Source of the DNA: Arenicella xantha
GTDB lineage: Bacteria > Pseudomonadota > Gammaproteobacteria > Arenicellales > Arenicellaceae
DNA: 64,000 nucleotides
Direction of reading: 5' to 3'
Assembly (NCBI RefSeq): GCF_003315245.1
Contig: NZ_QNRT01000002.1
Span: 1,162,206-1,226,205, forward strand
Each line of letters opens with the position of its first letter. The stretch's first letter is position 1. Made by a program: the position numbers and the translations under genes. The notes beneath the pieces were generated by a model. The model saw only the letters and a program-made list of their open reading frames with translations, did not search any database and was not told the origin of the DNA. Positions 1 to 64,000 of the stretch are shown in pieces.

Positions 1-844
<844 letters not shown>

Positions 845-860
845 CTATCTAATCTTATCG

Positions 861-3017
861 TTACAGTGTGTAGTACTTAGTGCCGTTTGCCGCCATCTCA
901 CGCATCGCGTCAGTGGCCTCATACAACTTTCCTAGGTGCTTATACTGGTCACACATGGCGACAAATTTATCGATACCGATGCTATCGATCCAACGGAAAA
1001 CACCACCTCTGAACGGTGGGAAACCAACGCCGTATACCAACGCCATATCCGCTTCCGATGCCGAACCAACAATGCCCTCTTCCAAGCAACGAGCTAGCTC
1101 AGTCGCCATCGGCACCATCATTCGAGCGATGATTTCATCTTTATCGAACTCTTTGAGTTCAGCCGTCTCAGGTGCCAGCAAATCGTAGCTTTCTTGTGAT
1201 ACGACCTTTTTAGGTTTGCCGCGCTTATCTAATTCATAAACATAGAAACCCTTGCCGTTCTTCTGACCGTAGCGGTCGTTCTCGAACATAACGTCGCCGG
1301 CCGTTTTGTAGGTCTTAGTCATACGATCTGGAAAGCCTTCAGCCATAACCGCTTCGGCATGATGACCCGTATCCATACCGACCACGTCCATCAAGTACGC
1401 GGGTCCCATTGGCCAACCAAAACGCTCCATTACCTTATCAACTTGTTGGAAATCAGCGCCATCTTTCAACAGCCCCATGAAACCAGCAAAATACGGGAAC
1501 AAAACACGGTTGACTAAAAAGCCTGGGCAATCATTCACCACAATTGCTTTTTTACCCATCGCGTTGGCATAGGCAACTGTGCGCGCAATGGCGGTATCCG
1601 AAGTCTTTTCACCGCGAATCACTTCAACCAATGGCATTGCGTGCACTGGGTTAAAGAAGTGCATGCCACAAAAATTCTCTGGGCGCTCAAGCGCTTCAGC
1701 TAAATAGGTAATAGAAATAGTTGACGTATTTGACGCAATCACCGTGTCATCAGTGACATGTTTTTCGACGTCGGCCAACACAGCGTGTTTTACCTTAGGA
1801 TTTTCAACTACGGCTTCAACCACAATATCCACGCCATCAAAATTATCATACGACAAGGTCGGATCAATCGACGCTAACACCTGCCCCATTTTCTCAACCG
1901 TCATACGGCCGCGGTTTACCTGCTTAGACAACAGCTTATTAGCTTCACTCAAACCAAGGTCAAGACCGGCTTGGTTAATGTCTTTCATCTTAATCGGTGT
2001 GCCCTTGTAGGCAGACTGATAAGCGATACCACCGCCCATAATCCCTGCACCGAGCACAGCAGCTCGCTCTACTTTCTTATCGGCTTTCTTTTCCCACCCT
2101 TTGGCTTTCTTGCCAATCAACTGATCGCTTAAGAACAAGCCAACAAGGGACTCAGCCACACTGGTACTGGCTACCTTTTCAAATCCTGCACGTTCAATCG
2201 CAATGGCATCATCACGGTATTTGCGAGCAGCTTGCTGCATACACTCAATCGCTACGATTGGCGCTGGATAGTTAGGACCCGCCATTCCCGCAACAAATGC
2301 TTTGGAAGTTTCAAATACCATCATCGCTTCAGTTTCATTCAACTTTAGCGGCTCGGTTTTTTGATCACGACGCGCTTCATAATCCATCTTGCCGTCGATA
2401 GCATCTTGCAGAACGGCTAAGGCTGCTTCACGGAGGTTTTCTGGAGCAACGACACCGTCGACCACACCGGCCTTCAGCGCAACGTCTGGTCGTTGTTCTT
2501 TACCTGAACAGATCCAGTCAATTGCTGTATCAGCACCGGCTACACGTGGCAAACGAACGGTGCCGCCCCAGCCGGGAATAATACCCAGCTTAGTTTCAGG
2601 CAAGCCAACTTTGGCGGCTGTGCTCATAATTCTAAAGTCACATGCTAGTGCTAGCTCTAACCCACCGCCCATGGCGTAACCGTTAATCGCGATACAGGTA
2701 GGAAAATCCAAATCTTCTAACAGATTAAAGTTATCGTGATTTTTCGCAAGGTGCGACCCAACTCCGCCGCCATCGCTCTTACCAAACAGCGGTACAAATT
2801 CTGTAATATCGGCACCAACCAGAAAAACGCCTTTGCTACTTGTAAGCAACAGACCCTTTACATCGTCGGCTGCATCCAAAAGACCCAACGCTTCTTCCAG
2901 CTCTAGGACCGTTTGAGTATTAAACTTGTTTACCGATTCACCTTGTAAATCGAAATTCATTTCGGCGATGCCACCGTCGAGCATCTTTACCGAGATTGCG
3001 CTTCCTTTAAACATCAA
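861..3017 (-). CDS. fadB: FadB fatty-acid oxidation complex alpha subunit
   Basis: Multifunctional subunit of 718 residues (the E. coli protein has 729) with enoyl-CoA hydratase/isomerase and L-3-hydroxyacyl-CoA dehydrogenase activities. The N-terminal crotonase domain holds the two acid/base glutamates as Glu121 ([11 protein letters not shown]) and Glu141 (GLPETKLGI). The NAD-binding motif GAGIMGGGI is at about residues 323-331, and the dehydrogenase histidine is His453 in [16 protein letters not shown]. The C-terminal 3HCDH repeats are complete. It is transcribed into fadA. Its 420-base upstream region carries a long inverted repeat, described separately. Nothing is missing or unusual in the protein. 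Confidence 0.97.
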
Positions 3018-3046
3018 GTTGGCCTCTAAGTTAATAATTATTCCGT

Positions 3047-3118
3047 GCAGGAAGCGAGCGCCTCCTAAATTCGACCCGTATTATGCGACAAACTGTCTAT
3101 CTAACGCTAGCTTCCTGC
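3047..3118. repeat. Inverted repeat in the fadB leader/promoter
   Basis: Two 14-base arms, GCAGGAAGCGAGCG at 3047-3060 and CGCTAGCTTCCTGC at 3105-3118, are complementary at 13 of 14 positions across a 44-base spacer. A minus-strand CATAAT (3080-3085) lies in the spacer, about 65 bases before the fadB ATG. The arms could be two operator half-sites around the promoter or, if transcription starts further upstream, a long leader stem. I cannot assign a regulator; no FadR or PsrA consensus is obvious. Confidence 0.5.
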
Positions 3119-3367
3119 CATTCATCTTCTGAATGCGGACTGTTCAGCCAGCCGTATACACCACAGGGGCTGTACAGTTTACCGATATCACATCATACAT
3201 TGATGAAATCTTCTCAATCTGTTTCGGATTGAAATTCATTCCTGCGACAAATAAATAGCTAGCGACACGCCGTCATCCTAGACAGTTGGCAGGCTACTCA
3301 TGCAAGACACGCTTAGCCGTTTATCAAATGTGAAGCGTAAACGGGCGAGCCTAACCATCAAAGCCAA

Positions 3368-3425
3368 GAAAAAGGTGCCGATGCAACACGGCCATTATCG
3401 GGCAATGTCAACGAACGACACCTTT
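3368..3425 (-). terminator. Possible terminator of the RDD gene
   Basis: On the minus strand an AAAAGGTG arm pairs with CACCTTTT about 40 bases later, and the second arm runs into TTTTTCTT. The loop is long and may fold internally, so this is a weak call. Its position just after the RDD stop is right for a terminator. Confidence 0.3.
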
Positions 3426-3437
3426 TCAGCAAGCGGC

Positions 3438-3932
3438 CTAGTCGTAAATTACGATGCTACTCCCCATATAGTCATGGAGCCCTTTCTTCTTTTTGTCAAA
3501 TGCGACCCATATATAGCCGATGAACAGTAAAAACATACTCACAAAGTAGCCTATGTAGCGAATTATCGCCGCCCCCCACGTTAGATTCTGCAAAGTGGAT
3601 TCATTAACGATACGCAACCCAAGGAGTCGCTTACCTGGAGTGCCGCCGATTTTAACCCACAGTACGATATAAGCGACGGCAGGTAGCACGTAACTGATCA
3701 TGACGTCCCAAAAGCCGTTCGACATGTTTCCTTCAGACAACACATCGCCACCGTACACAAGAAACATCAGCGGCATAATAACCAGCATTAAAATAATGGT
3801 ATCTATTACTGTCGCTGCAACCCGAATCCAAAATCCAGCATAGCGAAGGTTAGCGCCGGAGCGCGTACTCGTTTGCCCCAGATCAGCCTGAGGGGTAATA
3901 GCATAAGGGTTAGTATCGTTTGGCGTGGTCAT
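3438..3932 (-). CDS. RDD-family inner-membrane protein
   Basis: Protein of 164 residues from the second of two adjacent ATGs (3932). GGAG lies five bases before that ATG and only two before the first. After a hydrophilic N-terminus of about 30 residues come three or four membrane segments (about residues 37-60, 75-93, 120-142). The RDD signature is visible as an Arg in the first segment region (FWIRVAATVIDT) and the Asp that follows, plus the GGTPGKRLLGLRIV motif. RDD proteins are small membrane proteins, some linked to Na+/H+ transport or stress, but no specific role can be given here. It is a single gene flanked by long spacers. Confidence 0.85.
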   Translation of the reverse strand: MTTPNDTNPYAITPQADLGQTSTRSGANLRYAGFWIRVAATVIDTIILMLVIMPLMFLVYGGDVLSEGNMSNGFWDVMISYVLPAVAYIVLWVKIGGTPGKRLLGLRIVNESTLQNLTWGAAIIRYIGYFVSMFLLFIGYIWVAFDKKKKGLHDYMGSSIVIYD

Positions 3933-4024
3933 CATTACTCCATTAATAGTTGGCGTCGTTAATCTTTAATAAATCAACCACAGTATATGACAGCCGCTAT
4001 CGAGAGAGAAGGCCGAGCAACCCC

Positions 4025-4486
4025 TCAAATAACACTCTCATGCCGCAATAACCAGGCTTTACGCTCCACACCCGATGCATAACCGGTCAGCGCACCATTG
4101 GCACCAATAACCCGGTGACACGGCACTACGATGGTTAAGGGGTTCTTACCATTGGCCAGCCCGACTGCTCGTGACCCTTTAGGGTTCCCGATCTGCGTCG
4201 CAACGTCTCCGTACGAACGCGTTTCGCCAAACGGTATGGTTCGTAATGCTTGCCATACCGTTTGTTGAAATTCAGTACCTGCAGCATCCAACGGTAAGTC
4301 AAACGCCCGTCGTCCACCATTAAAGTACTCTGCCAACTGCGTTTTAGTCTGCTCCGTCACAGCATTACTCTGGCTGGTTCGCACTTGCTCTACGAACAAT
4401 ATCGATACAACACTAGATTCAGTTGCAACTATCTCTAAGTCTCCCAGAGGCGTGCTTAAAAAATCGTTAAAAGATGCTGGCTGCAT
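4025..4486 (-). CDS. ogt: Methylated-DNA--[protein]-cysteine S-methyltransferase
   Basis: Suicide repair protein of 153 residues that moves the methyl group from O6-methylguanine in DNA to its own cysteine. The acceptor is Cys123 in VPCHRVIG, preceded by the helix-turn-helix with the arginine finger (GSRAVGLANGKNP). The N-terminal ribonuclease-like domain is short but present, as is usual for Ogt. The gene follows the Ada/AlkA fusion by 31 bases on the same strand, so the two probably form one alkylation-repair transcript. Together they supply all activities of E. coli Ada plus AlkA, although this Ogt is a separate protein. Confidence 0.95.
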   Translation of the reverse strand: MQPASFNDFLSTPLGDLEIVATESSVVSILFVEQVRTSQSNAVTEQTKTQLAEYFNGGRRAFDLPLDAAGTEFQQTVWQALRTIPFGETRSYGDVATQIGNPKGSRAVGLANGKNPLTIVVPCHRVIGANGALTGYASGVERKAWLLRHESVI

Positions 4487-4517
4487 GAGTTAGTCTCATT
4501 AAATAATCGTGAACCAC

Positions 4518-5915
4518 TTACAGTTGGTTCCACAGTTGAAAGGTTAAATAGCTTCGCCATGGTCGTGCTTGATCGATATCAAGGCTGGTCGGAATGGTTT
4601 GCATAGCATTACGGATCCCCGCATCACCGTCTAGCCACACATCCGAATCGTGACTACCCCTTAGTTTGACGTAGTTAATCGTCCATGGGCCGATTCCTTT
4701 AATGTCGATCCATGCATCAACGTCATCGGGGTCAGCCGCGGTCAGCATATGATCGGCTAATCGTCGTAGCGTTTGCTTGCGCGCTCCAGGCATTCGCAAA
4801 AAGGCCAAATCACTCGCACTGACAGCCGTCGGCGTCGGAAATAGTTTGCTGACGGCAATGCCTTCATGATGAACAGTCTGGCCCAACTCATGCACCATTA
4901 ATGTAACCAGCTTGCGTGCCGCTGCAACCGACACCTGCTGGCCCAAGATCGCGCGAACGCCAGCTTCAAACGAATTCCAAATGCCTGGCACACGTAATCC
5001 GGGAAGGTAGTTGAAGCGCGTACCTAACAAGGCTTGTAGCTGCTCATCTATTCGCGCGATTGGGGCGTCAACATCAAACAAGCTACGTACTCGCTGAACG
5101 ATCGCATTAAGCTGTCGATAATCATCGAGGTGGAGCGTCAAATCCAGTCGATTCTGCTCGACCACCTTAGTTATTTGAAAGTAGCCTTGTGCGGTCTCGG
5201 TCTGGATGGTGCGGCCATATATATCGCCATCACACCACTCTAAACCGTCAATGCATCGCTGTGCTAAAAACGCCATTAAGGCCTGCCACGCGTACGGCGG
5301 CCGGTAATATAACCGCAAGGTAATGCCAAGCCCCTTGCTGGCCTTGTCCTTACGAATATCGCGAGGTGCAAGCCCAAGTTGCTGCTGCATCGCCTCATTG
5401 AATCGCCTGACACTATTAAACCCTGCGGCAAACCCAATATCGGTAACCGATAAGGCAGATTCATGCAGCAATTGCTTAGCGAACAAGCATTGTTGATAAA
5501 GTGCGTACTTCTTAGGCGAGGTACCCAACTTGGCTTGGAAAAGATCTCTCAAATAACGATCCGATATGCCTAAACGATCAGATAATTGTGTGACGGAACT
5601 TTGCTGTAAGGCGCCTTGCTCAATCAGCTTTAGGGCGCGGCGAAACGTGGTATCGGTGCCGCGCCAGGCACATGAATGTGGCGCACTGTCTGGACGGCAG
5701 CGTAAACAAGGGCGAAAACCGTCGTGCGCTGCCGAGATCGCGGATTCATAGTAATCAACATTTTTTTCCAGCGGCGAATTCGCTGGGCATATTGGTCGAC
5801 AATAAATTCCGGTAGTTTTTACGGCAATAAAGAACTCACCATCAAAGCGTGCATCGCGTGCCTGTCTAGCTAAAGCGTAGCGCTGTCGAGTCAGTTGATC
5901 GGTAATGAATGCCAT
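4518..5915 (-). CDS. Ada-type regulator fused to AlkA DNA-3-methyladenine glycosylase
   Basis: Protein of 465 residues with three parts. Residues about 1-80 form the Ada zinc domain with all four ligand cysteines (Cys39, Cys43, Cys70, Cys73; TTGIYCRPICPA and GFRPCLRCRPD), where a methylphosphotriester methyl would be accepted. Residues about 85-185 hold an AraC-type helix-turn-helix. Residues about 195-465 are an AlkA glycosylase with the N-terminal beta domain, the HhH motif KGIGPWTINY and a following Asp (VWLDGD) as likely catalytic residue. The protein can therefore sense methyl damage, switch on transcription and excise alkylated bases. The C-terminal methyltransferase of Ada is absent and is supplied by the adjacent ogt. 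This fused architecture is known in other proteobacteria. Confidence 0.93.
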   Translation of the reverse strand: MAFITDQLTRQRYALARQARDARFDGEFFIAVKTTGIYCRPICPANSPLEKNVDYYESAISAAHDGFRPCLRCRPDSAPHSCAWRGTDTTFRRALKLIEQGALQQSSVTQLSDRLGISDRYLRDLFQAKLGTSPKKYALYQQCLFAKQLLHESALSVTDIGFAAGFNSVRRFNEAMQQQLGLAPRDIRKDKASKGLGITLRLYYRPPYAWQALMAFLAQRCIDGLEWCDGDIYGRTIQTETAQGYFQITKVVEQNRLDLTLHLDDYRQLNAIVQRVRSLFDVDAPIARIDEQLQALLGTRFNYLPGLRVPGIWNSFEAGVRAILGQQVSVAAARKLVTLMVHELGQTVHHEGIAVSKLFPTPTAVSASDLAFLRMPGARKQTLRRLADHMLTAADPDDVDAWIDIKGIGPWTINYVKLRGSHDSDVWLDGDAGIRNAMQTIPTSLDIDQARPWRSYLTFQLWNQL

Positions 5916-6018
5916 ATCGACATTCTAGACCAACTACCTCATACAACCAGCGGTTTTCGGAACTGGATATTTCAGATACGAGTACTTCTAAGCTCGATAG
6001 ATAGATTTGCGCGTAATG

Positions 6019-6870
6019 CTAGTACGAGTTGCGAACCTGTGTTGGCGATGCCACGGTTCGGCCTTCGCGATTAATCAGAGCAACTGCCTGCTCAACCAGC
6101 TGAAGATTAGTTTCAACACATCCGAACGGCGCGTCCTCTAAACCAACACGAAGATGTGCGCCACGCGACAACGCCAGCGGCATAATCGACATAATATCGG
6201 CGTCTAATCCCGAGAGCATCCACGGTGCGTTCGGCACTAATTGAGCTAAATGATCGGCATAAAAATTGACCGCAAGCTCGCTTGGCGCCATCCCAAACAA
6301 TAGATTGTCTGAAAACATTACTCGGTATATCGGCGTGGCAAGTTTCGGCACCTGCTTGCTTAACTCAGATCCAAGCCGTACAAACCCAGGCTCGTAAATC
6401 GCAAATGCTGGTCGCCAATTGTCACGAGCGGCTAATTCTAGGCCAGCGCGAATATGCGAATCAGGATTGCTGTACACCAAACCATCCATCTGTGCGGCGG
6501 CTTGTGATCGATGCGTAATGTTAACACTACCCGGGTCAACCACGCCCCACTCCATTAGTCCGCGTTTAGCTAGCGTGCTGATCGGCGCATATCGTTGCTC
6601 TACATCACCATTGAGCGCTAAGGTTGGGTACACAATCGCATCACAGTGCGACCTAATTCCTTCAATTACCTGCGAATACAAGTCGGCATCTTCGACCGGT
6701 TCGCCAGCCTCGTTGTAGACATGCAAGTGAATAATCGAAGCACCTGCTTTAGCACAATCGATACCTTGTTGAATAATATCCGCCGGGCGAACCGGAATAC
6801 CCGGCTGGAACGCCTGCCCAGCCGCGCCATTCAAGGCCACCTCTAACCATACTGGCGAATCAACCGACAC
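6019..6870 (-). CDS. BKACE family beta-keto acid cleavage enzyme (DUF849)
   Basis: Protein of 283 residues of the 3-keto-5-aminohexanoate cleavage (Kce/BKACE) family. These zinc enzymes condense a beta-keto acid with acetyl-CoA and release acetoacetate and a new CoA ester. Family motifs seen are EVALNGA at the N-terminus, the metal-binding HLH in IIHLHVYNEAG and GGHL-like GAHLRVGLED near the C-terminus. The GTG start overlaps the stop of the class II aldolase gene by one base (TAGTG), which shows tight co-expression. BKACE enzymes take many substrates, including dehydrocarnitine and aminohexanoate; the substrate here cannot be told. It is the last gene of the cluster. Confidence 0.88.
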   Translation of the reverse strand: MSVDSPVWLEVALNGAAGQAFQPGIPVRPADIIQQGIDCAKAGASIIHLHVYNEAGEPVEDADLYSQVIEGIRSHCDAIVYPTLALNGDVEQRYAPISTLAKRGLMEWGVVDPGSVNITHRSQAAAQMDGLVYSNPDSHIRAGLELAARDNWRPAFAIYEPGFVRLGSELSKQVPKLATPIYRVMFSDNLLFGMAPSELAVNFYADHLAQLVPNAPWMLSGLDADIMSIMPLALSRGAHLRVGLEDAPFGCVETNLQLVEQAVALINREGRTVASPTQVRNSY

Positions 6871-7616
6871 TAGACGTCGCGATAAGAGTCGTCTTCGCGA
6901 TCCACTAGCCGCTGTAACGCTGAGAACTCCAACTCACCACTAGGCTTACCTTCAGCAGCTTGCATTTGCAACTGCAGTAACTGCGCCGTCTTCTTACCGA
7001 TTTCTTCTGAGACTGGCACAATCGGACGGCCAGTTTGATCCACCGACACCTGAATTTCACAGGAACGTTGTAGCAATGTCATGTTTAAAAACATGTCAGG
7101 AATCGTGCTGCCACAGGTCAGCAAACCGTGGCTGCGCAAGATAAGAAAATTTTTGGTCCCTAAACTGGCAATTAAGTCCTCCTTTTCACCGTCCATGACC
7201 GTAATTCCCTGAAAATCATGGTATGCAACTTGGCCATACAACAAAACCGAATAGAAATTATCAATCCTTAGCCCTTCTTGCTGACAGGCCACGGTCATTC
7301 CGGCGGTAGAATGGATATGACCGATACAATGCGCGTCTTCACGCGCCGCATGAATAGCGCTGTGAATTAGCATACCGGCTGGATTCACCGCATAGTCAGT
7401 GTCTTCAACCACCTGGCCATGAATGTCAACCTTAACCAAGTTACTGGCAGTCACCTCTTTGTAGTGGAGGCCATACGGGTTAATTAAAAAATGTCCTTCT
7501 TCACCAGGCACTTTAACGGTGATATGGTTATATATCAGCTCACTCCAACCCATGTAATCGAATATTCGATAGCAGGCGGCTAGTTGTACTCGAATATCTT
7601 TTTCTGCTTGTTGCAT
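6870..7616 (-). CDS. Class II aldolase/adducin-family protein
   Basis: Protein of 248 residues with the class II aldolase fold. Zinc-ligand-type histidines are seen in AIHAARED and GHIHSTAGM, and a further one in LRSHGLLTCG. Members include fuculose-phosphate aldolase and decarboxylases or dehydratases, while many stand-alone members in catabolic clusters have no known reaction. No phosphate-binding assignment is possible here. It lies between the GST (25-base gap) and the BKACE gene (one-base overlap), so it belongs to the same acyl-CoA catabolic unit. Confidence 0.85.
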   Translation of the reverse strand: MQQAEKDIRVQLAACYRIFDYMGWSELIYNHITVKVPGEEGHFLINPYGLHYKEVTASNLVKVDIHGQVVEDTDYAVNPAGMLIHSAIHAAREDAHCIGHIHSTAGMTVACQQEGLRIDNFYSVLLYGQVAYHDFQGITVMDGEKEDLIASLGTKNFLILRSHGLLTCGSTIPDMFLNMTLLQRSCEIQVSVDQTGRPIVPVSEEIGKKTAQLLQLQMQAAEGKPSGELEFSALQRLVDREDDSYRDV

Positions 7617-7641
7617 CGTTGCCAGTCTCCCAGATAATTAA

Positions 7642-8745
7642 TTAGACGAACTCCAACTTATTGTTAGGTCGTGCGAGGCGGTTACTTAGCCCGTGTTCAA
7701 GGCTATTTCCAAAATTAGTTTGCTCGAGCAGCTCATCTACTGCGCGGGTATCGTCGAGGCTGGCATAGTAGTCCATTGGACGTTGAAACATCCACAAAGC
7801 GTACGGGAGCACCACTCGTTCAGCCTCAACCCCCTCGACCACAAAACTATGCGAACCAATAAAGCGGTCGATTTGTGTTTTATTCGGGTTTGCTTGCCGC
7901 CATTCATTCAATCGCTGATCGGTATCCAATAACACAGGTAACTGCTCCTTGGACATCCGACGCAAAATGGCGAGAATCGTATCTGGCACTTCGTCATCAT
8001 CCAGCCACTGCCCTGATTCCAGTGCAACCTCACTATCCATCATGCGATGAACCCAAGCAACCAGTGCCGGCGCCTTGGTTTTCATTAATTTACCCGGCGC
8101 TGGGTCACGATATAGGTGAGCATACATAGGACCAATTAACCCAAAGTCGGCAATGCATGGTTTAGAGCCAAGCAAGTAATCATATTGCTCAAAATGCGCC
8201 TGAAGGTCATCCAGCAACGCTGAATAGGAGGTCTCGAGCGCGCTAATATTGTGCTCGCGAATCCCCAGATTGGGAACGAATCCTTGGAAACGGCTACCTA
8301 CTTTTTTACCCAAGTAGCGTTTCACGAAACCCGGCGCATTGGGCATTACCAGCGAACCAAATTCACCAAAGATAAAATGATTATTGGTTGCTGGATAGTT
8401 CCAACGATAATGCATTGCCGGAATCACTAACCATTCATCAGCATAGACTTCGAGCAATAAGGCTGCGAGTTTTTGTTTAGGCGTCTCAGGATACACAGAC
8501 GACGATTGAAAGCGTGATTCGAGCTCGTCAATAATCGTAGTGGTATCCTGAAACACTTCATCATCAGGGGTTTGCAGAACCGGCACATAGCGCACACCGG
8601 TACGCGGAATAATGAACTTTTTATAAACGCTTAGAGTGGCAAGAGTCTCTTCAAAAGGAATCCCTTTTTTAAGTAAATAAGAACGCGCCTTGCCCGTATA
8701 AAGCGAGAATTTAGTGCCATATAACCGATAGCAAACCTCCGTCAT
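7642..8745 (-). CDS. Long glutathione S-transferase-family protein
   Basis: Protein of 367 residues, starting at the ATG at 8745, which overlaps the thiolase stop (TAATG). An open frame with 16 more residues exists, but it would lie inside the thiolase gene. Residues about 5-80 form the thioredoxin-like GST domain (YRLYGTKFSLYTGKARSYLLKKG, a VPVLQ cis-proline and a DTTTIIDELE glutathione-site motif). An alpha-helical domain follows to about residue 230, and then an extra C-terminal region of about 130 residues. Typical GSTs are near 210 residues, so this is a long form. Its role in an acyl-CoA cluster is unknown; glutathione addition to or isomerisation of an unsaturated intermediate is possible. 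Confidence 0.8.
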   Translation of the reverse strand: MTEVCYRLYGTKFSLYTGKARSYLLKKGIPFEETLATLSVYKKFIIPRTGVRYVPVLQTPDDEVFQDTTTIIDELESRFQSSSVYPETPKQKLAALLLEVYADEWLVIPAMHYRWNYPATNNHFIFGEFGSLVMPNAPGFVKRYLGKKVGSRFQGFVPNLGIREHNISALETSYSALLDDLQAHFEQYDYLLGSKPCIADFGLIGPMYAHLYRDPAPGKLMKTKAPALVAWVHRMMDSEVALESGQWLDDDEVPDTILAILRRMSKEQLPVLLDTDQRLNEWRQANPNKTQIDRFIGSHSFVVEGVEAERVVLPYALWMFQRPMDYYASLDDTRAVDELLEQTNFGNSLEHGLSNRLARPNNKLEFV

Positions 8746-9923
8746 TAGGCGACCTCGAACAATCCTGCCGCGCCCATACCGCCACCAACACACATGGTGA
8801 CTACAACGTATTTAACACCACGACGCTTGCCTTCAATTAAAGCGTGGCCAATCATTCGAGAGCCACTCATGCCGTAAGGATGACCGATTGAAATCGCGCC
8901 ACCATTGACGTTTAGTTTGTCATTATCGATTCCCAATTTGTCACGACAATAGATAACCTGCACCGCGAATGCCTCGTTGAGTTCCCACAGCCCAATATCA
9001 TTGATCGTCAGACCATTTTGCTTAAGCAATTTAGGAATCGCAAATACCGGCCCGATACCCATTTCATCAGGTTCACAACCCGCTACGGCCATGCCTCGAT
9101 AGATACCCAATGGCTCTAAGCCGCGCTGCTCTGCTAGTTTGGAATCCATCACTACTTGCGCTGAGGCTCCATCCGATAGCTGCGATGCATTGCCGGCAGT
9201 AATAGTGCCACCTTCAACCACGGTTTTTAGACTAGCTAAGCCTTCAGCGGTAGTTGCACGCAAGCCCTCGTCTTGGCTCACTGTGACCGCTTGTTTGCTC
9301 GCTTCTTTCGTTTCTTTGTCATACACAATTTTAGTGCAATCAACTGGCACCAATTCATCACTGAAATGACCAGCTGCGTAACCAGCAGCAGTCCGCATCT
9401 GTGACTGCAGGCCATATTCATCCATCGCTTCACGAGAAATACCGTAGCGTTTAGCCACTGTTTCAGCGGTTTGCAACATCGGCATATAGACGTGCGGATG
9501 CATGGCCAAAAGCTCAGGATCAGCCGCTCGGTACATATTCATTTTGTCGTTCTGCGTAAGACTAATACTGTCGACACCACCACCAATCACGGTTGACATA
9601 CCGTCTACCAATACTTGTTTGGCCGCGGTCGCCACCGCCATCAATCCCGATGAACATTGACGGTCGATGGTCATGCCCGATACAGAAGTCGGCAGCCCTG
9701 CGCGCAACGCGATTTGACGAGCAATATTCTGCCCAGAAGCACCTTGTTGTAGCGCCGCCCCCATAATCACGTCGTCGACTTCAGCTGGATCCAGACCAGC
9801 ACGCTGTACCGCAGCGCTAACTGCAGCCGCGCCTAATGTAGCGGTATTGAGGTCATTAAATCCACCACGATACGCTTTACCAATTGGCGTGCGAGCAGTT
9901 GAGACAATCACAGCATCTTTCAT
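8745..9923 (-). CDS. Acetyl-CoA C-acyltransferase (thiolase)
   Basis: Complete thiolase of 392 residues. The nucleophile cysteine is in DRQCSSGL (about residue 92), the active-site histidine in [14 protein letters not shown], and the second cysteine in [18 protein letters not shown] is also present. It is a different paralogue from FadA at the window edge and is translationally coupled to the GST gene downstream by overlap. Within this cluster it most likely cleaves the 3-ketoacyl-CoA made by the hydroxyacyl-CoA dehydrogenase encoded upstream. Confidence 0.92.
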
Positions 9924-10011
9924 AATTTACTCCTTCTTTCTAATTTGTTCGGTTGTAGCGCACGATATATCGGCGCAGCGGTGCCGCTTGAAGCGGGCAT
10001 TTATCGCTCTG

Positions 10012-10905
10012 CTAAGGTTGCAAAAATTCCGCTTGGGCGAATTCTGGCTTAGGGTACTGATAAAACCCTTCGCCAGTTTTAAAACCTAACTTACCTTGGT
10101 CAATATACGACTTTAATAGTTCGGCAAAACGCTGACTCGCGGCATCAGGTTGACTGTTCGCGATATGCCACGCGGTATCGAGACCAATTTGATCCAACAT
10201 GCCAAACGGGCCCGCTGGCGTACCAAAGTTACCCATAAATGACCGGTCGATGTCCTGAATGCTTCCAGCTTCATCGATTAATAGTTCAGCCGCCTTTCCC
10301 AAGATCGACATCAACATGGCGTTATACAAGTAACCCGGCGTCTCTTTTTGCACATGCACGGGAATCTGGTTAATTCGGCGACCAAACTCCATTAGCAACT
10401 CGACGACCCGTGGATCTGTTGTGGCGTGCGGCATAACATCTACCACCACCTGATTAAACACATCGTGGAAATGAAAAGCACAGAACATCGCTGGTTCACG
10501 CACCGAATCGACCAGTGCTGAAGGCATTAAAAACGAGGTATTACTTGTTAAAATAACCCCAGGTGCCAACTTCGGCGTCAGAGTTTGATAAAAACTATTT
10601 TTCAACTCAACATCTTCGGTAACTGACTCACTGACCAAATCCACGCCAACTACCGCCTTGTCTAGGTCGTTGGTATAGCTAAGGTTAGCGGGCACCAACT
10701 CGGCTTGTGCCGAGGTGATTTTTTGATTCTTGAGCAGCCCTTTAAGCAAGTAACCGTGCAGCCCTTGAGCCGATTCTAATTGTGACTCACTAATGTCGAA
10801 TAAAGTGACCTTATAACCATCCAGTGCGCAACGCAGTGCGATCCGTAAACCCAATGTGCCGGCCCCCGCGACCAGCACATGGTTGATTTGATCAACAGTC
10901 TTCAT
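10012..10905 (-). CDS. 3-hydroxyacyl-CoA dehydrogenase family protein
   Basis: NAD-dependent dehydrogenase of 297 residues with the Rossmann motif GAGTLGLRIALRCALDGY near residue 14. The usual HFFNP catalytic loop reads FHFHDVFNQVVVDVMPH: the histidine is kept but the Asn-Pro pair is replaced. The C-terminal helical domain is present (ETPGYLYNAML, GPFGMLDQIGLDTAW). The gene overlaps the acyl-CoA dehydrogenase upstream by four bases. The variant loop puts it in a subgroup of short hydroxyacyl-CoA dehydrogenases, and the natural substrate may differ from plain fatty acyl chains. Confidence 0.88.
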   Translation of the reverse strand: MKTVDQINHVLVAGAGTLGLRIALRCALDGYKVTLFDISESQLESAQGLHGYLLKGLLKNQKITSAQAELVPANLSYTNDLDKAVVGVDLVSESVTEDVELKNSFYQTLTPKLAPGVILTSNTSFLMPSALVDSVREPAMFCAFHFHDVFNQVVVDVMPHATTDPRVVELLMEFGRRINQIPVHVQKETPGYLYNAMLMSILGKAAELLIDEAGSIQDIDRSFMGNFGTPAGPFGMLDQIGLDTAWHIANSQPDAASQRFAELLKSYIDQGKLGFKTGEGFYQYPKPEFAQAEFLQP

Positions 10906-12038
10906 GCCGCGTATGCCGCATGATTGAACTTTTTCTGAAACGAGGTTTGATCCCCGAACAACAAATTGATCATCATTAGTCGCTTCACATAGTGGCCAAC
11001 ATCAAGCTCGTCAGTCAGCCCCATGCCACCATGCAACTGAATCGCTTCATCGCCGATTAGCTTGCCGTTTTTAGCAATCAAGGTCCGCAATGCGGTAACG
11101 ACTTTAGCCGCACGTTGCTCGCTGGTGGAATCATCCGTCAACTCGCAAAGCGCCCCAACTAATAGCGACTTAGATTGCTCAAACGCCATAAACATGTCTA
11201 CCATGCGGTGCTGCAACGCCTGAAACGACGAAATAGTCACACCAAACTGTTTGCGTGTTTTAGTATATTCGACGGTGGTTTTGTTTAATTTTTCCATAAT
11301 GCCAACCGCCTCGGCGCTTAATGCAATATGCACTAACCCCATGACTTCTTGCAAAATGGCATAGCCGCCACCAAGCTCCGACACAAGTTCAGCTGGCGCG
11401 CCATCAAAATCGATATCCGCGGCTTGTTGACCATCCATTAATGGGTAGCCATTGCACTTAACGCCACTGGCATCCGCATCCAACAAAAACAAGCTTAAAC
11501 CTGTCTCGTCGGTTTGTTCACCAGAGGTTCGAGCTAACACTATTAATTTTTGTGCTTGCGGCCCACCAAGCACCATCGACTTAGTACCGGATAAAGAATA
11601 GTTATCGCCATCTACAGTCGCGGTTACAGCCACATTACTAGCATCAAATCGAGATTGGACTTCGCTGATCGCCGCGGCGCCCATAAGGCTGCCGTCAATC
11701 ACCTGCCCGAGCAACTCGGCCTTGTTGCTTGCCGTGCTGCGCTCCAGCAATCCACCAAATAAAACCAAATTAGGAAATACTGGCTCAACCACTAAGGCTT
11801 TGCCGAATTCTTGCATAATCGCCGCAATATCGATGACACTGCCACCGTAACCACCATGCTCTTCGGCGAATGGAACAGACAACCATCCGAGCTCCGCAAA
11901 GGTGGCCCAATGCGCGCGACTAAACCCATCATCGTTATTCATACTGGCACGTCGTTGATCAAAGCTATAGTTGTCTTGCGCCCATCGAACGATGCTCTCT
12001 TTGAGCAAATTTTGCTCTTCGCTATATTCAAAATTCAT
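10902..12038 (-). CDS. Acyl-CoA dehydrogenase, probable non-catalytic partner subunit
   Basis: Acyl-CoA dehydrogenase fold of 378 residues with N-terminal, middle and C-terminal domains. The FAD-contact motif YTKTRKQFGVTISSFQALQHRM is kept. At the helix-G position where isovaleryl-type enzymes carry the base there is His237 (GLVHIALSAEA). At the MCAD-type position the motif reads LLFGDQTSF, with no glutamate. So no catalytic glutamate is visible at either usual place. Together with the adjacent paralogue (12-base gap), this resembles the heteromeric alpha2beta2 dehydrogenases of steroid side-chain degradation, in which only one subunit is catalytic. That parallel is inference. Confidence 0.88.
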   Translation of the reverse strand: MNFEYSEEQNLLKESIVRWAQDNYSFDQRRASMNNDDGFSRAHWATFAELGWLSVPFAEEHGGYGGSVIDIAAIMQEFGKALVVEPVFPNLVLFGGLLERSTASNKAELLGQVIDGSLMGAAAISEVQSRFDASNVAVTATVDGDNYSLSGTKSMVLGGPQAQKLIVLARTSGEQTDETGLSLFLLDADASGVKCNGYPLMDGQQAADIDFDGAPAELVSELGGGYAILQEVMGLVHIALSAEAVGIMEKLNKTTVEYTKTRKQFGVTISSFQALQHRMVDMFMAFEQSKSLLVGALCELTDDSTSEQRAAKVVTALRTLIAKNGKLIGDEAIQLHGGMGLTDELDVGHYVKRLMMINLLFGDQTSFQKKFNHAAYAA

Positions 12039-12050
12039 TGTTCTACTCTC

Positions 12051-13226
12051 CTACAATCCAAGTACGGCTTTGGCAATAACATTGCGCTGAACCTCGTTTG
12101 ACCCACCATAAATAGTCGCTGCTCGACCATACATGTAAGAACGTCGAGCGGTAGAGCCACGACGATGTAGATCATTCTGATATTCATCTTGGCGTAACGC
12201 ACCGGCATAAGCGCCAATCGCTTGCATCCGGAGCTCTTGTAAGGCCTGTTGGATCTCGGTGCCTTTGATTTTCAGTAACGACGCTTCAGGACCAGGGGTT
12301 GCTCCGGATGACAATGATGCCAACACTCGCAAATCCATATACTCCAAGGCCATCAACTCAATTTCAATATTGGACAAGCGCGTTTGGAATAACGGGTCAT
12401 CGATCAAACGACCATTCGCATTAGTCTGCGTCTTAGCAAGTTCAACAATCTCGCGTAAAGCACTTTTGCTATCGCCAACTGCGGCAATTGAAGTACGCTC
12501 ATGCGCCAACAAGGCCTTCGCGTAAGTCCAACCCTGATGCTCACTGCCGATCAAGTTTTCCGCCGGTACCCGAACATTGTCGAACACAACCTCGTTGAGA
12601 CTGTGATAGTTATCGATTGAGTGGATTGGGTTGACAGTGATTCCTTCGGACTTCATGTCAATCAAAAGGAAACTAATCCCCTGCTGACGTTTGTCGAAAC
12701 TTCCGGTGCGAACTAAGCAGAAAATCCAATCAGCGAACTGCGCATAGGTAGTCCAGATTTTCGCACCGCTAACGATGTAATCATCGCCGTCTTTGACTGC
12801 TCGTGTCTGCAAAGCCGCTAAATCAGAACCAGCACCTGGCTCGGAGTAGCCCTGACACCACCAATCTTCGCTATTGAGAATACGCGGTAGAAATTTTTCT
12901 TTTTGCGCATCCGAACCAAAAGTGAAGATCACTGGCGCAACCATTTTCAAGCCAAATGGCACTACGTCCGGTGCGCCCGCAGCGCAACGTTCAGCTTCGA
13001 AGATAAATTTCTGCACCGGTGTCCAGCCTGTGCCGCCATACTCTACCGGCCAATCGGTTGCGACCCAGCCTCGTTCGTTGAGCTTTTTCTGCCACTCTAC
13101 TGAAGTGCTTTTTACGTCGATGCCATCTTGCACGCGTGCGCGCAGATCGGCGGTAAATTCTTTCTCAAAAAAATCACGGACTTCTTTTTGAAACTCAAGG
13201 TCCGCCGATGAAAAACTATTGTCCAT
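12051..13226 (-). CDS. Acyl-CoA dehydrogenase, probable catalytic subunit
   Basis: Acyl-CoA dehydrogenase of 391 residues and the first gene of the degradation cluster. The middle-domain motif QGYSEPGAGSDLAAL and the C-terminal IYGGSNEVQRN are clear. The MCAD-type glutamate is replaced by Gly (YGGS), but Glu243 in LLAHERTSIA sits at the helix-G position used as base in isovaleryl-CoA dehydrogenase and in FadE26-type enzymes. It is therefore probably the active subunit of a pair with the following gene. Its upstream gap to argB is 86 bases, and I see no convincing promoter or terminator there. Confidence 0.9.
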   Translation of the reverse strand: MDNSFSSADLEFQKEVRDFFEKEFTADLRARVQDGIDVKSTSVEWQKKLNERGWVATDWPVEYGGTGWTPVQKFIFEAERCAAGAPDVVPFGLKMVAPVIFTFGSDAQKEKFLPRILNSEDWWCQGYSEPGAGSDLAALQTRAVKDGDDYIVSGAKIWTTYAQFADWIFCLVRTGSFDKRQQGISFLLIDMKSEGITVNPIHSIDNYHSLNEVVFDNVRVPAENLIGSEHQGWTYAKALLAHERTSIAAVGDSKSALREIVELAKTQTNANGRLIDDPLFQTRLSNIEIELMALEYMDLRVLASLSSGATPGPEASLLKIKGTEIQQALQELRMQAIGAYAGALRQDEYQNDLHRRGSTARRSYMYGRAATIYGGSNEVQRNVIAKAVLGL

Positions 13227-13312
13227 CTCACTCCACCATCTGACTAGTTATTTAACATTAAGTCCAGAATTTTACACAGCTTGGGAGTGAATTACTGTGA
13301 AAAAATTTCATC

Positions 13313-14146
13313 CTAATTTTGAATTAGACGAGTACCGGCCAAGCCTTTGCCTGTTGCGACGTCTAAAAAACCGCCTTTGTCGCTAGCATTCACAATCGCA
13401 ATAACGCCAACCCCTTGGTTTAAAAGACTAAATGACTCCCTTAGCTTCGGAATCATGCCATCCGTAATGACGCCGTCGCGTATCAGCTGCTCGGCGAGTT
13501 CCGCATCAATATGCTTAAATCGGCTGCTTGGTTGAGCGATATCAGCAAACACGCCACCTACCTTGGTCGACAGAATCAGCAGATCCGCCTGCAGTGCCTT
13601 GGCAATTGCCGTTACTGTGGTATCAGCATTAATATTGAACACCTGACCTTGATCACTAACGCCGAGTGACGCGATAACCGGCACAAAGCCAGCACTTAGC
13701 AAACACTCAATCGCGGCGACATTAATTGAGACAACATCACCGACCTCACCTAAATCAACAATACCCTGCGCGCCAAAATCCATCGGCGGGCGCTTGCGGG
13801 CTTCAATCAGCTTGCCAGAAGCTCCGTGACAACCAAAGGCTGCAATGCCATTACCAATCAGGCTGCGAACTAGGTCAACATTGACTTCACCGCACAAGGC
13901 TTGCTTTACCACCGTCAAATCATCTTGGTTAGTAACCCGTCGACCATCGACTTTAGTTGGCGTTAGTCCGTGCACGGCTTGTAGACGGTTTAGTTGTGGC
14001 CCGCCACCGTGTAACACCACGCAATACCAGCCGGCATCGAGTAAATCTCGAATATTATCGGCTAAGCCAATGCGGTCCGACGGATCCTCAAGCATATCCC
14101 CGCCAACCTTAATCACCGCGATCCGCTTACCATTAATGCTTGTCAT
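13313..14146 (-). CDS. argB: Acetylglutamate kinase family protein
   Basis: Amino-acid kinase of 277 residues that phosphorylates the side-chain carboxyl of an N-acylated glutamate. Seen are the ATP-site VIKVGGDML, the substrate loop VVLHGGGPQ, DGRRVT, FNINADTTV and DGMIPKL. The start is the ATG at 14146, with GGAG eight bases upstream; a longer frame would overlap argC. The gap to argC is 13 bases. There is no fused acetyltransferase domain. It is the last gene of the astA-astB-astE-argC-argB run, so it may act on N-succinylglutamate rather than only N-acetylglutamate, and possibly in the reverse, ATP-forming direction. That is inference; the acyl preference cannot be read from the sequence. 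Confidence 0.9.
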   Translation of the reverse strand: MTSINGKRIAVIKVGGDMLEDPSDRIGLADNIRDLLDAGWYCVVLHGGGPQLNRLQAVHGLTPTKVDGRRVTNQDDLTVVKQALCGEVNVDLVRSLIGNGIAAFGCHGASGKLIEARKRPPMDFGAQGIVDLGEVGDVVSINVAAIECLLSAGFVPVIASLGVSDQGQVFNINADTTVTAIAKALQADLLILSTKVGGVFADIAQPSSRFKHIDAELAEQLIRDGVITDGMIPKLRESFSLLNQGVGVIAIVNASDKGGFLDVATGKGLAGTRLIQN

Positions 14147-14159
14147 GTCAGTGCTCCGC

Positions 14160-15254
14160 TTATGGCCACATTCCAGGCTGTTGAAGCTCGTAAGCATTTG
14201 AGTGCCCGGTCATCAAATTAAAATTTTGCATTGCCTGCCCTGCGCCACCTTTAATCAAGTTATCCAACGCAGCTATCGCACACAGCGTGCGCTGGCCCGA
14301 CACCTCGTCAGTTTTTATGTCTAAACCAATTTCAATGCGCAGAGTATTTTTTACCGATACCACCTCTGGCGTCATACCTTTCGGCAACACTGAAATTAAT
14401 GGAAATTGCTCAAAATACTTAACATACTGCGCTCGCAACTCATCTTCAGACACATCAAGAGGCGCATCCAGCTGCGCAATCGACATCATGCCGCGACTCA
14501 AGGGCGCCGACACCGGCACGAAATCGAGCGAAACATTGTCGCCACCAGCGGCCGCAAGCGTCTGTAAAATCTCTGGCGTATGTTGATGATTAAACACTTT
14601 ATACGCTTTTAAATTATTACTGCGGATAGTGTGATGATTGCCCGCTTGCGGATGTACGCCTGAACCGCTTGATCCAGTAAGGGCAACTAAACGCACAGTG
14701 CTACCCGACAATTGCCCAGCACTCGCCAAAGGCAATAATGAAGCAGCGATACAAGTAGCAAAGCAACCAGGGTTGGCTACATATTTAGCGTTCTTAATCT
14801 GCTCAGCATACAATTCCGGCATCCCGTAGACAAAAGTCCCAAGCCGTTCGGGACACGGATGCTCCGGCGCATAAACTCGAATGTAATCAGCCAAGTTCTT
14901 GAGCCTAAAATCGCCTGACAAGTCAATAATTCGAACATCGGTATCAAATAATTCCATCGCCACTTTAGCGGTGATGATGTGTGGCATGGCCAAAAATACG
15001 ATATCCGCGCCTTCGACGCACTCCCGTGGCGAAATATCCTCTAACACCAAGTCGCTCAAGCCGTAAAAGCTACGATGCACTTGCCCAATATTTTGGCCTA
15101 TATGATCTTTACTCGATACACGTAAAATCTCTACATCATCACGACTCAGTAAATTGCGTAGCAGTTCTGCCGATAAAAAACCCGAGCCGCCAATAATCGA
15201 CACCTTAGTTTTCACTAAGTTAGTTTTTGCGTTGCTAGTTTGGTTGTTTGTCAT
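14160..15254 (-). CDS. argC: N-acyl-gamma-glutamyl-phosphate reductase
   Basis: Phosphate-dependent semialdehyde dehydrogenase of 364 residues, starting at the ATG at 15254 with GGAG upstream. The NADP motif SIIGGSGFLSAELLR is at the N-terminus, the nucleophile is Cys164 (NPGCFATC), and the substrate loop contains SRGM and FNHQHTPEI. From memory, the loop TGSSGSGVHPQAGNHH and the DNLIKGGAGQAMQNFNLM ending resemble Bacteroidetes-type ArgC, a group in which succinylated intermediates occur; a tree is needed to test this. It follows astE by 87 bases on the same strand. In biosynthesis it reduces acylglutamyl phosphate; the reaction is reversible. Confidence 0.92.
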   Translation of the reverse strand: MTNNQTSNAKTNLVKTKVSIIGGSGFLSAELLRNLLSRDDVEILRVSSKDHIGQNIGQVHRSFYGLSDLVLEDISPRECVEGADIVFLAMPHIITAKVAMELFDTDVRIIDLSGDFRLKNLADYIRVYAPEHPCPERLGTFVYGMPELYAEQIKNAKYVANPGCFATCIAASLLPLASAGQLSGSTVRLVALTGSSGSGVHPQAGNHHTIRSNNLKAYKVFNHQHTPEILQTLAAAGGDNVSLDFVPVSAPLSRGMMSIAQLDAPLDVSEDELRAQYVKYFEQFPLISVLPKGMTPEVVSVKNTLRIEIGLDIKTDEVSGQRTLCAIAALDNLIKGGAGQAMQNFNLMTGHSNAYELQQPGMWP

Positions 15255-15341
15255 AACTTGGCTCCTAATGGTGAACACCATTCATTCTTGGTTTTGTCTA
15301 GTCGGCGCTTTATCTCATTGAAACAAAGTCACGATGTCTAA

Positions 15342-16349
15342 TTAGTCGATTGGGTCAAGCTCGGTTGGCGCGACAACCAGCATGGCGCGCTGCCCCGGCG
15401 GCACATTGGTAATGGGAAATACAAAGCGCTCACCATCTTGCTGGGTCCGATACTCATAGCCCTCATCACTGGCAAGCAGAGAACCTTTGGGATACTCAGT
15501 GAAATTCTTCGCCTCAGCCGGTATATGCAGTTGAAACGCTTCACTACGCTTAATGACTTCTTCTACAACAGCAAACAATTTTATTGATTTAGGCGTCTGT
15601 TTGAATAACTCTTGACCTGCTATCACGCGACGCAATCCAGCAGAAATAGCTGAAAAATTAGTCATATCATTGTCACCAAATTGCCTAACTTTACCCAGTT
15701 CAATCGTGAACGAGTCGGCCTCGTGAAGGTGACTTGTATGATAAGAGTAAGTTCCAGAAGGTTGCTTAGAAAACAAAACGGCTTCGATTCCACATTGCTC
15801 TAAGAAACCGATTTGCGGCGCAGACCATGTCCGCGAATGCAGGTAAGGATAGACCGCGAATTTTTCGATTTGCGATCCCCGAATAGCGGTATGTAAATCA
15901 TAGTGCAACCGAGGCTCATCACCAGCAGTAAAGAACGCTTCAGTGACCTGCTCAATTTGCGCTGCTCGTAGCGACTCTAGTGATCGAGACGACTGGTGTT
16001 TACCGGAAAATAAACGATTGAGGTTTTCTTCTATGAATCGCTCTGCGGCCACCGCTGCTGGCGGATTACCAATAACAATCAACAATTCATTATTGACCGT
16101 CAACTCGCCAGCAACAATATCACCGACAATCGCATCAACAATTTCCATTGGCGCCGTCTCATTGCCGTGAATCCCACAAGAAATTAGCACTCGGTGCGTG
16201 CCGGGCTGACTTGGAGATACTCGTAACAATCCCGTATCCAGTAAGCGCAGCGTAGTCCCATCAGGGAGTAATTGCTCACGTGCAGGTGTTTCATTAGGCT
16301 GTGCTAGGGTATCCGCCAGAAACCGCATCGGCTTAACGCTGAAATTCAT
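15342..16349 (-). CDS. astE: Succinylglutamate desuccinylase
   Basis: Zinc carboxypeptidase-like enzyme of 335 residues that splits N-succinylglutamate into succinate and glutamate, the last AST step. Ligands are visible in [10 protein letters not shown] (His and Glu) and [11 protein letters not shown] (His), and the catalytic Glu is probably the one in FTIELGKV. The ATG at 16349 has AGGTG six bases upstream and overlaps the astB stop by 17 bases; a GTG nine bases earlier is the alternative. The coupling to astB is typical of ast operons. Related aspartoacylases deacylate other N-acyl amino acids, so some activity on N-acetylglutamate is possible. Confidence 0.92.
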
Positions 16350-17673
16350 AAAAGGCACCTAGGCTAAATAACTGAGTTAACTCATCTAATGCTGTAAAAC
16401 ACTCAACCGCTAACTCGGGGTCGCTCAAATCAGCAGCAACAATTTCATCTCGATAATGACGTTCGACCCAAGCATTCAACTGATGAAATCGCTCGTCTGT
16501 TAACAAAAATTCCGAGTTCAGCGCCGCTAGTTCATTTTCGTTCAGTGCGACGCGAAGACGCAAACAAGCCGGTCCACCACCATTTTGCATACTCTGGCGT
16601 ACATCAACAAAACGAATCTCTTGGATCGGTGTGTCGGCCGCTTCTAAGCTTTGTAAGTACGCATACACTTCTGCGTTTTCACGACTCTCTTGTGGCAATA
16701 TCAAAGCCATACCTTGGCGACCAGGAAGTTGCACTAATTGCGAATTAAACAAATATGATTTTACCGCCGATTCCAAGGAAACTGCCGAGGTGGGCACTTC
16801 GATAAAGTGCAACTCATCGTCACCGTACTTTGCCTGCAATTCTCGCTGCATCTCGGCCTTATTCACGAAGGCTTCTTCATGCATAAAAAAAGTATTCAGA
16901 TTTGACACACTCACTACGTCGTTATGGAACGCGCCGGCATCAATGATCTTGGGACTTTGTTGGGCATAAACTACGCGCTCGGGACTGAGCTTATGCAAGC
17001 GACTAATAGCCTGAGATGCTTCATATGTTTGTCGGCTGGGAAATTTTGCTGGTGCTAATTTATTGGCGCGAAACGCATACCGCCCAAACACAAACAGCTG
17101 AACTCCTGGCGCGCCATACTGTGCCGCGAATCGATTATGGTTTGCCGCACCTTCATCACCAAAATGACTGCCCGACGGCAATGCTTCATGATGTTGAAAG
17201 TACTGTTCATCGGCAAACATAGCTGCCAGCAACCGACTGGTAGATTGATGCTCAATAGAACGATGAAACATACTGGATAGATTAGCCGCAGTGAAATGCA
17301 CTTTACCATCGGCAGAATCTGCACTTGGCGATACCGTGCAAGCATTTGCGGTCCACATACACGAAGCTGAATAACAGCTCGCCAAAAGTTCAGGAGCGCT
17401 GTTTGCTGCTTGACGAATCATACTGGCGTCAGACCCACTAAACCCGAGCCGGCGTAAAGTCGGCAGATGGGGTCGCTGTTGAGGCAACAAAACACCTTGC
17501 TGTAAACCAAGGCTACGTAAATGCTGCATTTTTTGCAGCCCTTGCAACGCCGCTTGTTTGGGATATGCAATCTTTAGCGCATTGGTTTTAGACGCCACAT
17601 TACCGTGCGATAAGCCCCCATAGTTATGTGTGGGTCCAATCAAACCGTCAAAATTGACTTCGTAGCTGTTCAT
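16333..17673 (-). CDS. astB: N-succinylarginine dihydrolase
   Basis: Hydrolase of 446 residues (about 447 in E. coli) converting N2-succinylarginine to N2-succinylornithine, two ammonia and CO2. The pentein active-site residues can be placed at Glu174 ([13 protein letters not shown]), His250 ([12 protein letters not shown]) and Cys370 ([12 protein letters not shown]). The N-terminal segment [16 protein letters not shown] is characteristic. It lies 22 bases after astA and overlaps astE. Full length and intact. Confidence 0.96.
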
Positions 17674-17695
17674 AGTGAAAACCCGTTTTGATGTG

Positions 17696-18724
17696 CTATT
17701 TCTTGCTTGTTGAATTGATCAAGTAACGTATTGAATCACCCAATTCAATACCCAAGCCTTTAAGCGTAGCTCTAGGTAAGCGGACGCCACCTTTTTCAAC
17801 TGAAATTCGGCTGATTGCAGTGGTAAAAGACGCGATATCCGAAGTGGCAATCACCGCCTGTTCGTCACCATCATATTCAGAAATCCCGATAACTTCGGCC
17901 AGCTCGCTGTGTTTAACCGACTCAATGTCATCAATTTTAGTATCCACACTTGGGGCAGCATCAAAAATATCGACATGCCCATTCCAACGAAACCCTTCAT
18001 TTTCCAACATTTGCATCGCCGGTTTACCCACAACATTAGGCTGGCCAATCACCGCCTGTGCCGCTGCAGGCAACATATTTACGTAAATCGGCTGCTTTGG
18101 CATTAAATCAGCAATAAACTGATTGCCATGAATCGCACCATAGAGGTCCGCTTCGGCAAAGCCCATTTCAAAAAAATGACTGCCAACGGCATCCCAAAAC
18201 GGCGAATTACCCTGCTCATCAAAGTAACCGCGCAGATCTGCCATCACTCGCTCAGGAAAACGTTCACGGAACTGCGCCATAAACAGATAGCGCGTACGAG
18301 CAAGTAATTTGCCATTGCCGTTTTTGCGATAACGCTTGTCTAAGTAGAGCGTTGCCACCTCAGAAAAACCCTCGAAGTGATTTGACAAATTAAGCATTTC
18401 AAACGTGACCTTTTTATCCAATTCCTTGCAGGAATGTGTCACTTTATTGAGCTTATAAGAATAAAACTCATCTTTGCTGCCGAGACAGGCGATGATGGCG
18501 GCCGTACCGACAATAGCGCCAGACTCTAGATCTTCCATGACTAAGAAATAAGTTTGGTTGCCAGGCTTGTCAATAGTTTGAGCGATGCTCTCAATTGAAT
18601 TAGACAATTTAGCGGTCAACACACTGCGGTCTGGCGGCAATGTGGTCATTCCTGGGTACGCCTGCTCAGCAAGCCCTAATACGCCGTCAATGTCGTCTTG
18701 TCTTGCGGTTCTAACAATAATCAT
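17696..18724 (-). CDS. astA: Arginine N-succinyltransferase
   Basis: GNAT-fold enzyme of 342 residues that moves succinyl from succinyl-CoA to the alpha-amino group of arginine, the first AST step. The N-terminus [19 protein letters not shown] and the segments [21 protein letters not shown] and FFEMGF are AstA hallmarks. The start at 18724 is set by an almost perfect Shine-Dalgarno (GAGGAGGAGA) seven bases upstream. It is the first gene of the ast-arg run. The 190 bases upstream, to the LytTR gene stop, hold no ArgR box that I can recognise. Confidence 0.96.
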
Positions 18725-18914
18725 GGCATCTCCTCCTCTACCAATATTCTTGCATGACCCGCTCAAAATTAGGCGTCGAAAGACCAGCTGGCTAAGTTAG
18801 ATTCTGCGGTTGCGTGAGTCATTGGCCGAAAATAATGCAGCGTCAATTAACGACCTCTAAGCGCCTCTGACAGCGTCGCTTGAACTGCAACACGCTAGCG
18901 GCGCTCATCAATGA

Positions 18915-19628
18915 CTAGAAACTTAAGCGCTTTTTTAACTCAGAGGCATTGCGTCGAGAGACCTCAAGCACTTTGCCATCACTCATGGTGAGCTCATAAC
19001 CGTCGCCAATGCCTTCATCGATAGCCACTATCGCATTCAAGTTAACAATGTATTGACGGCTTGCGCGAAAAAAGTGTCGCTTGGGGAGTCGCGTTTCTAC
19101 GGTATTGAGCGACTTTTTTACAAATGCCTTCTGCTCATCGAAGAACACGATGACGTAATTCTTACAACTCTCGAAATACCGAATAGAACCGAGCGTTACT
19201 AAATGACAGTCATCACCATCTTTAATAAACATCTTGCTGGTGATTTCCAACGGCTCACTAGAGGCCGCATCCACCAAACCGCGCGGCGATAATTTATCAA
19301 TAGCGTCACCTAGACGCTCTTGACTAATAGGTTTGAGCAGATAATCAACTGGATTGTAGTCAAACGAGCGATAGGCGTATTCTGAATATGCCGTGGTGAA
19401 TACCACACGTGGCGCGTAGTCCAGCTTATCGAGAAGCTCAAACCCGCTTTCACCTGGCATATGAATATCCAAAAACAATACGTCAGGACGATGGGTATTG
19501 ATTAGCACCAAAGCCGTTGCCGGATGGTCCGCCGAACCGACTACTTCGATAGCGTCAAATTCAGCCAACATCCTAAGCAAACCTTCACGCGCCAAACGTG
19601 AGTCCTCAATAACGACAGCCTTCATCAT
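18915..19628 (-). CDS. LytTR-type response regulator
   Basis: Response regulator of about 237 residues. The receiver domain spans residues 1-115 with phospho-acceptor Asp54 (VLFLDIHMPG) and the conserved Lys in DYLLKPI. A LytTR DNA-binding domain follows at about residues 140-237, with FFRASRQYIVNLNAI. Two consecutive ATGs (19628 and 19625) overlap the kinase stop, so translation is coupled. The partner is the kinase encoded immediately upstream. Relatives (AlgR, LytR, BtsR) control cell envelope, exopolysaccharide or nutrient uptake genes. The target is unknown. Confidence 0.92.
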   Translation of the reverse strand: MMKAVVIEDSRLAREGLLRMLAEFDAIEVVGSADHPATALVLINTHRPDVLFLDIHMPGESGFELLDKLDYAPRVVFTTAYSEYAYRSFDYNPVDYLLKPISQERLGDAIDKLSPRGLVDAASSEPLEITSKMFIKDGDDCHLVTLGSIRYFESCKNYVIVFFDEQKAFVKKSLNTVETRLPKRHFFRASRQYIVNLNAIVAIDEGIGDGYELTMSDGKVLEVSRRNASELKKRLSF

Positions 19629-20746
19629 GCGACGGTCCTCGGCAAACTTATTGCGGCACAAAATCGCCCATCAGCCACTGATGTGACTAGGCTTGCCGAT
19701 TCACCGTACAACAACTGCAAACGCTGGCGAATATTGCGCAGTCCAATCCCAGTATTATCAGGCCCAACTGATCGCGATGATGGAATGTCATTACATACTG
19801 TCAACGTAAAAGATTGCGCATCCTGTCGTGCCGTAACTTCTACACTACCGCCATTTTGAATTTGCTCTACACCGTGTTTAACGGAATTCTCGACTAACAT
19901 TTGCAGGATCATCGGCGGCACCATTTGATTATTCAAACTGGGGTCAATGGTCATCGAAAACCGCAATCGATCTTCGAATTGAATTCGCACAATTTCGATA
20001 TAGCGATCGATGATTGCCATCTCCTGTTGCAGCGGCAACGTTTCTTGCTTGCTACTCTCTAACGAATAACGCAGCACTTCAGACAAAGACATCAACATCG
20101 CCTCGGCCTGACGCGCATCCTCCAAAATCATGAAACGGATATTATTAAGCGCATTAAATAAAAAGTGCGGATTGAGTTGATTCGACAGACTGCTTAGCGT
20201 CGCTTCTTTAAGACTATTTTGTAATTTTAAGTTATCCAGCTCGGCGCTCTTGGCGCGTCGACTGCTAGTGATCCCTAGGTATAAAGCAGCCCATGTGGCC
20301 AAATACACATTAGTCTGTACCCAATTCGCCAAAATAAACTTCCATATTACTTGGAAGCTCGTCGCATCTGGATCGTCCGCTTGCTTAATCGCTAGTAGGT
20401 CGCTCAAATAAAATGGCAAACACAGAATAGCCATAATCAGCACAACGATGATCGAGACAATCATCACTAGCAACAGGCCTTTCAATATTTGTTTGCTCAC
20501 GCCCAACCCTTCTAGGCGATAGCGATGATATCGTTGGCGCAGCACCAGCCCGGCAAAAAAGAAACCGACAATCCAAATGCTATTGGCGGCCACGGTTAGC
20601 CCAACCATGCCGCGATCACCAAACAAAAACCACAACAATGAAAAGATCATTATTAGCAGGGATACCCCAGCAAATTGGCAAGCGTAAAAACGCCAGCTCG
20701 CCGAGAATAATGATCTGCTTAAAAGTTTATTGACTGAGTTTTGCAT
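19625..20746 (-). CDS. LytS/YehU-type sensor histidine kinase
   Basis: Membrane kinase of 373 residues. Four hydrophobic segments lie at about residues 22-42, 50-70, 88-115 and 138-160, with only short loops, so no large periplasmic sensor domain is present. A short coiled region leads to the His_kinase domain with phospho-acceptor His194 (LNPHFLFNALNNIRFM). The ATPase follows with ENSVKHGVEQI and GIGLRNIRQRL motifs. The gene begins seven bases after a secreted-protein gene and overlaps the response regulator gene. Lack of its own sensor domain makes the neighbouring exported protein a candidate input. Confidence 0.92.
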   Translation of the reverse strand: MQNSVNKLLSRSLFSASWRFYACQFAGVSLLIMIFSLLWFLFGDRGMVGLTVAANSIWIVGFFFAGLVLRQRYHRYRLEGLGVSKQILKGLLLVMIVSIIVVLIMAILCLPFYLSDLLAIKQADDPDATSFQVIWKFILANWVQTNVYLATWAALYLGITSSRRAKSAELDNLKLQNSLKEATLSSLSNQLNPHFLFNALNNIRFMILEDARQAEAMLMSLSEVLRYSLESSKQETLPLQQEMAIIDRYIEIVRIQFEDRLRFSMTIDPSLNNQMVPPMILQMLVENSVKHGVEQIQNGGSVEVTARQDAQSFTLTVCNDIPSSRSVGPDNTGIGLRNIRQRLQLLYGESASLVTSVADGRFCAAISLPRTVA

Positions 20747-20753
20747 GTGTCGG

Positions 20754-21218
20754 CTATCTCACCAAACGAACTAATTGAGATGACCACTTGGGTATCGCAA
20801 GTTCAATCGAATTGGATACATGTTGAGCAACCACACTTAACTGTAGGTGCACTACGCTATGTGCGTAGTGGAATGCATTCTGAATGATAAAAGCCGCCTC
20901 TTGCATAACAGTGCTAAGCCCCAGCAAGCTGATCGGCGGCGCTTCAGAGTTACATTCTACGTGAGCTTCGATAACTGCTGGCAGTGTGATCGTGCGACCA
21001 TCGACATTAAGCGTCAATATCTGGTGCGGGTAACTCATTCTGAACTTTTGGATATCTGAATACAGCTCTAGCGCAGGATCATCAGAATATTGTGTCGACG
21101 ACGCGGACTCCCCAGTCGTGGGAATCGCGAACAATACTGAAAAAGCCAACACGAGCGACGCGGTGAGCCTCCGATAACTATCGAGCGTACTCGCTGCCTG
21201 TATACCTTGTATCTGCAT
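20754..21218 (-). CDS. Small exported protein of unknown function
   Basis: Predicted exported protein of 154 residues, not recognised. The start at 21218 has GGGAG nine bases upstream. A basic stretch (Tyr-Arg-Arg at 15-17) is followed by a hydrophobic segment (about residues 18-36) and a likely cleavage site near TGESASS, giving a mature chain of about 115 residues. The mature part has one cysteine (HVECNSE) and amphipathic C-terminal helices rich in His, Gln and Val. It is the first gene of an operon with a LytS-type kinase (seven-base gap) and a LytTR regulator, so it may be a signal or an accessory sensor. That role is inference. Confidence 0.65.
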   Translation of the reverse strand: MQIQGIQAASTLDSYRRLTASLVLAFSVLFAIPTTGESASSTQYSDDPALELYSDIQKFRMSYPHQILTLNVDGRTITLPAVIEAHVECNSEAPPISLLGLSTVMQEAAFIIQNAFHYAHSVVHLQLSVVAQHVSNSIELAIPKWSSQLVRLVR

Positions 21219-21423
21219 CGCACTGATCTCCCGCTGAAAAAATATCAATCAATCGTTTATGAACAATGATAGTTTGCCAAATCGAGTCGAGCTATTGGAG
21301 ATTAAGTGCCGAATGGCCGATTTCGAGGTTAAGCGGCAGCGAGTGCGCAGGCACTCATCCTGACACCGACATGGTCATGCCAATCGCGATAAATCGACTT
21401 GCTAGATCAACTTATCGATCAAC

Positions 21424-21912
21424 TTATAGGTCAACTAAGATATCGAGCGGATACCCTGAGAAGTCTTTAGTTCGCTCCAGAATAATCAATGTATTCATCT
21501 TGGCGATGCCGATATTGCTCTTAAGAATGCCTTCACTGGTCCGGTTATAGCTTTTCACATCAGTACAGACGAATTTCAATAAGTAGTCGTAGGCACCACT
21601 GATTTTGTAACTATCCGTTACTTCGCGAATCTCTTGCACCGCCGCATCGAAACGCTCAAAATCCTCTGGAAAATGGTTTTCCAACGTTACTTCAGCGAAC
21701 GCTTCCACATGCGGAGCGAGCTTCTCCAGATCGATTTCAGTAAGGTAACGTTTAAGAAGCCCTTCACTTTCCAAACGCTTCACACGACTCAGACACGCGC
21801 TTGCCGACAAATGCACTTGCTCGGCCAACTGCTGATTGGTAATTCGAGCATTCTTTTGCAAGATAGTTAGAATTTTTAGGTCGATCTTATTTATTTTGCT
21901 TAATTCAGTCAT
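21424..21912 (-). CDS. Lrp/AsnC-family transcriptional regulator
   Basis: Regulator of 162 residues with an N-terminal winged helix-turn-helix (about residues 8-60, KIDLKILTILQKNARITNQQLAEQV) and a C-terminal RAM domain (about 75-155) with the G-A-Y-D motif (KISGAYDYLLKFVC). These proteins form octamers and often answer to an amino acid. The gene is divergent from a class III aminotransferase across 198 bases, so the likely targets are itself and that aminotransferase. An octamer CGCAGAAT occurs twice in the intergenic region, but no clear operator dyad was found. Confidence 0.93.
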   Translation of the reverse strand: MTELSKINKIDLKILTILQKNARITNQQLAEQVHLSASACLSRVKRLESEGLLKRYLTEIDLEKLAPHVEAFAEVTLENHFPEDFERFDAAVQEIREVTDSYKISGAYDYLLKFVCTDVKSYNRTSEGILKSNIGIAKMNTLIILERTKDFSGYPLDILVDL

Positions 21913-22110
21913 AGGCTTCTCGTTCGCAGAATGAGATAGGCGTAATTGCTTGATGACAAGCTCGAGTTCAAATTTATCACGGCTAAACCGAAAGTGTTCC
22001 GCAGAATTATTCGTTGCTCACTGGCACAGAGAATCATATATCGAATTCAATTAGGATGCTCGTGTTGCGTGTACGTTGTGATAATTTAGTCTGATTCAAA
22101 GCCTATCACT

Positions 22111-23502
22111 ATGGTGCCAACTATGCCTGCCGAACCAAAAAATCTAAAACAAATTGATGCGGATAGCATTCTGCATCCGTCTACGAATGCCAACGAATTT
22201 GCTAAGACCGGCTCGAGGATTATTCAAAGCGGCAAGGGAATTTACTTAGAAGACACCGACGGCAATCGTCTTATAGATGCGGTAGCTGGGTTGTGGTGCG
22301 TAAATGTCGGCTATGGCCGGCCCGAGATCGCCAATGCGATGCACAAAGCAGCGACTGACCTTAGCTATTATCATACGTTTACCGGTATGTCGAACGTACC
22401 GCAAATCGAGTTAGCCGAGCGTTTACTGGCGATCGCACCAAACAATATGTCGAAAGTCTTTTTTGCCAGTGGCGGTTCTGACGGCAATGACAGCTTGATG
22501 AAAATCGTGTGGTACTACCACAATCTAATCGGCAAGCCCGAAAAGCGTAAAATCATCTCCCGCTGGCAATCCTACCATGGCACCTCGATCGCCACGGCTA
22601 GCCTCACTGGTCTACCGTCGTTCCATAAAGATTTCAACTTACCGATCGAAGGCGTATTACATACCGAATCACCCGATTACTTTAGGCACGGCAAACCTGG
22701 AGAATCTGAACTAGATTTTTCGAAACGTCGCGCGGCTGAACTTGAAGCACTTATTCTTCAGCATGGGCCAGAAACAGTCGGCGCCTTCATCGCTGAACCG
22801 GTCATGGGCGCTGGCGGCGTTATCACACCGCCAGAAGGCTATTTCGCAGAAATACAGAAGGTCACTAAGAAATATGACATCTTATTTATCGCCGACGAAG
22901 TCGTCTGTGGTTACGGACGATTAGGCACGTGGTTTGGCAGCGAAGTGTACGATATAAAACCCGACATGATCACCACGGCTAAAGCCCTGACTAGCGGCTA
23001 CTTTCCGTTCTCTGCCTCGTTTATCACTGAACAAATATGGGATGTGATTAAGCAAGGCTCAGCGAAATATGGCAGCTTCGCGCACGGCTACACTTATGCC
23101 GGACATCCGATTGGTGCCGCGGTTGCGATGGCAAATCTCGATATTATTGAAAACGACGGCTTGATTGCTCAGTCTGCCGATGTAGGGCAGTATTTTCATA
23201 CTCAGCTTAATCAGCGATTCGCTAATGACCCGTTTGTCGCTCAGGTTCGGGGGCAAGGAATGCTGGCGGCGGTTCAACTGATGCAAGATAAAGACAGCAA
23301 AACCTTTTTTGACCCAGCCATCAAGATAGCACCAAGCGTTACCGTTAAGTGTTACCAAAATGGGTTGATAGCGCGACCTCTGCCATCGGTTGACTCAGTG
23401 GCCTTTTCGCCACCGCTAGTGACGTCAAAAGCGCAGGTAGACGACATCGTGAATATTTTCGAAGCGTCGGTGCGAGACGTTATGCAACAACACGGCTTGT
23501 AG
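22111..23502 (+). CDS. Class III (omega) aminotransferase
   Basis: PLP-dependent transaminase of 463 residues. Markers are the glycine loop GGSDGNDSL, the PLP-stacking EVVCGYGRLG with the Asp of FIADEV, and the Schiff-base Lys in TTAKALTSGYFPFSA. Sequence style is that of omega-amino acid or putrescine:pyruvate aminotransferases (SpuC and beta-alanine type), which use pyruvate as acceptor and diamines or omega-amino acids as donors. A true AstC/ArgD succinylornithine transaminase looks less likely but is not excluded. The first ATG (22111) and another at 22123 are both possible; neither has a good Shine-Dalgarno. Control by the divergent Lrp-type gene is likely. Confidence 0.9.
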   Translation: MVPTMPAEPKNLKQIDADSILHPSTNANEFAKTGSRIIQSGKGIYLEDTDGNRLIDAVAGLWCVNVGYGRPEIANAMHKAATDLSYYHTFTGMSNVPQIELAERLLAIAPNNMSKVFFASGGSDGNDSLMKIVWYYHNLIGKPEKRKIISRWQSYHGTSIATASLTGLPSFHKDFNLPIEGVLHTESPDYFRHGKPGESELDFSKRRAAELEALILQHGPETVGAFIAEPVMGAGGVITPPEGYFAEIQKVTKKYDILFIADEVVCGYGRLGTWFGSEVYDIKPDMITTAKALTSGYFPFSASFITEQIWDVIKQGSAKYGSFAHGYTYAGHPIGAAVAMANLDIIENDGLIAQSADVGQYFHTQLNQRFANDPFVAQVRGQGMLAAVQLMQDKDSKTFFDPAIKIAPSVTVKCYQNGLIARPLPSVDSVAFSPPLVTSKAQVDDIVNIFEASVRDVMQQHGL

Positions 23503-23516
23503 TATTTTAGTAGCAA

Positions 23517-23547
23517 GATAGGCGCGATTAACATCGTCGCGCCTATC
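23517..23547. repeat. Inverted repeat after the aminotransferase gene
   Basis: Perfect 11-base arms (GATAGGCGCGA and TCGCGCCTATC) around a nine-base loop, 14 bases past the stop codon and between convergent genes. There is no T run on either strand, so it may be a processing or stabilising hairpin or a weak terminator. Confidence 0.5.
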
Positions 23548-23611
23548 ATTAAACAGCTCGGTGTTGAGCTATTTTCATTCGACTACAAAGTCTACGCTAG
23601 ATGACTTTTAA

Positions 23612-24193
23612 CTAGATTTGCTGCCAAATTTCACTCAACTCTTTACGATCATTCGGCGTTTCGTTGGCTTTCTGCTCGTCGGATAAAGAATCTAAGTCGG
23701 CTAATTTACCAATAGTAAACCCCATCAGCACTTCCGACTGCTCAGTATCTAACTTTAGGTAACTTGCCACTTCGTCTTTCTTAATACCGCCCATACCATG
23801 GGTATAAAGCCCTTCCATCCGCGCTTGTAATGTCAATGACATCCAAGCCGCACCAGCATCAAAAGCATGATATGAATTGGGTTTCCCATTGTGTTCAAAG
23901 TTTCGCTCAGCAACCATAAACCCGATGACGCTAACATCCTTCGCCCAACCCTGATTACCCTCTACCAACAAACTTAAGAAGTCGTCAAAGCTTGCATCAG
24001 TTGACGTATACAAACGCCAAGGTTGCGCGTTAAAACATGAAGGCGACCAGCGGGCGGCCTCCATTATGCGATGCATTACAGCGGGCTCGATTACATGCGC
24101 TTGAAAAGCACGTGGCGACCAACGTTGTACGAATAATGGATCAACATCAACATCGGTGTTGCGTGCAGAAAAATCGATGGACTTAGAATTCAT
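23612..24193 (-). CDS. Nitroreductase-family flavoprotein
   Basis: FMN-dependent oxidoreductase fold of about 193 residues. Typical parts are RWSPRAF near the N-terminus, ARWSPSCFNAQPWRLY and GAAWMSLTLQARMEGLYTHGMGG. Members reduce nitro-compounds, quinones or flavins, and the physiological substrate is unknown. The ATG at 24193 is used here; an in-frame GTG at 24205 is the alternative. It is a single gene convergent with the aminotransferase gene. Confidence 0.88.
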   Translation of the reverse strand: MNSKSIDFSARNTDVDVDPLFVQRWSPRAFQAHVIEPAVMHRIMEAARWSPSCFNAQPWRLYTSTDASFDDFLSLLVEGNQGWAKDVSVIGFMVAERNFEHNGKPNSYHAFDAGAAWMSLTLQARMEGLYTHGMGGIKKDEVASYLKLDTEQSEVLMGFTIGKLADLDSLSDEQKANETPNDRKELSEIWQQI

Positions 24194-24306
24194 GGAATGG
24201 TTCACTCAGATTTGGTTACTAGATTAGTTCAGCACATGCTATCGAACACGCGTGATATTGTCATGTAGAACCCGTATTGATTCATCGTGGCATTAAGCAA
24301 GTAACA

Positions 24307-24342
24307 CAAAAAAGCGAACCAACCGAGCTTAGAAGGTTCGCT
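24307..24342 (-). terminator. Rho-independent terminator of the RND operon
   Basis: On the minus strand the eight-base stem AGCGAACC/GGTTCGCT, with a 14-base loop, is followed by a run of T residues. It lies 38 bases after the RND pump stop and fits as its terminator. Confidence 0.8.
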
Positions 24343-24379
24343 ATTATCTGTTGCGAGACTAGTTAAATATCAAAATAAC

Positions 24380-27300
24380 TTATGCTTCGAATTTTGCTTT
24401 TACATAGTTCGCTTTCAGCTTTACTGAGTTCGCGCCACGCCCCATAAAACCCCAAAATCGATCGCCCAAGACTAATAATGCAGGCACTAAGAATAAGGTT
24501 ACAAAAAACGCGACTAACAAGGCAAAGGCGAGCGAAATAACCACCGGCTTCAAAAATGCCGCCTGACTCGATTGCTCCAGCATCAACGGTATCAATCCCA
24601 CAAAAGTGGTAACCGAAGTAATCAAGATCGCCCGAAAGCGTGATTTACCGGCTTTTACAATCGCCTCAGTCACGTTCAAGCCTTTGAGGCGATATTCGTT
24701 AAACGAATCGACCAACACTAAGTTATCGTTGATTACCACGCCAAACGCTGCCACAACCCCAAAGATACTAAACAACGAAAACGATTCATTCAGCAGGAAG
24801 TGACCCAGTACCGCGCCGACAAACGCGAATGGCAACGCCACAATGATCACCACTGGTTGAAAATAGCTCTTGAATGCAATAGCAAGTAAGAACAATACCG
24901 CAAACAGAGCAATCAAACCGAGACGCCCAATCTCCGCATTGAACTCCGCTTCAGCAACCTGTTGACCGATCGCTGCTCGGGTCAAACCTGGGTACTTATC
25001 TTCAAGTTTTGGGAAGAACTGCTCATTCATTTCCTTCATGATCTCTTTCATGACAGGCTCACGCAGATAACCTTGCACGCGCGCTGAACGAAGTCCGTCC
25101 CAATGTTGAATTTCTTTCAAACCAGGTCCATAAGAAATATCTACCAGCGACGTCAATGGTACTTCGCGTCCGTCATTAGTCCGCACTCTAAAATGCTTGA
25201 GGCTTTCAAGCGAGTTGCGGCTTGCTTGCGGATAGCGAACCATCACACGTACGTCTTGTGATGCGCGAGGCAAACGCTGCACTTCATCACCGTAGTAAGC
25301 CTGACGGATTTGCTGCATCACTTGAGCAAGTGTTACACCGAGTTGCTCAGCACCAGGTTTCAACTGAAAACGCAGTTCTTCACTGGCACTGTCCAAGTTA
25401 TTCGATACGTCGTACAGCGACGAGAACCCCCTTAACTTGTCAGTAATCTCATCAACCGCAAGTTGCAGTTGGTCTAAATCAGGATGGCGTACCGAGATAT
25501 CTAAATCCGGCCCGTTACTGTCCATTGAATAGCCCACACTGACTGACTTTGCTTCGGGCACTGGACCAATCAGGTCGCGTAAACGCAAGGCCACTTCTTT
25601 AGCCGTCAGTGCGCGCACTTCAGCTGGAGCCAAACGCATAATCGCAATAACGCTGTCGCGCCGAGAACGCGTATACCAATTCTCGATAACTTGATTATTG
25701 TCGCCGTCCTCAGCGCCCTCTTCAACTTCCTTGATTAGCTGTGACTGTGCATGCTGAATTTGGTCAAGAATCTCTAACGCTCGGTCGTAAGTGGTACCTT
25801 CGCGTAGATCAATATTGACATCAACTTGCTCGGCGTCGATTTCAGGATTAAACGACGATTTCACGTAGCCACCGCCCATCAAGCCGATAACGACCACAAT
25901 AAACAGAGCAACGAAGCTCACTAAGGTAAGGCCTGGAAAACGCAAAACCTTCCTTAGCAACTTGCCGAACTTAACATCACCAAACCAAACAATGCTTTCA
26001 GCAATACGATTTTGCGCTCGTGTAAACACATTATGCGTATGCACCGGTTTAATGTTGGCCAAATGCGCCGGTAGAATGAACAGCGACTCAATCAGAGAGA
26101 AAACCAATGCAAGAATCACAACCCAAGAAATCTGACGGGTAAACTCAGAAGTCGCACCGCTGATGAACAACCAAGGTAGGAATGCGATAATCGTCGTTAA
26201 CACGCCAAAGATTACCGGCTTAGACACTCGAAAAGCACCGTCGACCGCGCCTTTCAAGCCACCGTTGCCAGACTCTACTTCAGTGTGAATTCGCTCACCG
26301 ATAATAATAGCGTCATCCACCACAATCCCTAACACCAATAGAAACGCAAAGGTAGAAAGCATATTGAGTGACACACCGAGCATCGGCATTAGCACGAAAG
26401 CTCCGGCATAGGCCGTGCCCACGCCCACGGACACCCAAAATGCAACAATCGGGCGTAGTGTTAAGAACAACACGATAAACACCAAAATCAGACCAGAAAA
26501 TGCGGCGGCACCAATTGTCGACATACGACTATTGAAATCGACAGCCGAGTCCTGCCACAAGGTCAGGCTAACGCCAGGCGGTAAACTCGCACGACGCTTC
26601 TCCATCCACTCATTTACCGACTCGGACATTTGCACAACGTCCATCACTTCGCTCGACATAACCTGCACTAACACTGCCGGCTCGCCATTTAACGTCGCAA
26701 GGATTTCATTTTCTTCAAAACCGTCGATCACCGTAGCAACATCACCAACAGTAATAACGCCGCCGCTGGATAACTGGCGAACCACAATGCTGGAAAAATC
26801 AATTTCAGTATCCGCCAAATTATCGGTGCGCAGCGTATATTCACCACCTCCCGTACGCACATTACCAGCAGACAGATTAATCGACGAACCACGGATAGCT
26901 CGCGTAATTTCGTCAAACGAAATGCGATATCGACGCAAAGCACTCTCACTAACTTCAATGGAGATTTCTTCATTTCGTGTGCCAAACGTTTCGACCACAG
27001 ACACGCCTTTAAGCTGCGCTACTTCACGCCGCATGTCCTCGGCTAAGCGCTTGAGTTCGCGCTCTCCAACATTGCCATGCACCGCAATTCGCATCATTTC
27101 TTCGCGCGTTACCCATTGGGTAATACGTGGCTGCTCAATATCCGGTGGCAAACTCGAAATGCCTCGAACGCGACTCGTAACATCGTCCATTACTGATGCG
27201 AAATCTGAAGCATTCTCAGCCATGATGTAAACACCACCATAACCTTCGCCCGATTCCGACCGAATCCAATCTAAATTTTCTAGGTCTTTGAGCGACTCTT

Positions 27301-27505
27301 CTATTCGAGAAACAATCTGCTCCTCGACATCACGCGGGCTAGCACCAGGCCAAACCACGACCACTTGCATACCAGGGAATGCAATGGTCGGGAAAATTTC
27401 GCGTTCTAATTTATTAAATCCTAATATGCCGGCAACGATGATAGCAATCATCATCAAATTAGCGGCGACGTGGTTGTCAGCCCACCATGCGATTAAACTT
27501 CTCAT
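24380..27505 (-). CDS. RND efflux/transport permease (AcrB/MMPL superfamily)
   Basis: Inner-membrane proton-driven transporter of 1041 residues, full length for the HAE-type RND family. It has the two-fold repeat of a membrane helix, a large periplasmic loop and six membrane helices. The proton-relay aspartates are visible in GIVVDDAIIIGERIH (TM4), and the N-terminus AANLMMIAIIVAGILGFNKLEREIFP is typical. It starts 27 bases after the periplasmic adaptor gene, with AGGAA upstream. No outer-membrane factor gene is adjacent, so an unlinked TolC is probably used. Substrate unknown; the sequence resembles the broad AcrB-like groups of marine proteobacteria and not metal pumps. Confidence 0.93.
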   Translation of the reverse strand: MRSLIAWWADNHVAANLMMIAIIVAGILGFNKLEREIFPTIAFPGMQVVVVWPGASPRDVEEQIVSRIEESLKDLENLDWIRSESGEGYGGVYIMAENASDFASVMDDVTSRVRGISSLPPDIEQPRITQWVTREEMMRIAVHGNVGERELKRLAEDMRREVAQLKGVSVVETFGTRNEEISIEVSESALRRYRISFDEITRAIRGSSINLSAGNVRTGGGEYTLRTDNLADTEIDFSSIVVRQLSSGGVITVGDVATVIDGFEENEILATLNGEPAVLVQVMSSEVMDVVQMSESVNEWMEKRRASLPPGVSLTLWQDSAVDFNSRMSTIGAAAFSGLILVFIVLFLTLRPIVAFWVSVGVGTAYAGAFVLMPMLGVSLNMLSTFAFLLVLGIVVDDAIIIGERIHTEVESGNGGLKGAVDGAFRVSKPVIFGVLTTIIAFLPWLFISGATSEFTRQISWVVILALVFSLIESLFILPAHLANIKPVHTHNVFTRAQNRIAESIVWFGDVKFGKLLRKVLRFPGLTLVSFVALFIVVVIGLMGGGYVKSSFNPEIDAEQVDVNIDLREGTTYDRALEILDQIQHAQSQLIKEVEEGAEDGDNNQVIENWYTRSRRDSVIAIMRLAPAEVRALTAKEVALRLRDLIGPVPEAKSVSVGYSMDSNGPDLDISVRHPDLDQLQLAVDEITDKLRGFSSLYDVSNNLDSASEELRFQLKPGAEQLGVTLAQVMQQIRQAYYGDEVQRLPRASQDVRVMVRYPQASRNSLESLKHFRVRTNDGREVPLTSLVDISYGPGLKEIQHWDGLRSARVQGYLREPVMKEIMKEMNEQFFPKLEDKYPGLTRAAIGQQVAEAEFNAEIGRLGLIALFAVLFLLAIAFKSYFQPVVIIVALPFAFVGAVLGHFLLNESFSLFSIFGVVAAFGVVINDNLVLVDSFNEYRLKGLNVTEAIVKAGKSRFRAILITSVTTFVGLIPLMLEQSSQAAFLKPVVISLAFALLVAFFVTLFLVPALLVLGDRFWGFMGRGANSVKLKANYVKAKFEA

Positions 27506-27532
27506 GAGTATATTCCTCGCGATCTGTGATCG

Positions 27533-28858
27533 TTAACTGTGAGCGTCGGTATCAGCAACTTCAGACTGGCCACTTGCATCCGGCGTCTCCACTTTGTCAG
27601 TTTGGTCGGACTCATCAGTATTGGGGTCAGCGATTTGTGGTGTTGGCTCGCCATCTTCAACATTGAGTGGCGTCGACAACACCGGTAACTTAACCGCCAT
27701 GCCTTCGTGTGCGCCTGGTACCGACGACGTAATCACTTTGTCGCCAGCATTAATAGCCGATTGCCCGTGGTTAGCCACGATCACAAATTCGTTCGACGTG
27801 TAAACTACTTTTACCGGCTTAAGTTTCAGCTTTTCGTTTTCGAAAACGTAAACTTGATTGCCGTTGCGCAGCGCGGTGCGGGGGATTTCCAAACCGGCTA
27901 TTTTTCTCGGAGAGGCTAATTCCACATCAGCGAACATACCAGGTACCAAAGGCACCGATTGATCATCGCGGGCGGCAAATGGATCATCTACGGTAATCGT
28001 TGCATACATCAATCGAGTTTCATTATCGACGCTGGCGTCAATGCTACGCAGATAACCAGGCCACTCATGCTTCTCGGTACCGAAAACCGCGGAGACTTTT
28101 GCGGGATGGCCTGATGAGCCGGACTCTTCAGCCGAATACCCAACTTGCAAACCCAATTCATCAATTTGCACATCGGTCATCGGAATTCGGATCTCCATTG
28201 CGTCAGTCGCAAATACTCGCCCAATGCTCGCACCACGTGCAAGAAACTGTCCAAGCTCAGCGGTCTTGCTCATGATGCGTCCAGAAAATGGAGCCGATAT
28301 TTTGGTTCGCTCGTAGTTCAGTCTCGCCGCAGCCAACTCAGCATTTGCAGCATCTAAGCGAGCTTGAGCTCGGTCAATTTGAGGCTTATTCAAACGCAAA
28401 GGGTTGGCCTGATCGAGAGGCTTACCTTGTAGATCCTCCCATTCACGTGCGTTAGTAGCGGCGGTGGCCATTTCAATATCAAGATCAACTTGTGCGGACG
28501 CAACCGAGGCTTGTGCTGACTTTAACGCCACTAAGTAGTCTGCATCATCAATCTGTAGCAGCACCTCACCGGGCTCAAAGCGACCACCTTCGATAAACTT
28601 ATTCGAAACCCACATGACTTTACCGTTCACCTGAGTCACCAGTTCAATATTGGTTTTTGCACGAACTTCGCCTTGAAAATTAGCAAACACAATTTGTTGC
28701 TTATCAGCGGCTGGTACAGTTCGCACTACCATCGGTGCTTTGCTGCTCTCTTCTTCTTCAGGCTTGGGTTTGAGCGCTGACAGCAGCATAACGATGGCAA
28801 CGGCGCCACCTAAAATCCCAACACCGATAAACACTGATTTAAATTTAGCTAGTTTCAT
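27533..28858 (-). CDS. RND periplasmic adaptor (membrane fusion protein)
   Basis: Adaptor of 441 residues that links the RND pump to an outer-membrane channel. An N-terminal membrane anchor (about residues 8-27) is followed by the barrel-sandwich (lipoyl-like) halves, a helical hairpin (about 105-190; ASAQVDLDIEMA, DRAQARLDAANAELAAARLNYERTKI), and the beta-barrel with SAPFSGRI before it. The last 60 residues are acidic and low complexity (DEPN, SDQTDKVETPD), which is unusual but harmless. Two-gene operon with the pump. The GATCAAGAGA upstream gives a moderate ribosome site. Confidence 0.92.
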   Translation of the reverse strand: MKLAKFKSVFIGVGILGGAVAIVMLLSALKPKPEEEESSKAPMVVRTVPAADKQQIVFANFQGEVRAKTNIELVTQVNGKVMWVSNKFIEGGRFEPGEVLLQIDDADYLVALKSAQASVASAQVDLDIEMATAATNAREWEDLQGKPLDQANPLRLNKPQIDRAQARLDAANAELAAARLNYERTKISAPFSGRIMSKTAELGQFLARGASIGRVFATDAMEIRIPMTDVQIDELGLQVGYSAEESGSSGHPAKVSAVFGTEKHEWPGYLRSIDASVDNETRLMYATITVDDPFAARDDQSVPLVPGMFADVELASPRKIAGLEIPRTALRNGNQVYVFENEKLKLKPVKVVYTSNEFVIVANHGQSAINAGDKVITSSVPGAHEGMAVKLPVLSTPLNVEDGEPTPQIADPNTDESDQTDKVETPDASGQSEVADTDAHS

Positions 28859-29048
28859 TCTCTTGATCCTATTTCCTTGCCCTAGCCAACGCTCTTTTAG
28901 CAGAGCGGAATAGCGAGTGACGAGCGCAATTCTTAAATGTTATAGAGGACGCTGACGACCTACTCGCCTGTATCCTGACTCATTATTTGTACTTCTTGTA
29001 GGCTTAGATGCCAAAAGCTGCCCATTGGATTCAAAAAAGTTATCTTTT

Positions 29049-29582
29049 TTACTCTTTTAACGTCTGCCAGGTCACTTCGAGCTCATCAGCGGCGGTGGCA
29101 ATATAGGCAGACTCACCGGTAATGGTCACAGAGATGTCCATTGTGCGACTCAATAATTGCGAGAACTCGTCGATTTGCGTCGCATCGAAACGGAACACGC
29201 TGGCACCTAGCTGCGAGAATTTAGACTCATTTTGAGCCCACCAAACATCGCTCTTGGTGTTAAAACTGTAGATCTTCACCTTGCTTGCCAAGCGCGTGGC
29301 TTTTTTTACACGATCGACCGCTGGCTCGCCCATCTCGATCCACAGCGTGGTCTTATCGTCCATGGTTCGGATCCACATATCAGGCTCTTCGACATCACTA
29401 AGCCCTTTACAAAATACTAAGCCGTCTTGTGCGTTAATACAAAACGCTAAGACTCGCGCCATCATTCGCTGCACTGTCTCAGATGGATGCAGCGCAACCG
29501 TCAGTGACAGACTATCGTAATAGTTGCGTTCCAGATCAGAGAGTGCAATCCTCAGCTTGTATATAGTTGGTTTTATGGCCAC
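29049..29582 (-). CDS. yaeQ: YaeQ family protein
   Basis: Protein of 177 residues of the YaeQ family, with a PD-(D/E)XK nuclease-like fold and no settled function; in E. coli it suppresses RfaH loss. Recognisable segments are TIYKLRIALSDLERNYYDSLSLTVALHPSET, the W-I-E-x-G-E-P-A motif (LWIEMGEPAVDRVKKA) and VWWAQNESKF. It starts with GTG at 29582 with AGGAA upstream. It is divergent from the M24 peptidase gene across 76 bases. An AAAAAAG/CTTTTTT hairpin follows the stop and may terminate it. Confidence 0.93.
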   Translation of the reverse strand: MAIKPTIYKLRIALSDLERNYYDSLSLTVALHPSETVQRMMARVLAFCINAQDGLVFCKGLSDVEEPDMWIRTMDDKTTLWIEMGEPAVDRVKKATRLASKVKIYSFNTKSDVWWAQNESKFSQLGASVFRFDATQIDEFSQLLSRTMDISVTITGESAYIATAADELEVTWQTLKE

Positions 29583-29658
29583 GAGAATTCCTAAGAAGTT
29601 CGGTTCAATGAGATGGGACTTCTTATAACGCTAATTAAGAACGAGAGCGAGAAAAATT

Positions 29659-30876
29659 ATGACAATCGGAGTTGGTGGCAGCACTGCCCAAACTGAGCTA
29701 GCAAGATTAAATGACATGACCAGTGGTGTTCTGCCGATCGGGATACCTGAGTATCAAGCCCGCATTAACAAGGCCTGCGAATTGATGCAGCGACATAAAT
29801 TCGATGCCATTTACTTAAACGCAGGCACCAATCTTTACTATTTTACCGGTACGCGCTGGGGCGCGAGCGAGCGAATGGTTGGTGCACTATTGACCGCTCA
29901 AGGTGAGCTACACTATTTGGCTCCGGTGTTTGAAATAGACACCTTGAAAGGTTATATGCAGATTAGCGGCACGGTGCATGGCTGGGAAGAACATCAAAGC
30001 CCATACGAACTGTTCAGTAAGGTATTGACCGCTAACGGTATTAGCAGCGGCAACATAGGGTTAGATGAATCGTGTTCCTTTTTTATTAGCGACGGCATTG
30101 CTCAAGCTAACCCAAACACTCGGTTAAGCAACGCCAAAGTCATTACCGCCGGTTGCCGAATGCAAAAATCTGCGACCGAAATTGCGCTAATGCAACGCGC
30201 CAAAGATATGACAATTGAAGTTCATAAAGCCGCGGCTAGAATTTTACGACCAGGCATCAGCACCGAAGAGGTAACCGACTTTATTAACCAAGCTCACCAT
30301 AAAGTCGGTGCGCCTAAGGGCTCTTATTTCTGCATAGTCTTATTTGGCGAGGATACCGCCTACCCGCACGGAGTGAGTAAGCCGAAACACCTTGAAGCAG
30401 GTGACATGGTGCTAATCGACACCGGCTGCCAAGTGCAAGGCTACAACTCAGATATCACTCGTACCTATGTATTTGGAGAGCCAACTGAACGCGACCGTGA
30501 AGTGTGGGAACATGAAAAAGCGGGTCAAGCCGCCGCGTTCGCCGCCGCGCAGTTAGGTCGAAGCTGTGGCAGTGTAGACCAAGCCGCGAGGGACTACTTA
30601 GTTAGCCAAGGCTACGGCCCAGATTATCAAACCCCCGGACTTCCTCATCGTACCGGGCACGGCATTGGCTTGGACATACATGAATGGCCATATTTAGTGG
30701 CTAGTGATGCCACACCGCTAGAGGTAGGTATGTGTTTCAGTAACGAACCGATGATTTGTATACCCGGCGAGTTCGGGATCCGACTCGAAGATCACTTTTA
30801 CATGACCGAGTCTGGGCCTAAGTGGTTTACGCAACCGTCACATTCAATCGACGACCCATTTGGCTACCATGCATAA
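29659..30876 (+). CDS. M24 (Xaa-Pro peptidase-type) metallopeptidase family protein
   Basis: Protein of 405 residues with a creatinase N-terminal domain (about 1-165) and the pita-bread catalytic domain. All five metal ligands appear: Asp in VLIDTGC, Asp in NSDITRTY, His in TGHGIGLDIHE, Glu in FSNEPMIC and Glu in GIRLEDHF. Family members cleave Xaa-Pro dipeptides or hydrolyse amides such as ectoine and creatine; the exact substrate is not evident. The ATG at 29659 has GAGCGAGA upstream. It overlaps or nearly abuts elaA, so the two are co-transcribed. Confidence 0.9.
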   Translation: MTIGVGGSTAQTELARLNDMTSGVLPIGIPEYQARINKACELMQRHKFDAIYLNAGTNLYYFTGTRWGASERMVGALLTAQGELHYLAPVFEIDTLKGYMQISGTVHGWEEHQSPYELFSKVLTANGISSGNIGLDESCSFFISDGIAQANPNTRLSNAKVITAGCRMQKSATEIALMQRAKDMTIEVHKAAARILRPGISTEEVTDFINQAHHKVGAPKGSYFCIVLFGEDTAYPHGVSKPKHLEAGDMVLIDTGCQVQGYNSDITRTYVFGEPTERDREVWEHEKAGQAAAFAAAQLGRSCGSVDQAARDYLVSQGYGPDYQTPGLPHRTGHGIGLDIHEWPYLVASDATPLEVGMCFSNEPMICIPGEFGIRLEDHFYMTESGPKWFTQPSHSIDDPFGYHA

Positions 30877-31339
30877 ACAACCCATCCATTGGCTAAACAA
30901 GTCATTTAACGAGCTAAATCAGCATGAAATGTTTGATTTACTGGAGTTGCGACAACGTGTTTTTATTGTTGAACAAGAATGTGCTTACCCAGACATGGAT
31001 GCCACCGATAAAGTCGCGCGTCACCTGATGGCTTGGGACGGTGAGACCTTAGCTGGTTGTACTCGATTGATCGGCCCCGGAATCACCTATGAACATGCAT
31101 CGATAGGCCGCGTAGCCATTGCTCAAGCGTATAGAGGCACCGGGCTCGGTCGACAATTGATGGAGCGCTCAATAGCGGAGATACAACAACGCTTTCCCGC
31201 CCAGTTAATAAAGATTGGCGCACAACAATATTTAGAAGGCTTCTACAACAGTCTTGGTTTTGTCACTGTTTCAGACAGGTATCTCGAAGATGGCATTCCC
31301 CATATAGACATGTTGCTTACGCCAGCCGACGACGTGTAA
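30869..31339 (+). CDS. elaA: ElaA-family GNAT acetyltransferase
   Basis: Acetyltransferase of 156 residues. ElaA-type features are LLELRQRVFIVEQECAYPDMDATD at the N-terminus, the acetyl-CoA loop VAIAQAYRGTGLGRQLM and a C-terminal LGFVTVSDRYLEDGIPHIDML. The ATG at 30869 overlaps the M24 stop by eight bases; an upstream TTG is less likely. Biochemical role unknown. A strong terminator follows. Confidence 0.93.
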   Translation: MHKQPIHWLNKSFNELNQHEMFDLLELRQRVFIVEQECAYPDMDATDKVARHLMAWDGETLAGCTRLIGPGITYEHASIGRVAIAQAYRGTGLGRQLMERSIAEIQQRFPAQLIKIGAQQYLEGFYNSLGFVTVSDRYLEDGIPHIDMLLTPADDV

Positions 31340-31375
31340 GCAAGTATTCAATATGCCTACACTTGCTGAAGCCAT

Positions 31376-31405
31376 AAAAAAACCCGCTCATTGAGCGGGT
31401 TTTTC
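31376..31405. terminator. Bidirectional rho-independent terminator
   Basis: The GC-rich stem ACCCGCT/AGCGGGT with a five-base loop is flanked by A residues on the left and T residues on the right. It sits between convergent elaA and the acyl-CoA dehydrogenase gene and can serve both strands. Confidence 0.88.
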
Positions 31406-31472
31406 ATGCACCTACCGTTACCGATAATAAGCGTCTTGCGTTAAACAATAGGCTTGATAGCGAGAGACAGAC

Positions 31473-33272
31473 CTATAAGAAAGCGAAATGAGCTTCGTCA
31501 ATGGCCATCATTGTGTCCACACCATTCTTAATCGATGCTTCATGCGCCAAGATTCGCGGCATAATGCGTTGAAAATAGAAGTCCGCTGTAGCAATTTTGG
31601 CTTTATAGAATTCTGGCTCAGAGGCGCCGTTGCTTAAGGCTTTCTCCGCAGCCACTGCAGCTTCAGCCCAGAAATACGCGACGGTTACGTAGCCAGCAAA
31701 CATCAAGTAATCAACCGCAGCCGCATTCACTTCATCGGTGTTGCGCATTGCCGAGAAACCCACAGAGCGTGTTAGCGATTCCCACGTGCCGATATAGCCT
31801 TTCAACTCTTTAGCAAACTTACTGCGTTTGTTCTCTTTCATAAACGCTTGAACTTTTGCCATCAACGGCTTTAACACCTTGCCACGAGATTGCAATATTT
31901 TGCGGCCCAATAGATCGAGACCTTGAATACCGGTGGTACCTTCATAGAGTTGAGAGATTCGCGCATCGCGGACTTCTTGCTCCATTCCCCACTCTTTAAT
32001 AAAACCATGGCCGCCCAAGATTTGGATACCGTAATTGGTGGTTTCCATCGACGTTTCCGACAGAAAACCTTTTGCAATCGGCGTCAACACTGCGAGCATA
32101 TCTTCTGCTTCTTCGCGTTCTTTGTCAGAAAAGTCAGGTGACAAAGTAATATCCACTTGTTGACCACAAAACATATTCAACATACGGCCGCCTTCAGCCA
32201 ATGATTTTTGCGTTAGCAACATGCGTCGCACATCTGGGTGGCAAATGATCGGATCTGCCGGCTTGCTCTCATCAACGCGCGGATGCGAACGGAATTGAAG
32301 CCGGTCACGTGCGTATGACAACGCCTTTTGGAACGACACTTCTGAGTGAGCTTGGCCGTGCATAGCAACACCAAGACGCGACTCATTAATAAAGGTAAAC
32401 ATCGCCCGCATACCCTTGTGTGGCTCACTAATTAAATAGCCTTTAGCTTCGTCAAAGTTCATCACACACGTTGAGTTACCGTGGATGCCCATCTTTTCTT
32501 CGATTGAACCGCAAGTGACTGGATTGCGATCGCCTAAGGAACCATCTTCGTTTACGTTGAATTTTGGCACCAAGAACAACGAGATACCTTTAATACCTAC
32601 TGGCGCATCAGGTAATCGAGCTAACACGATATGCACAATATTGTCAGCCATATCATGCTCACCCGATGAGATGAAAATTTTGCTACCGGTCAGTTTATAA
32701 ACGCCTTCTTCACTCGAGCTTTCATCCGGTACCGCAAAGGTCTTTAGCAAACCAAGGTCGGAACCGCAATGTGGCTCAGTTAAGCACATAGTACCCGTCC
32801 AGTTACCCGCAACCATCGGCGGCATAAAACGCTCTTTTAGGTTCTGCGGCGCATGCGTATGGACCGTTTTGATTGCGCCCGAGCTCAAACCTGGATACAT
32901 GCTCCAACTGTGATTTGATGCGATCATCATTTCCATAAACACTAAGCCCACAGACTCAGGCATATCTTGACCACCAAACTCAGCTGGGCCACATAAGCCG
33001 GCCCAACCATTTTCGACAAAACGATCGTACGCTTGTTTAAAGCCTGTCGGCGTGGTTACCGTACCATTCTCAAAAGTACAGCCTTCTTCGTCGCCGACCT
33101 TGTTTAACGGCTCTAGCTCGTTCTCGCAAAATTTGGCGGCTTCTTCGTAGATCGCCTCAAGCGTTTCAAGATCGACTGCTTGGCCTTTGGTGAACTTACT
33201 GTAGTGGTCTTGCATACCCAACACTTCGTTGGATACAAATTTAATATCTTTTAAAGGGACTTTGTAATTCAT
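31473..33272 (-). CDS. Long-type acyl-CoA dehydrogenase (about 600 residues)
   Basis: FAD enzyme of 599 residues with an extra N-terminal segment and a C-terminal four-helix extension, as in the DmdC/FadE5-like group. Motifs are CLTEPHCGSDLGLL (flavin and substrate loop), RDRLQFRSHPRVD, and the base Glu444 in QLYEGTTGIQGLDLL. It starts fatty acyl-CoA or methylthiopropionyl-CoA oxidation; which of these cannot be decided. The gene follows the TetR regulator by 60 bases on the same strand, so it is probably the regulator's main target. Confidence 0.93.
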   Translation of the reverse strand: MNYKVPLKDIKFVSNEVLGMQDHYSKFTKGQAVDLETLEAIYEEAAKFCENELEPLNKVGDEEGCTFENGTVTTPTGFKQAYDRFVENGWAGLCGPAEFGGQDMPESVGLVFMEMMIASNHSWSMYPGLSSGAIKTVHTHAPQNLKERFMPPMVAGNWTGTMCLTEPHCGSDLGLLKTFAVPDESSSEEGVYKLTGSKIFISSGEHDMADNIVHIVLARLPDAPVGIKGISLFLVPKFNVNEDGSLGDRNPVTCGSIEEKMGIHGNSTCVMNFDEAKGYLISEPHKGMRAMFTFINESRLGVAMHGQAHSEVSFQKALSYARDRLQFRSHPRVDESKPADPIICHPDVRRMLLTQKSLAEGGRMLNMFCGQQVDITLSPDFSDKEREEAEDMLAVLTPIAKGFLSETSMETTNYGIQILGGHGFIKEWGMEQEVRDARISQLYEGTTGIQGLDLLGRKILQSRGKVLKPLMAKVQAFMKENKRSKFAKELKGYIGTWESLTRSVGFSAMRNTDEVNAAAVDYLMFAGYVTVAYFWAEAAVAAEKALSNGASEPEFYKAKIATADFYFQRIMPRILAHEASIKNGVDTMMAIDEAHFAFL

Positions 33273-33332
33273 GGTGTGTGCTCGCTTGAATTGTCAAAAA
33301 TTAATTTCGTTGGAATGAATGGCGAATCAGCC

Positions 33333-34106
33333 TTACGGCTTCGCCAAAAGCTTTTGCACCACATCGACGATCGACTGGTGATACGTGCTTATTTGTTTCT
33401 CGTGGCGAGCAATATCGTTATCCGAATCACTCGTCAGTCGGTTCTTCCATGGTTTTAAATACCAATCTTCCATCAGCACGACGATGGTGTTGGCGATCAT
33501 TCTGGCATCATTGGTGGCAAACTCGCCTTGCTTGACCCCAGCCATAATGTGTTCCTCGAAGCCTTTGATTCCATCCAGCTCGATTTGTTTAGAAGCCTGC
33601 TGCTGCTGTTCTGGCAGACTGCGGGTCTCGAAAAACAGAAAAAAGTACCACGGCTGCAATAACGTACTGGCATATAAATGAAAACGGATACTCTCTTTAA
33701 TTTGCGCCCAGTTGGAGCGCGCTTGCATTGCATGTTGTCGCGTCAAATCACTCGACAGGCGAACAATATCCGCCACCATTAACGCAATGTCTTCTTTTTT
33801 GCCAATACAGGAATAAATTGCGCCCATGCTCATACCCGTTTGCCGTGAAAGATCACGCAGTGACATTCGGTCAAATCCAGACACCGACGAAACTTCAAAA
33901 GTAGCGGTCAAGATCTTCTCGAGATTGGCAACTGCAAACTTAGGCTTTTGGGTTTGCACAATATCGCTATTTCGACGAAACACCTCGGCGTACAAACGCT
34001 CACCTTGCAGTGGGAATGTTTTACGAAATGCGGCGAACGATGACAATTCCACATCCATATCATGCGGTGCAAGTAGTTCCTGAATGGGCTCTAGCGAAGT
34101 TGTCAT
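33333..34106 (-). CDS. TetR-family regulator with extended N-terminus
   Basis: Regulator of 257 residues. The helix-turn-helix (SLRDLSRQTGMSMGAIYSCIGKKEDI) lies at about residues 81-106, so some 60 residues come before the DNA-binding domain, longer than usual. The C-terminal part is the ligand and dimer domain. It lies upstream of an acyl-CoA dehydrogenase gene and divergent from a nucleotide-carrier-like gene. A perfect ten-base palindrome in the divergent spacer is a good operator candidate. Acyl-CoA is a plausible effector by analogy with FadR/PsrA-type TetR proteins; this is inference. Confidence 0.88.
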   Translation of the reverse strand: MTTSLEPIQELLAPHDMDVELSSFAAFRKTFPLQGERLYAEVFRRNSDIVQTQKPKFAVANLEKILTATFEVSSVSGFDRMSLRDLSRQTGMSMGAIYSCIGKKEDIALMVADIVRLSSDLTRQHAMQARSNWAQIKESIRFHLYASTLLQPWYFFLFFETRSLPEQQQQASKQIELDGIKGFEEHIMAGVKQGEFATNDARMIANTIVVLMEDWYLKPWKNRLTSDSDNDIARHEKQISTYHQSIVDVVQKLLAKP

Positions 34107-34133
34107 GTTGTTACTTTAACACAAAAAATAGAG

Positions 34134-34143
34134 CGAACGTTCG
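34134..34143. promoter_or_regulatory. Palindromic TetR-type operator candidate
   Basis: CGAACGTTCG is a perfect palindrome 28 bases upstream of the TetR gene start and 71 bases before the divergent carrier gene. The GAACGTTC core is common among TetR-family operators, so autoregulation is likely. Confidence 0.6.
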
Positions 34144-34213
34144 TTTTATGTGAAATTGGGTAACTTTTTCGGTCAGTGTTAGACTAAGCAAAACACCTTA
34201 TTCGGCTGAATAA

Positions 34214-35542
34214 ATGAATCGAATCACTCAATTGCTAAACCGCTTTGTCTCGGTGAAGCCCTCAGAGTTACTGGCCCTTAGCGTTGCATGCAGCTACTTT
34301 TACCTGATTTTGTGTGCCTACTACATCATTCGCCCTATTCGTACTGAAATGGTGATTGCCAACGGTGTCGCCAATGTTCAGTGGCTGTTACTACTCACCG
34401 TGGTCGTACTGCTGATGATCACGCCGATCTTTGGATGGGTTACCACACGCTTTCGCACACGACAGTTTTTGTCTTATTGCACTTTGTTTTTTGCCAGCCA
34501 CTTATTCATATTTTACTTTTTGTTCGATGTTGAGCACCGTTCAATTGGTGTAACGCGCGCCTTCTACATTTGGGTCAACGTGTTCAATATGTTTATTGTC
34601 TCGCTGTTTTGGAGTTTTATGAACGACGTGTTTAGCCGCGACCAATCGACTCGCTTATTTGCGTTTATCGCGGCCGGAGGAACCGCTGGCGCAATCAGTG
34701 GCCCGCTAATCACCACATTGCTGGTAGAGCGCGTTGGATTGGCACCACTGTTGTTAATATCCGCTACAATTTTAGCTTCATCGGTACTCGCAATCCTGTG
34801 GCTAACACGGTGGAAAAACACCGAATACAGTGATGATAAATCGCCACACACCGTACGTAATGAAGCGCTCAAAGGTGGCATTTGGGGCGCCTTCGTACTC
34901 ATCGCTCGTTCGCCCTATTTACTAGGTATTTGCGCGTTCATCATCCTTTACGCAGTAAGCATTACCTTTGTCGAAATCCAACAAGCGACCTTAGTAGAAA
35001 AAACTTTCGACGACCCAACCGAGCGCACCCGACTATTTTCGACCGTGGATTTTTCAGTTAATGTGCTCGCGCTGATTTTTCAATTAGTGCTGACGTCTCA
35101 CATGATTCGATGGGTCGGATTTCGCGCCACATTAATGTTGGTACCGGTCGGCATCACCATCGGATTCGGCTTAATGGCCAGTATGCCGGTTCTCGCAGTA
35201 ATGATCGGCGTTGAGATTTTTCGACGCTCTGGTGACTATGCCATCATGAAACCCACACGCGAAATGCTGTTCTCAGTCGTCAGCCGAGAAGAAAAGTACA
35301 AAGCCAAGAATTTTATTGATACCACGATACTCCGCGGCGGCAACGCAGCCAGCGCCTGGGCCTTCACCGGCATTCGTTTTGCCGGTATCGCCGGAGCCGG
35401 AATTGCCGGCATCAGCTTAGGGTTGGGCTTAGCCTGGTGCGCAATCGCCTACTGGCTTGGCGGTCAGTTTGAGAAACGTAAAACACTCAATCAGCGCCCT
35501 AATTCAACACGCGCATCAGCAAACGCTGCAGCTAAACCGTGA
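34214..35542 (+). CDS. ATP/ADP translocase-like (Npt/TlcC-type) carrier
   Basis: Polytopic membrane protein of 442 residues with 11-12 predicted helices. The start SELLALSVACSYFYLILCAYYIIRPIRTEM resembles the COG3202 nucleotide-carrier group, which in free-living bacteria is often annotated as MFS. Conserved-type features are RPIR in the first helix pair, FGWVTTRFRTRQFL in the loop, and RRSGDYAIMKPTREMLFSVVSREEKYKAKNFID. True nucleotide exchange is known in obligate intracellular bacteria; in a free-living cell the substrate is unknown. Its last 52 bases overlap the 3' end of nnr on the other strand. Confidence 0.75.
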   Translation: MNRITQLLNRFVSVKPSELLALSVACSYFYLILCAYYIIRPIRTEMVIANGVANVQWLLLLTVVVLLMITPIFGWVTTRFRTRQFLSYCTLFFASHLFIFYFLFDVEHRSIGVTRAFYIWVNVFNMFIVSLFWSFMNDVFSRDQSTRLFAFIAAGGTAGAISGPLITTLLVERVGLAPLLLISATILASSVLAILWLTRWKNTEYSDDKSPHTVRNEALKGGIWGAFVLIARSPYLLGICAFIILYAVSITFVEIQQATLVEKTFDDPTERTRLFSTVDFSVNVLALIFQLVLTSHMIRWVGFRATLMLVPVGITIGFGLMASMPVLAVMIGVEIFRRSGDYAIMKPTREMLFSVVSREEKYKAKNFIDTTILRGGNAASAWAFTGIRFAGIAGAGIAGISLGLGLAWCAIAYWLGGQFEKRKTLNQRPNSTRASANAAAKP

Positions 35543-36972
35543 ATTACGTCTGACGCCACTAAACCCTCCTCGCCGAGCTGAGCGACTTGTAAGTCTGCCG
35601 CCCGCGCATGCAACCAAACGGCAGAGCATGCGGCATCAAAAAGCGGTAATTGCCGGCCTAACAAGGCAACGATAATACCGGTCAACACATCGCCCGTTCC
35701 AGCGGTTGCCATGCCTGGATTCCCTAGGTCACATAGCTCAACACGACCCGCAGGGTTAGCCACCAATGTTCCAGCCCCCTTAAGTACCACCACTGCGTTA
35801 TAACGTTGTGCGAGCATAATTGCCGCAGTCCGACGATCTTTTTGAATTTCAGAGGTAGTACACGCCAGCAGTCTCGCCGCCTCGCCGGGATGCGGCGTTA
35901 GAACCCAGTTCGACTTCGGCGCCTTACTTGGCTTGATAGCCAATAAATTGAGACCATCCGCATCGAGCACCATTGGCATCTTAAGTTTAATCACTTGATC
36001 AAATACAGAACGCGCCCACGCGGATTGCCCCAAACCAGGACCGAATGCGACTGCATCAGCGTGGTCTAAATTAGACACCGAATCCTCAGTAAGTGTCTCG
36101 CTCATTAATTCTGGCATCCACAACGCGGGCGTGTCCAAATGCTCTGATGTGCTCGCAATACGAACTTTGCCGGCTCCGGTGCGTAACGATGCAGCGCCAG
36201 CGAGCAGCACCGCTCCCAGCATACCCACATCACCGCCCATAATAACGGTCGTGCCATAGCTGCCTTTATGGGAATCGGCGACTCGCTTAGCCAACTTAGG
36301 TTTAGTAATCAGAGCAGCGCAATACTCGACGATTGCACTCAGCGACTGCTCAACATCTAAACGCTCTAACGACAAATTACCTACATAGGAACATGCTGGC
36401 CCGGTCATTAACCCAAATTTATGGTCGATAAACGTAATCGTTTTATCCGCCTCGAAACAAGGTTCAAACACCTCTCCAGTATCAGCATCCAGCCCGGTAG
36501 GAACGTCTAGCGCAACTCGTAGACCACGGCTTTGATTCGCGAGATTTACTAATTTCGCCACAACCGCGCGCGGAGGCGTAGTCAAACCAACGCCGAGCAG
36601 CGCATCGACCACTACGGCAACATCAAAATCAACTATGGCGTTATCATCGACCTCCAGCACCTCTCCACCAGCAGCGACGTATCTGGCAAGCGCGCGTCTT
36701 GCTGAGGGAGTTTTCGGTGTACCGCTGGCATAAACAGTCACCTGCCAACCAGCCTCCAACGCAGCGCTTGCAAGAATATAACCATCGCCACCATTGTTGC
36801 CGACACCACACAGCACTAGCATGCTACGAGTATCTAGCGAGTATTTGTCGATTCGACGATACGCCCGCTCACCGGCACGAGTCATCAGGCCATAGGCGTC
36901 GTAACCAAATTCTTCGATCGCAACTCGGTCGATTTCTTTAACCGCTGTTCCAGTAAAAATATGTGTTGTCAT
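35491..36972 (-). CDS. nnr: Bifunctional NAD(P)H-hydrate epimerase / ADP-dependent dehydratase
   Basis: Metabolite-repair enzyme of 493 residues that restores damaged NADH and NADPH hydrates. The N-terminal YjeF epimerase domain (about 1-215) holds GNNGGDGY and VDALLGVGLTTPPR. The C-terminal ribokinase-like dehydratase domain (about 225-485) has HKGSYGTTVIMGG, VLDADGLN, TPHPGEAARLL and NPGMATAGTGDVLTG. It is not followed by tsaE, its usual gammaproteobacterial neighbour. Its 3' end overlaps the convergent carrier gene by 52 bases. Confidence 0.95.
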   Translation of the reverse strand: MTTHIFTGTAVKEIDRVAIEEFGYDAYGLMTRAGERAYRRIDKYSLDTRSMLVLCGVGNNGGDGYILASAALEAGWQVTVYASGTPKTPSARRALARYVAAGGEVLEVDDNAIVDFDVAVVVDALLGVGLTTPPRAVVAKLVNLANQSRGLRVALDVPTGLDADTGEVFEPCFEADKTITFIDHKFGLMTGPACSYVGNLSLERLDVEQSLSAIVEYCAALITKPKLAKRVADSHKGSYGTTVIMGGDVGMLGAVLLAGAASLRTGAGKVRIASTSEHLDTPALWMPELMSETLTEDSVSNLDHADAVAFGPGLGQSAWARSVFDQVIKLKMPMVLDADGLNLLAIKPSKAPKSNWVLTPHPGEAARLLACTTSEIQKDRRTAAIMLAQRYNAVVVLKGAGTLVANPAGRVELCDLGNPGMATAGTGDVLTGIIVALLGRQLPLFDAACSAVWLHARAADLQVAQLGEEGLVASDVIHGLAAAFADARVELGR

Positions 36973-37068
36973 GAGGTAATATTAGCAGCCTACACTCATT
37001 ACGCACGAGGTTTAGCGTAGTGTGTCACAAATCATCGACTCAGCAACCTAGCGACACTCGCACCTACC

Positions 37069-37989
37069 ATGAAAAATCTACTCATCACTCTGCTGGTAAT
37101 CGGCCTGCTCGTTGCGGGTTTCTTCTGGTTCATCGGCGATAGAGATCGCGGCATGTGGCTGATGAATACCGCAATTGGTAGTGTCAGCTCGGCTACCTCG
37201 GTAACCAACCTTACATATGGCGACAAACAATGGCAAAAGCTTGACGTATATCCACAAAAAAGCACATCGCCCGTGTTGGTGTTTATCCACGGAGGCAGCT
37301 GGCGACACGGTCGCAAAGATCAATACTTTTTTGCCGCGGATGCGTTCTCACGACTTGGTTATACAGTGGTATTACCCGACTACATCAAACACCCAGATCA
37401 AAATGCCCGATTTCCAGCCTTTATCGAAGATGGCGCACAAGCGCTAGCATGGGTAAAACACAATATTGCCGATTACAATGGCGACCCAAATAATATTTTC
37501 GTCGCGGGCCATTCAGCCGGTGCGCACACGGCGCTTATGCTTGCGACTGACGCACAGTATCTTAATGCGGTCGGGCTCACTGAAAGAGACCTTCGCGGGG
37601 TCGCGGGTATCGCTGGACCATACAGCTTCACTCCAGACTGGTACGTAACTAAAGAAGTGTTCGGACCACCTGATCGCTATCCATTGATGGATGTCTTTAA
37701 CTACGTCGATGGTGAGGAGCCATCCACGCTGCTATTACACAGCAAAGCCGACACACAAGTTGGTCAATACAATCAAGAAGGCTTGGCAGAACGATTGCAG
37801 GCCAACGGAGTGGACGTTGAAACCGTGTTATATGAGCAATTTTCACATATCGATATCTTACTTAAACTACACCCGTGGTTCGCAGGAGAAACCACCGTAG
37901 CACAGGATATAGACCACTTTTTTAAGGCTCGAGTTGAAACTCATAACAATTCAGCGGCCAACCAAGTCAGTGTGGCCAATTCGCATTAG
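37069..37989 (+). CDS. Membrane-anchored alpha/beta hydrolase (carboxylesterase type)
   Basis: Hydrolase of 306 residues with an N-terminal hydrophobic anchor or signal (LLITLLVIGLLVAGFFWFIG). The esterase oxyanion motif is VFIHGGSW (HGG), the nucleophile serine is in VAGHSAGAHTAL, and a late Asp (ADTQ) and His (FSHIDIL) complete the triad. This is the COG0657/BD-FAE-like group that hydrolyses short esters or formyl-kynurenine-type amides. The substrate is unknown, and an envelope location is likely. Confidence 0.88.
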   Translation: MKNLLITLLVIGLLVAGFFWFIGDRDRGMWLMNTAIGSVSSATSVTNLTYGDKQWQKLDVYPQKSTSPVLVFIHGGSWRHGRKDQYFFAADAFSRLGYTVVLPDYIKHPDQNARFPAFIEDGAQALAWVKHNIADYNGDPNNIFVAGHSAGAHTALMLATDAQYLNAVGLTERDLRGVAGIAGPYSFTPDWYVTKEVFGPPDRYPLMDVFNYVDGEEPSTLLLHSKADTQVGQYNQEGLAERLQANGVDVETVLYEQFSHIDILLKLHPWFAGETTVAQDIDHFFKARVETHNNSAANQVSVANSH

Positions 37990-38092
37990 GCTTGATTCAA
38001 TCATTTTCTATTCACTGATAGTCGATTGAGTTTTACTTAACTCGCTGGAGACAACCAGGCTCCGACTGGTCAACACTAATGGGTTCTATAAC

Positions 38093-39088
38093 TTAGTCGT
38101 AGCGAAGTTCGGTAGCCTTACCTGAAAAGATGCGATAAATAAATATGGTGTATAGCACGATGCACGGCAGGGCTATCGCCATACCGTATAGCGTGAACAG
38201 CAATGCTGAAGGATGTGCCGCCGCCTCCCATATTGTCATCTGACCGATGATAATGTCGGGGAAAATACTATACGCCAACCCCAAAGCCGCCATTACGCAA
38301 ACAGCCACTGGACAAGCAAATAGAAATACCGGATTGGTCTTTCTAAGGTGCTCAACATCTCGCTTAAGTAGTACCGCAAGCAGTCCAAGCGCGATAACAC
38401 TGGCAATTGGAATGGGCATTAGGCCAATGAAATTTGGTAGCTGAAACCAGCGTTCCGCAATCACACTACTCACCAACGGTGTAGCAATTGAGACTAAAAA
38501 TAGTCCCAAGGCCATCGGCAGTACAGAGGCTCTCGCCCAAACCACGGCTTTGGCAAATAACTCACCTTCGGTTTTAATCAACAGCCACGTGGCACCGAGC
38601 ACGCAATACAACGCAGGCAGACACAGGGCAATCAGAATCGAAAATACCGTATTGATCGTTGAACCGGTTAAGCCAGTAATATAAGAGCCTAACATCCAGC
38701 CTTGAGCAGTGGCCGCCACCAATGACCCAATAAAGAAAAATCGATTCCACATCGCCTTCTTATGATCGCCCGCCTTCACTCGAAAATCGAATGCCACGCC
38801 GCGCAAGATTAGCCCCAACAACATAATCGTCGCTGGCAAATAAAGCTTAGTCAAAATGATGCCGTGAGCGGTCGGGAATGCAATCAGCAACACGCCAACG
38901 CCCATCACAATCCAAGTTTCATTGGCGTCCCAAAATGGTCCGATAGACGCAATCATGACGTCTTTTTCTTTGTCTGAGCCAAGCGGCAGCAACAAGCCAA
39001 CACCTAAATCATAGCCATCTAAGATGACATACAGCAGTAACGACAAGCCCATCACGGCGACAAATATTAATGGCAGAATGGTTTCCAT
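38093..39088 (-). CDS. cydB: Cytochrome bd-type (cyanide-insensitive) oxidase subunit II
   Basis: Membrane subunit of 331 residues with about eight or nine helices. The N-terminal YVILDGYDLGVGLLLPLG and the FWDANETWIVMGVGVLLIAFPTAH motif are conserved among CydB/CioB proteins. AGGGG lies upstream of the ATG, eight bases after cydA. At about 331 residues it is shorter than E. coli CydB (379) and fits the CIO type. No CydX-like small frame was seen downstream. Confidence 0.93.
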   Translation of the reverse strand: METILPLIFVAVMGLSLLLYVILDGYDLGVGLLLPLGSDKEKDVMIASIGPFWDANETWIVMGVGVLLIAFPTAHGIILTKLYLPATIMLLGLILRGVAFDFRVKAGDHKKAMWNRFFFIGSLVAATAQGWMLGSYITGLTGSTINTVFSILIALCLPALYCVLGATWLLIKTEGELFAKAVVWARASVLPMALGLFLVSIATPLVSSVIAERWFQLPNFIGLMPIPIASVIALGLLAVLLKRDVEHLRKTNPVFLFACPVAVCVMAALGLAYSIFPDIIIGQMTIWEAAAHPSALLFTLYGMAIALPCIVLYTIFIYRIFSGKATELRYD

Positions 39089-39096
39089 AATAGCCC

Positions 39097-40476
39097 CTAC
39101 TTTGAGTTGTTCGGAGTGTAAGCACGGTCTTCCGGATGCTTGCCGGGAAGATCATAATTATGCATGTGCAGCAGCGATTGCGCCGGCTTGCTAGAGAGAT
39201 AGAAAACCGCACCGATGTAGCTCACCATCAAAAAACTGTACATGGTGAAATAGGCGACTAAGGTCGTCAGCAAAATGCCAGGGGGATGATCAGCCACAAC
39301 ATCAGCTGTTTTAATCAGTCCTGACACAATCCAAGGTTGACGTCCAATTTCAGTAACATACCAGCCCGCCAATACTGCGATCCAGCCAGAAAACGTCATA
39401 CCGAACAGGGCTCTTAAACCCCATTTATTAATCCGTTCACGCCGCCACAATTGCCAAGCGCATACCCACGATACCAACAACATCAACATGCCGACTCCGA
39501 CCATAACTCGGAACGACCAAAACACCGGAGCAACTGGAGGATGCTCACCAACAAATTCATTGAGTCCTCGCACCTCGCCGTCTAGGTCGTGAGTCAATAT
39601 CAAGCTAGCCAATTTAGGGATTTTTATCGCCGCACGAGTAGATCGAGTCTCTTCGTCAGGAAATCCAAATAGCGTCAAAGGTGCGCCTTTCTCTGTTTCC
39701 CAAACCCCTTCCATCGCTGCGACTTTTGCAGGTTGATGCTCCAAGGTGTTAAGACCGTGCAAGTCACCAATAAATATTTGAGTAGGAATTAAAATGGCCG
39801 CAGCAAACACCGCTACCCGCATGACTTTAGCCGTGGCTGGTCCATCAACACCACGCAAGGTTCGCCAAGCACTAACGCCCGCGACCAAGAACGAAGCCGT
39901 CAACAAACAAGCGACCATCATGTGGGCAAAGCGGTACGGGAACGACGGGTTGAAGATCACCTCGAACCAGCTATCAACGATCATCTCGCCATTTTCATAC
40001 ATAAAGCCGGCGGGAGTTTGCATCCAAGAGTTGAGACTCAGTATCCAAAATGCCGAGAGCGTGGTACCAAGCGCCACGACCATAGTCGAGATAAGGTGAA
40101 GCTTGTTCGATACCCGACTTTTACCAAACAACATGATTCCCAAGAATGACGCTTCGAGAAAGAATGCGGTAAGTACTTCGTAGCCTAATAACGGACCAGC
40201 AATGTTACCAGCCTGCTCCATAAAACCAGGCCAATTGGTTCCGAACTGAAAACTCATGACAATGCCGGTAACCACACCAAGCGCAAAGGTTAAGGCGAAC
40301 ACCTTTACCCAAAATGCGTAGATAAATTCCCAGTGAGGATCGCGAGTCAGAGTGAAGCGGACTCGGAAATAGATAATGAAATAAGCCAGCCCGATCGTGA
40401 TGGTCGGGAACAGAATATGGAAACTAATATTCAGCGCAAACTGAATTCGCGACAACAAAAAGGGATCGAATTCCAT
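39097..40476 (-). CDS. cydA: Cytochrome bd-type (cyanide-insensitive) oxidase subunit I
   Basis: Quinol oxidase haem subunit of 459 residues. The haem ligand His is in NISFHILFP, the haem-pocket glutamates are in LGYEVLTAFFLEASFLGIMLFG, and EIGRQPWIVSG is the GRQPW signature. The protein is about 60 residues shorter than E. coli CydA, and the quinol loop is short, which is the CIO subclass. The pair reduces oxygen without pumping protons and usually serves under cyanide, low oxygen or stress. GGAG precedes the ATG. cydDC is not in the window. Confidence 0.94.
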   Translation of the reverse strand: MEFDPFLLSRIQFALNISFHILFPTITIGLAYFIIYFRVRFTLTRDPHWEFIYAFWVKVFALTFALGVVTGIVMSFQFGTNWPGFMEQAGNIAGPLLGYEVLTAFFLEASFLGIMLFGKSRVSNKLHLISTMVVALGTTLSAFWILSLNSWMQTPAGFMYENGEMIVDSWFEVIFNPSFPYRFAHMMVACLLTASFLVAGVSAWRTLRGVDGPATAKVMRVAVFAAAILIPTQIFIGDLHGLNTLEHQPAKVAAMEGVWETEKGAPLTLFGFPDEETRSTRAAIKIPKLASLILTHDLDGEVRGLNEFVGEHPPVAPVFWSFRVMVGVGMLMLLVSWVCAWQLWRRERINKWGLRALFGMTFSGWIAVLAGWYVTEIGRQPWIVSGLIKTADVVADHPPGILLTTLVAYFTMYSFLMVSYIGAVFYLSSKPAQSLLHMHNYDLPGKHPEDRAYTPNNSK

Positions 40477-40610
40477 AGCAAACTCCGGTGTTTAACTCGA
40501 ACCGAGTATAGAGTATGCCCTGCCTTGCAAACATGAAGTTTGACCGAACTCGTCATGACGTTCGGCCATATTGATCATAGATACAGGTTATTAACCGTCT
40601 AAGCTAAAAG

Positions 40611-41708
40611 TTAGTCATCTTCAGTTAAAAGCAAATTCACCATTGGTGACAAAGGCGGCACACACATTTTGCGGGGCGCAGGTAGTGGCGCTCGCTCATC
40701 CAAATAGCTTGGTGCTGTCGGTGACGTAGCTAAAAAGGTAGCATTTAACGTTGCAGAAAACACACCGCAAGACTTACTTCCACTCGCAGTGCCCGCCGCA
40801 TTCTTACCAACAACTGTGCCGACCACGTCGATAACCACGATACACGTGCCAACACCGCCGATATCAAACGTGTATTGGCCGCTAAAAGAACCATTACTCT
40901 GTACGGTGGTGTTAAACGACTCATCGTCAACCGTAAACAACATAGTACGATCGTCATTAAGTAGAATCGACATAGGTTCAGTAAAGTCTGACGTACCGGA
41001 ACCGCCGCCGGTTATCGCAATCGTTGCATTGGCAGTTCCCGAATAGGTATGCAACCTATTTTCTGGCACTGGTGGTTCCGGTTCAACACACACCTCGGGT
41101 TCCTCTGGCTCTTCAGGAACCACAACATCATCAATGGGGCGACCATCTGGTCCGCGGGGAACTTCCTCAAAATTAATATTGTTAGTCGGCCCCTCCTCCC
41201 AGCGATACAGTGCTACGTTACTGCGCTCAGCAACATTATTATCCAGTAGATTGAAGCGCGCCATCCCGCTAGTCATAAAACCATAAACTTCACCTTTAGC
41301 TGGCTTCCACTCAAATCCAGGGCGGAGAAACGGAGCTCGCTTGATTTGCTGGCCATTAACTGCCTCGATATTTTTATCAGTTTGGCCATAGCGCATATAT
41401 TCAAAGGTAGTGGCATACCAACGCCCCTCATACTTAATAAAAATCCAGAGTGAACGATTACAACAACTGTTCCTTAATGTGTTGTGGTATCGGGCAGGCC
41501 AAACGTTGCGCTTAGTATCGTTAATAATCAGTCGCGAACCGCTCACATTCACCGATATCTGTGAGGTTTGGCTCCAACCTGAAACATTGGGATCAATCCA
41601 AGTGACATCAGAAAAATCGTTAGGGAATGCCGCATTTGCAGCGGTAGAGATTAGCGTGCTCAGCAGTATGCTAGCGAGGATCACCTTCATGGCGTATTTT
41701 ATAGTCAT
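40611..41708 (-). CDS. Exported two-part protein of unknown function
   Basis: Predicted exported protein of 365 residues, not recognised. A signal peptide spans residues 1-26 (ILASILLSTLISTAANA). The first part (about 27-190) has a Trp/Tyr/Arg-rich beta-strand look and a Cys pair (NSCCNRS). A Pro/Glu linker (EEPEEPEVCVEPEPPVPE, about 200-217) leads to a second beta-rich domain (about 220-330) with Gly/Ser/Thr repeats and two cysteines. The domain pattern suggests a secreted or surface protein. It is a single gene between cydA and acnB, and no function can be given. Confidence 0.75.
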   Translation of the reverse strand: MTIKYAMKVILASILLSTLISTAANAAFPNDFSDVTWIDPNVSGWSQTSQISVNVSGSRLIINDTKRNVWPARYHNTLRNSCCNRSLWIFIKYEGRWYATTFEYMRYGQTDKNIEAVNGQQIKRAPFLRPGFEWKPAKGEVYGFMTSGMARFNLLDNNVAERSNVALYRWEEGPTNNINFEEVPRGPDGRPIDDVVVPEEPEEPEVCVEPEPPVPENRLHTYSGTANATIAITGGGSGTSDFTEPMSILLNDDRTMLFTVDDESFNTTVQSNGSFSGQYTFDIGGVGTCIVVIDVVGTVVGKNAAGTASGSKSCGVFSATLNATFLATSPTAPSYLDERAPLPAPRKMCVPPLSPMVNLLLTEDD

Positions 41709-41849
41709 GGCAATTATCTTGTGAGTCAGGTTGGCACAACTTAGGATGTTGCGCCATTGGGTATGGTTTGTTTATAGCACAGCTCGACAACTGACACATC
41801 ACAGACAATAAACGTCAGCCGAATACCGCCTGTTGCTGGACAAAAGGGC

Positions 41850-41884
41850 AAAAAAAAGCCCCGAAACACGTTTCGAGGCTTTTG
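41850..41884 (-). terminator. Rho-independent terminator of acnB
   Basis: On the minus strand the stem AAAAGCC-CGAAAC / GTTTCG-GGCTTTT, with one mismatch and a two-base tip, is followed by eight T residues. It lies 19 bases past the acnB stop. Confidence 0.88.
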
Positions 41885-41903
41885 ATTCAAACTAAATAGT
41901 CGC

Positions 41904-44492
41904 TCAAGACTCCAGCACAACCTTATCTGCCGCGGCTTGATACTTCGGCAACTTATTGAAATTTAGATACTGATAAACTTCGTCAGCAACCAAATCTAGG
42001 TTTTTCGCGATATCCATATACTCGCTAACCGTTGGCAATTTACCCTTCACTGCCGCAACAGCCGCGAGCTCAGCCGAAGCCAAGTACACATTCGCCCCAT
42101 CACCTAAACGATTTGGGAAGTTACGAGTTGATGTCGAAACCACAGTGGAACCGGCCGCCACACGTGCCTGGTTGCCCATGCACAAAGAACAACCAGGCAT
42201 TTCGGTTCGAGCTCCGGCTCGGCCAAAAGTAGCATAATGACCTTCGGCGGTCAGCTGAGCTTCGTCCATTTTTGTTGGTGGCACAATCCACGTTCGGGTC
42301 GGAACCGGCTCGCCCATTTCGTCAAACAGTTTAGCCGCAGCGCGGAAGTGACCGATGTTGGTCATGCACGAGCCAATAAACACTTCGTCAATTCCAACTT
42401 CACCTTGACTCAATACATCCGACAGAGTTTTCGCATCGTCTGGGTCGTTAGGACAACACAAAATTGGCTCCTTAATTTCATTAAGATCAATCTCAATGAT
42501 TTCGTGATATTCCGCATCCGCATCCGCCTCTAACAAATCGGGGCTCTCCAGCCAAGCTTGCATGTCCATGATTCGACGCGAGATAGTACGCTTATCGCCA
42601 TAGCCCTCTGAAATCATCCACTTCAACATGGTGATATTAGAGTTAATGTATTCAATGATTGGCTCTTTATTAAGTTTAATCGTACAACCGCCTGCTGAGC
42701 GCTCGGCTGACGCATCGGCAATCTCAAATGCTTGCTCGACTTTAAGGTCAGGTAAACCTTCGATTTCAAGGATACGACCAGAGAACACGTTCTTCTTACC
42801 TTCTTTAGCAACGGTAAGATGACCTTGTTTGATGGCATACAACGGAATCGCATGCACCAAGTCTCGCAATGTAATGCCAGGTTGCATTTTTCCTTTAAAA
42901 CGAACCAAAACGGACTCAGGCATATCCAGTGGCATAACACCAGTGGCAGCAGCAAATGCCACCAAACCAGAACCAGCGGGGAAAGAAATGCCGATCGGGA
43001 AACGCGTATGCGAGTCACCGCCAGTGCCGACCGTGTCAGGCAGCAACATGCGATTCAACCAAGAATGGATAATACCGTCGCCAGGTTTCAACGAAACACC
43101 ACCGCGATTCATAATAAAATCAGGCAATTGAGCGTGCGTGGTGACATCAACAGGCTTAGGATACGCAGCCGTATGGCAAAAAGACTGCATCACTAGATCC
43201 GCAGAGAAACCAAGGCAAGCTAAGTCTTTCAACTCGTCACGAGTCATCGGGCCAGTGGTATCTTGTGAACCGACGGTAGTCATTTTTGGTTCGCAATATT
43301 GGCCTGGGCGTACACCTTCCATACCACACGCTTTACCCACCATTTTCTGAGCCAAGGTATAGCCTTTTGACGAGCTAACAACAGGCTCCGGCAAACGAAA
43401 CAAATCAGACGCAGGTAATCCTAGCGACTCGCGTGCGCGCGTAGTCAAACCACGACCAATGATCAATGGGATACGGCCGCCGGCACGCACCTCATCTAAT
43501 AACACTTGAGTCTTCAACTCAAAAGTTGAAAGCACTTCGTCAGTGCCATGCTTTTTAACCACGCCCGCATAAGGGTAGACGTCGATCACATCGCCCATTT
43601 CCATTTTTGACACATCCATTTCGATTGGCAAGGCGCCAGAATCTTCCATGGTGTTGTAGAAAATAGGAGCTATTTTATTACCGAAACAGTAACCGCCATC
43701 ACGCTTATTTGGAATAAAAGGAATATCATCGCCCATCGTCCACAATACCGAATTGGTTGCTGACTTACGCGATGAACCGGTTCCAACCACGTCGCCAACA
43801 TAAGCAACTGGATGACCTTTTTCTTTAAGCTCTTCGATCTTAGCAAGCGGATCGCCATTCACATCAAAGCCGTCACGCGGCATTTTCAACATAGCTAGCG
43901 CATGCAAAGGAATATCAGGGCGCGACCATGCGTCCGGGGCTGGCGACAAGTCATCAGTATTCGTTTCGCCTGGCACCATAAATACGGTAACAGTAATTTT
44001 TTCGGCGAGTTCGTCCTTACTAGTAAACCACTCGGCATCAGCCCAAGATTGAATTACTTTCTGAGCATGGGCATTACCGGCATCGGCTTTTTCTTTAACG
44101 TCATAAAACGCATCAAACATCAGCAAAGTGTGCGACAACGCTTGTGCGGCTTCATCCGCTAACTTCGGAATATCCAGAGCTTTAATCAGTGGCTCAATAT
44201 TATAGCCACCAAGCATAGAACCCAAAATTTCAACCGCACGTTCGTCAGAAATCAACGGACAAGTCACTGAGCCATCGGCAAGTGATGCCAAAAAGCTCGC
44301 CTTCACATAGGCCGCTTGGTCTACTCCAGCTGGTACCCGCTGGGTAAACAGCTCAACTAGAAACTCTTCTTCACCAGCCGGAGGATTCTTCATTAACTCG
44401 ATCAATTCGGCAACTTGGGTAGCATCTAGGGGTAATGGAACAATCCCCATTTCTGCTCGTTCAGCGACGTGCGCGCGGTAGGCTTCTAACAC
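41904..44492 (-). CDS. acnB: Aconitate hydratase B
   Basis: TCA-cycle [4Fe-4S] enzyme of 862 residues, the usual AcnB length, that interconverts citrate and isocitrate through cis-aconitate. The AcnB N-terminal HEAT-like domain comes first ([24 protein letters not shown]). Cluster cysteines are in [10 protein letters not shown] and [15 protein letters not shown], and the substrate arginine is in [12 protein letters not shown]. It starts with GTG at 44492 with GAGGA seven bases upstream. Single gene with its own terminator. Intact. Confidence 0.97.
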
Positions 44493-44703
44493 AATATTTC
44501 CTCGGCTTATTAGCTAGTGACAGTTGGATTGTTAAAGGAGGTTTCTCAACTTTGATCCAAACACAATGGCGTTTTAGAGAGCAGTATGTACCTGCTCTGG
44601 ACGCGGGCGGATTTTACTATACACAGGGGCAAACTTGAAGTGATACAATCACACTACCCCGCTTGATTGGGTTTATCTTGATTATCATGAGTGTGAATAC
44701 ACA

Positions 44704-45957
44704 TTGAACGACGTTCCGATAGGAATTTTATTCCTCGCCTTACTGCTGCTGATTCTACTATCAGCATTCTTCTCTTCATCAGAAACCGCGATGATGGCGG
44801 TTAACCGTTATCGTATTCGCACGCTGGCCGATCAAGGCAATCGCAGCGCGAAGCTAGTAATGACTCTGCTGGAAACACCAGACAAACTACTCGGCACGAT
44901 TCTGTTTGGCAACAACGTGGCTAACATCGCCGCATCGACACTCGCGACGGTAGTCGGCCTGCGCTTATTTGGTGATGTTGGCCTAGCCTACGCGCCGATC
45001 CTACTGGTATTTGTAGTACTGGTCTTTGCTGAGGTCGCGCCAAAAACACTGGCCGCAGTTAATCCTGAACGCATCGCGTATCCAGCAGCTTGGGTCTTAG
45101 CATTTTTACAAATTGTCCTGTCTCCCTTCGTCTGGCTGGTCAAAATATTTGCCAACGGCCTGCTTAACCTCGTTGGTGTCAGTGTACAAGCTCAAAACCA
45201 AGCATTAAGCAGTGAAGAGTTACGCGCCGCGGTAAATGAGTCGAGTGAAAAGATTGATCTCTCACATCAGGAAATGCTGCTACGCATTCTCGAAATGGAG
45301 AAAGTGACAGTGGAAGACGTAATGATTCCTCGCGCCGACATGGAAGCCATTGACCTAGAAGACGACTGGGACGAAATTGTCGAACAGCTGGCGACATCAC
45401 ACCATACGCGGGTACCGGTATTTAGCGGCTCGATGGATAATATGCTCGGAATAGCGCATATCCGTAAGATGTTTTATCTGACACACATGGCCGATTTTAA
45501 TCGAGAAACTATGCTGTCGATGATCAGGGAACCTTATTTCATTCCCGAAAACACGTCAGTAACCCATGCGCTCACTAACCTGCAAGAGCAACGGCGCCGA
45601 TTTGGCATCGTTGTGGATGAATATGGAGACATCAAAGGCTTGGTCACGTTAGAAATGATCCTAGAAGAAGTCGTAGGCGACTTCACCACGATTGTGCCCG
45701 GAATGGATGACGACATTACCGCTGAAACAGACGGCTCCTATCTGGTTCGCGGCAATACCTACCTGCGAGACATAAACCGACAATTAGGCTGGGAACTACC
45801 AACCGACAACGTAAAAACCGTGAACGGCTTGATTACCGAGCAGCTAGAACATATTCCGGTAGCCAGCACTTGTTTTAAACTCGGAGACTACACGGTCGAG
45901 ATTGTGCAAACTCGAGATACCTCAGTTCATGTAGCCCGATTGAAGCGACTTTCATGA
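44704..45957 (+). CDS. CNNM/CorC-type membrane protein (YfjD/HlyC family)
   Basis: Protein of 417 residues. The DUF21 membrane domain spans about residues 1-180 (SSSETAMMAVNRYRIRTLA), a CBS pair follows (about 205-325, DVMIPRADMEAID), and a C-terminal CorC_HlyC domain (about 340-415) ends the chain. Relatives export Mg2+ or Co2+, or help resist polyamine and divalent-ion stress. The start is TTG at 44704: no ATG or GTG lies in frame between it and the upstream stop, and the first membrane helix begins seven residues later. It is divergent from acnB. Confidence 0.9.
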   Translation: MNDVPIGILFLALLLLILLSAFFSSSETAMMAVNRYRIRTLADQGNRSAKLVMTLLETPDKLLGTILFGNNVANIAASTLATVVGLRLFGDVGLAYAPILLVFVVLVFAEVAPKTLAAVNPERIAYPAAWVLAFLQIVLSPFVWLVKIFANGLLNLVGVSVQAQNQALSSEELRAAVNESSEKIDLSHQEMLLRILEMEKVTVEDVMIPRADMEAIDLEDDWDEIVEQLATSHHTRVPVFSGSMDNMLGIAHIRKMFYLTHMADFNRETMLSMIREPYFIPENTSVTHALTNLQEQRRRFGIVVDEYGDIKGLVTLEMILEEVVGDFTTIVPGMDDDITAETDGSYLVRGNTYLRDINRQLGWELPTDNVKTVNGLITEQLEHIPVASTCFKLGDYTVEIVQTRDTSVHVARLKRLS

Positions 45958-46149
45958 CTAAACAATGAGTAATTGGACACTGATTTAACAAAATTGTCGC
46001 TGAACCACGACGAACGATAGACACCGGACGCCATTTAACCAATAATTACAAATACTTGAAAAAGCCGTTTCTGAGCTTGCCCAGCCCAGCTCTTTTAAGA
46101 TATATTTCTAGAAATAACAATTACATATATACGATACTGAATCCATATT

Positions 46150-46728
46150 ATGAAAAATTTAGCCCTTACCCTAGCTATGGCCGCACTTTTGGCAGCGTGC
46201 AGCAGCGGATCAACCGTCTCACCTTTGCCATCAACCACTAACAGCCAGTTCTCTGGTACTTATCAAAACCTGAATAACACGCAGAGCGGCACCGTCCGAA
46301 TGGACCTTGTTGAGACTGACGGCGACGGCACATCGGCTGTGTCTGGAAATATTATTTTCACCGCCAACGGCAACAACTGCCTAAACAATGGTCAAGTGAC
46401 CGGCACATCTAATGGCTTCAACATCTCGTTAACGGCACCCATTACCCGCGACGAATATACCATTACTACCACGATCACTCGCTCTGATAACTCAGCATCT
46501 GTTAGCGTCCGCACATCAAGCACCGGAACTGTTGGCACAGTATCGCGCGTCAATGCGAATGGCGATTCCGAGCAAGTAGTAACTCAAGTAGCGTCACTTT
46601 CTGGTAACATAAATATTCAATTAGCTATTTCAAACAATGGCAATACACTGTCTGGCACTTACACCACTGACGGTAATGTGTGCAGTAACCAGACTGGTAC
46701 TGGCGACATGACATTGAATCGCATCTAA
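46150..46728 (+). CDS. Putative lipoprotein of unknown function
   Basis: Lipoprotein of 192 residues with lipobox LLAAC (Cys17), followed by Ser-Ser-Gly, which favours the outer membrane. The mature part is rich in Thr, Ser, Asn and Gly, with beta-strand spacing and two Cys-containing segments (NNCLNNGQVTGT and NVCSNQTGTG), perhaps two related halves. No family was recognised. There is no clear Shine-Dalgarno. A strong terminator hairpin lies 77 bases after the stop, inside the next gene. Confidence 0.8.
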   Translation: MKNLALTLAMAALLAACSSGSTVSPLPSTTNSQFSGTYQNLNNTQSGTVRMDLVETDGDGTSAVSGNIIFTANGNNCLNNGQVTGTSNGFNISLTAPITRDEYTITTTITRSDNSASVSVRTSSTGTVGTVSRVNANGDSEQVVTQVASLSGNINIQLAISNNGNTLSGTYTTDGNVCSNQTGTGDMTLNRI

Positions 46729-46751
46729 CACATTGGCCAAAACGTGCTTTA

Positions 46752-47273
46752 ATGAGAGGCATGAATAAAAACGGTATCAAAGTGAAACAAAGCAGTACCA
46801 TTTTAAAGGTCACCACCCTATTCGTGGTGGCCTTTTTATTTGCTCCTTTCAGCTCAGCATCGAATGACAAGAGCGATTCAGTTAACAACAGCGAAGCCAG
46901 CCATAAGCTGTATTTCGCCTTGCCAGACAAACATGCCTTCCCCCAACAGGAAGCGAAAACCGAATTTGATTGCTCGGATAAAATCTACAGCGTTATTGAG
47001 CTCACCAATTTCAAACATGGCCGACATGCCATTACAATTGTATGGACCGATCCATCAGGCACTGATCGAGAACGCACCGAGTACCCCTTTTCAGTTTTTG
47101 AAAAAGAAACTCGACTGTGGGGCTGGCTTGAACTTTCGCGCGCACGCGGTGCTGGCATGCTGCAATGGCTAAATCCAGCAGCCGGCTTAGAAGAATTTAT
47201 CGGTCCTTGGGTTGCCACCATTTATATTGACGGCAAGAAACTGGAAAGTGGAAGCTTTGAGGTGCTCTGCTAA
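46752..47273 (+). CDS. Exported protein of unknown function
   Basis: Predicted exported protein of 173 residues (or 170 from the ATG at 46761), not recognised. The signal peptide is residues about 10-36 (ILKVTTLFVVAFLFAPFSSA). The mature part has beta-strand-like segments (HAITIVWTDPSGTDRERTEYPF, WVATIYIDGKKLESGSFEVLC) and two cysteines (FDCSDK and the last residue) that could form a disulfide. The layout looks like a single immunoglobulin-like domain. The signal-peptide codons also form a terminator-like hairpin (46805-46838). Confidence 0.75.
   Translation: MRGMNKNGIKVKQSSTILKVTTLFVVAFLFAPFSSASNDKSDSVNNSEASHKLYFALPDKHAFPQQEAKTEFDCSDKIYSVIELTNFKHGRHAITIVWTDPSGTDRERTEYPFSVFEKETRLWGWLELSRARGAGMLQWLNPAAGLEEFIGPWVATIYIDGKKLESGSFEVLC
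46805..46838 (+). terminator. Terminator-like hairpin inside the coding sequence
   Basis: A 12-base stem (AAAGGTCACCAC / GTGGTGGCCTTT, one U-G pair) with a seven-base loop is followed by TTTTTATTT. It has all the marks of a rho-independent terminator for the lipoprotein gene, yet it falls within the signal-peptide codons of the 46752 gene. Confidence 0.65.
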
Positions 47274-47294
47274 TAGCGCCATTGTTTATGCCTA

Positions 47295-47978
47295 CTAGAT
47301 CTGTGACTTTGCTTTCTTCGCCACATTGTCGCGCACATAGATAGGCGCAAAGTCGGCCGCTGCCACAGTTTTATGAGCTAAATATTGCGCCTGAGCAAAG
47401 TCGAGACTAGCACTGGCCCTAGGTAGCTCTACGCCCTTAAGCACATTAAGCCCATCAGACTCAGTTAACGACAACAGTTCCGCGTACTCAAGCCAAGCAT
47501 TACCGACCAACAAAGCATCACTCGAAAGCGCTATATCCGCCGGCGCCGAAACCTTGGCATTACCTAACTGCGACACACTGCCATCTTCGACTAAAAACTG
47601 ACACCAATAGATTTCACCCATACGCGCATCGATACCCGCGATTACTAAGCCGTCGACAGCCGCTTGCCACGCCAATGTTTCGAGCGACGAAACGCCTATC
47701 ATCGGGCAGCCGCAGCCATACGCAATACCTTGCGCAACACCAACACCAATACGTAAACCGGTAAATGATCCAGGACCTTGACTTACCGCCACGGCGTCCA
47801 GCTCAGCCACGCTAAGCTGCGCTTCTTGCAATACCGATTGAACCATAGCCAGCAAGACTTTAGAGTGCACATTAGAACCTACCTCAAATCGCTCGTAGGT
47901 CACTCCATTAACTCGAATCGCCACGCTACAAGCCGAGGTAGCGGTATCGATGGCTAAAATAATCGCTTGCTTGGTCAT
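47295..47978 (-). CDS. tsaB: tRNA t6A37 threonylcarbamoyltransferase partner TsaB
   Basis: Protein of 227 residues with the ASKHA fold start ILAIDTATSACSVAI and the motifs VSQGPGSFTGLRIGVGVAQG and GVSSLETLA. It dimerises with TsaD and is needed for t6A37 in ANN-decoding tRNAs. Its ATG overlaps the helicase stop by four bases, so it is translated together with the YoaA-like helicase, a link also common in other gammaproteobacteria. Confidence 0.95.
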   Translation of the reverse strand: MTKQAIILAIDTATSACSVAIRVNGVTYERFEVGSNVHSKVLLAMVQSVLQEAQLSVAELDAVAVSQGPGSFTGLRIGVGVAQGIAYGCGCPMIGVSSLETLAWQAAVDGLVIAGIDARMGEIYWCQFLVEDGSVSQLGNAKVSAPADIALSSDALLVGNAWLEYAELLSLTESDGLNVLKGVELPRASASLDFAQAQYLAHKTVAAADFAPIYVRDNVAKKAKSQI

Positions 47979-49918
47979 TGTGGCGACTCTCCCTGCGCTA
48001 ACCGAGCTAAAAATTGGGTTACTTTAGTCCGGTCATGAGTGCGGCGCATTCTTGGTAAACTATTCAGAAAGGTTCGACCATAACGAGTAGTTCGCAAACG
48101 CGGATCACAAATCATCAACACACCTTTATCAGTGACACTGCGAATCAAGCGTCCAGCCCCTTGTCGCAAAGTAATTACCGCACGGGGAACTTGATAATTC
48201 ATAAAAGGATTATTCCCCTCTGCTTGCATAGCATTGAGTCGAGCTTTAATAACTGGATCAAATGGCGATTCAAACGGTAACTTATCAATAATCACACAAC
48301 GTAACGCATCGCCTGGCACGTCAACGCCCTCCCAAAAACTCATCGTCCCCAGCAATACCGAACGCGGCTTGGCTACGAAATCAGCGAGTAGCTCGCGCTT
48401 ACTGGTATCACCTTGAGTAAGCACATTAAAATCAAATTCAGCCAGCTTTTCCGCGAAGCCTTGCAGTATTCGAAAGCTGGTAAACAACACAAAGACACCA
48501 CCATTACTGGCCTGAAGAATCGGCAATACCTCTTCAAACAAGGCATCGGTAAAGCTGTCTTCCTTCGGTTGCGGCATCCCTTCAGGCACATACAGAACCG
48601 CTTGATTGAAGTAATCGAACGGGCTTTCCCAGGTTCGTTGTACGGCGTCGTCCTGCAAGCCAATCAATTGTTGAAAATGACTAAAATCGCCATCTATCGA
48701 CAACGTCGCAGACGTGAAAATTCGCGCTTGAAGTTTGTTGCCGAAATAATGACTAAGCTCACCACCAATATTAAGCGGTGTTTCGTGCACACGAAACGTG
48801 CGCCTTGCCACTTCAACCCAACGCACAACATCGCCGTCATCAGTCTCATCAGCAAGACGCTGGCAGGCCTGCGACAGCTCCAATGCTCGCTCATAACATC
48901 GAGTTAAGCCCTCGCCCGCCACCGAAGCTTGCTCGAGGACGTCAGAGAACTCTGTCAGCTTATTTGCCAACATAGTTAATTTTTTGGGGAGATTTGGTAT
49001 CTCATCCAACAAGTCGACCCAAGAGACACGACGCTCGTTTAAGCCAAGCGACAAACGATAGTCAGCGGTTACTTTATCCAACTCATCAGCGGTTAATACC
49101 AGCTTGCTGATTAAACTCTTTTCTTTTAGTTCCGCCGCGCGCGTATCATTACATAACTCCATTACTTGCCAAGAACTAAAACTAGTACCGAGAAAATTAG
49201 AAGCGATGTCTGGAATTTGATGTGCCTCATCAAAAATAACGGTATCTACGTCAGGTAGTAATGCACCAAAACCGTCATTTTTCAGCGCTTTGTCAGCGAA
49301 GAAAAGATGATGATTAACCACCACCACGTCGCTGGCCATAGCGGCTTTGCGCGCCTTGTTGACAAAACAGTCTTCGAAAAAGCTACAGTCTTGCCCAATA
49401 CAATTGTCGATGGTAGAAGTAACCTGCGGCCAAATTCGTGAATCTTCAGGCACCTCAGTTAAATCACCAATATCGCCGCGGCTAGACTTTGGCGCCCAGT
49501 TATTGACCGCTTCAAGCTCGGCTAATTGCACTGAATCCAAACGTCTTGAAGACCCGCGCGCTAGCGACATACGGTGTAGGCATAAATAATTACTACGCCC
49601 TTTCAGCAACGACACTTTGGCATTCAAGCCCAATGTTTCTAATACCTTGGGAATATCACGATGATAGAGCTGTTCCTGCAAATGCTTGGTGCCGGTTGAC
49701 ACCAGTGTCTTTTTGCCCGACAACAACGCCGGCACCAAGTAGGCAAAGGTCTTGCCAGTACCTGTACCAGATTCTGCTAACAGTGTTTGCTTTTGGGCAA
49801 TGGTTTCTTCAATAGCCGCGGCCATCTCAACTTGCGCAGCCCTCGTGGTGTAATTATCGACACGTTTAGAGAACGGACCGTCTTCTCCGAGAATATACGC
49901 GACACTGTCCGACTCCAT
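47975..49918 (-). CDS. YoaA/DinG-family ATP-dependent DNA helicase
   Basis: XPD-like superfamily 2 helicase of 647 residues. The Walker A motif is SGTGTGKTFAYL and the DEAH box VIFDEAHQIPD. Four cysteines for the iron-sulfur cluster can be placed at LCLHRM and DNCIGQDCSFFEDCF (about residues 112-195). The C-terminal motif VI is QGAGRLIRSVTDKG. The length and its link to tsaB favour YoaA over DinG. It acts in repair of stalled forks. It follows rmlD by 12 bases. Confidence 0.92.
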   Translation of the reverse strand: MESDSVAYILGEDGPFSKRVDNYTTRAAQVEMAAAIEETIAQKQTLLAESGTGTGKTFAYLVPALLSGKKTLVSTGTKHLQEQLYHRDIPKVLETLGLNAKVSLLKGRSNYLCLHRMSLARGSSRRLDSVQLAELEAVNNWAPKSSRGDIGDLTEVPEDSRIWPQVTSTIDNCIGQDCSFFEDCFVNKARKAAMASDVVVVNHHLFFADKALKNDGFGALLPDVDTVIFDEAHQIPDIASNFLGTSFSSWQVMELCNDTRAAELKEKSLISKLVLTADELDKVTADYRLSLGLNERRVSWVDLLDEIPNLPKKLTMLANKLTEFSDVLEQASVAGEGLTRCYERALELSQACQRLADETDDGDVVRWVEVARRTFRVHETPLNIGGELSHYFGNKLQARIFTSATLSIDGDFSHFQQLIGLQDDAVQRTWESPFDYFNQAVLYVPEGMPQPKEDSFTDALFEEVLPILQASNGGVFVLFTSFRILQGFAEKLAEFDFNVLTQGDTSKRELLADFVAKPRSVLLGTMSFWEGVDVPGDALRCVIIDKLPFESPFDPVIKARLNAMQAEGNNPFMNYQVPRAVITLRQGAGRLIRSVTDKGVLMICDPRLRTTRYGRTFLNSLPRMRRTHDRTKVTQFLARLAQGESPQ

Positions 49919-49930
49919 CTGCCCGTCGCC

Positions 49931-50806
49931 TTACTGAGACTTGGTCTCAGCAGCACATTGCGCCAGAGCGGTACCCCAATGCGGCAGCGCAATGCCAAAC
50001 ACGTCGGCCAGCTTTTCGCCATTTAATACTGAATATGCTGGCCGCTGCGCTGGTGTTGGATAGTCACTACTTGGAATCGGATTTACCTTAACGTTAGTAA
50101 TATCATTCTCAAGAAATAATGATCGAGCAAATTCAGCCCACGACGTTTGGCCGGCGCAGGTAAAATGGTAAATACCACGCTGCTCCGGAAGCAAACCACC
50201 TTGATGGATTATGATATCGACCAGCTGCTTGCAACCTTCGGCAATACTGCGAGCGTAAGTTGGCGCACCGACTTGGTCAGACACCACCGACAACTCATTT
50301 CTGGATTCGGCCAAGCCCAGCATGGTTTTATAAAAATTCTTACCGTGATTCGAGTAAACCCATGCGGTACGCAAAATGATTGCCGGTGCATCAGCACTCA
50401 GAATCGCTTGCTCGCCAGCTAATTTACTCGCACCGTAGACGCCCGTCGGGCCAGTAGCATCAGACTCTAAGTAAGGTGTATCAGCCGAACCATCAAAAAC
50501 GTAATCGGTTGAGAAGTGAATCAATGGTGTGTTTTGTTTAGCACAATAGCGCGCTATTTCAGACACCGCGTCGCGGTTAATCGTATAAGCCGCATCAACT
50601 TCCTCCTCAGCAAGATCAACCGCCGTGTAAGCGGCCGGATTAATAATGATGTCCGGCTGTAACTCGGCAAGTTTAACTTGTAACTCTCTCGGCTTACTCA
50701 GATCAAGCGTGTCGCGACCAGCAACGACGAGCTCATAATCTGACAGAACTCGTTGCAAATAGGTAGTAACTTGGCCATTTTGACCAATAACAACAATACG
50801 TTTCAT
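49931..50806 (-). CDS. rfbD: dTDP-4-dehydrorhamnose reductase
   Basis: NAD(P)H-dependent reductase of 291 residues that makes dTDP-L-rhamnose. The N-terminal motif is VIGQNGQVTTYLQRVL, the Tyr-Lys pair is in GVYGASKLAGEQAI, and FSTDYVFDGS is the RmlD signature. It starts three bases after rfbC. rfbA and rfbB are not adjacent, so the pathway must be completed elsewhere. Product use: O-antigen or other rhamnose glycans. Confidence 0.94.
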   Translation of the reverse strand: MKRIVVIGQNGQVTTYLQRVLSDYELVVAGRDTLDLSKPRELQVKLAELQPDIIINPAAYTAVDLAEEEVDAAYTINRDAVSEIARYCAKQNTPLIHFSTDYVFDGSADTPYLESDATGPTGVYGASKLAGEQAILSADAPAIILRTAWVYSNHGKNFYKTMLGLAESRNELSVVSDQVGAPTYARSIAEGCKQLVDIIIHQGGLLPEQRGIYHFTCAGQTSWAEFARSLFLENDITNVKVNPIPSSDYPTPAQRPAYSVLNGEKLADVFGIALPHWGTALAQCAAETKSQ

Positions 50807-50809
50807 GAT

Positions 50810-51352
50810 TTAAACCGTCAACGCTGGCAAATCAGCCAATCGCCGACCGACTTGATCTTTAGCTGACAAAATGGGGGAATCAATCGGCCACTCGATCCCA
50901 ATATCTGGATCATTCCAAAGCACGCTACCCTCTTGGGCCGGGGCATACACAGTCGTGCATTTGTACACCACTTCAGCGGTATCGCTAGTGACCACAAAGC
51001 CATGTGCAAAACCGGGTGGCACATACAGCTGTTGTTTATTTTCGTCGTTGAGTAAATAGCCAACCCATTCACCATACGTGGTTGAACCAGCTCGAATATC
51101 CACAGCAACATCAAATATCTCACCTTGCACCGTGCGCACTAGCTTACCTTGCCACTGGGGATGTTGGTAATGTAGCCCGCGCAGTACGCCACGTGAGGAC
51201 TTAGAATGGTTGTCTTGCACGAACTCACCAGGCAAACCATTGGCTAATGCTTTTTCGCGATTATAGGTCTCCATGAAGAAACCTCGTTCATCGCCAAACA
51301 CTTGCGGCGTTACCAGTAAGACACCTTCGAGCTTGGTCTGTTCTACCTTCAT
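50810..51352 (-). CDS. rfbC: dTDP-4-dehydrorhamnose 3,5-epimerase
   Basis: Cupin-fold epimerase of 180 residues. RmlC motifs are DERGFFMETYN, FVQDNHSKSSRGVLRGLHYQ (catalytic His) and VPPGFAHGFVV, with the Tyr in TAEVVYKCT. It is the first gene of the likely operon rfbC-rfbD-yoaA-tsaB. The spacing throughout is 12 bases or less. Confidence 0.95.
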   Translation of the reverse strand: MKVEQTKLEGVLLVTPQVFGDERGFFMETYNREKALANGLPGEFVQDNHSKSSRGVLRGLHYQHPQWQGKLVRTVQGEIFDVAVDIRAGSTTYGEWVGYLLNDENKQQLYVPPGFAHGFVVTSDTAEVVYKCTTVYAPAQEGSVLWNDPDIGIEWPIDSPILSAKDQVGRRLADLPALTV

Positions 51353-51427
51353 AGCCTTATTTCAGATTCCACAGTTACAAAGGTCCGATTGTACCGCGAC
51401 CGCGCTCCTTTTAGAATCGCTTTCAGA

Positions 51428-53329
51428 CTAATCGAGCGCTCGCCACCGTACCGCCGCTGGCGCCATCACTTCTCCGTCAACCTCAACCGAGGTAGCGTTA
51501 TAATTAAAGGTGAATTCGTGCGACCCTGTGGCTCGACGTCTAACCCCTTCGGGCATTAAGCTATAAGCAATTTCAGCGTCGTCTAACAACCGCTGAAAAA
51601 TTCTTTGCGCCGCCTCTTGGTCTGGCCAGCCGGCTAAATAACGAAGATTACCGCGAGAGATCAATACCGGCTGCCCATCAACAGTAGTTTCAAGCACGGT
51701 TTCAGTAGTCTGCACTGATTCAAGCCAGGTTCTCACCGCACCACCATCAGTCAGCGGCCGTGGCGACGTAATTGGAAACGTCTCAACATATTGCACAGTA
51801 CAATCCAGCGACGATATATTGGGCGGCAGTTGCGCTGGAATTTGAAAATTCGCAGTTTTAGACCCTGTGCGTGGACCGATCAACACACTACCTGAGAAGC
51901 TAGATAACTGCGCCAGGAGCACCTCCGGCCAGGCCAGCAAACCAGGAATAAGCACTAGCTTGTAACCATCTAACGAGCTTTCTGGCTTCAGTATATCAAT
52001 TGATACGCCTAGCCGTCGAAGGCTGCGGTACAAATCGAATGCCAAGCCAAATCCATCAAAATCCTCCCCTTGCGGCTGCGCCTCCCACGCCCAACAACTT
52101 TCGTAATCAAATACAATGGCAACGTCAGCTTGAGCTGGCTGAATATCATCAAATTGCTGTATCTCACGAGCTGTCTCAGCTACTTCTGGGTAGACCGCGG
52201 CAGGCTGACTGTCGGGCCTTAATAGGCCAGCATGCATTTGTTCTTGGGCAAAAGGTGCTTGTCGCCAACGGAAATAACACACAGCCTCGGCTTGGTGTGC
52301 AATTGCCTCCCAGGTCCATAAGCGCACCATACCAGGTAGTGGCGCTGGATTATTCGGAGCCCAATTGACTGGCCCAGGCTGTTGCTCCATAACCCACCAA
52401 CGGCCATTACCAACCGCACGGTACAAATCATGGTGAAACGCCTGAAAGTCGGGATCACCTTGTCGCTCGAATCGCTGCTGCCATGCCGAGTCAGCACCAG
52501 AGCGATCCACCAAAAAACCGAGTGGATAACTATCCCAACTGGCGATTTCAAGATCAGCACCTACCTTGTAATGATCGAAGTCGACCGTGCGCCCCATATA
52601 ATTGTGTATCAATGGCACGTCGGTGTAGGCTCGAATAGCTTCCGCTTGCAGTTTATTATACGAAACCACTTGATCACTGCTAAATCGGTAAAAATCCAAT
52701 AAGTGTGTCGGACAAGGCTCGGTGACTGTTAAGTTTGGTAACTCTATTTGCGCAAACTCGTCGTACTCCATCGACCAAAACACATTGCCCCATGCAGTAT
52801 TCAATGCATCTATTTTGTGATACTTAGCTGCAAGCCAGACTCGGAATGCCGTACATGCTGAGTCACTGTAAGATCGCACTGTATCGTGACAGCTGTATTC
52901 GTTATCAATTTGCCAACCAACAATCGCAGGATGCTTAGCATAGCGTTCAGCCATCAACCGAGCTATGCGAACGGACTCTTCGCGATAAGCAATATGGCTA
53001 AAACAATAGTGTCGTCGCGAACCAAACTTTCGCTCATTACCTTGCTCGTCACGCGCCAACATATCAGGGTGTCGATCAACCATCCATCGTGGTGGCGTAG
53101 CCGTTGGTGTACACAGCACTACCTGCAAACCATGCTTGGCCAAGGTTTCAATCGCTTGATCTAACCATGCCCAAGTAAAACGACCAGGCTCTGGCTCATA
53201 GCGAGACCAAGCAAACTCACCAATACGGATGACCTTTAGACCCAACTCGGCCATTTGTCTGGCATCCTCATCCCATTGACTAGCTGGCCAATGCTCAGGG
53301 TAATAACAAGTTCCCAGAATCGGTTTCAT
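51428..53329 (-). CDS. GH42 beta-galactosidase
   Basis: Glycoside hydrolase family 42 enzyme of 633 residues. The acid/base glutamate is Glu144 (GWQIDNEYSC) and the nucleophile Glu315 (WWVMEQQPGPVNW). The N-terminal barrel starts LGTCYYPEHWPASQWDEDARQM, followed by the trimerisation (about 395-600) and small C-terminal domains. No signal peptide is present, so it works in the cytoplasm on short beta-galactosides. GGAG lies seven bases before the ATG. It is divergent from dgoK and shares an AT-rich promoter region with it. It lacks a linked transporter, so uptake is encoded elsewhere. Confidence 0.93.
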   Translation of the reverse strand: MKPILGTCYYPEHWPASQWDEDARQMAELGLKVIRIGEFAWSRYEPEPGRFTWAWLDQAIETLAKHGLQVVLCTPTATPPRWMVDRHPDMLARDEQGNERKFGSRRHYCFSHIAYREESVRIARLMAERYAKHPAIVGWQIDNEYSCHDTVRSYSDSACTAFRVWLAAKYHKIDALNTAWGNVFWSMEYDEFAQIELPNLTVTEPCPTHLLDFYRFSSDQVVSYNKLQAEAIRAYTDVPLIHNYMGRTVDFDHYKVGADLEIASWDSYPLGFLVDRSGADSAWQQRFERQGDPDFQAFHHDLYRAVGNGRWWVMEQQPGPVNWAPNNPAPLPGMVRLWTWEAIAHQAEAVCYFRWRQAPFAQEQMHAGLLRPDSQPAAVYPEVAETAREIQQFDDIQPAQADVAIVFDYESCWAWEAQPQGEDFDGFGLAFDLYRSLRRLGVSIDILKPESSLDGYKLVLIPGLLAWPEVLLAQLSSFSGSVLIGPRTGSKTANFQIPAQLPPNISSLDCTVQYVETFPITSPRPLTDGGAVRTWLESVQTTETVLETTVDGQPVLISRGNLRYLAGWPDQEAAQRIFQRLLDDAEIAYSLMPEGVRRRATGSHEFTFNYNATSVEVDGEVMAPAAVRWRALD

Positions 53330-53407
53330 GGTTGGCTCCTTTGGACTAATTAGATATTAATAGAATGCGGCGATGCATCGTTGATGGCTTCGCTCGCCAT
53401 TTAAATA

Positions 53408-53424
53408 ATATTTATATTATAATT
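53408..53424. promoter_or_regulatory. AT-rich promoter motif shared with glpD
   Basis: ATATTTATATTATAATT lies midway between divergent GH42 and dgoK and recurs exactly, on the other strand, in the glpD promoter (57812-57828). It contains TATAAT on the plus strand (53418-53423) and ATTATA, hence TATAAT, on the minus strand, so it can serve as -10 for both directions. It may also be an operator. The -35 elements here are weak, which would suit activator control. Confidence 0.5.
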
Positions 53425-53512
53425 ATAAACGGGCCGAGCTGCAGCCCAAAATTAATACATCTGCCAAACGGCTACTTGCGCTTGAATCACGGCCTGTTAC
53501 TGTACTTATATC

Positions 53513-54442
53513 ATGACCAATCAAACGACCTTCATCGCCGGCGACTGGGGAACCAGTAACCTTCGACTATATCTCTGCGAATACCGTGCCAACGGACAAT
53601 CACAGATTTTAGAAACTCGCTACGGGCCAGGGGTTAGTCAGCTCAATGGTGACTTCGAGGAAAAAATATTCAGCTTAATTCAGCCTTGGCTGGCGCACCA
53701 CCCAAATGCTCCAGTATTACTATCCGGCATGATCGGCTCGACAATAGGCTGGAAAGAAGCACCGTACCTCACGTGCCCAGCCAGCGTTGAGCAAATAGCC
53801 AACGGTCGCCTTAGTTTCACCGCTCGAGGTACATCATTTTCAATCTTAGCCGGATTGCGCACCATAAACCCGCTTGGCAATCCAGACGTAATGCGCGGCG
53901 AAGAATTGCAAATGTTGGGTTGGCTAAACAGCCAAACAACACCACCAAGTGAGCAACTATTTGCCCTGCCCGGAACCCACAACAAGTGGACCATGATTCG
54001 TGGCCAACAAGTAGAAAACTTCTTAACGGCATTCACTGGCGAACTCTTCGCCCTATTGAAAAACAACAGCATTCTAGTCACCAATCATGACGAACTAAGC
54101 TTTAACCACGAGTCTTTCATGTTAGGCGTTAGCACCGCTGAACGACTTGGCAGCGCTTCATTACTACACGGCTTATTTAGCACTCGCGCCAAACAAGTAT
54201 TGGGCGACATGCCAAGTGCCGACGCGCAAGCTTACTTATCAGGCATGATAATTGCCACCGATGTCATCGGCGCTCGGTCGTTATGGCCTGACTCGAGCAG
54301 TGTGGTTGTGATCGCCGAGCAGGCTTTATCTGAACGCTACGCATCAGTGCTAGAGCATTTTGACCTGAACGCACAATGTGGCGATCCAGCCAGCATCGCA
54401 GTTCAGGGTTATGCCGCCATCTACCAGCAATTATTTGCTTAA
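53513..54442 (+). CDS. dgoK: 2-dehydro-3-deoxygalactonokinase
   Basis: Sugar-acid kinase of 309 residues that phosphorylates KDGal to KDPGal in the De Ley-Doudoroff galactose route. DgoK marks are the phosphate-1 motif FIAGDWGTSNLRLYLCE, LLSGMIGSTIGWKEAPYL, ALPGTHNKWTMI and the C-terminal GDPASIAVQGYAAIYQQL. The ATG at 53513 lacks a Shine-Dalgarno. dgoA follows after 34 bases. Confidence 0.95.
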   Translation: MTNQTTFIAGDWGTSNLRLYLCEYRANGQSQILETRYGPGVSQLNGDFEEKIFSLIQPWLAHHPNAPVLLSGMIGSTIGWKEAPYLTCPASVEQIANGRLSFTARGTSFSILAGLRTINPLGNPDVMRGEELQMLGWLNSQTTPPSEQLFALPGTHNKWTMIRGQQVENFLTAFTGELFALLKNNSILVTNHDELSFNHESFMLGVSTAERLGSASLLHGLFSTRAKQVLGDMPSADAQAYLSGMIIATDVIGARSLWPDSSSVVVIAEQALSERYASVLEHFDLNAQCGDPASIAVQGYAAIYQQLFA

Positions 54443-54476
54443 TTCCACACATCAACCACCGCCCAAGAACAACACC

Positions 54477-55124
54477 ATGAATTCAGCTACTAAAATAAAA
54501 CTCGATACTTGGTTAGACCGCATGCCGGTGATCGCTATCATACGTGGCGTCAAGCCCGACGAAGTGGTCGAGATTGGCACAGCAATTCACCGCGCAGGCA
54601 TCGGCATAATTGAAGTTCCACTTAATTCCCCCGACCCATTCAACAGCATTGAGCGACTGAGCAACGCACTAGGTGACGAATGCATCACCGGTTGTGGCAC
54701 CTTAGTCAATGTGACCGATGCACAACGTGTTGCCGATGCTGGCGGCAGCATTGCGGTTACCCCCAATAGCAACGTCGATGTTATACACGCGTGCATCGAA
54801 AGCGAGCTAATTCCAATGCCCGGTTGGGCCACTCCCACAGAGGCTTATGCGGCATATCAAGCTGGCGCCAAGTACCTCAAGCTATTTCCAGCGGCGACCT
54901 ATGGATCTGGCCATATCAAAGCGGTCCGCGCAATATTACCTAGCGACGTGACGGTATTGGCGGTCGGTGGCGTTGGCGCCCAAAATGCATCAGAATGGCT
55001 AGATGCAGGAGTTGATGGCTTTGGGATTGGCAGCGAGATTTACCGACCAGGCGACTCCGCCGAAGTGGTATTTAACAAAGCGAGTGCCATCGTCTCAGCA
55101 ATACGTACAGTAAAAAAATCATGA
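54477..55124 (+). CDS. dgoA: 2-dehydro-3-deoxy-6-phosphogalactonate aldolase
   Basis: Class I aldolase of 215 residues that splits KDPGal into pyruvate and glyceraldehyde-3-phosphate. The Schiff-base lysine is Lys135 (YLKLFPAATYG), the acid/base is Glu46 (IIEVPLNSP), and CGTLV and TPNSN motifs are present. The ATG at 54477 lies just after dgoK; a longer frame would overlap dgoK. Its stop overlaps the start of the lactonase gene by four bases. Confidence 0.95.
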   Translation: MNSATKIKLDTWLDRMPVIAIIRGVKPDEVVEIGTAIHRAGIGIIEVPLNSPDPFNSIERLSNALGDECITGCGTLVNVTDAQRVADAGGSIAVTPNSNVDVIHACIESELIPMPGWATPTEAYAAYQAGAKYLKLFPAATYGSGHIKAVRAILPSDVTVLAVGGVGAQNASEWLDAGVDGFGIGSEIYRPGDSAEVVFNKASAIVSAIRTVKKS

Positions 55125-56017
55125 TTACACTAATTGACACCATCAAGGTTAACAACGAACTCGGCGAAGGAGTTATTTGGGATGCTCTCGCGAGAGTTAT
55201 CTGGTGGACCGATATACAAGGCAAAACGCTGTATCAATACGCTCCAGAGACCAAAGAACTAAATTCATGGCAAACGCCCGAGCGAATTGCCTGCTTTGCC
55301 CCAGTTCAAAATCGCACCGATCTAGTAGTGGCATTCGAGTCCGGTTTTGCGTTTTACCAACCCGATAGCGGCGCTGTCGAGTGGATTCACAAAGTAGAAC
55401 AAGACAACTCAGGCACTCGATTCAACGATGGACGAACCGACCGGCAAGGCCGATTTTGGGCCGGCACAATGGTCGAAAATGAAGAACTTTCCACATATAA
55501 GGGGTCGCTCTATTGCCTACAATCTGACCTCAGCATTCGACAAACTATTAGCGGTCTAGCGATTCCGAACAGCTTATGCTGGAGCCCCGACAGCACGCTG
55601 ATGTACCACACAGACACACCGAGCCGCACCATTCGTCGTTATGATTTTGATAGCCAGACCGGCACCTTTGATACCGACAACAGCAGCGCCCATAAATTTG
55701 TCACAACCGAGCCAGATTGCTTTCCTGACGGCTCCATAATCGACGCCGATGGTTATCTGTGGAATGCTCAATGGGGCGGCAGCAAAGTAGTTCGCTACGC
55801 GCCCGATGGCAGCGAAGACTTGAGTTTAGCCGTTCCTACCGCACAACCGACTTGCGTGGCATTTGCTGGCACTAACCTTGATCTATTAGTGGTGACGTCG
55901 GCACATGAATGGATGACACCGCAACAGCGAGCAGAAGACCCTCAAGCTGGCAACGTATTCATTTATCAAACGCCATTTAAAGGCTTAGTAGAGAGTCGAT
56001 TCAAACTAGGTAATTAA
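55121..56017 (+). CDS. SMP-30/gluconolactonase-family sugar lactonase
   Basis: Six-bladed beta-propeller lactonase of 298 residues. Metal-site residues are in LGEGVIWD (Glu), RFNDGRTDRQGRFWAGTM (Asn), IPNSLCWSPD (Asn) and FPDGSIIDADGYLWNAQWGG (Asp). In this setting it most likely opens galactono-1,4-lactone to galactonate, one step before dehydration and DgoK. It is translationally coupled to dgoA. It ends 14 bases from the convergent glpD, with no terminator between them. Confidence 0.9.
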   Translation: MITLIDTIKVNNELGEGVIWDALARVIWWTDIQGKTLYQYAPETKELNSWQTPERIACFAPVQNRTDLVVAFESGFAFYQPDSGAVEWIHKVEQDNSGTRFNDGRTDRQGRFWAGTMVENEELSTYKGSLYCLQSDLSIRQTISGLAIPNSLCWSPDSTLMYHTDTPSRTIRRYDFDSQTGTFDTDNSSAHKFVTTEPDCFPDGSIIDADGYLWNAQWGGSKVVRYAPDGSEDLSLAVPTAQPTCVAFAGTNLDLLVVTSAHEWMTPQQRAEDPQAGNVFIYQTPFKGLVESRFKLGN

Positions 56018-56031
56018 GCACGCCAGCAGAA

Positions 56032-57669
56032 TTAGAACGGATTCGGGCCATCTAAGCGATCGCCTACCGAATCAATGTACTCCTGTAATTTTGCCTCAGC
56101 CTGATCACCAAAAAATATTTTACAAGCTTCTTTGAGCCCCGGTGAGTGAACAATATCGCGATTGCGCACCACCTGGGTAATCTTTGACCGGCGTCGTAAG
56201 AAGTCTTCTAACTTAGTCACCATCTCGTGGCGTGCGGTGTGCTCAATTTCACAACGCAAATATTCGGCGTTCTTCATTAGCCGCTCAGCTTGCCGCGGAT
56301 TCTGCCGAATGTCTTCCAATAACTCCAATGCATTACCGCCATATCGACGCCAAAGTCGCTGCGTCAACGGCTCAGAAGACCCTTCCACGGTATAACCATC
56401 GAGGTCCATTAGTTTGGCTTGATGGTAAAACTCATCACGCACCGAATCATCATCTTCGCCATACCATTTATAGTCTTCAAACGGCAACTCAACGCCCATA
56501 CCTTGGACCAATTCAGCAACTTCGTTTCCGACGTTAATACAATCAGTCGTTTTACCACCGAAGATACTCAAATGTTGGTCTCCTTGATTCACGTCGACCG
56601 CGTGTTTACGTGACAACTTGACCCAATCAGCAACCCCATCACCACCCTTTTGCGCCAGTGGCCGCACACCACAGCGCTCGGCGATCACGTCGTCAAACGT
56701 AATCGGCGATTCCAGATCAAGCAGCTCATTAATATTATCGAGTACAAACTGACGGTCAGCGTCAGTTACTTCAACAGCTGGGTTATCGACCTGCGTATCA
56801 GTGGTGCCCACCGACGTTTTATTGCCCATCGGAATAACAAAGAATAAACGCCCATCACTGGCAAAGAATGCCAAAATTCGATCTTCTTTGGTTACCCGGT
56901 CAATAATCAAATGGATCCCCTTAGAAAACAAATGTCGATGCGCCGTCTGCTGTTCAGCCAATTGATTATGTTGATCTACATAAGGCCCACAAGCATTAAT
57001 TAGTACCTTAGAGCGGATAGTAAACTCATCGCCAGTTAAGGTGTCACGCGCAGCGACTTCCCAAACGCCATCGCGCCGCACTGCGTCGGTCGATTCAACG
57101 TAATTAGCAGCCACGCAGCCATAGTTCATGCTAGTGCGAATAAAATTAAACACGAAGCGCGCATCGTTGTCATATAAATACGCATCAGAATACTCAAAGC
57201 CACCAGCGGCATTATCGGTACGCACCGCTGGCTCACGTTGCTTGATGGTCCGTGGCGTCATGTAATCCGGTGCTTGAGTAAAAAACCGGCCGATTATCCA
57301 GTAAAATAGCGTTCCAAGGTAAACAAACCAAGACGGAAATCGGAAGCCTTTAGCAATAGTGGTTAAAAAGCGAATTTCCTTAACCGTCGAGGGATAGCTG
57401 CGCATCAAGTGATTCCGGCTTTTGCACAAACTGTTTACCAGTAAGTACTCATGCGACTCCAGATACTTAATACCGCCCCACGCTAAATTGGAGGAATTTG
57501 AACTGGTTAAGCCGGCAAAGTCACCGCGGTCGATTAGCGCCACAGATGCGCCTTTAGCGGCCAAGGAAGCCGCTGAAACGGCACCATTCACACCACCGCC
57601 TAAAACCAACACATCAAATACTTTAGCCGATTGTTGCAGGCGCTCAATATTGCTAGTTCTTAAATCCAT
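56032..57669 (-). CDS. glpD: FAD-dependent glycerol-3-phosphate dehydrogenase
   Basis: Membrane-associated flavoenzyme of 545 residues that oxidises glycerol-3-phosphate to dihydroxyacetone phosphate and feeds quinone. The FAD motif is VLVLGGGVNGAVSAASLAAKG. Further family motifs are SSNLAWGGIKYLE, CGPYVDQ, TSVGTTDTQ, GVRPLAQKGG and SIFGGKTTDCINVG. The ATG at 57669 lacks a good Shine-Dalgarno. The promoter has a perfect TATAAT inside the motif shared with the GH42/dgo promoter, and a terminator-like hairpin lies in the leader. This suggests it belongs to the galactoside unit. No glycerol kinase is nearby. Confidence 0.92.
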   Translation of the reverse strand: MDLRTSNIERLQQSAKVFDVLVLGGGVNGAVSAASLAAKGASVALIDRGDFAGLTSSNSSNLAWGGIKYLESHEYLLVNSLCKSRNHLMRSYPSTVKEIRFLTTIAKGFRFPSWFVYLGTLFYWIIGRFFTQAPDYMTPRTIKQREPAVRTDNAAGGFEYSDAYLYDNDARFVFNFIRTSMNYGCVAANYVESTDAVRRDGVWEVAARDTLTGDEFTIRSKVLINACGPYVDQHNQLAEQQTAHRHLFSKGIHLIIDRVTKEDRILAFFASDGRLFFVIPMGNKTSVGTTDTQVDNPAVEVTDADRQFVLDNINELLDLESPITFDDVIAERCGVRPLAQKGGDGVADWVKLSRKHAVDVNQGDQHLSIFGGKTTDCINVGNEVAELVQGMGVELPFEDYKWYGEDDDSVRDEFYHQAKLMDLDGYTVEGSSEPLTQRLWRRYGGNALELLEDIRQNPRQAERLMKNAEYLRCEIEHTARHEMVTKLEDFLRRRSKITQVVRNRDIVHSPGLKEACKIFFGDQAEAKLQEYIDSVGDRLDGPNPF

Positions 57670-57703
57670 CACGAAACACAAGAATTTGTTGTTTAAAAAG
57701 AAT

Positions 57704-57733
57704 GCGCCGCCCGAAAAAACATTCGGGCGCCGC
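57704..57733 (-). terminator. Terminator-like hairpin in the glpD leader
   Basis: On the minus strand an eight-base GC-rich stem (GCCCGAA arm plus one pair), then a mismatch and three more pairs, with a six-base loop, is followed by ATTCTTTTT. It ends about 35 bases before the glpD start. It could attenuate glpD transcription or end a short leader RNA. Confidence 0.55.
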
Positions 57734-57811
57734 TAATATCTGAGTGTATGACCACACAAAGAAAGAGGAGATTAGACACGGGCTAAAACATCGCCTTATC
57801 TGTCTGCGATC

Positions 57812-57840
57812 AATTATAATATAAATATGACTTTAATCAA
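57812..57840 (-). promoter_or_regulatory. glpD promoter
   Basis: On the minus strand TTGATT (57835-57840) and TATAAT (57813-57818) are 16 bases apart. The -10 lies inside the 17-base motif shared with the GH42/dgoK region. Expected transcript start is near 57806, giving a leader of about 137 bases. Confidence 0.65.
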
Positions 57841-58064
57841 ATAGAAAAATGTCACTGGGATAGTGTAACGGTTTATTCACTCACAATGATGACAGTTTAC
57901 TGGCGTGAGGCGGGAGCCTCCAGCATTTATATTGAAGAGCCGTTGCAAAGGATAATTATCACCAATGCAAAGCCTCTCAAAAAAACTAAGACATTCCGTT
58001 CGGGCAACGAGAGCGGTCAATTTCAAAGCAAGCATCTCGAATATTGACCAAAAAACGCAGGCAT
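57841..58064. other. Gene-free stretch between glpD promoter and tRNA operon
   Basis: No open frame with coding features was found. It holds a small hairpin GAGGC-GGGA-GCCTC near 57910 with a GNRA-type loop. Together with 57670-57840 this makes about 395 bases without a gene between the glpD start and the tRNA terminator. Regulator binding sites or a small RNA are possible but nothing specific is seen. Confidence 0.4.
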
Positions 58065-58103
58065 TAAAAAAGCCCTAGCTAATCAATAGCTAAGGCTTTT
58101 TTA
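58065..58103 (-). terminator. Terminator of the tRNA operon
   Basis: AAAAAAGCCCTAGCTA / TAGCTAAGGCTTTTTT forms a long near-perfect stem just after the 3' end of tRNA-Glu. With A and T runs on both sides it can work in either direction. Confidence 0.88.
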
Positions 58104-58104
58104 A

Positions 58105-58180
58105 TGGCGTCCCCAAGGGGATTCGAACCCCTGTTACCGCCGTGAAAGGGCGGTGTCCTAGGCCTCTAGACGATGGGGAC
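58105..58180 (-). tRNA. tRNA-Glu (anticodon TTC)
   Basis: The 76-base sequence on the minus strand folds as a cloverleaf. It starts GTCCCCATCGTCTAGAGG, has the anticodon loop CTTTCAC (anticodon TTC) and T-loop GGTTCGAATCC, and ends with an encoded CCA. It is the second gene of a two-tRNA operon and is followed directly by a terminator. Confidence 0.97.
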
Positions 58181-58302
58181 GTCTAATTTCCTTCACTTTC
58201 ACCTGTGGTCTTTGCCAGGTCACTCTTTTTTGGACGAATCCAAAAGTGCCCACAGCACGGGAAGCTCAGCTTCCGTTCGCGCAGCGAACTTCGCGAATGA
58301 AC

Positions 58303-58378
58303 TGGTGGAGCTAGGCGGGATCGAACCGCCGACCTCTACACTGCCAGTGTAGCGCTCTCCCAGCTGAGCTATAGCCCC
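58303..58378 (-). tRNA. tRNA-Ala (anticodon GGC)
   Basis: The 76-base sequence on the minus strand starts GGGGCTATAGCTCAGC. It has the anticodon loop CTGGCAG (anticodon GGC), T-loop GGTTCGATCC and an encoded CCA end. It is the first gene of the operon. The 122-base spacer to tRNA-Glu holds several small hairpins (GAAGCT/AGCTTC, GTTCGC/GCGAAC and TTTTGGA-TTCG-TCCAAAA) that may guide processing. Confidence 0.97.
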
Positions 58379-58397
58379 AGACCTCGAAGGAGCGCGT

Positions 58398-58426
58398 AAG
58401 ATACGCGTAGATTCGAAATCGGTCAA
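58398..58426 (-). promoter_or_regulatory. tRNA operon promoter
   Basis: On the minus strand TTGACC (58421-58426) and TATCTT (58398-58403) are 17 bases apart. The discriminator after the -10 is GC-rich (ACGCGCTCC), as in stringently controlled stable-RNA promoters. An AT-rich stretch precedes the -35 and may act as an UP element. Confidence 0.8.
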
Positions 58427-58538
58427 CCCCTTTTTTAATATTTTTTATATATTTATGATGACCGACTGAGTAGATCAATTTCATAGTCAACAAGTATGCC
58501 AAAAACAGCCCTACTGACTCAGTGAGTTTGGGAAATCA

Positions 58539-58567
58539 TTGTGAGCTTGCGAGGCCGTTGTTATGAT
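58539..58567 (+). promoter_or_regulatory. nhaB promoter
   Basis: TTGTGA (58539-58544) and TATGAT (58562-58567) with a 17-base spacer. Expected start near 58574 gives a leader of about 90 bases before the nhaB ATG. Confidence 0.6.
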
Positions 58568-58662
58568 AGATTGCCAAGCAAGAGAGGTCGTTTTGTCTTA
58601 CGTTGATACACTCAATGCAATCAAGTCGCCTTCCAAACAATCAAAATAAGAAGCGTTTAATA

Positions 58663-60165
58663 ATGTCTAAATTGGTTTTCAGCTCGTTCCGATCCAACTT
58701 CTTGGGCAGTTCAGCAAATTGGTATAAGAACGTAATCATAGCGTTCCTAATCATCAACCCCATTCTGTGGCTCTCGGGATTCCATTTTTTGACGGGCTGG
58801 GTTTTAGTTGCCGAGTTTATCTTTACATTAGCCATGGCACTCAAATGCTATCCGCTGCAACCCGGCGGCCTACTTGCATTGCAAGCGATCGCCCTAGGCA
58901 TGACTTCGCCCGAACTGGTTTACCATGAGATCGAGGCCAACCTTAAAGTGATTTTGTTGTTGGTGTTCATGGTGGCCGGCATCCACTTCATGCGCGACCT
59001 ACTACTTTACACGTTCACGAAACTGTTAATCAGCGTCAAGAATAAAGTCGCTCTGTCTTTCCTATTTTGTTTTGCTGGCGCGTTTCTATCCGCTTTTTTA
59101 GATGCTCTTACCGTTACCGCCGTTCTGATTAGCGTTGGCGTTGGCTTCTACGGGGTCTATCACAGAGTTGCGTCTGGGAAGAAGTTCTCAGACGACCACG
59201 ACCATTCCGGCGATGAAGGCGTGCACGAATATCGGCGTAGCGATCTCGACACGTTCAGAGCCTTCCTACGCAGCTTAATCATGCATGGTGCAGTCGGCAC
59301 CGCACTTGGCGGCGTTTGCACCTTAGTCGGCGAACCACAAAACTTACTTATTGCAGAAAAGGCTGGCTGGCAGTTTATCGAATTCTTCTGGCGCATGGCG
59401 CCAGTCACCATGCCCGTCCTTGCGGCCGGCCTCCTCACTTGTATCGTCTTAGAGCTAACCGGCATCTTCGGCTATGGCAGCAAACTTCCGGCAGAAGTAC
59501 GATCAGTATTATCAGAATTCGATGCCGAGCAAGAAAGTTTGCGGACTGGCAACGATAAAGCTAAATTGGTCGTACAAGCGATTATTGGCGTGCTGCTAAT
59601 CGCTTCGCTAGCACTCCATATCGCTGAGGTCGGACTAATCGGCTTGATGGTCATTGTCTTGCTAACCTCGTTTAACGGTGTAATCGAAGAAATGGCGATC
59701 GGTCACGCGTTCGAAGAAGCGCTGCCGTTTACCGCCTTACTGGTAGTGTTCTTTTCAATCGTTGCCGTCATCCATCAGCAACACTTGTTCCAACCGGTGA
59801 CCGATTTAGTACTGAATATGCCGACGGATCAACAGCCGATTGTGATGTTTCTCGCCAATGGCGTTTTATCAATGATAAGCGACAATGTGTTTGTCGCCAC
59901 CGTGTATATCAACGAGATGGTGGCCGCGCTCGACAACAACGTAATCACACGTGAACACTTTAACGTCATGGCCGTGGCAATCAATACGGGCACCAACTTG
60001 CCAAGTGTCGCCACGCCAAACGGACAAGCGGCCTTTCTATTTTTGCTAACCTCAGCACTCGCCCCCTTGATTCGGTTGTCTTATCTGAAAATGGTACTAA
60101 TGGCGCTACCATACACAATTGTACTCACGGCCGTTGCTGGGGGAGCCATACTGTTGGCTTTTTAA
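58663..60165 (+). CDS. nhaB: Na+/H+ antiporter NhaB
   Basis: Inner-membrane antiporter of 500 residues (E. coli 513) that expels Na+ in exchange for protons. Very conserved stretches include [67 protein letters not shown] and [20 protein letters not shown]. The ATG at 58663 matches the start of known NhaB proteins ([14 protein letters not shown]); the open frame could begin 20 codons earlier at a TTG, but that is not needed. Na+ export fits a marine life style. Confidence 0.96.
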
Positions 60166-60190
60166 GCGATCGAGCAACTTACTTTAAGCC

Positions 60191-60219
60191 GCGTGCGCCA
60201 CATAAGTGGCGCCAGACGC
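60191..60219. repeat. GC-rich hairpin between convergent genes
   Basis: GCGCCAC/GTGGCGC with loop ATAA and an outer GCGT/ACGC pair lies after the nhaB stop. No T run follows on either strand, so it may be a rho-dependent stop or 3' stabiliser. Confidence 0.45.
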
Positions 60220-60270
60220 GCGCAAATGCACATTCGCAGGTGAGACCTAATTAAACTCTAAGGGAAGCGT

Positions 60271-61281
60271 CTAACGGCTGAATATTCGAGAGAAAAACCC
60301 GCGCTTATTGACTTCCTTTTCAATACTCTTGGCTTGCGATTGCGAAACATGACTGCGACGATACAAACCAGTATCCCATTCAGTACGACTCGAGAACTTT
60401 AAATCTGGAAACTCAGCCAAAGCGAACTGTTTAGATAGACCGGTCGCCATTAGATTTGCCGCTGTCACGTTGGCCTGAGCAAACACACTACCCGACACAC
60501 GTGCTGAACGAAGATTGGTTTCCTCCAACGAGGATTTAGAAAAATCAGCGCGACTTAAGCGACTGTTAACTAAATTAGCGCCATCAAAACTGGCATGACG
60601 AATAATTGCGCCGGATAACACCGACGACCGTAAGTTCGCGGTTTCGAAATTAGTAAACAATAAATTCGCATTACTAAAGTCCACATCAAACATCGAACTA
60701 TTCATGAAATCTGCGTTCTGCATTTGCGCACCGCGCAACCTCGCTGAAGTCAGATCAGCGTCTCGAAAGCTCGCATTATTTACTTTGGCGTCGAACAACT
60801 GTGCGCCAAATAATTTGGCATGATCGAATATTGCGCGGTTTAAGTTAGCACGCATTAGCAATGCACCGGTTAGTTTGGCACTGGTTAAATCAGCTTGCGA
60901 TAGATCACTATCAGAGCAATCCACTGCGCTCATCTGCGCGTTAACAAAAATCGCCTCACTTAGTTTGCTGGAAACAAGACTTGCACCGGACATAGCAGCA
61001 TCAGTAAAGTCCGCCGATGTCGCATCGCAATGACTCAGGTTTGCACCAACTAAGCGCGCGCCCATCAATTTTGCTTGGTAGAGATCGGCGCCAGATAAGT
61101 CGGCCCCGGTAAGATCTGCTTCGGTTAAATCTGCGCCGGACAAATCGGCACCAGCAAGGTTTGCGCCGCGCAGTTTAGCTTGAGACAGCTGAGCACCGGC
61201 CAAGTCACTCCCCATCAGACTAAAGCCTGAAAGATCATATCCCGACAATTTTTTAACTTGTCCAGCGTCTACCATACTCAT
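60271..61281 (-). CDS. Pentapeptide-repeat protein
   Basis: Protein of 336 residues in which residues about 12-285 are an unbroken run of A(D/N)LxX-type pentapeptide repeats, predicted to form a long right-handed beta-helix. The last 50 residues are basic and not repeated (SSRTEWDTG to RGFFSRIFSR). No signal peptide or membrane segment is seen, so it is cytoplasmic. Some such proteins mimic DNA and protect gyrase, but most have no known role, and nothing here points to one. Single gene, convergent with nhaB. Confidence 0.9.
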   Translation of the reverse strand: MSMVDAGQVKKLSGYDLSGFSLMGSDLAGAQLSQAKLRGANLAGADLSGADLTEADLTGADLSGADLYQAKLMGARLVGANLSHCDATSADFTDAAMSGASLVSSKLSEAIFVNAQMSAVDCSDSDLSQADLTSAKLTGALLMRANLNRAIFDHAKLFGAQLFDAKVNNASFRDADLTSARLRGAQMQNADFMNSSMFDVDFSNANLLFTNFETANLRSSVLSGAIIRHASFDGANLVNSRLSRADFSKSSLEETNLRSARVSGSVFAQANVTAANLMATGLSKQFALAEFPDLKFSSRTEWDTGLYRRSHVSQSQAKSIEKEVNKRGFFSRIFSR

Positions 61282-61354
61282 AACACCGATTTTTCAACTT
61301 TACACTGTCCCAGCTCTGTTGTTGCGCATATTAAGCACAACCAACAGTAAGATG

Positions 61355-62098
61355 TTAGTGGACTTCCCCAGACTTAGCGTTGACTCGCGACCAAACACAT
61401 TGGCCTTCAACTTTGTCATCCAAACGAGTGAGCCATTCTACATGATCTTGCAGCTCTTCGGCACTTGGTTCGACCAGCGGTAACGACAAAGTTGCAAAAT
61501 TAACTTGGGTCTTGGCAGAGTCTAAGGCGTTACGATCATTGGAACTGGCATCCAACGTGAGTGTCGCCTGCCCCCCAGTCATCGCTAAATATACATCGGC
61601 AAGAATCTCGGCATCTAACAATGCGCCATGCAATTCTCGATGCGTGTTGTTTATTTCGAAACGCCGACATAAGGAATCGAGGTCGTTGCGCTGACCTGGG
61701 AACATTTTTCGAGCTTGCAACAAGGTATCGTGTACGCCGCAAATCTCGGCTATTTTGCTAGCTTTCTCATCAAGTTTTTCATACTCAGCATCCAAAAAGC
61801 CGACATCAAATGCCGCGTTATGAATAATCAGCTCAGCACCTTTAAGATAACTCACTAAGCTTTCGGCAATATCCGCGAACACTGGCTTGTCTGCCAAAAA
61901 CTCGTTAGTGATGCCATGCACCTCAATTGCGCCTTGATCGATTTCTCGGTTCGGATTTAGGTACTGATGAAAATTATTACCGGTTAACTTACGGTTGACC
62001 AACTCGACACAGCCGATTTCGATAATTCGATGACCTTGACGATACTCAAGACCGGTGGTTTCGGTATCCAGAACAATCTGGCGCTCATACTCACTCAT
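61355..62098 (-). CDS. dnaQ: DNA polymerase III epsilon subunit
   Basis: Proofreading 3'-5' exonuclease of 247 residues. ExoI is IVLDTETTGLEY, ExoII is IIHNAAFDVGFLDAEY, and ExoIII is HGALLDAEILADVYL with its His and Asp. The C-terminal tail that binds the alpha subunit is present. The ATG at 62098 matches the family start (MSEYERQIVLDTETTG); an upstream in-frame ATG at 62113 adds five residues. The start overlaps the rnhA relic. Confidence 0.96.
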   Translation of the reverse strand: MSEYERQIVLDTETTGLEYRQGHRIIEIGCVELVNRKLTGNNFHQYLNPNREIDQGAIEVHGITNEFLADKPVFADIAESLVSYLKGAELIIHNAAFDVGFLDAEYEKLDEKASKIAEICGVHDTLLQARKMFPGQRNDLDSLCRRFEINNTHRELHGALLDAEILADVYLAMTGGQATLTLDASSNDRNALDSAKTQVNFATLSLPLVEPSAEELQDHVEWLTRLDDKVEGQCVWSRVNAKSGEVH

Positions 62099-62237
62099 GC
62101 TGCCCTCGCTCATTTAATCCACACCACAGATCAGCAGCTTTAATCAACGCGTGAGTCGCAGCCGGCCAATCGCCCTTCACCACCTCGCCCTGCCGAACAT
62201 ACGGAGAGCCGGTGTAACTATCATTTTTTTCAATCAC
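62091..62237 (-). pseudogene. rnhA: rnhA (ribonuclease HI) relic
   Basis: A 48-codon open frame with a GTG as possible start sits exactly between the methyltransferase and dnaQ genes, where rnhA lies in Pseudomonas and relatives. It contains YTGSPYVRQG, close to YTDSQYVRQG around the catalytic Asp70 of RNase HI, and later ADLWCGLNERGQHE, similar to VDLWQRL...GQH further on in RnhA. The catalytic Asp has become Gly, and both the N-terminal half (with the first acidic residues) and the C-terminus are gone. The frame is in phase with the upstream methyltransferase after its TAA. It is most simply a decayed internal fragment of rnhA. Confidence 0.65.
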
Positions 62238-62240
62238 TAG

Positions 62241-62978
62241 TTATTTATCTTCTTGCTGAGTTAAAAGTACTTTCTCAGAACCTGTCATTGACGCCCTAGC
62301 AGGCGCAGTGGCACCGTGCATTTGACGCTTTCGAGTATTAAACCGAATACGTCCAACTAGGGTACTGGCTGGTTCGCGTTTTTTGGCGGTGATCATATAA
62401 GCACCTCCAAACATCGGCAACCACCGATCACCGATTGACTCGACAAAGCGACATCCACGACGCAACTTGGGGCTTTGAAGCAACGGCGCATATTGATACA
62501 TCGAACTTGCAACTATTTCAAACCCAAGTAGCTGCAACCAGTCAACTACTCGACTAACGGTGTAATAGCGCCCCGATAATACAGCCTTGGGACGCACTAA
62601 ACGCTGGATTCCGACACAACTAGCTGGGTTAAAGCCCGTCAACACGATATGTCCTTCAGGCATTAATACTCGATGCGCCTCGCGCAGTACCTGATGCGGT
62701 AAGGAATGACGCTCTAACACATGCGGCATGATTACCATTGCGAAAGAATCAGGGCTGAATGGCAAGAATGCCGGATCGGCTCTAACCTCAGATGGATTAC
62801 TCATCTGCTGTGACGTACGTAATAAAAACGGAAGATCGAGGTCATCAATCAGCGACTGTTCGACCTGCGTACCGACCTGTAAAGCCTTAGGACCCACGGC
62901 CTGCTTGAGCCCCGCGCTCAAGTAGGGGCTCTCTTGCTCAAAATAATGTTCTGCGTAGGGGCTATCTCGCCAAGTCAT
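62241..62978 (-). CDS. SAM-dependent methyltransferase (type 11)
   Basis: Protein of 245 residues of the family encoded beside gloB, rnhA and dnaQ in many gammaproteobacteria. The SAM-binding half is weak in its glycine motif (KALQVGTQVEQ), but the downstream motif LPFSPDSFAMVIMPHVLERH and HRVLMPEGHIVLTGFNP is clear. The C-terminal part is basic. Substrate unknown. It is divergent from mltD across 130 bases. Confidence 0.85.
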   Translation of the reverse strand: MTWRDSPYAEHYFEQESPYLSAGLKQAVGPKALQVGTQVEQSLIDDLDLPFLLRTSQQMSNPSEVRADPAFLPFSPDSFAMVIMPHVLERHSLPHQVLREAHRVLMPEGHIVLTGFNPASCVGIQRLVRPKAVLSGRYYTVSRVVDWLQLLGFEIVASSMYQYAPLLQSPKLRRGCRFVESIGDRWLPMFGGAYMITAKKREPASTLVGRIRFNTRKRQMHGATAPARASMTGSEKVLLTQQEDK

Positions 62979-63073
62979 AGTAGTGAATCTACACCGGTTT
63001 GTGGCAGCGCTAAAGAGCTAACTTTAGTCGTCGTTTTAGGCCTTCATCTTACATGAAATGTCAGGTCACAACA

Positions 63074-63102
63074 TTGACTGTTACAGAACAGCTCATTACT
63101 AT
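63074..63102 (+). promoter_or_regulatory. mltD promoter, possibly giving a leaderless transcript
   Basis: TTGACT (63074-63079) and TACTAT (63097-63102) with a 17-base spacer. The -10 ends only six bases before the mltD ATG at 63109, so transcription would start at or next to the ATG. No Shine-Dalgarno precedes the ATG, in agreement with a leaderless message. Confidence 0.55.
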
Positions 63103-63108
63103 TCGCCG

Positions 63109-64000
63109 ATGAATTTTAAACTCATCATAATTTTGGTAGTTGCGCTAACGGTTAGCGCATGTGGCCATATGCGAGGCAAAGACACATCTGCCATCGACCC
63201 AGCTATCGAAAACACCGATGGCTCATTATCGAATGACACCGATGATGCCAACTTAGCCACATCAGACGGCGGTAGTATCACCTTATCTGAGGCAGAACTA
63301 GAGGCCGCTGAAGTCGCACCGAGTGTCACCAAATCAGAGCTAGGTAGTCCCAGCGCCGATATCTTTGCGCGCATGCGCGATGGGTTTTCACTGCCCGACC
63401 TAGATTCCAAACACGTTGCCGAGTACGAAAAATGGAATGCGTCTCATCCGACCTATTTAGAGAATTTATTTAAACGCGCAACACCGTTCTTGTTCCATGT
63501 TGTCGAAGAACTCGAAAAACGCGGCCTGCCAATGGAATTAGCGTTGCTTCCCGCGGTCGAGAGCGCATATCGACCGGAGGCCGTATCACGGTCTAGCGCG
63601 GTCGGGTTGTGGCAGTTCGTACCGGCTACGGGTAGAGAGTTTGGCTTACATGACGACTGGTGGTATGACGGACGTCGCGATCCTCTCGCTTCGACTAAAG
63701 CTGCGCTGGACTACCTAGAACAATTGAATCGAATGTTCGATGGCGACTGGTTTCTAACCTTGGCTGCTTACAATGCCGGCCCCGGCACAGTCCGCCGCGC
63801 AATGAAGCGCCATCGCACAAGTCGGCAAGCCAACTATTCATCAATTTCATTGCGCTCTGAAACTCGACGCTATGTGCCGAAACTAATCGCTCTAAAGAAC
63901 ATTATCGAGCATCCAGAACGCTTCAAAGTGTCCTTAGAACCAATCGCCAGCCAACCCTATTTTGAGGTATTAGAATTACCTGGGCAGGTCGATCTAAATA
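63109..64000 (+). CDS. mltD: Membrane-bound lytic murein transglycosylase D (cut by window edge)
   Basis: The first 297 residues of a lipoprotein lytic transglycosylase that cuts the glycan strands of peptidoglycan. The lipobox ends at Cys18 (LTVSAC). An acidic linker of about 80 residues leads to the SLT domain with catalytic Glu151 (LLPAVESAYRP), SAVGLWQFVPATGREFGL and LAAYNAGPGTVRRAM. The LysM repeats expected at the C-terminus lie beyond the window. It is divergent from the methyltransferase gene, the usual mltD neighbourhood, but gloB is missing from between them. Confidence 0.93.
   Translation, partial: MNFKLIIILVVALTVSACGHMRGKDTSAIDPAIENTDGSLSNDTDDANLATSDGGSITLSEAELEAAEVAPSVTKSELGSPSADIFARMRDGFSLPDLDSKHVAEYEKWNASHPTYLENLFKRATPFLFHVVEELEKRGLPMELALLPAVESAYRPEAVSRSSAVGLWQFVPATGREFGLHDDWWYDGRRDPLASTKAALDYLEQLNRMFDGDWFLTLAAYNAGPGTVRRAMKRHRTSRQANYSSISLRSETRRYVPKLIALKNIIEHPERFKVSLEPIASQPYFEVLELPGQVDLN

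Follow-up and report, generated by a model that had tools for sequence, protein, structure and literature searches.

In Arenicella xantha, three genes of the arginine-degrading AST pathway are followed by two genes of the families that serve arginine biosynthesis, and the question raised by this locus is what such a pair does in a catabolic operon. A preliminary description of the window (the whole stretch of 64,000 nucleotides analysed) had proposed that ArgC and ArgB take the place of AstD, running in reverse on succinylated substrate. This idea is supported by the distribution of the pair and of astD among related genomes (13 against 5), by the lack of an astD over the model cut-off in the genome itself and by the presence there of a second argC and argB, and we consider it likely that the operon copies, here ArgC2 and ArgB2, replace AstD in an AST variant that would gain one ATP per arginine. 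The observations behind this reading are gene content, kept catalytic residues, patterns of co-occurrence and exclusion, separate clades, and other argC and argB genes in most genomes.

The operon and its genomic background

The run astA-astB-astE-argC2-argB2 is real and intact, and the five minus-strand genes first described were borne out by ORF positions and by scores against NCBIfam gene models. The product of astA (17696..18724, minus strand) is recognized as arginine N-succinyltransferase at subfamily level, with 373 bits on TIGR03243 (cut-off 284); it falls below the equivalog model TIGR03244 (339 bits, cut-off 391), as does the AstA of one congener carrying astD (378 bits), and the sole solved chain that it matched was 1yle. 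Scores over the cut-offs were also obtained for astB (16333..17673, minus strand; N-succinylarginine dihydrolase, TIGR03241, 678 bits, cut-off 538) and astE (15342..16358, minus strand; succinylglutamate desuccinylase, TIGR03242, 358 bits, cut-off 306), and three AST components are thus present. They are followed by argC2 (14160..15281, minus strand), a paralogue of N-acyl-gamma-glutamyl-phosphate reductase with 310 bits on TIGR01850 (cut-off 234), and argB2 (13313..14146, minus strand), an N-acylglutamate kinase paralogue with 188 bits on TIGR00761 (cut-off 151). The folds of the pair are not in doubt (solved-structure matches of 1e-38 to 2bty and 4e-50 to 1xyg), and identity to the ordinary ArgC and ArgB of the same genome is 33-36%. 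The gaps and overlaps of -17 to 87 bases given earlier are obtained with ATG starts at 16349 for astE (17-base overlap) and 15254 for argC2 (87-base gap), which are alternatives to a GTG start at 16358 and a start at 15281, respectively.

The absence of astC and astD from the window, also part of the preliminary description, was confirmed and could be extended to the genome. In its 4.44 Mb (99.3% complete) no astD was found over the model cut-off, the best of seven matches reaching 228 bits against 579 and none lying inside the window, while the AstD proteins of five relatives score 659-776 bits on the same model. Five matches were found for the ArgD/AstC family, only one of them over the cut-off and located outside the window; the single match within it is a class-III aminotransferase (TAm; 22111..23502, plus strand), with 215 bits against a cut-off of 410. 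No astC was therefore detected over the cut-off by this search, done with the ArgD-family model and not with the astC model TIGR03246. An ArgI-like gene adjoins ArgD in this genome. Ordinary argC and argB are present besides the operon pair, so that the genome search gave the opposite of the outcome set beforehand as contrary to the proposal, i.e. astC and astD elsewhere and no other argB or argC.

Distribution of the pair and of astD

Among 31 related genomes, 18 have astB; 13 of these carry ArgC2 without astD and five carry astD without ArgC2, both kinds occurring within one genus (Fisher test on 13 and 0 against 0 and 5, 1.2e-4, with kinship ignored). The operon keeps its full gene order on a single contig in 11 of the 13 hybrid genus genomes, the window included, which indicates that the arrangement is not due to chance; contig ends cut it in the remaining two. 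Identity to the window's copies within the genus is 77-89% for ArgC2 and 50-70% for ArgB2, the latter diverging faster. Three same-order genomes that lack astB (G020, G028, G029) have further argC copies; these were rejected as ArgC2, scoring at most 177 bits against at least 487 for ArgC2 rows.

Two unrelated operons that happen to abut could in principle produce such a neighbourhood. Further downstream, an acyl-CoA dehydrogenase cluster also keeps its place in nine of the 11 hybrid genus genomes whose contig shows it, so that conserved order alone proves little. This explanation is made extremely improbable by the short gaps, by the recurrence of the gene order in Porticoccaceae, IMCC1989 and an Exilibacterium MAG, and by the co-occurrence of the pair and astB even in genomes where they are not neighbours.

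Outside the genus, astB was matched in all 23 genomes with ArgC2 (above the cut-off in 19, at 492-496 bits in two and as contig-edge fragments in two), and pair and astB are found together in 36 of 36 genomes with the pair. In 20 of the 23, astD is absent or under the cut-off; among these, G052 has a match of 372 bits. Both astD and the pair are present in Colwellia RSH04, with the genes in one gene run, and in two Kangiellaceae MAGs, and strict mutual exclusion was accordingly rejected beyond the genus. As a control, 19 astB genomes without ArgC2 were taken from a class sample, and astD was found in 15 within the stretch fetched around astB; the other four show none near astB, so a missing astD in that position is not telling by itself. 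The Fisher value for 3 of 23 against 15 of 19 (2.6e-5, with kinship ignored) is only indicative, since a whole-genome search is set against adjacency. The pair lies apart from astA and astB in eight of the 23 genomes (L109-L112, L114-L116, L118; two at contig ends), and no astD was seen among the astA, astB and AstC-like genes lying apart from it (G045, G048, G053, and G051, which has an M20 hydrolase).

These data also bear on the idea that a general aldehyde dehydrogenase replaces AstD and leaves ArgC2 and ArgB2 a side role, for instance in buffering succinylglutamate or using it again. Six such enzymes in the genome score 157-228 bits on the astD model and could act, and the three genomes with both astD and the pair are in line with a side role. 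We nevertheless regard this as unlikely, given that none of the six is encoded inside the window, that no further gene stands between astA and argB2 in the hybrid operons of either the genus or Porticoccaceae, and that genomes with both astD and the pair are the exception.

Phylogeny and conserved residues of ArgC2 and ArgB2

Trees were built for ArgC, ArgB and AstB, all three as quick searches with support by SH-aLRT only. The row set left out repeat loci (L035, L036, L039, L089-L093, L095, L117, L194-L197) and required ORFs of at least 280 aa for ArgC and 220 aa for ArgB, which drops the cut ArgC2 of L070 and the cut ArgB2 of L099. The ArgC tree was made without L037, L135, L155 and 13 ordinary gammaproteobacterial rows, and 20 rows of a larger number from distant genomes were kept. 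For the ArgB tree, L034, L187 and 11 rows from groups already present were omitted, frame-extended Myxococcota rows were included and the alignment was stripped of columns occupied in fewer than half of the rows. ArgC2 and ArgB2 each form a clade of their own (SH-aLRT 99 and 100, respectively), next to Myxococcota; in neither tree was a grouping with Bacteroidota ArgC or ArgB found. An ArgC-ArgB fusion in Myxococcota, hinted at by long ORFs, was discarded, the two being separate ORFs in different frames. In the AstB tree, the loci bearing ArgC2 fall into three groups, with at least three label changes needed on the starred branches. Set against the single ArgC2 and ArgB2 clades, this suggests a repeated joining of the pair to AST. 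We claim three groups and not three gains, because the changes may be gains or losses, genomes with the pair elsewhere were labelled 'neither' and IMCC1989 is on a long branch.

The trees are relevant to a second reading considered from the start, in which ArgC2 and ArgB2 run forwards, in synthesis of arginine or ornithine through succinylated compounds with AstE as deacylase, as in Bacteroides. Such a route has been described for Bacteroidota, and the ArgB of B. fragilis is cited as an N-succinylglutamate kinase (PMC7311316). The homology of the pair to biosynthetic enzymes is compatible with this role, as are the location of astE-argC2-argB2 away from astA and astB at L110, L111 and L114 and the fact that no second argC was seen in seven of the 23 genomes outside the genus. 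The other 16, in contrast, have a second argC (with one in-frame stop codon in two of them), four genomes (G039, G045, G048, G053) have a distinct arg cluster that includes further argB and argC genes, and ordinary argC is found in 12 of the 13 hybrid genus genomes (in G003 as two contig pieces). In addition, the pair accompanies astB in all genomes where it was seen, persists in an uncultured, possibly partial Kangiella genome without argG, and stands outside the Bacteroidota groups. Forward synthesis thus found little support, and we consider it quite unlikely.

The catalytic residues of both enzymes are in place. C173, Y227, H232 and H234 of ArgC2 are invariant in 35 of 35 aligned rows, and the positions equivalent to K8, G11, R66, N158, D162 and K217 of E. 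coli ArgB are kept in 34 of 34 ArgB2 rows, which together with the model scores places both proteins within their families. Two patterns, which we take to represent the N-terminal helix and C-terminal arginine-site motifs linked with arginine feedback, are missing from all 34 ArgB2 rows, whereas each occurs in 12 of 18 ordinary ArgB rows and both are present in the ordinary ArgB of the same genome. Their absence would fit an enzyme that has to work when arginine is plentiful; the argument is weak, since the E. coli, 12 Bacteroidota and six Myxococcota rows likewise lack both motifs, as do five long ArgB rows. The N-helix of arginine-sensitive ArgB is mentioned in PMC3236213.

No residue marking succinyl preference was found in the ArgB2 alignment. 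An Arg beside R66 was dropped as a candidate signature, being present in all six Myxococcota and four of 18 ordinary ArgB rows; Bacteroidota ArgB has H, L or Q there. Members of the ArgC and ArgB families mostly use N-acetyl substrates, and the pair might thus act on N-acetyl intermediates and link breakdown to the acetylglutamate pool. We find this very unlikely, as the AstB and AstE encoded here score over the cut-offs of models whose names specify N-succinyl substrates, and no operon gene is known to make an acetylated intermediate.

A putative energy-conserving AST route and its relation to known systems

With ArgC2 and ArgB2 in place of AstD, AstA would succinylate arginine and AstB would convert the product to N-succinylornithine, two NH3 and CO2. 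A transaminase, most likely TAm or else the single ArgD, would then yield N-succinylglutamate semialdehyde, from which ArgC2, with NADP+ and phosphate, would form N-succinyl-gamma-glutamyl phosphate and NADPH. ArgB2 would pass the phosphate on to ADP to form ATP, and AstE would split the resulting N-succinylglutamate into succinate and glutamate. Since AstD conserves no energy in going from aldehyde to acid, the variant is expected to gain one ATP for each arginine, which would repay the succinyl-CoA that AstA consumes. The coupling of aldehyde oxidation to ATP synthesis is thermodynamically favourable, as in GAPDH and phosphoglycerate kinase. We infer the direction of both enzymes, their succinyl specificity, the ATP yield and the role of TAm from sequence data.

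The operon shares AstA, AstB, AstE, the N-succinyl intermediates and the products glutamate and succinate with the AST pathway of E. coli (astCADBE in K-12), which has AstD instead of the ArgC/ArgB-type pair and AstC where Arenicella and Porticoccaceae probably use a class-III aminotransferase. Biosynthetic ArgC and ArgB, also encoded by adjacent genes, have the same families and catalytic residues, but they act on N-acetyl substrates, in the direction opposite to that proposed here, and form separate clades. The Bacteroidota relatives handle N-succinyl intermediates, as ArgC2 and ArgB2 are proposed to do, within a biosynthetic system and in other clades. GAPDH and phosphoglycerate kinase follow a like principle, from aldehyde through acyl phosphate to carboxylate and ATP, with another substrate and with NAD where NADP is expected for ArgC2; this is analogy and not membership.

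No report of an AST pathway with an ArgC/ArgB pair in place of AstD was found in the literature searched, and the arrangement appears to be a new variant. It is fairly likely that more than one lineage took up a biosynthetic-type pair lacking the usual feedback motifs, turned its direction round and linked it to AST, so that arginine breakdown conserves energy as ATP through substrate-level phosphorylation, and that an alanine-forming omega-transaminase substitutes for AstC in one branch. If true, a reversed biosynthetic pair would recover ATP in place of a textbook catabolic step, a clear example of pathway reversal through gene recruitment, perhaps repeated. Automatic annotation of Arenicella, Porticoccaceae and Kangiellaceae, groups of mostly marine bacteria, would probably take the pair for an additional set of arginine biosynthesis genes and describe AST as broken; if the proposal is right, this is to be corrected.

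TAm, not mentioned in the preliminary description, was singled out by aminotransferase family matches and its position near the operon, and it probably replaces AstC in Arenicella and Porticoccaceae. Twelve of the 13 hybrid genus genomes have it close to the operon. In Porticoccaceae it lies inside the operon, 46-53 bases before astA on the same strand in all five Porticoccaceae/Cellvibrionales loci showing this stretch (L096, L098-L101), while the loci of Kangiella, Pleionea and Colwellia contain an AstC-like gene. Between operon and TAm sits a gene for an Lrp/AsnC-type protein (21424..21912, minus strand; NF008370 Lrp, 107 bits, below the cut-off of 233), a probable local regulator; 11 of the 13 hybrid genus genomes have a homologue close to TAm.

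The hybrid operon and its genome

The preliminary description of astA, astB, astE, argC and argB (18724-13313, minus strand) as five genes of one operon was confirmed by gaps and overlaps consistent with that arrangement and by matches over the NCBIfam cut-offs for AstB, AstE, ArgC and ArgB, and over its subfamily cut-off for AstA. Upstream lie an Lrp-type gene, a response regulator with BtsR as best match (below the BtsR cut-off), a kinase-like gene lacking any NCBIfam match, so named by inference, and a class-III aminotransferase (TAm, 22111-23502) oriented away from the operon. The response regulator and the adjoining kinase-like gene occupy 18915-20746, between the Lrp gene and astA; such a pair holds this position in three relatives as well (L068, L076, L077), with no homologue seen there in the remaining hybrid loci. 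After argB, 8745-13226 holds genes assigned by eye as two acyl-CoA dehydrogenases, a dehydrogenase-like gene (3-hydroxyacyl-CoA type) and a thiolase-like gene. The acyl-CoA dehydrogenase pair follows the operon in 9 of the 11 hybrid genus genomes whose contig covers the region, and is absent in G013 and G014.

In the whole source genome (4.44 Mb, 99.3% complete) no astD was found over the cut-off, the best of seven model matches reaching 228 bits against 579. The genome does contain another argC, scoring 424 bits where the operon copy scores 310, and another argB (256 versus 188), with 33% and 36% identity, respectively, to the operon genes. The case set against the preliminary reading, astCD elsewhere and no other argB or argC, was thus reversed genome-wide, leaving ordinary copies for biosynthesis and an AST route without a dehydrogenase of its own. 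The operon types are hereafter called ArgC2 and ArgB2.

Distribution of ArgC2 and astD

Among 31 genomes (the source and 30 relatives), astB was present in 18. Five of these, three from the Arenicella genus, have astD (659-776 bits) and no ArgC2-type argC; the other 13, the hybrid genomes, have ArgC2 and no astD over the cut-off. Eleven of the 13 carry the complete hybrid gene order on a single contig; in G007 argC2 is cut by a contig end, and in G017 the operon spans two contigs. The typed genes of one astD congener (L080) are argD-like, M20 hydrolase (PRK07338), astA, astD and astB, with no astE in that operon, and L079 and L081 are alike in gene sizes and order; the hydrolase probably stands in for AstE. 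Of 15 astD loci from an even sample of the class, 9 likewise have an M20 homologue beside astA-astD-astB. In this sample (369 genomes; ArgC2 threshold E 1e-90 or better) ArgC2 was found in four genomes, all of the Arenicella genus, and astB in 23, those four included; in the 19 astB genomes without ArgC2, the stretch fetched around astB contained astD in 15 and not in four.

Genome contigs were also searched with an alignment of ArgC2, and the best 80 of 173 relatives were taken. Among these, identity was at least 61% in Arenicella, Porticoccaceae/Cellvibrionales, an Exilibacterium MAG, IMCC1989, Kangiella, other Kangiellaceae, Pleionea, Aliikangiella, Colwellia RSH04 and several further MAGs, one titled Desulfobacterales; Myxococcota-type records followed at 45-47%, and the remainder fell below 40%. 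Such loci led to 29 genomes, of which 23 carry ArgC2 (531-706 bits) and six are Myxococcota-type (342-357 bits). An astB match was found in all 23 (19 exceed the cut-off, two reach 492-496 bits, and two are contig-edge fragments of 325 and 58 bits) and in none of the six. When genus and outside genomes are pooled, every one of the 36 with ArgC2 matches astB, and in 33 no astD reaches the cut-off; because of kinship these counts, like those of the class sample, are not independent.

The three exceptions, all outside the genus (a fourth match, in G052, is below the cut-off at 372 bits), carry both astD and the pair, so that the pair can be an addition to astD instead of its replacement. Also counted against replacement, the pair lies away from astA and astB, with neither gene in the stretch covered, in 8 of the 23 outside loci (L109-L112, L114-L116, L118; two at contig ends), three of which have astE beside it; in the other 15 it is adjoined by astA, astB or astE, or by a contig end. 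In G045, G048, G053 and G051, astA and astB lie elsewhere with an AstC-like gene and no astD among them, G051 also having an M20 hydrolase there. General aldehyde dehydrogenases could likewise act in place of AstD. In Colwellia sp. RSH04, where both routes occur together, astC-astA-astD-astE-argC2-argB2 form a single run (L102) and astB is elsewhere (L180).

Ordinary argC is present in 12 of the 13 hybrid genomes (as two pieces on two contigs in G003) and absent in G005, which is 82% complete. Outside the genus, 12 of the 23 ArgC2 genomes have a second argC, with one in-frame stop codon in two of them. In four more (G039, G045, G048, G053), argF-like, argG, argE, long argB, argC and argH are clustered, an order known from Xanthomonas; G047 has part of such a cluster, and G051 another argB in an arg cluster. 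A second argC was not seen in G037, G040, G046, G047, G050, G051 or G052, at a threshold too strict to pick up the divergent argC of G039 and similar genomes; G040 and G046, which may be incomplete, also have no argG over the cut-off. Arginine biosynthesis clusters whose ArgB-type gene is long (440-481 aa) were seen in one Kangiella, two Aliikangiella and one other gammaproteobacterial genome (L169, L170, L172, L173).

Phylogeny and conserved residues

ArgC2 (35 rows) and ArgB2 (34 rows) each fall on one side of a branch, with SH-aLRT of 99 and 100. Myxococcota adjoin both (support 90 for ArgC, 99 for ArgB) and Bacteroidota stand apart from both, which speaks against the earlier Bacteroides-like alternative, synthesis through succinylated compounds. 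Such synthesis in Bacteroidota is described by GapMind, which cites an N-succinylglutamate kinase (PMC7311316). In the AstB tree, ArgC2-adjoined rows form an Arenicella/Porticoccaceae/Exilibacterium clade and a Kangiella/Pleionea group, with IMCC1989 on a long branch among astD-type rows. Together with the single ArgC2 and ArgB2 clades, these sequence groupings suggest that a single enzyme pair was joined to AST on more than one occasion, the AstB tree being compatible with gains or losses.

Residues equivalent to E. coli K8, G11, R66, N158, N160, D162 and K217 are kept in all 34 ArgB2 rows, and C173, Y227, H232 and H234 in all 35 ArgC2 rows. The N-terminal helix and C-terminal motifs, which we take to mark arginine-sensitive kinases, were not found in ArgB2 rows; each occurs in 12 of 18 ordinary rows, and both are visible in the ordinary ArgB of the source genome. 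The N-terminal helix is mentioned in PMC3236213. Their absence is consistent with a catabolic role and not proof of it, because they are also missing in Bacteroidota, Myxococcota, long-ArgB and E. coli rows. No residue marking succinyl preference was found among the ArgB rows compared.

Proposed route and transaminase step

AstA and AstB serve arginine breakdown by established chemistry, so the cell has to remove the semialdehyde that results. ArgC2 would convert it, with phosphate and NADP+, to the acyl phosphate, ArgB2 would transfer the phosphate to ADP, and AstE would draw the product away. Overall the sequence should be energetically favourable, resembling GAPDH coupled to phosphoglycerate kinase, and the ATP formed would make up for the succinyl-CoA consumed. 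Direction, acyl group and yield are what we infer. Comparative genomics supports the first reading, in which ArgC and ArgB, in reverse on succinylated substrate, would replace AstD and form NADPH and ATP; the mechanism is a well-founded prediction. Among the papers listed by a literature search, judged by title and abstract opening and not extending to most subscription papers or any bioRxiv preprints, none describes ArgC/ArgB in AST, and the accessible parts of a regulon survey (PMC5343134) and of a study of M. tuberculosis ArgB-ArgC (PMC8220418) held nothing bearing on it.

Twelve of the 13 hybrid genomes have TAm close to the operon, and G012 has a different aminotransferase there (275 bits). 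In all five Porticoccaceae/Cellvibrionales loci covering the stretch (L096, L098-L101) it precedes astA by 46-53 bases on the same strand, followed by astB, astE, argC2 and argB2. An AstC-like gene (550-574 bits to typed AstC) is present at six loci (L102-L104, L106-L108) from Kangiella, Pleionea-like and Colwellia genomes, all without TAm, and hence TAm is a probable replacement for AstC. The solved structures nearest to TAm bear the names 4-aminobutyrate transaminase or class-III aminotransferase. ArgD may be a fallback, since AstC and ArgD are interchangeable in E. coli (PMC3590144); a single source-genome gene (C1:908346), adjoining an ArgI-like gene, scores over the cut-off of the ArgD/AstC-family model TIGR00707.
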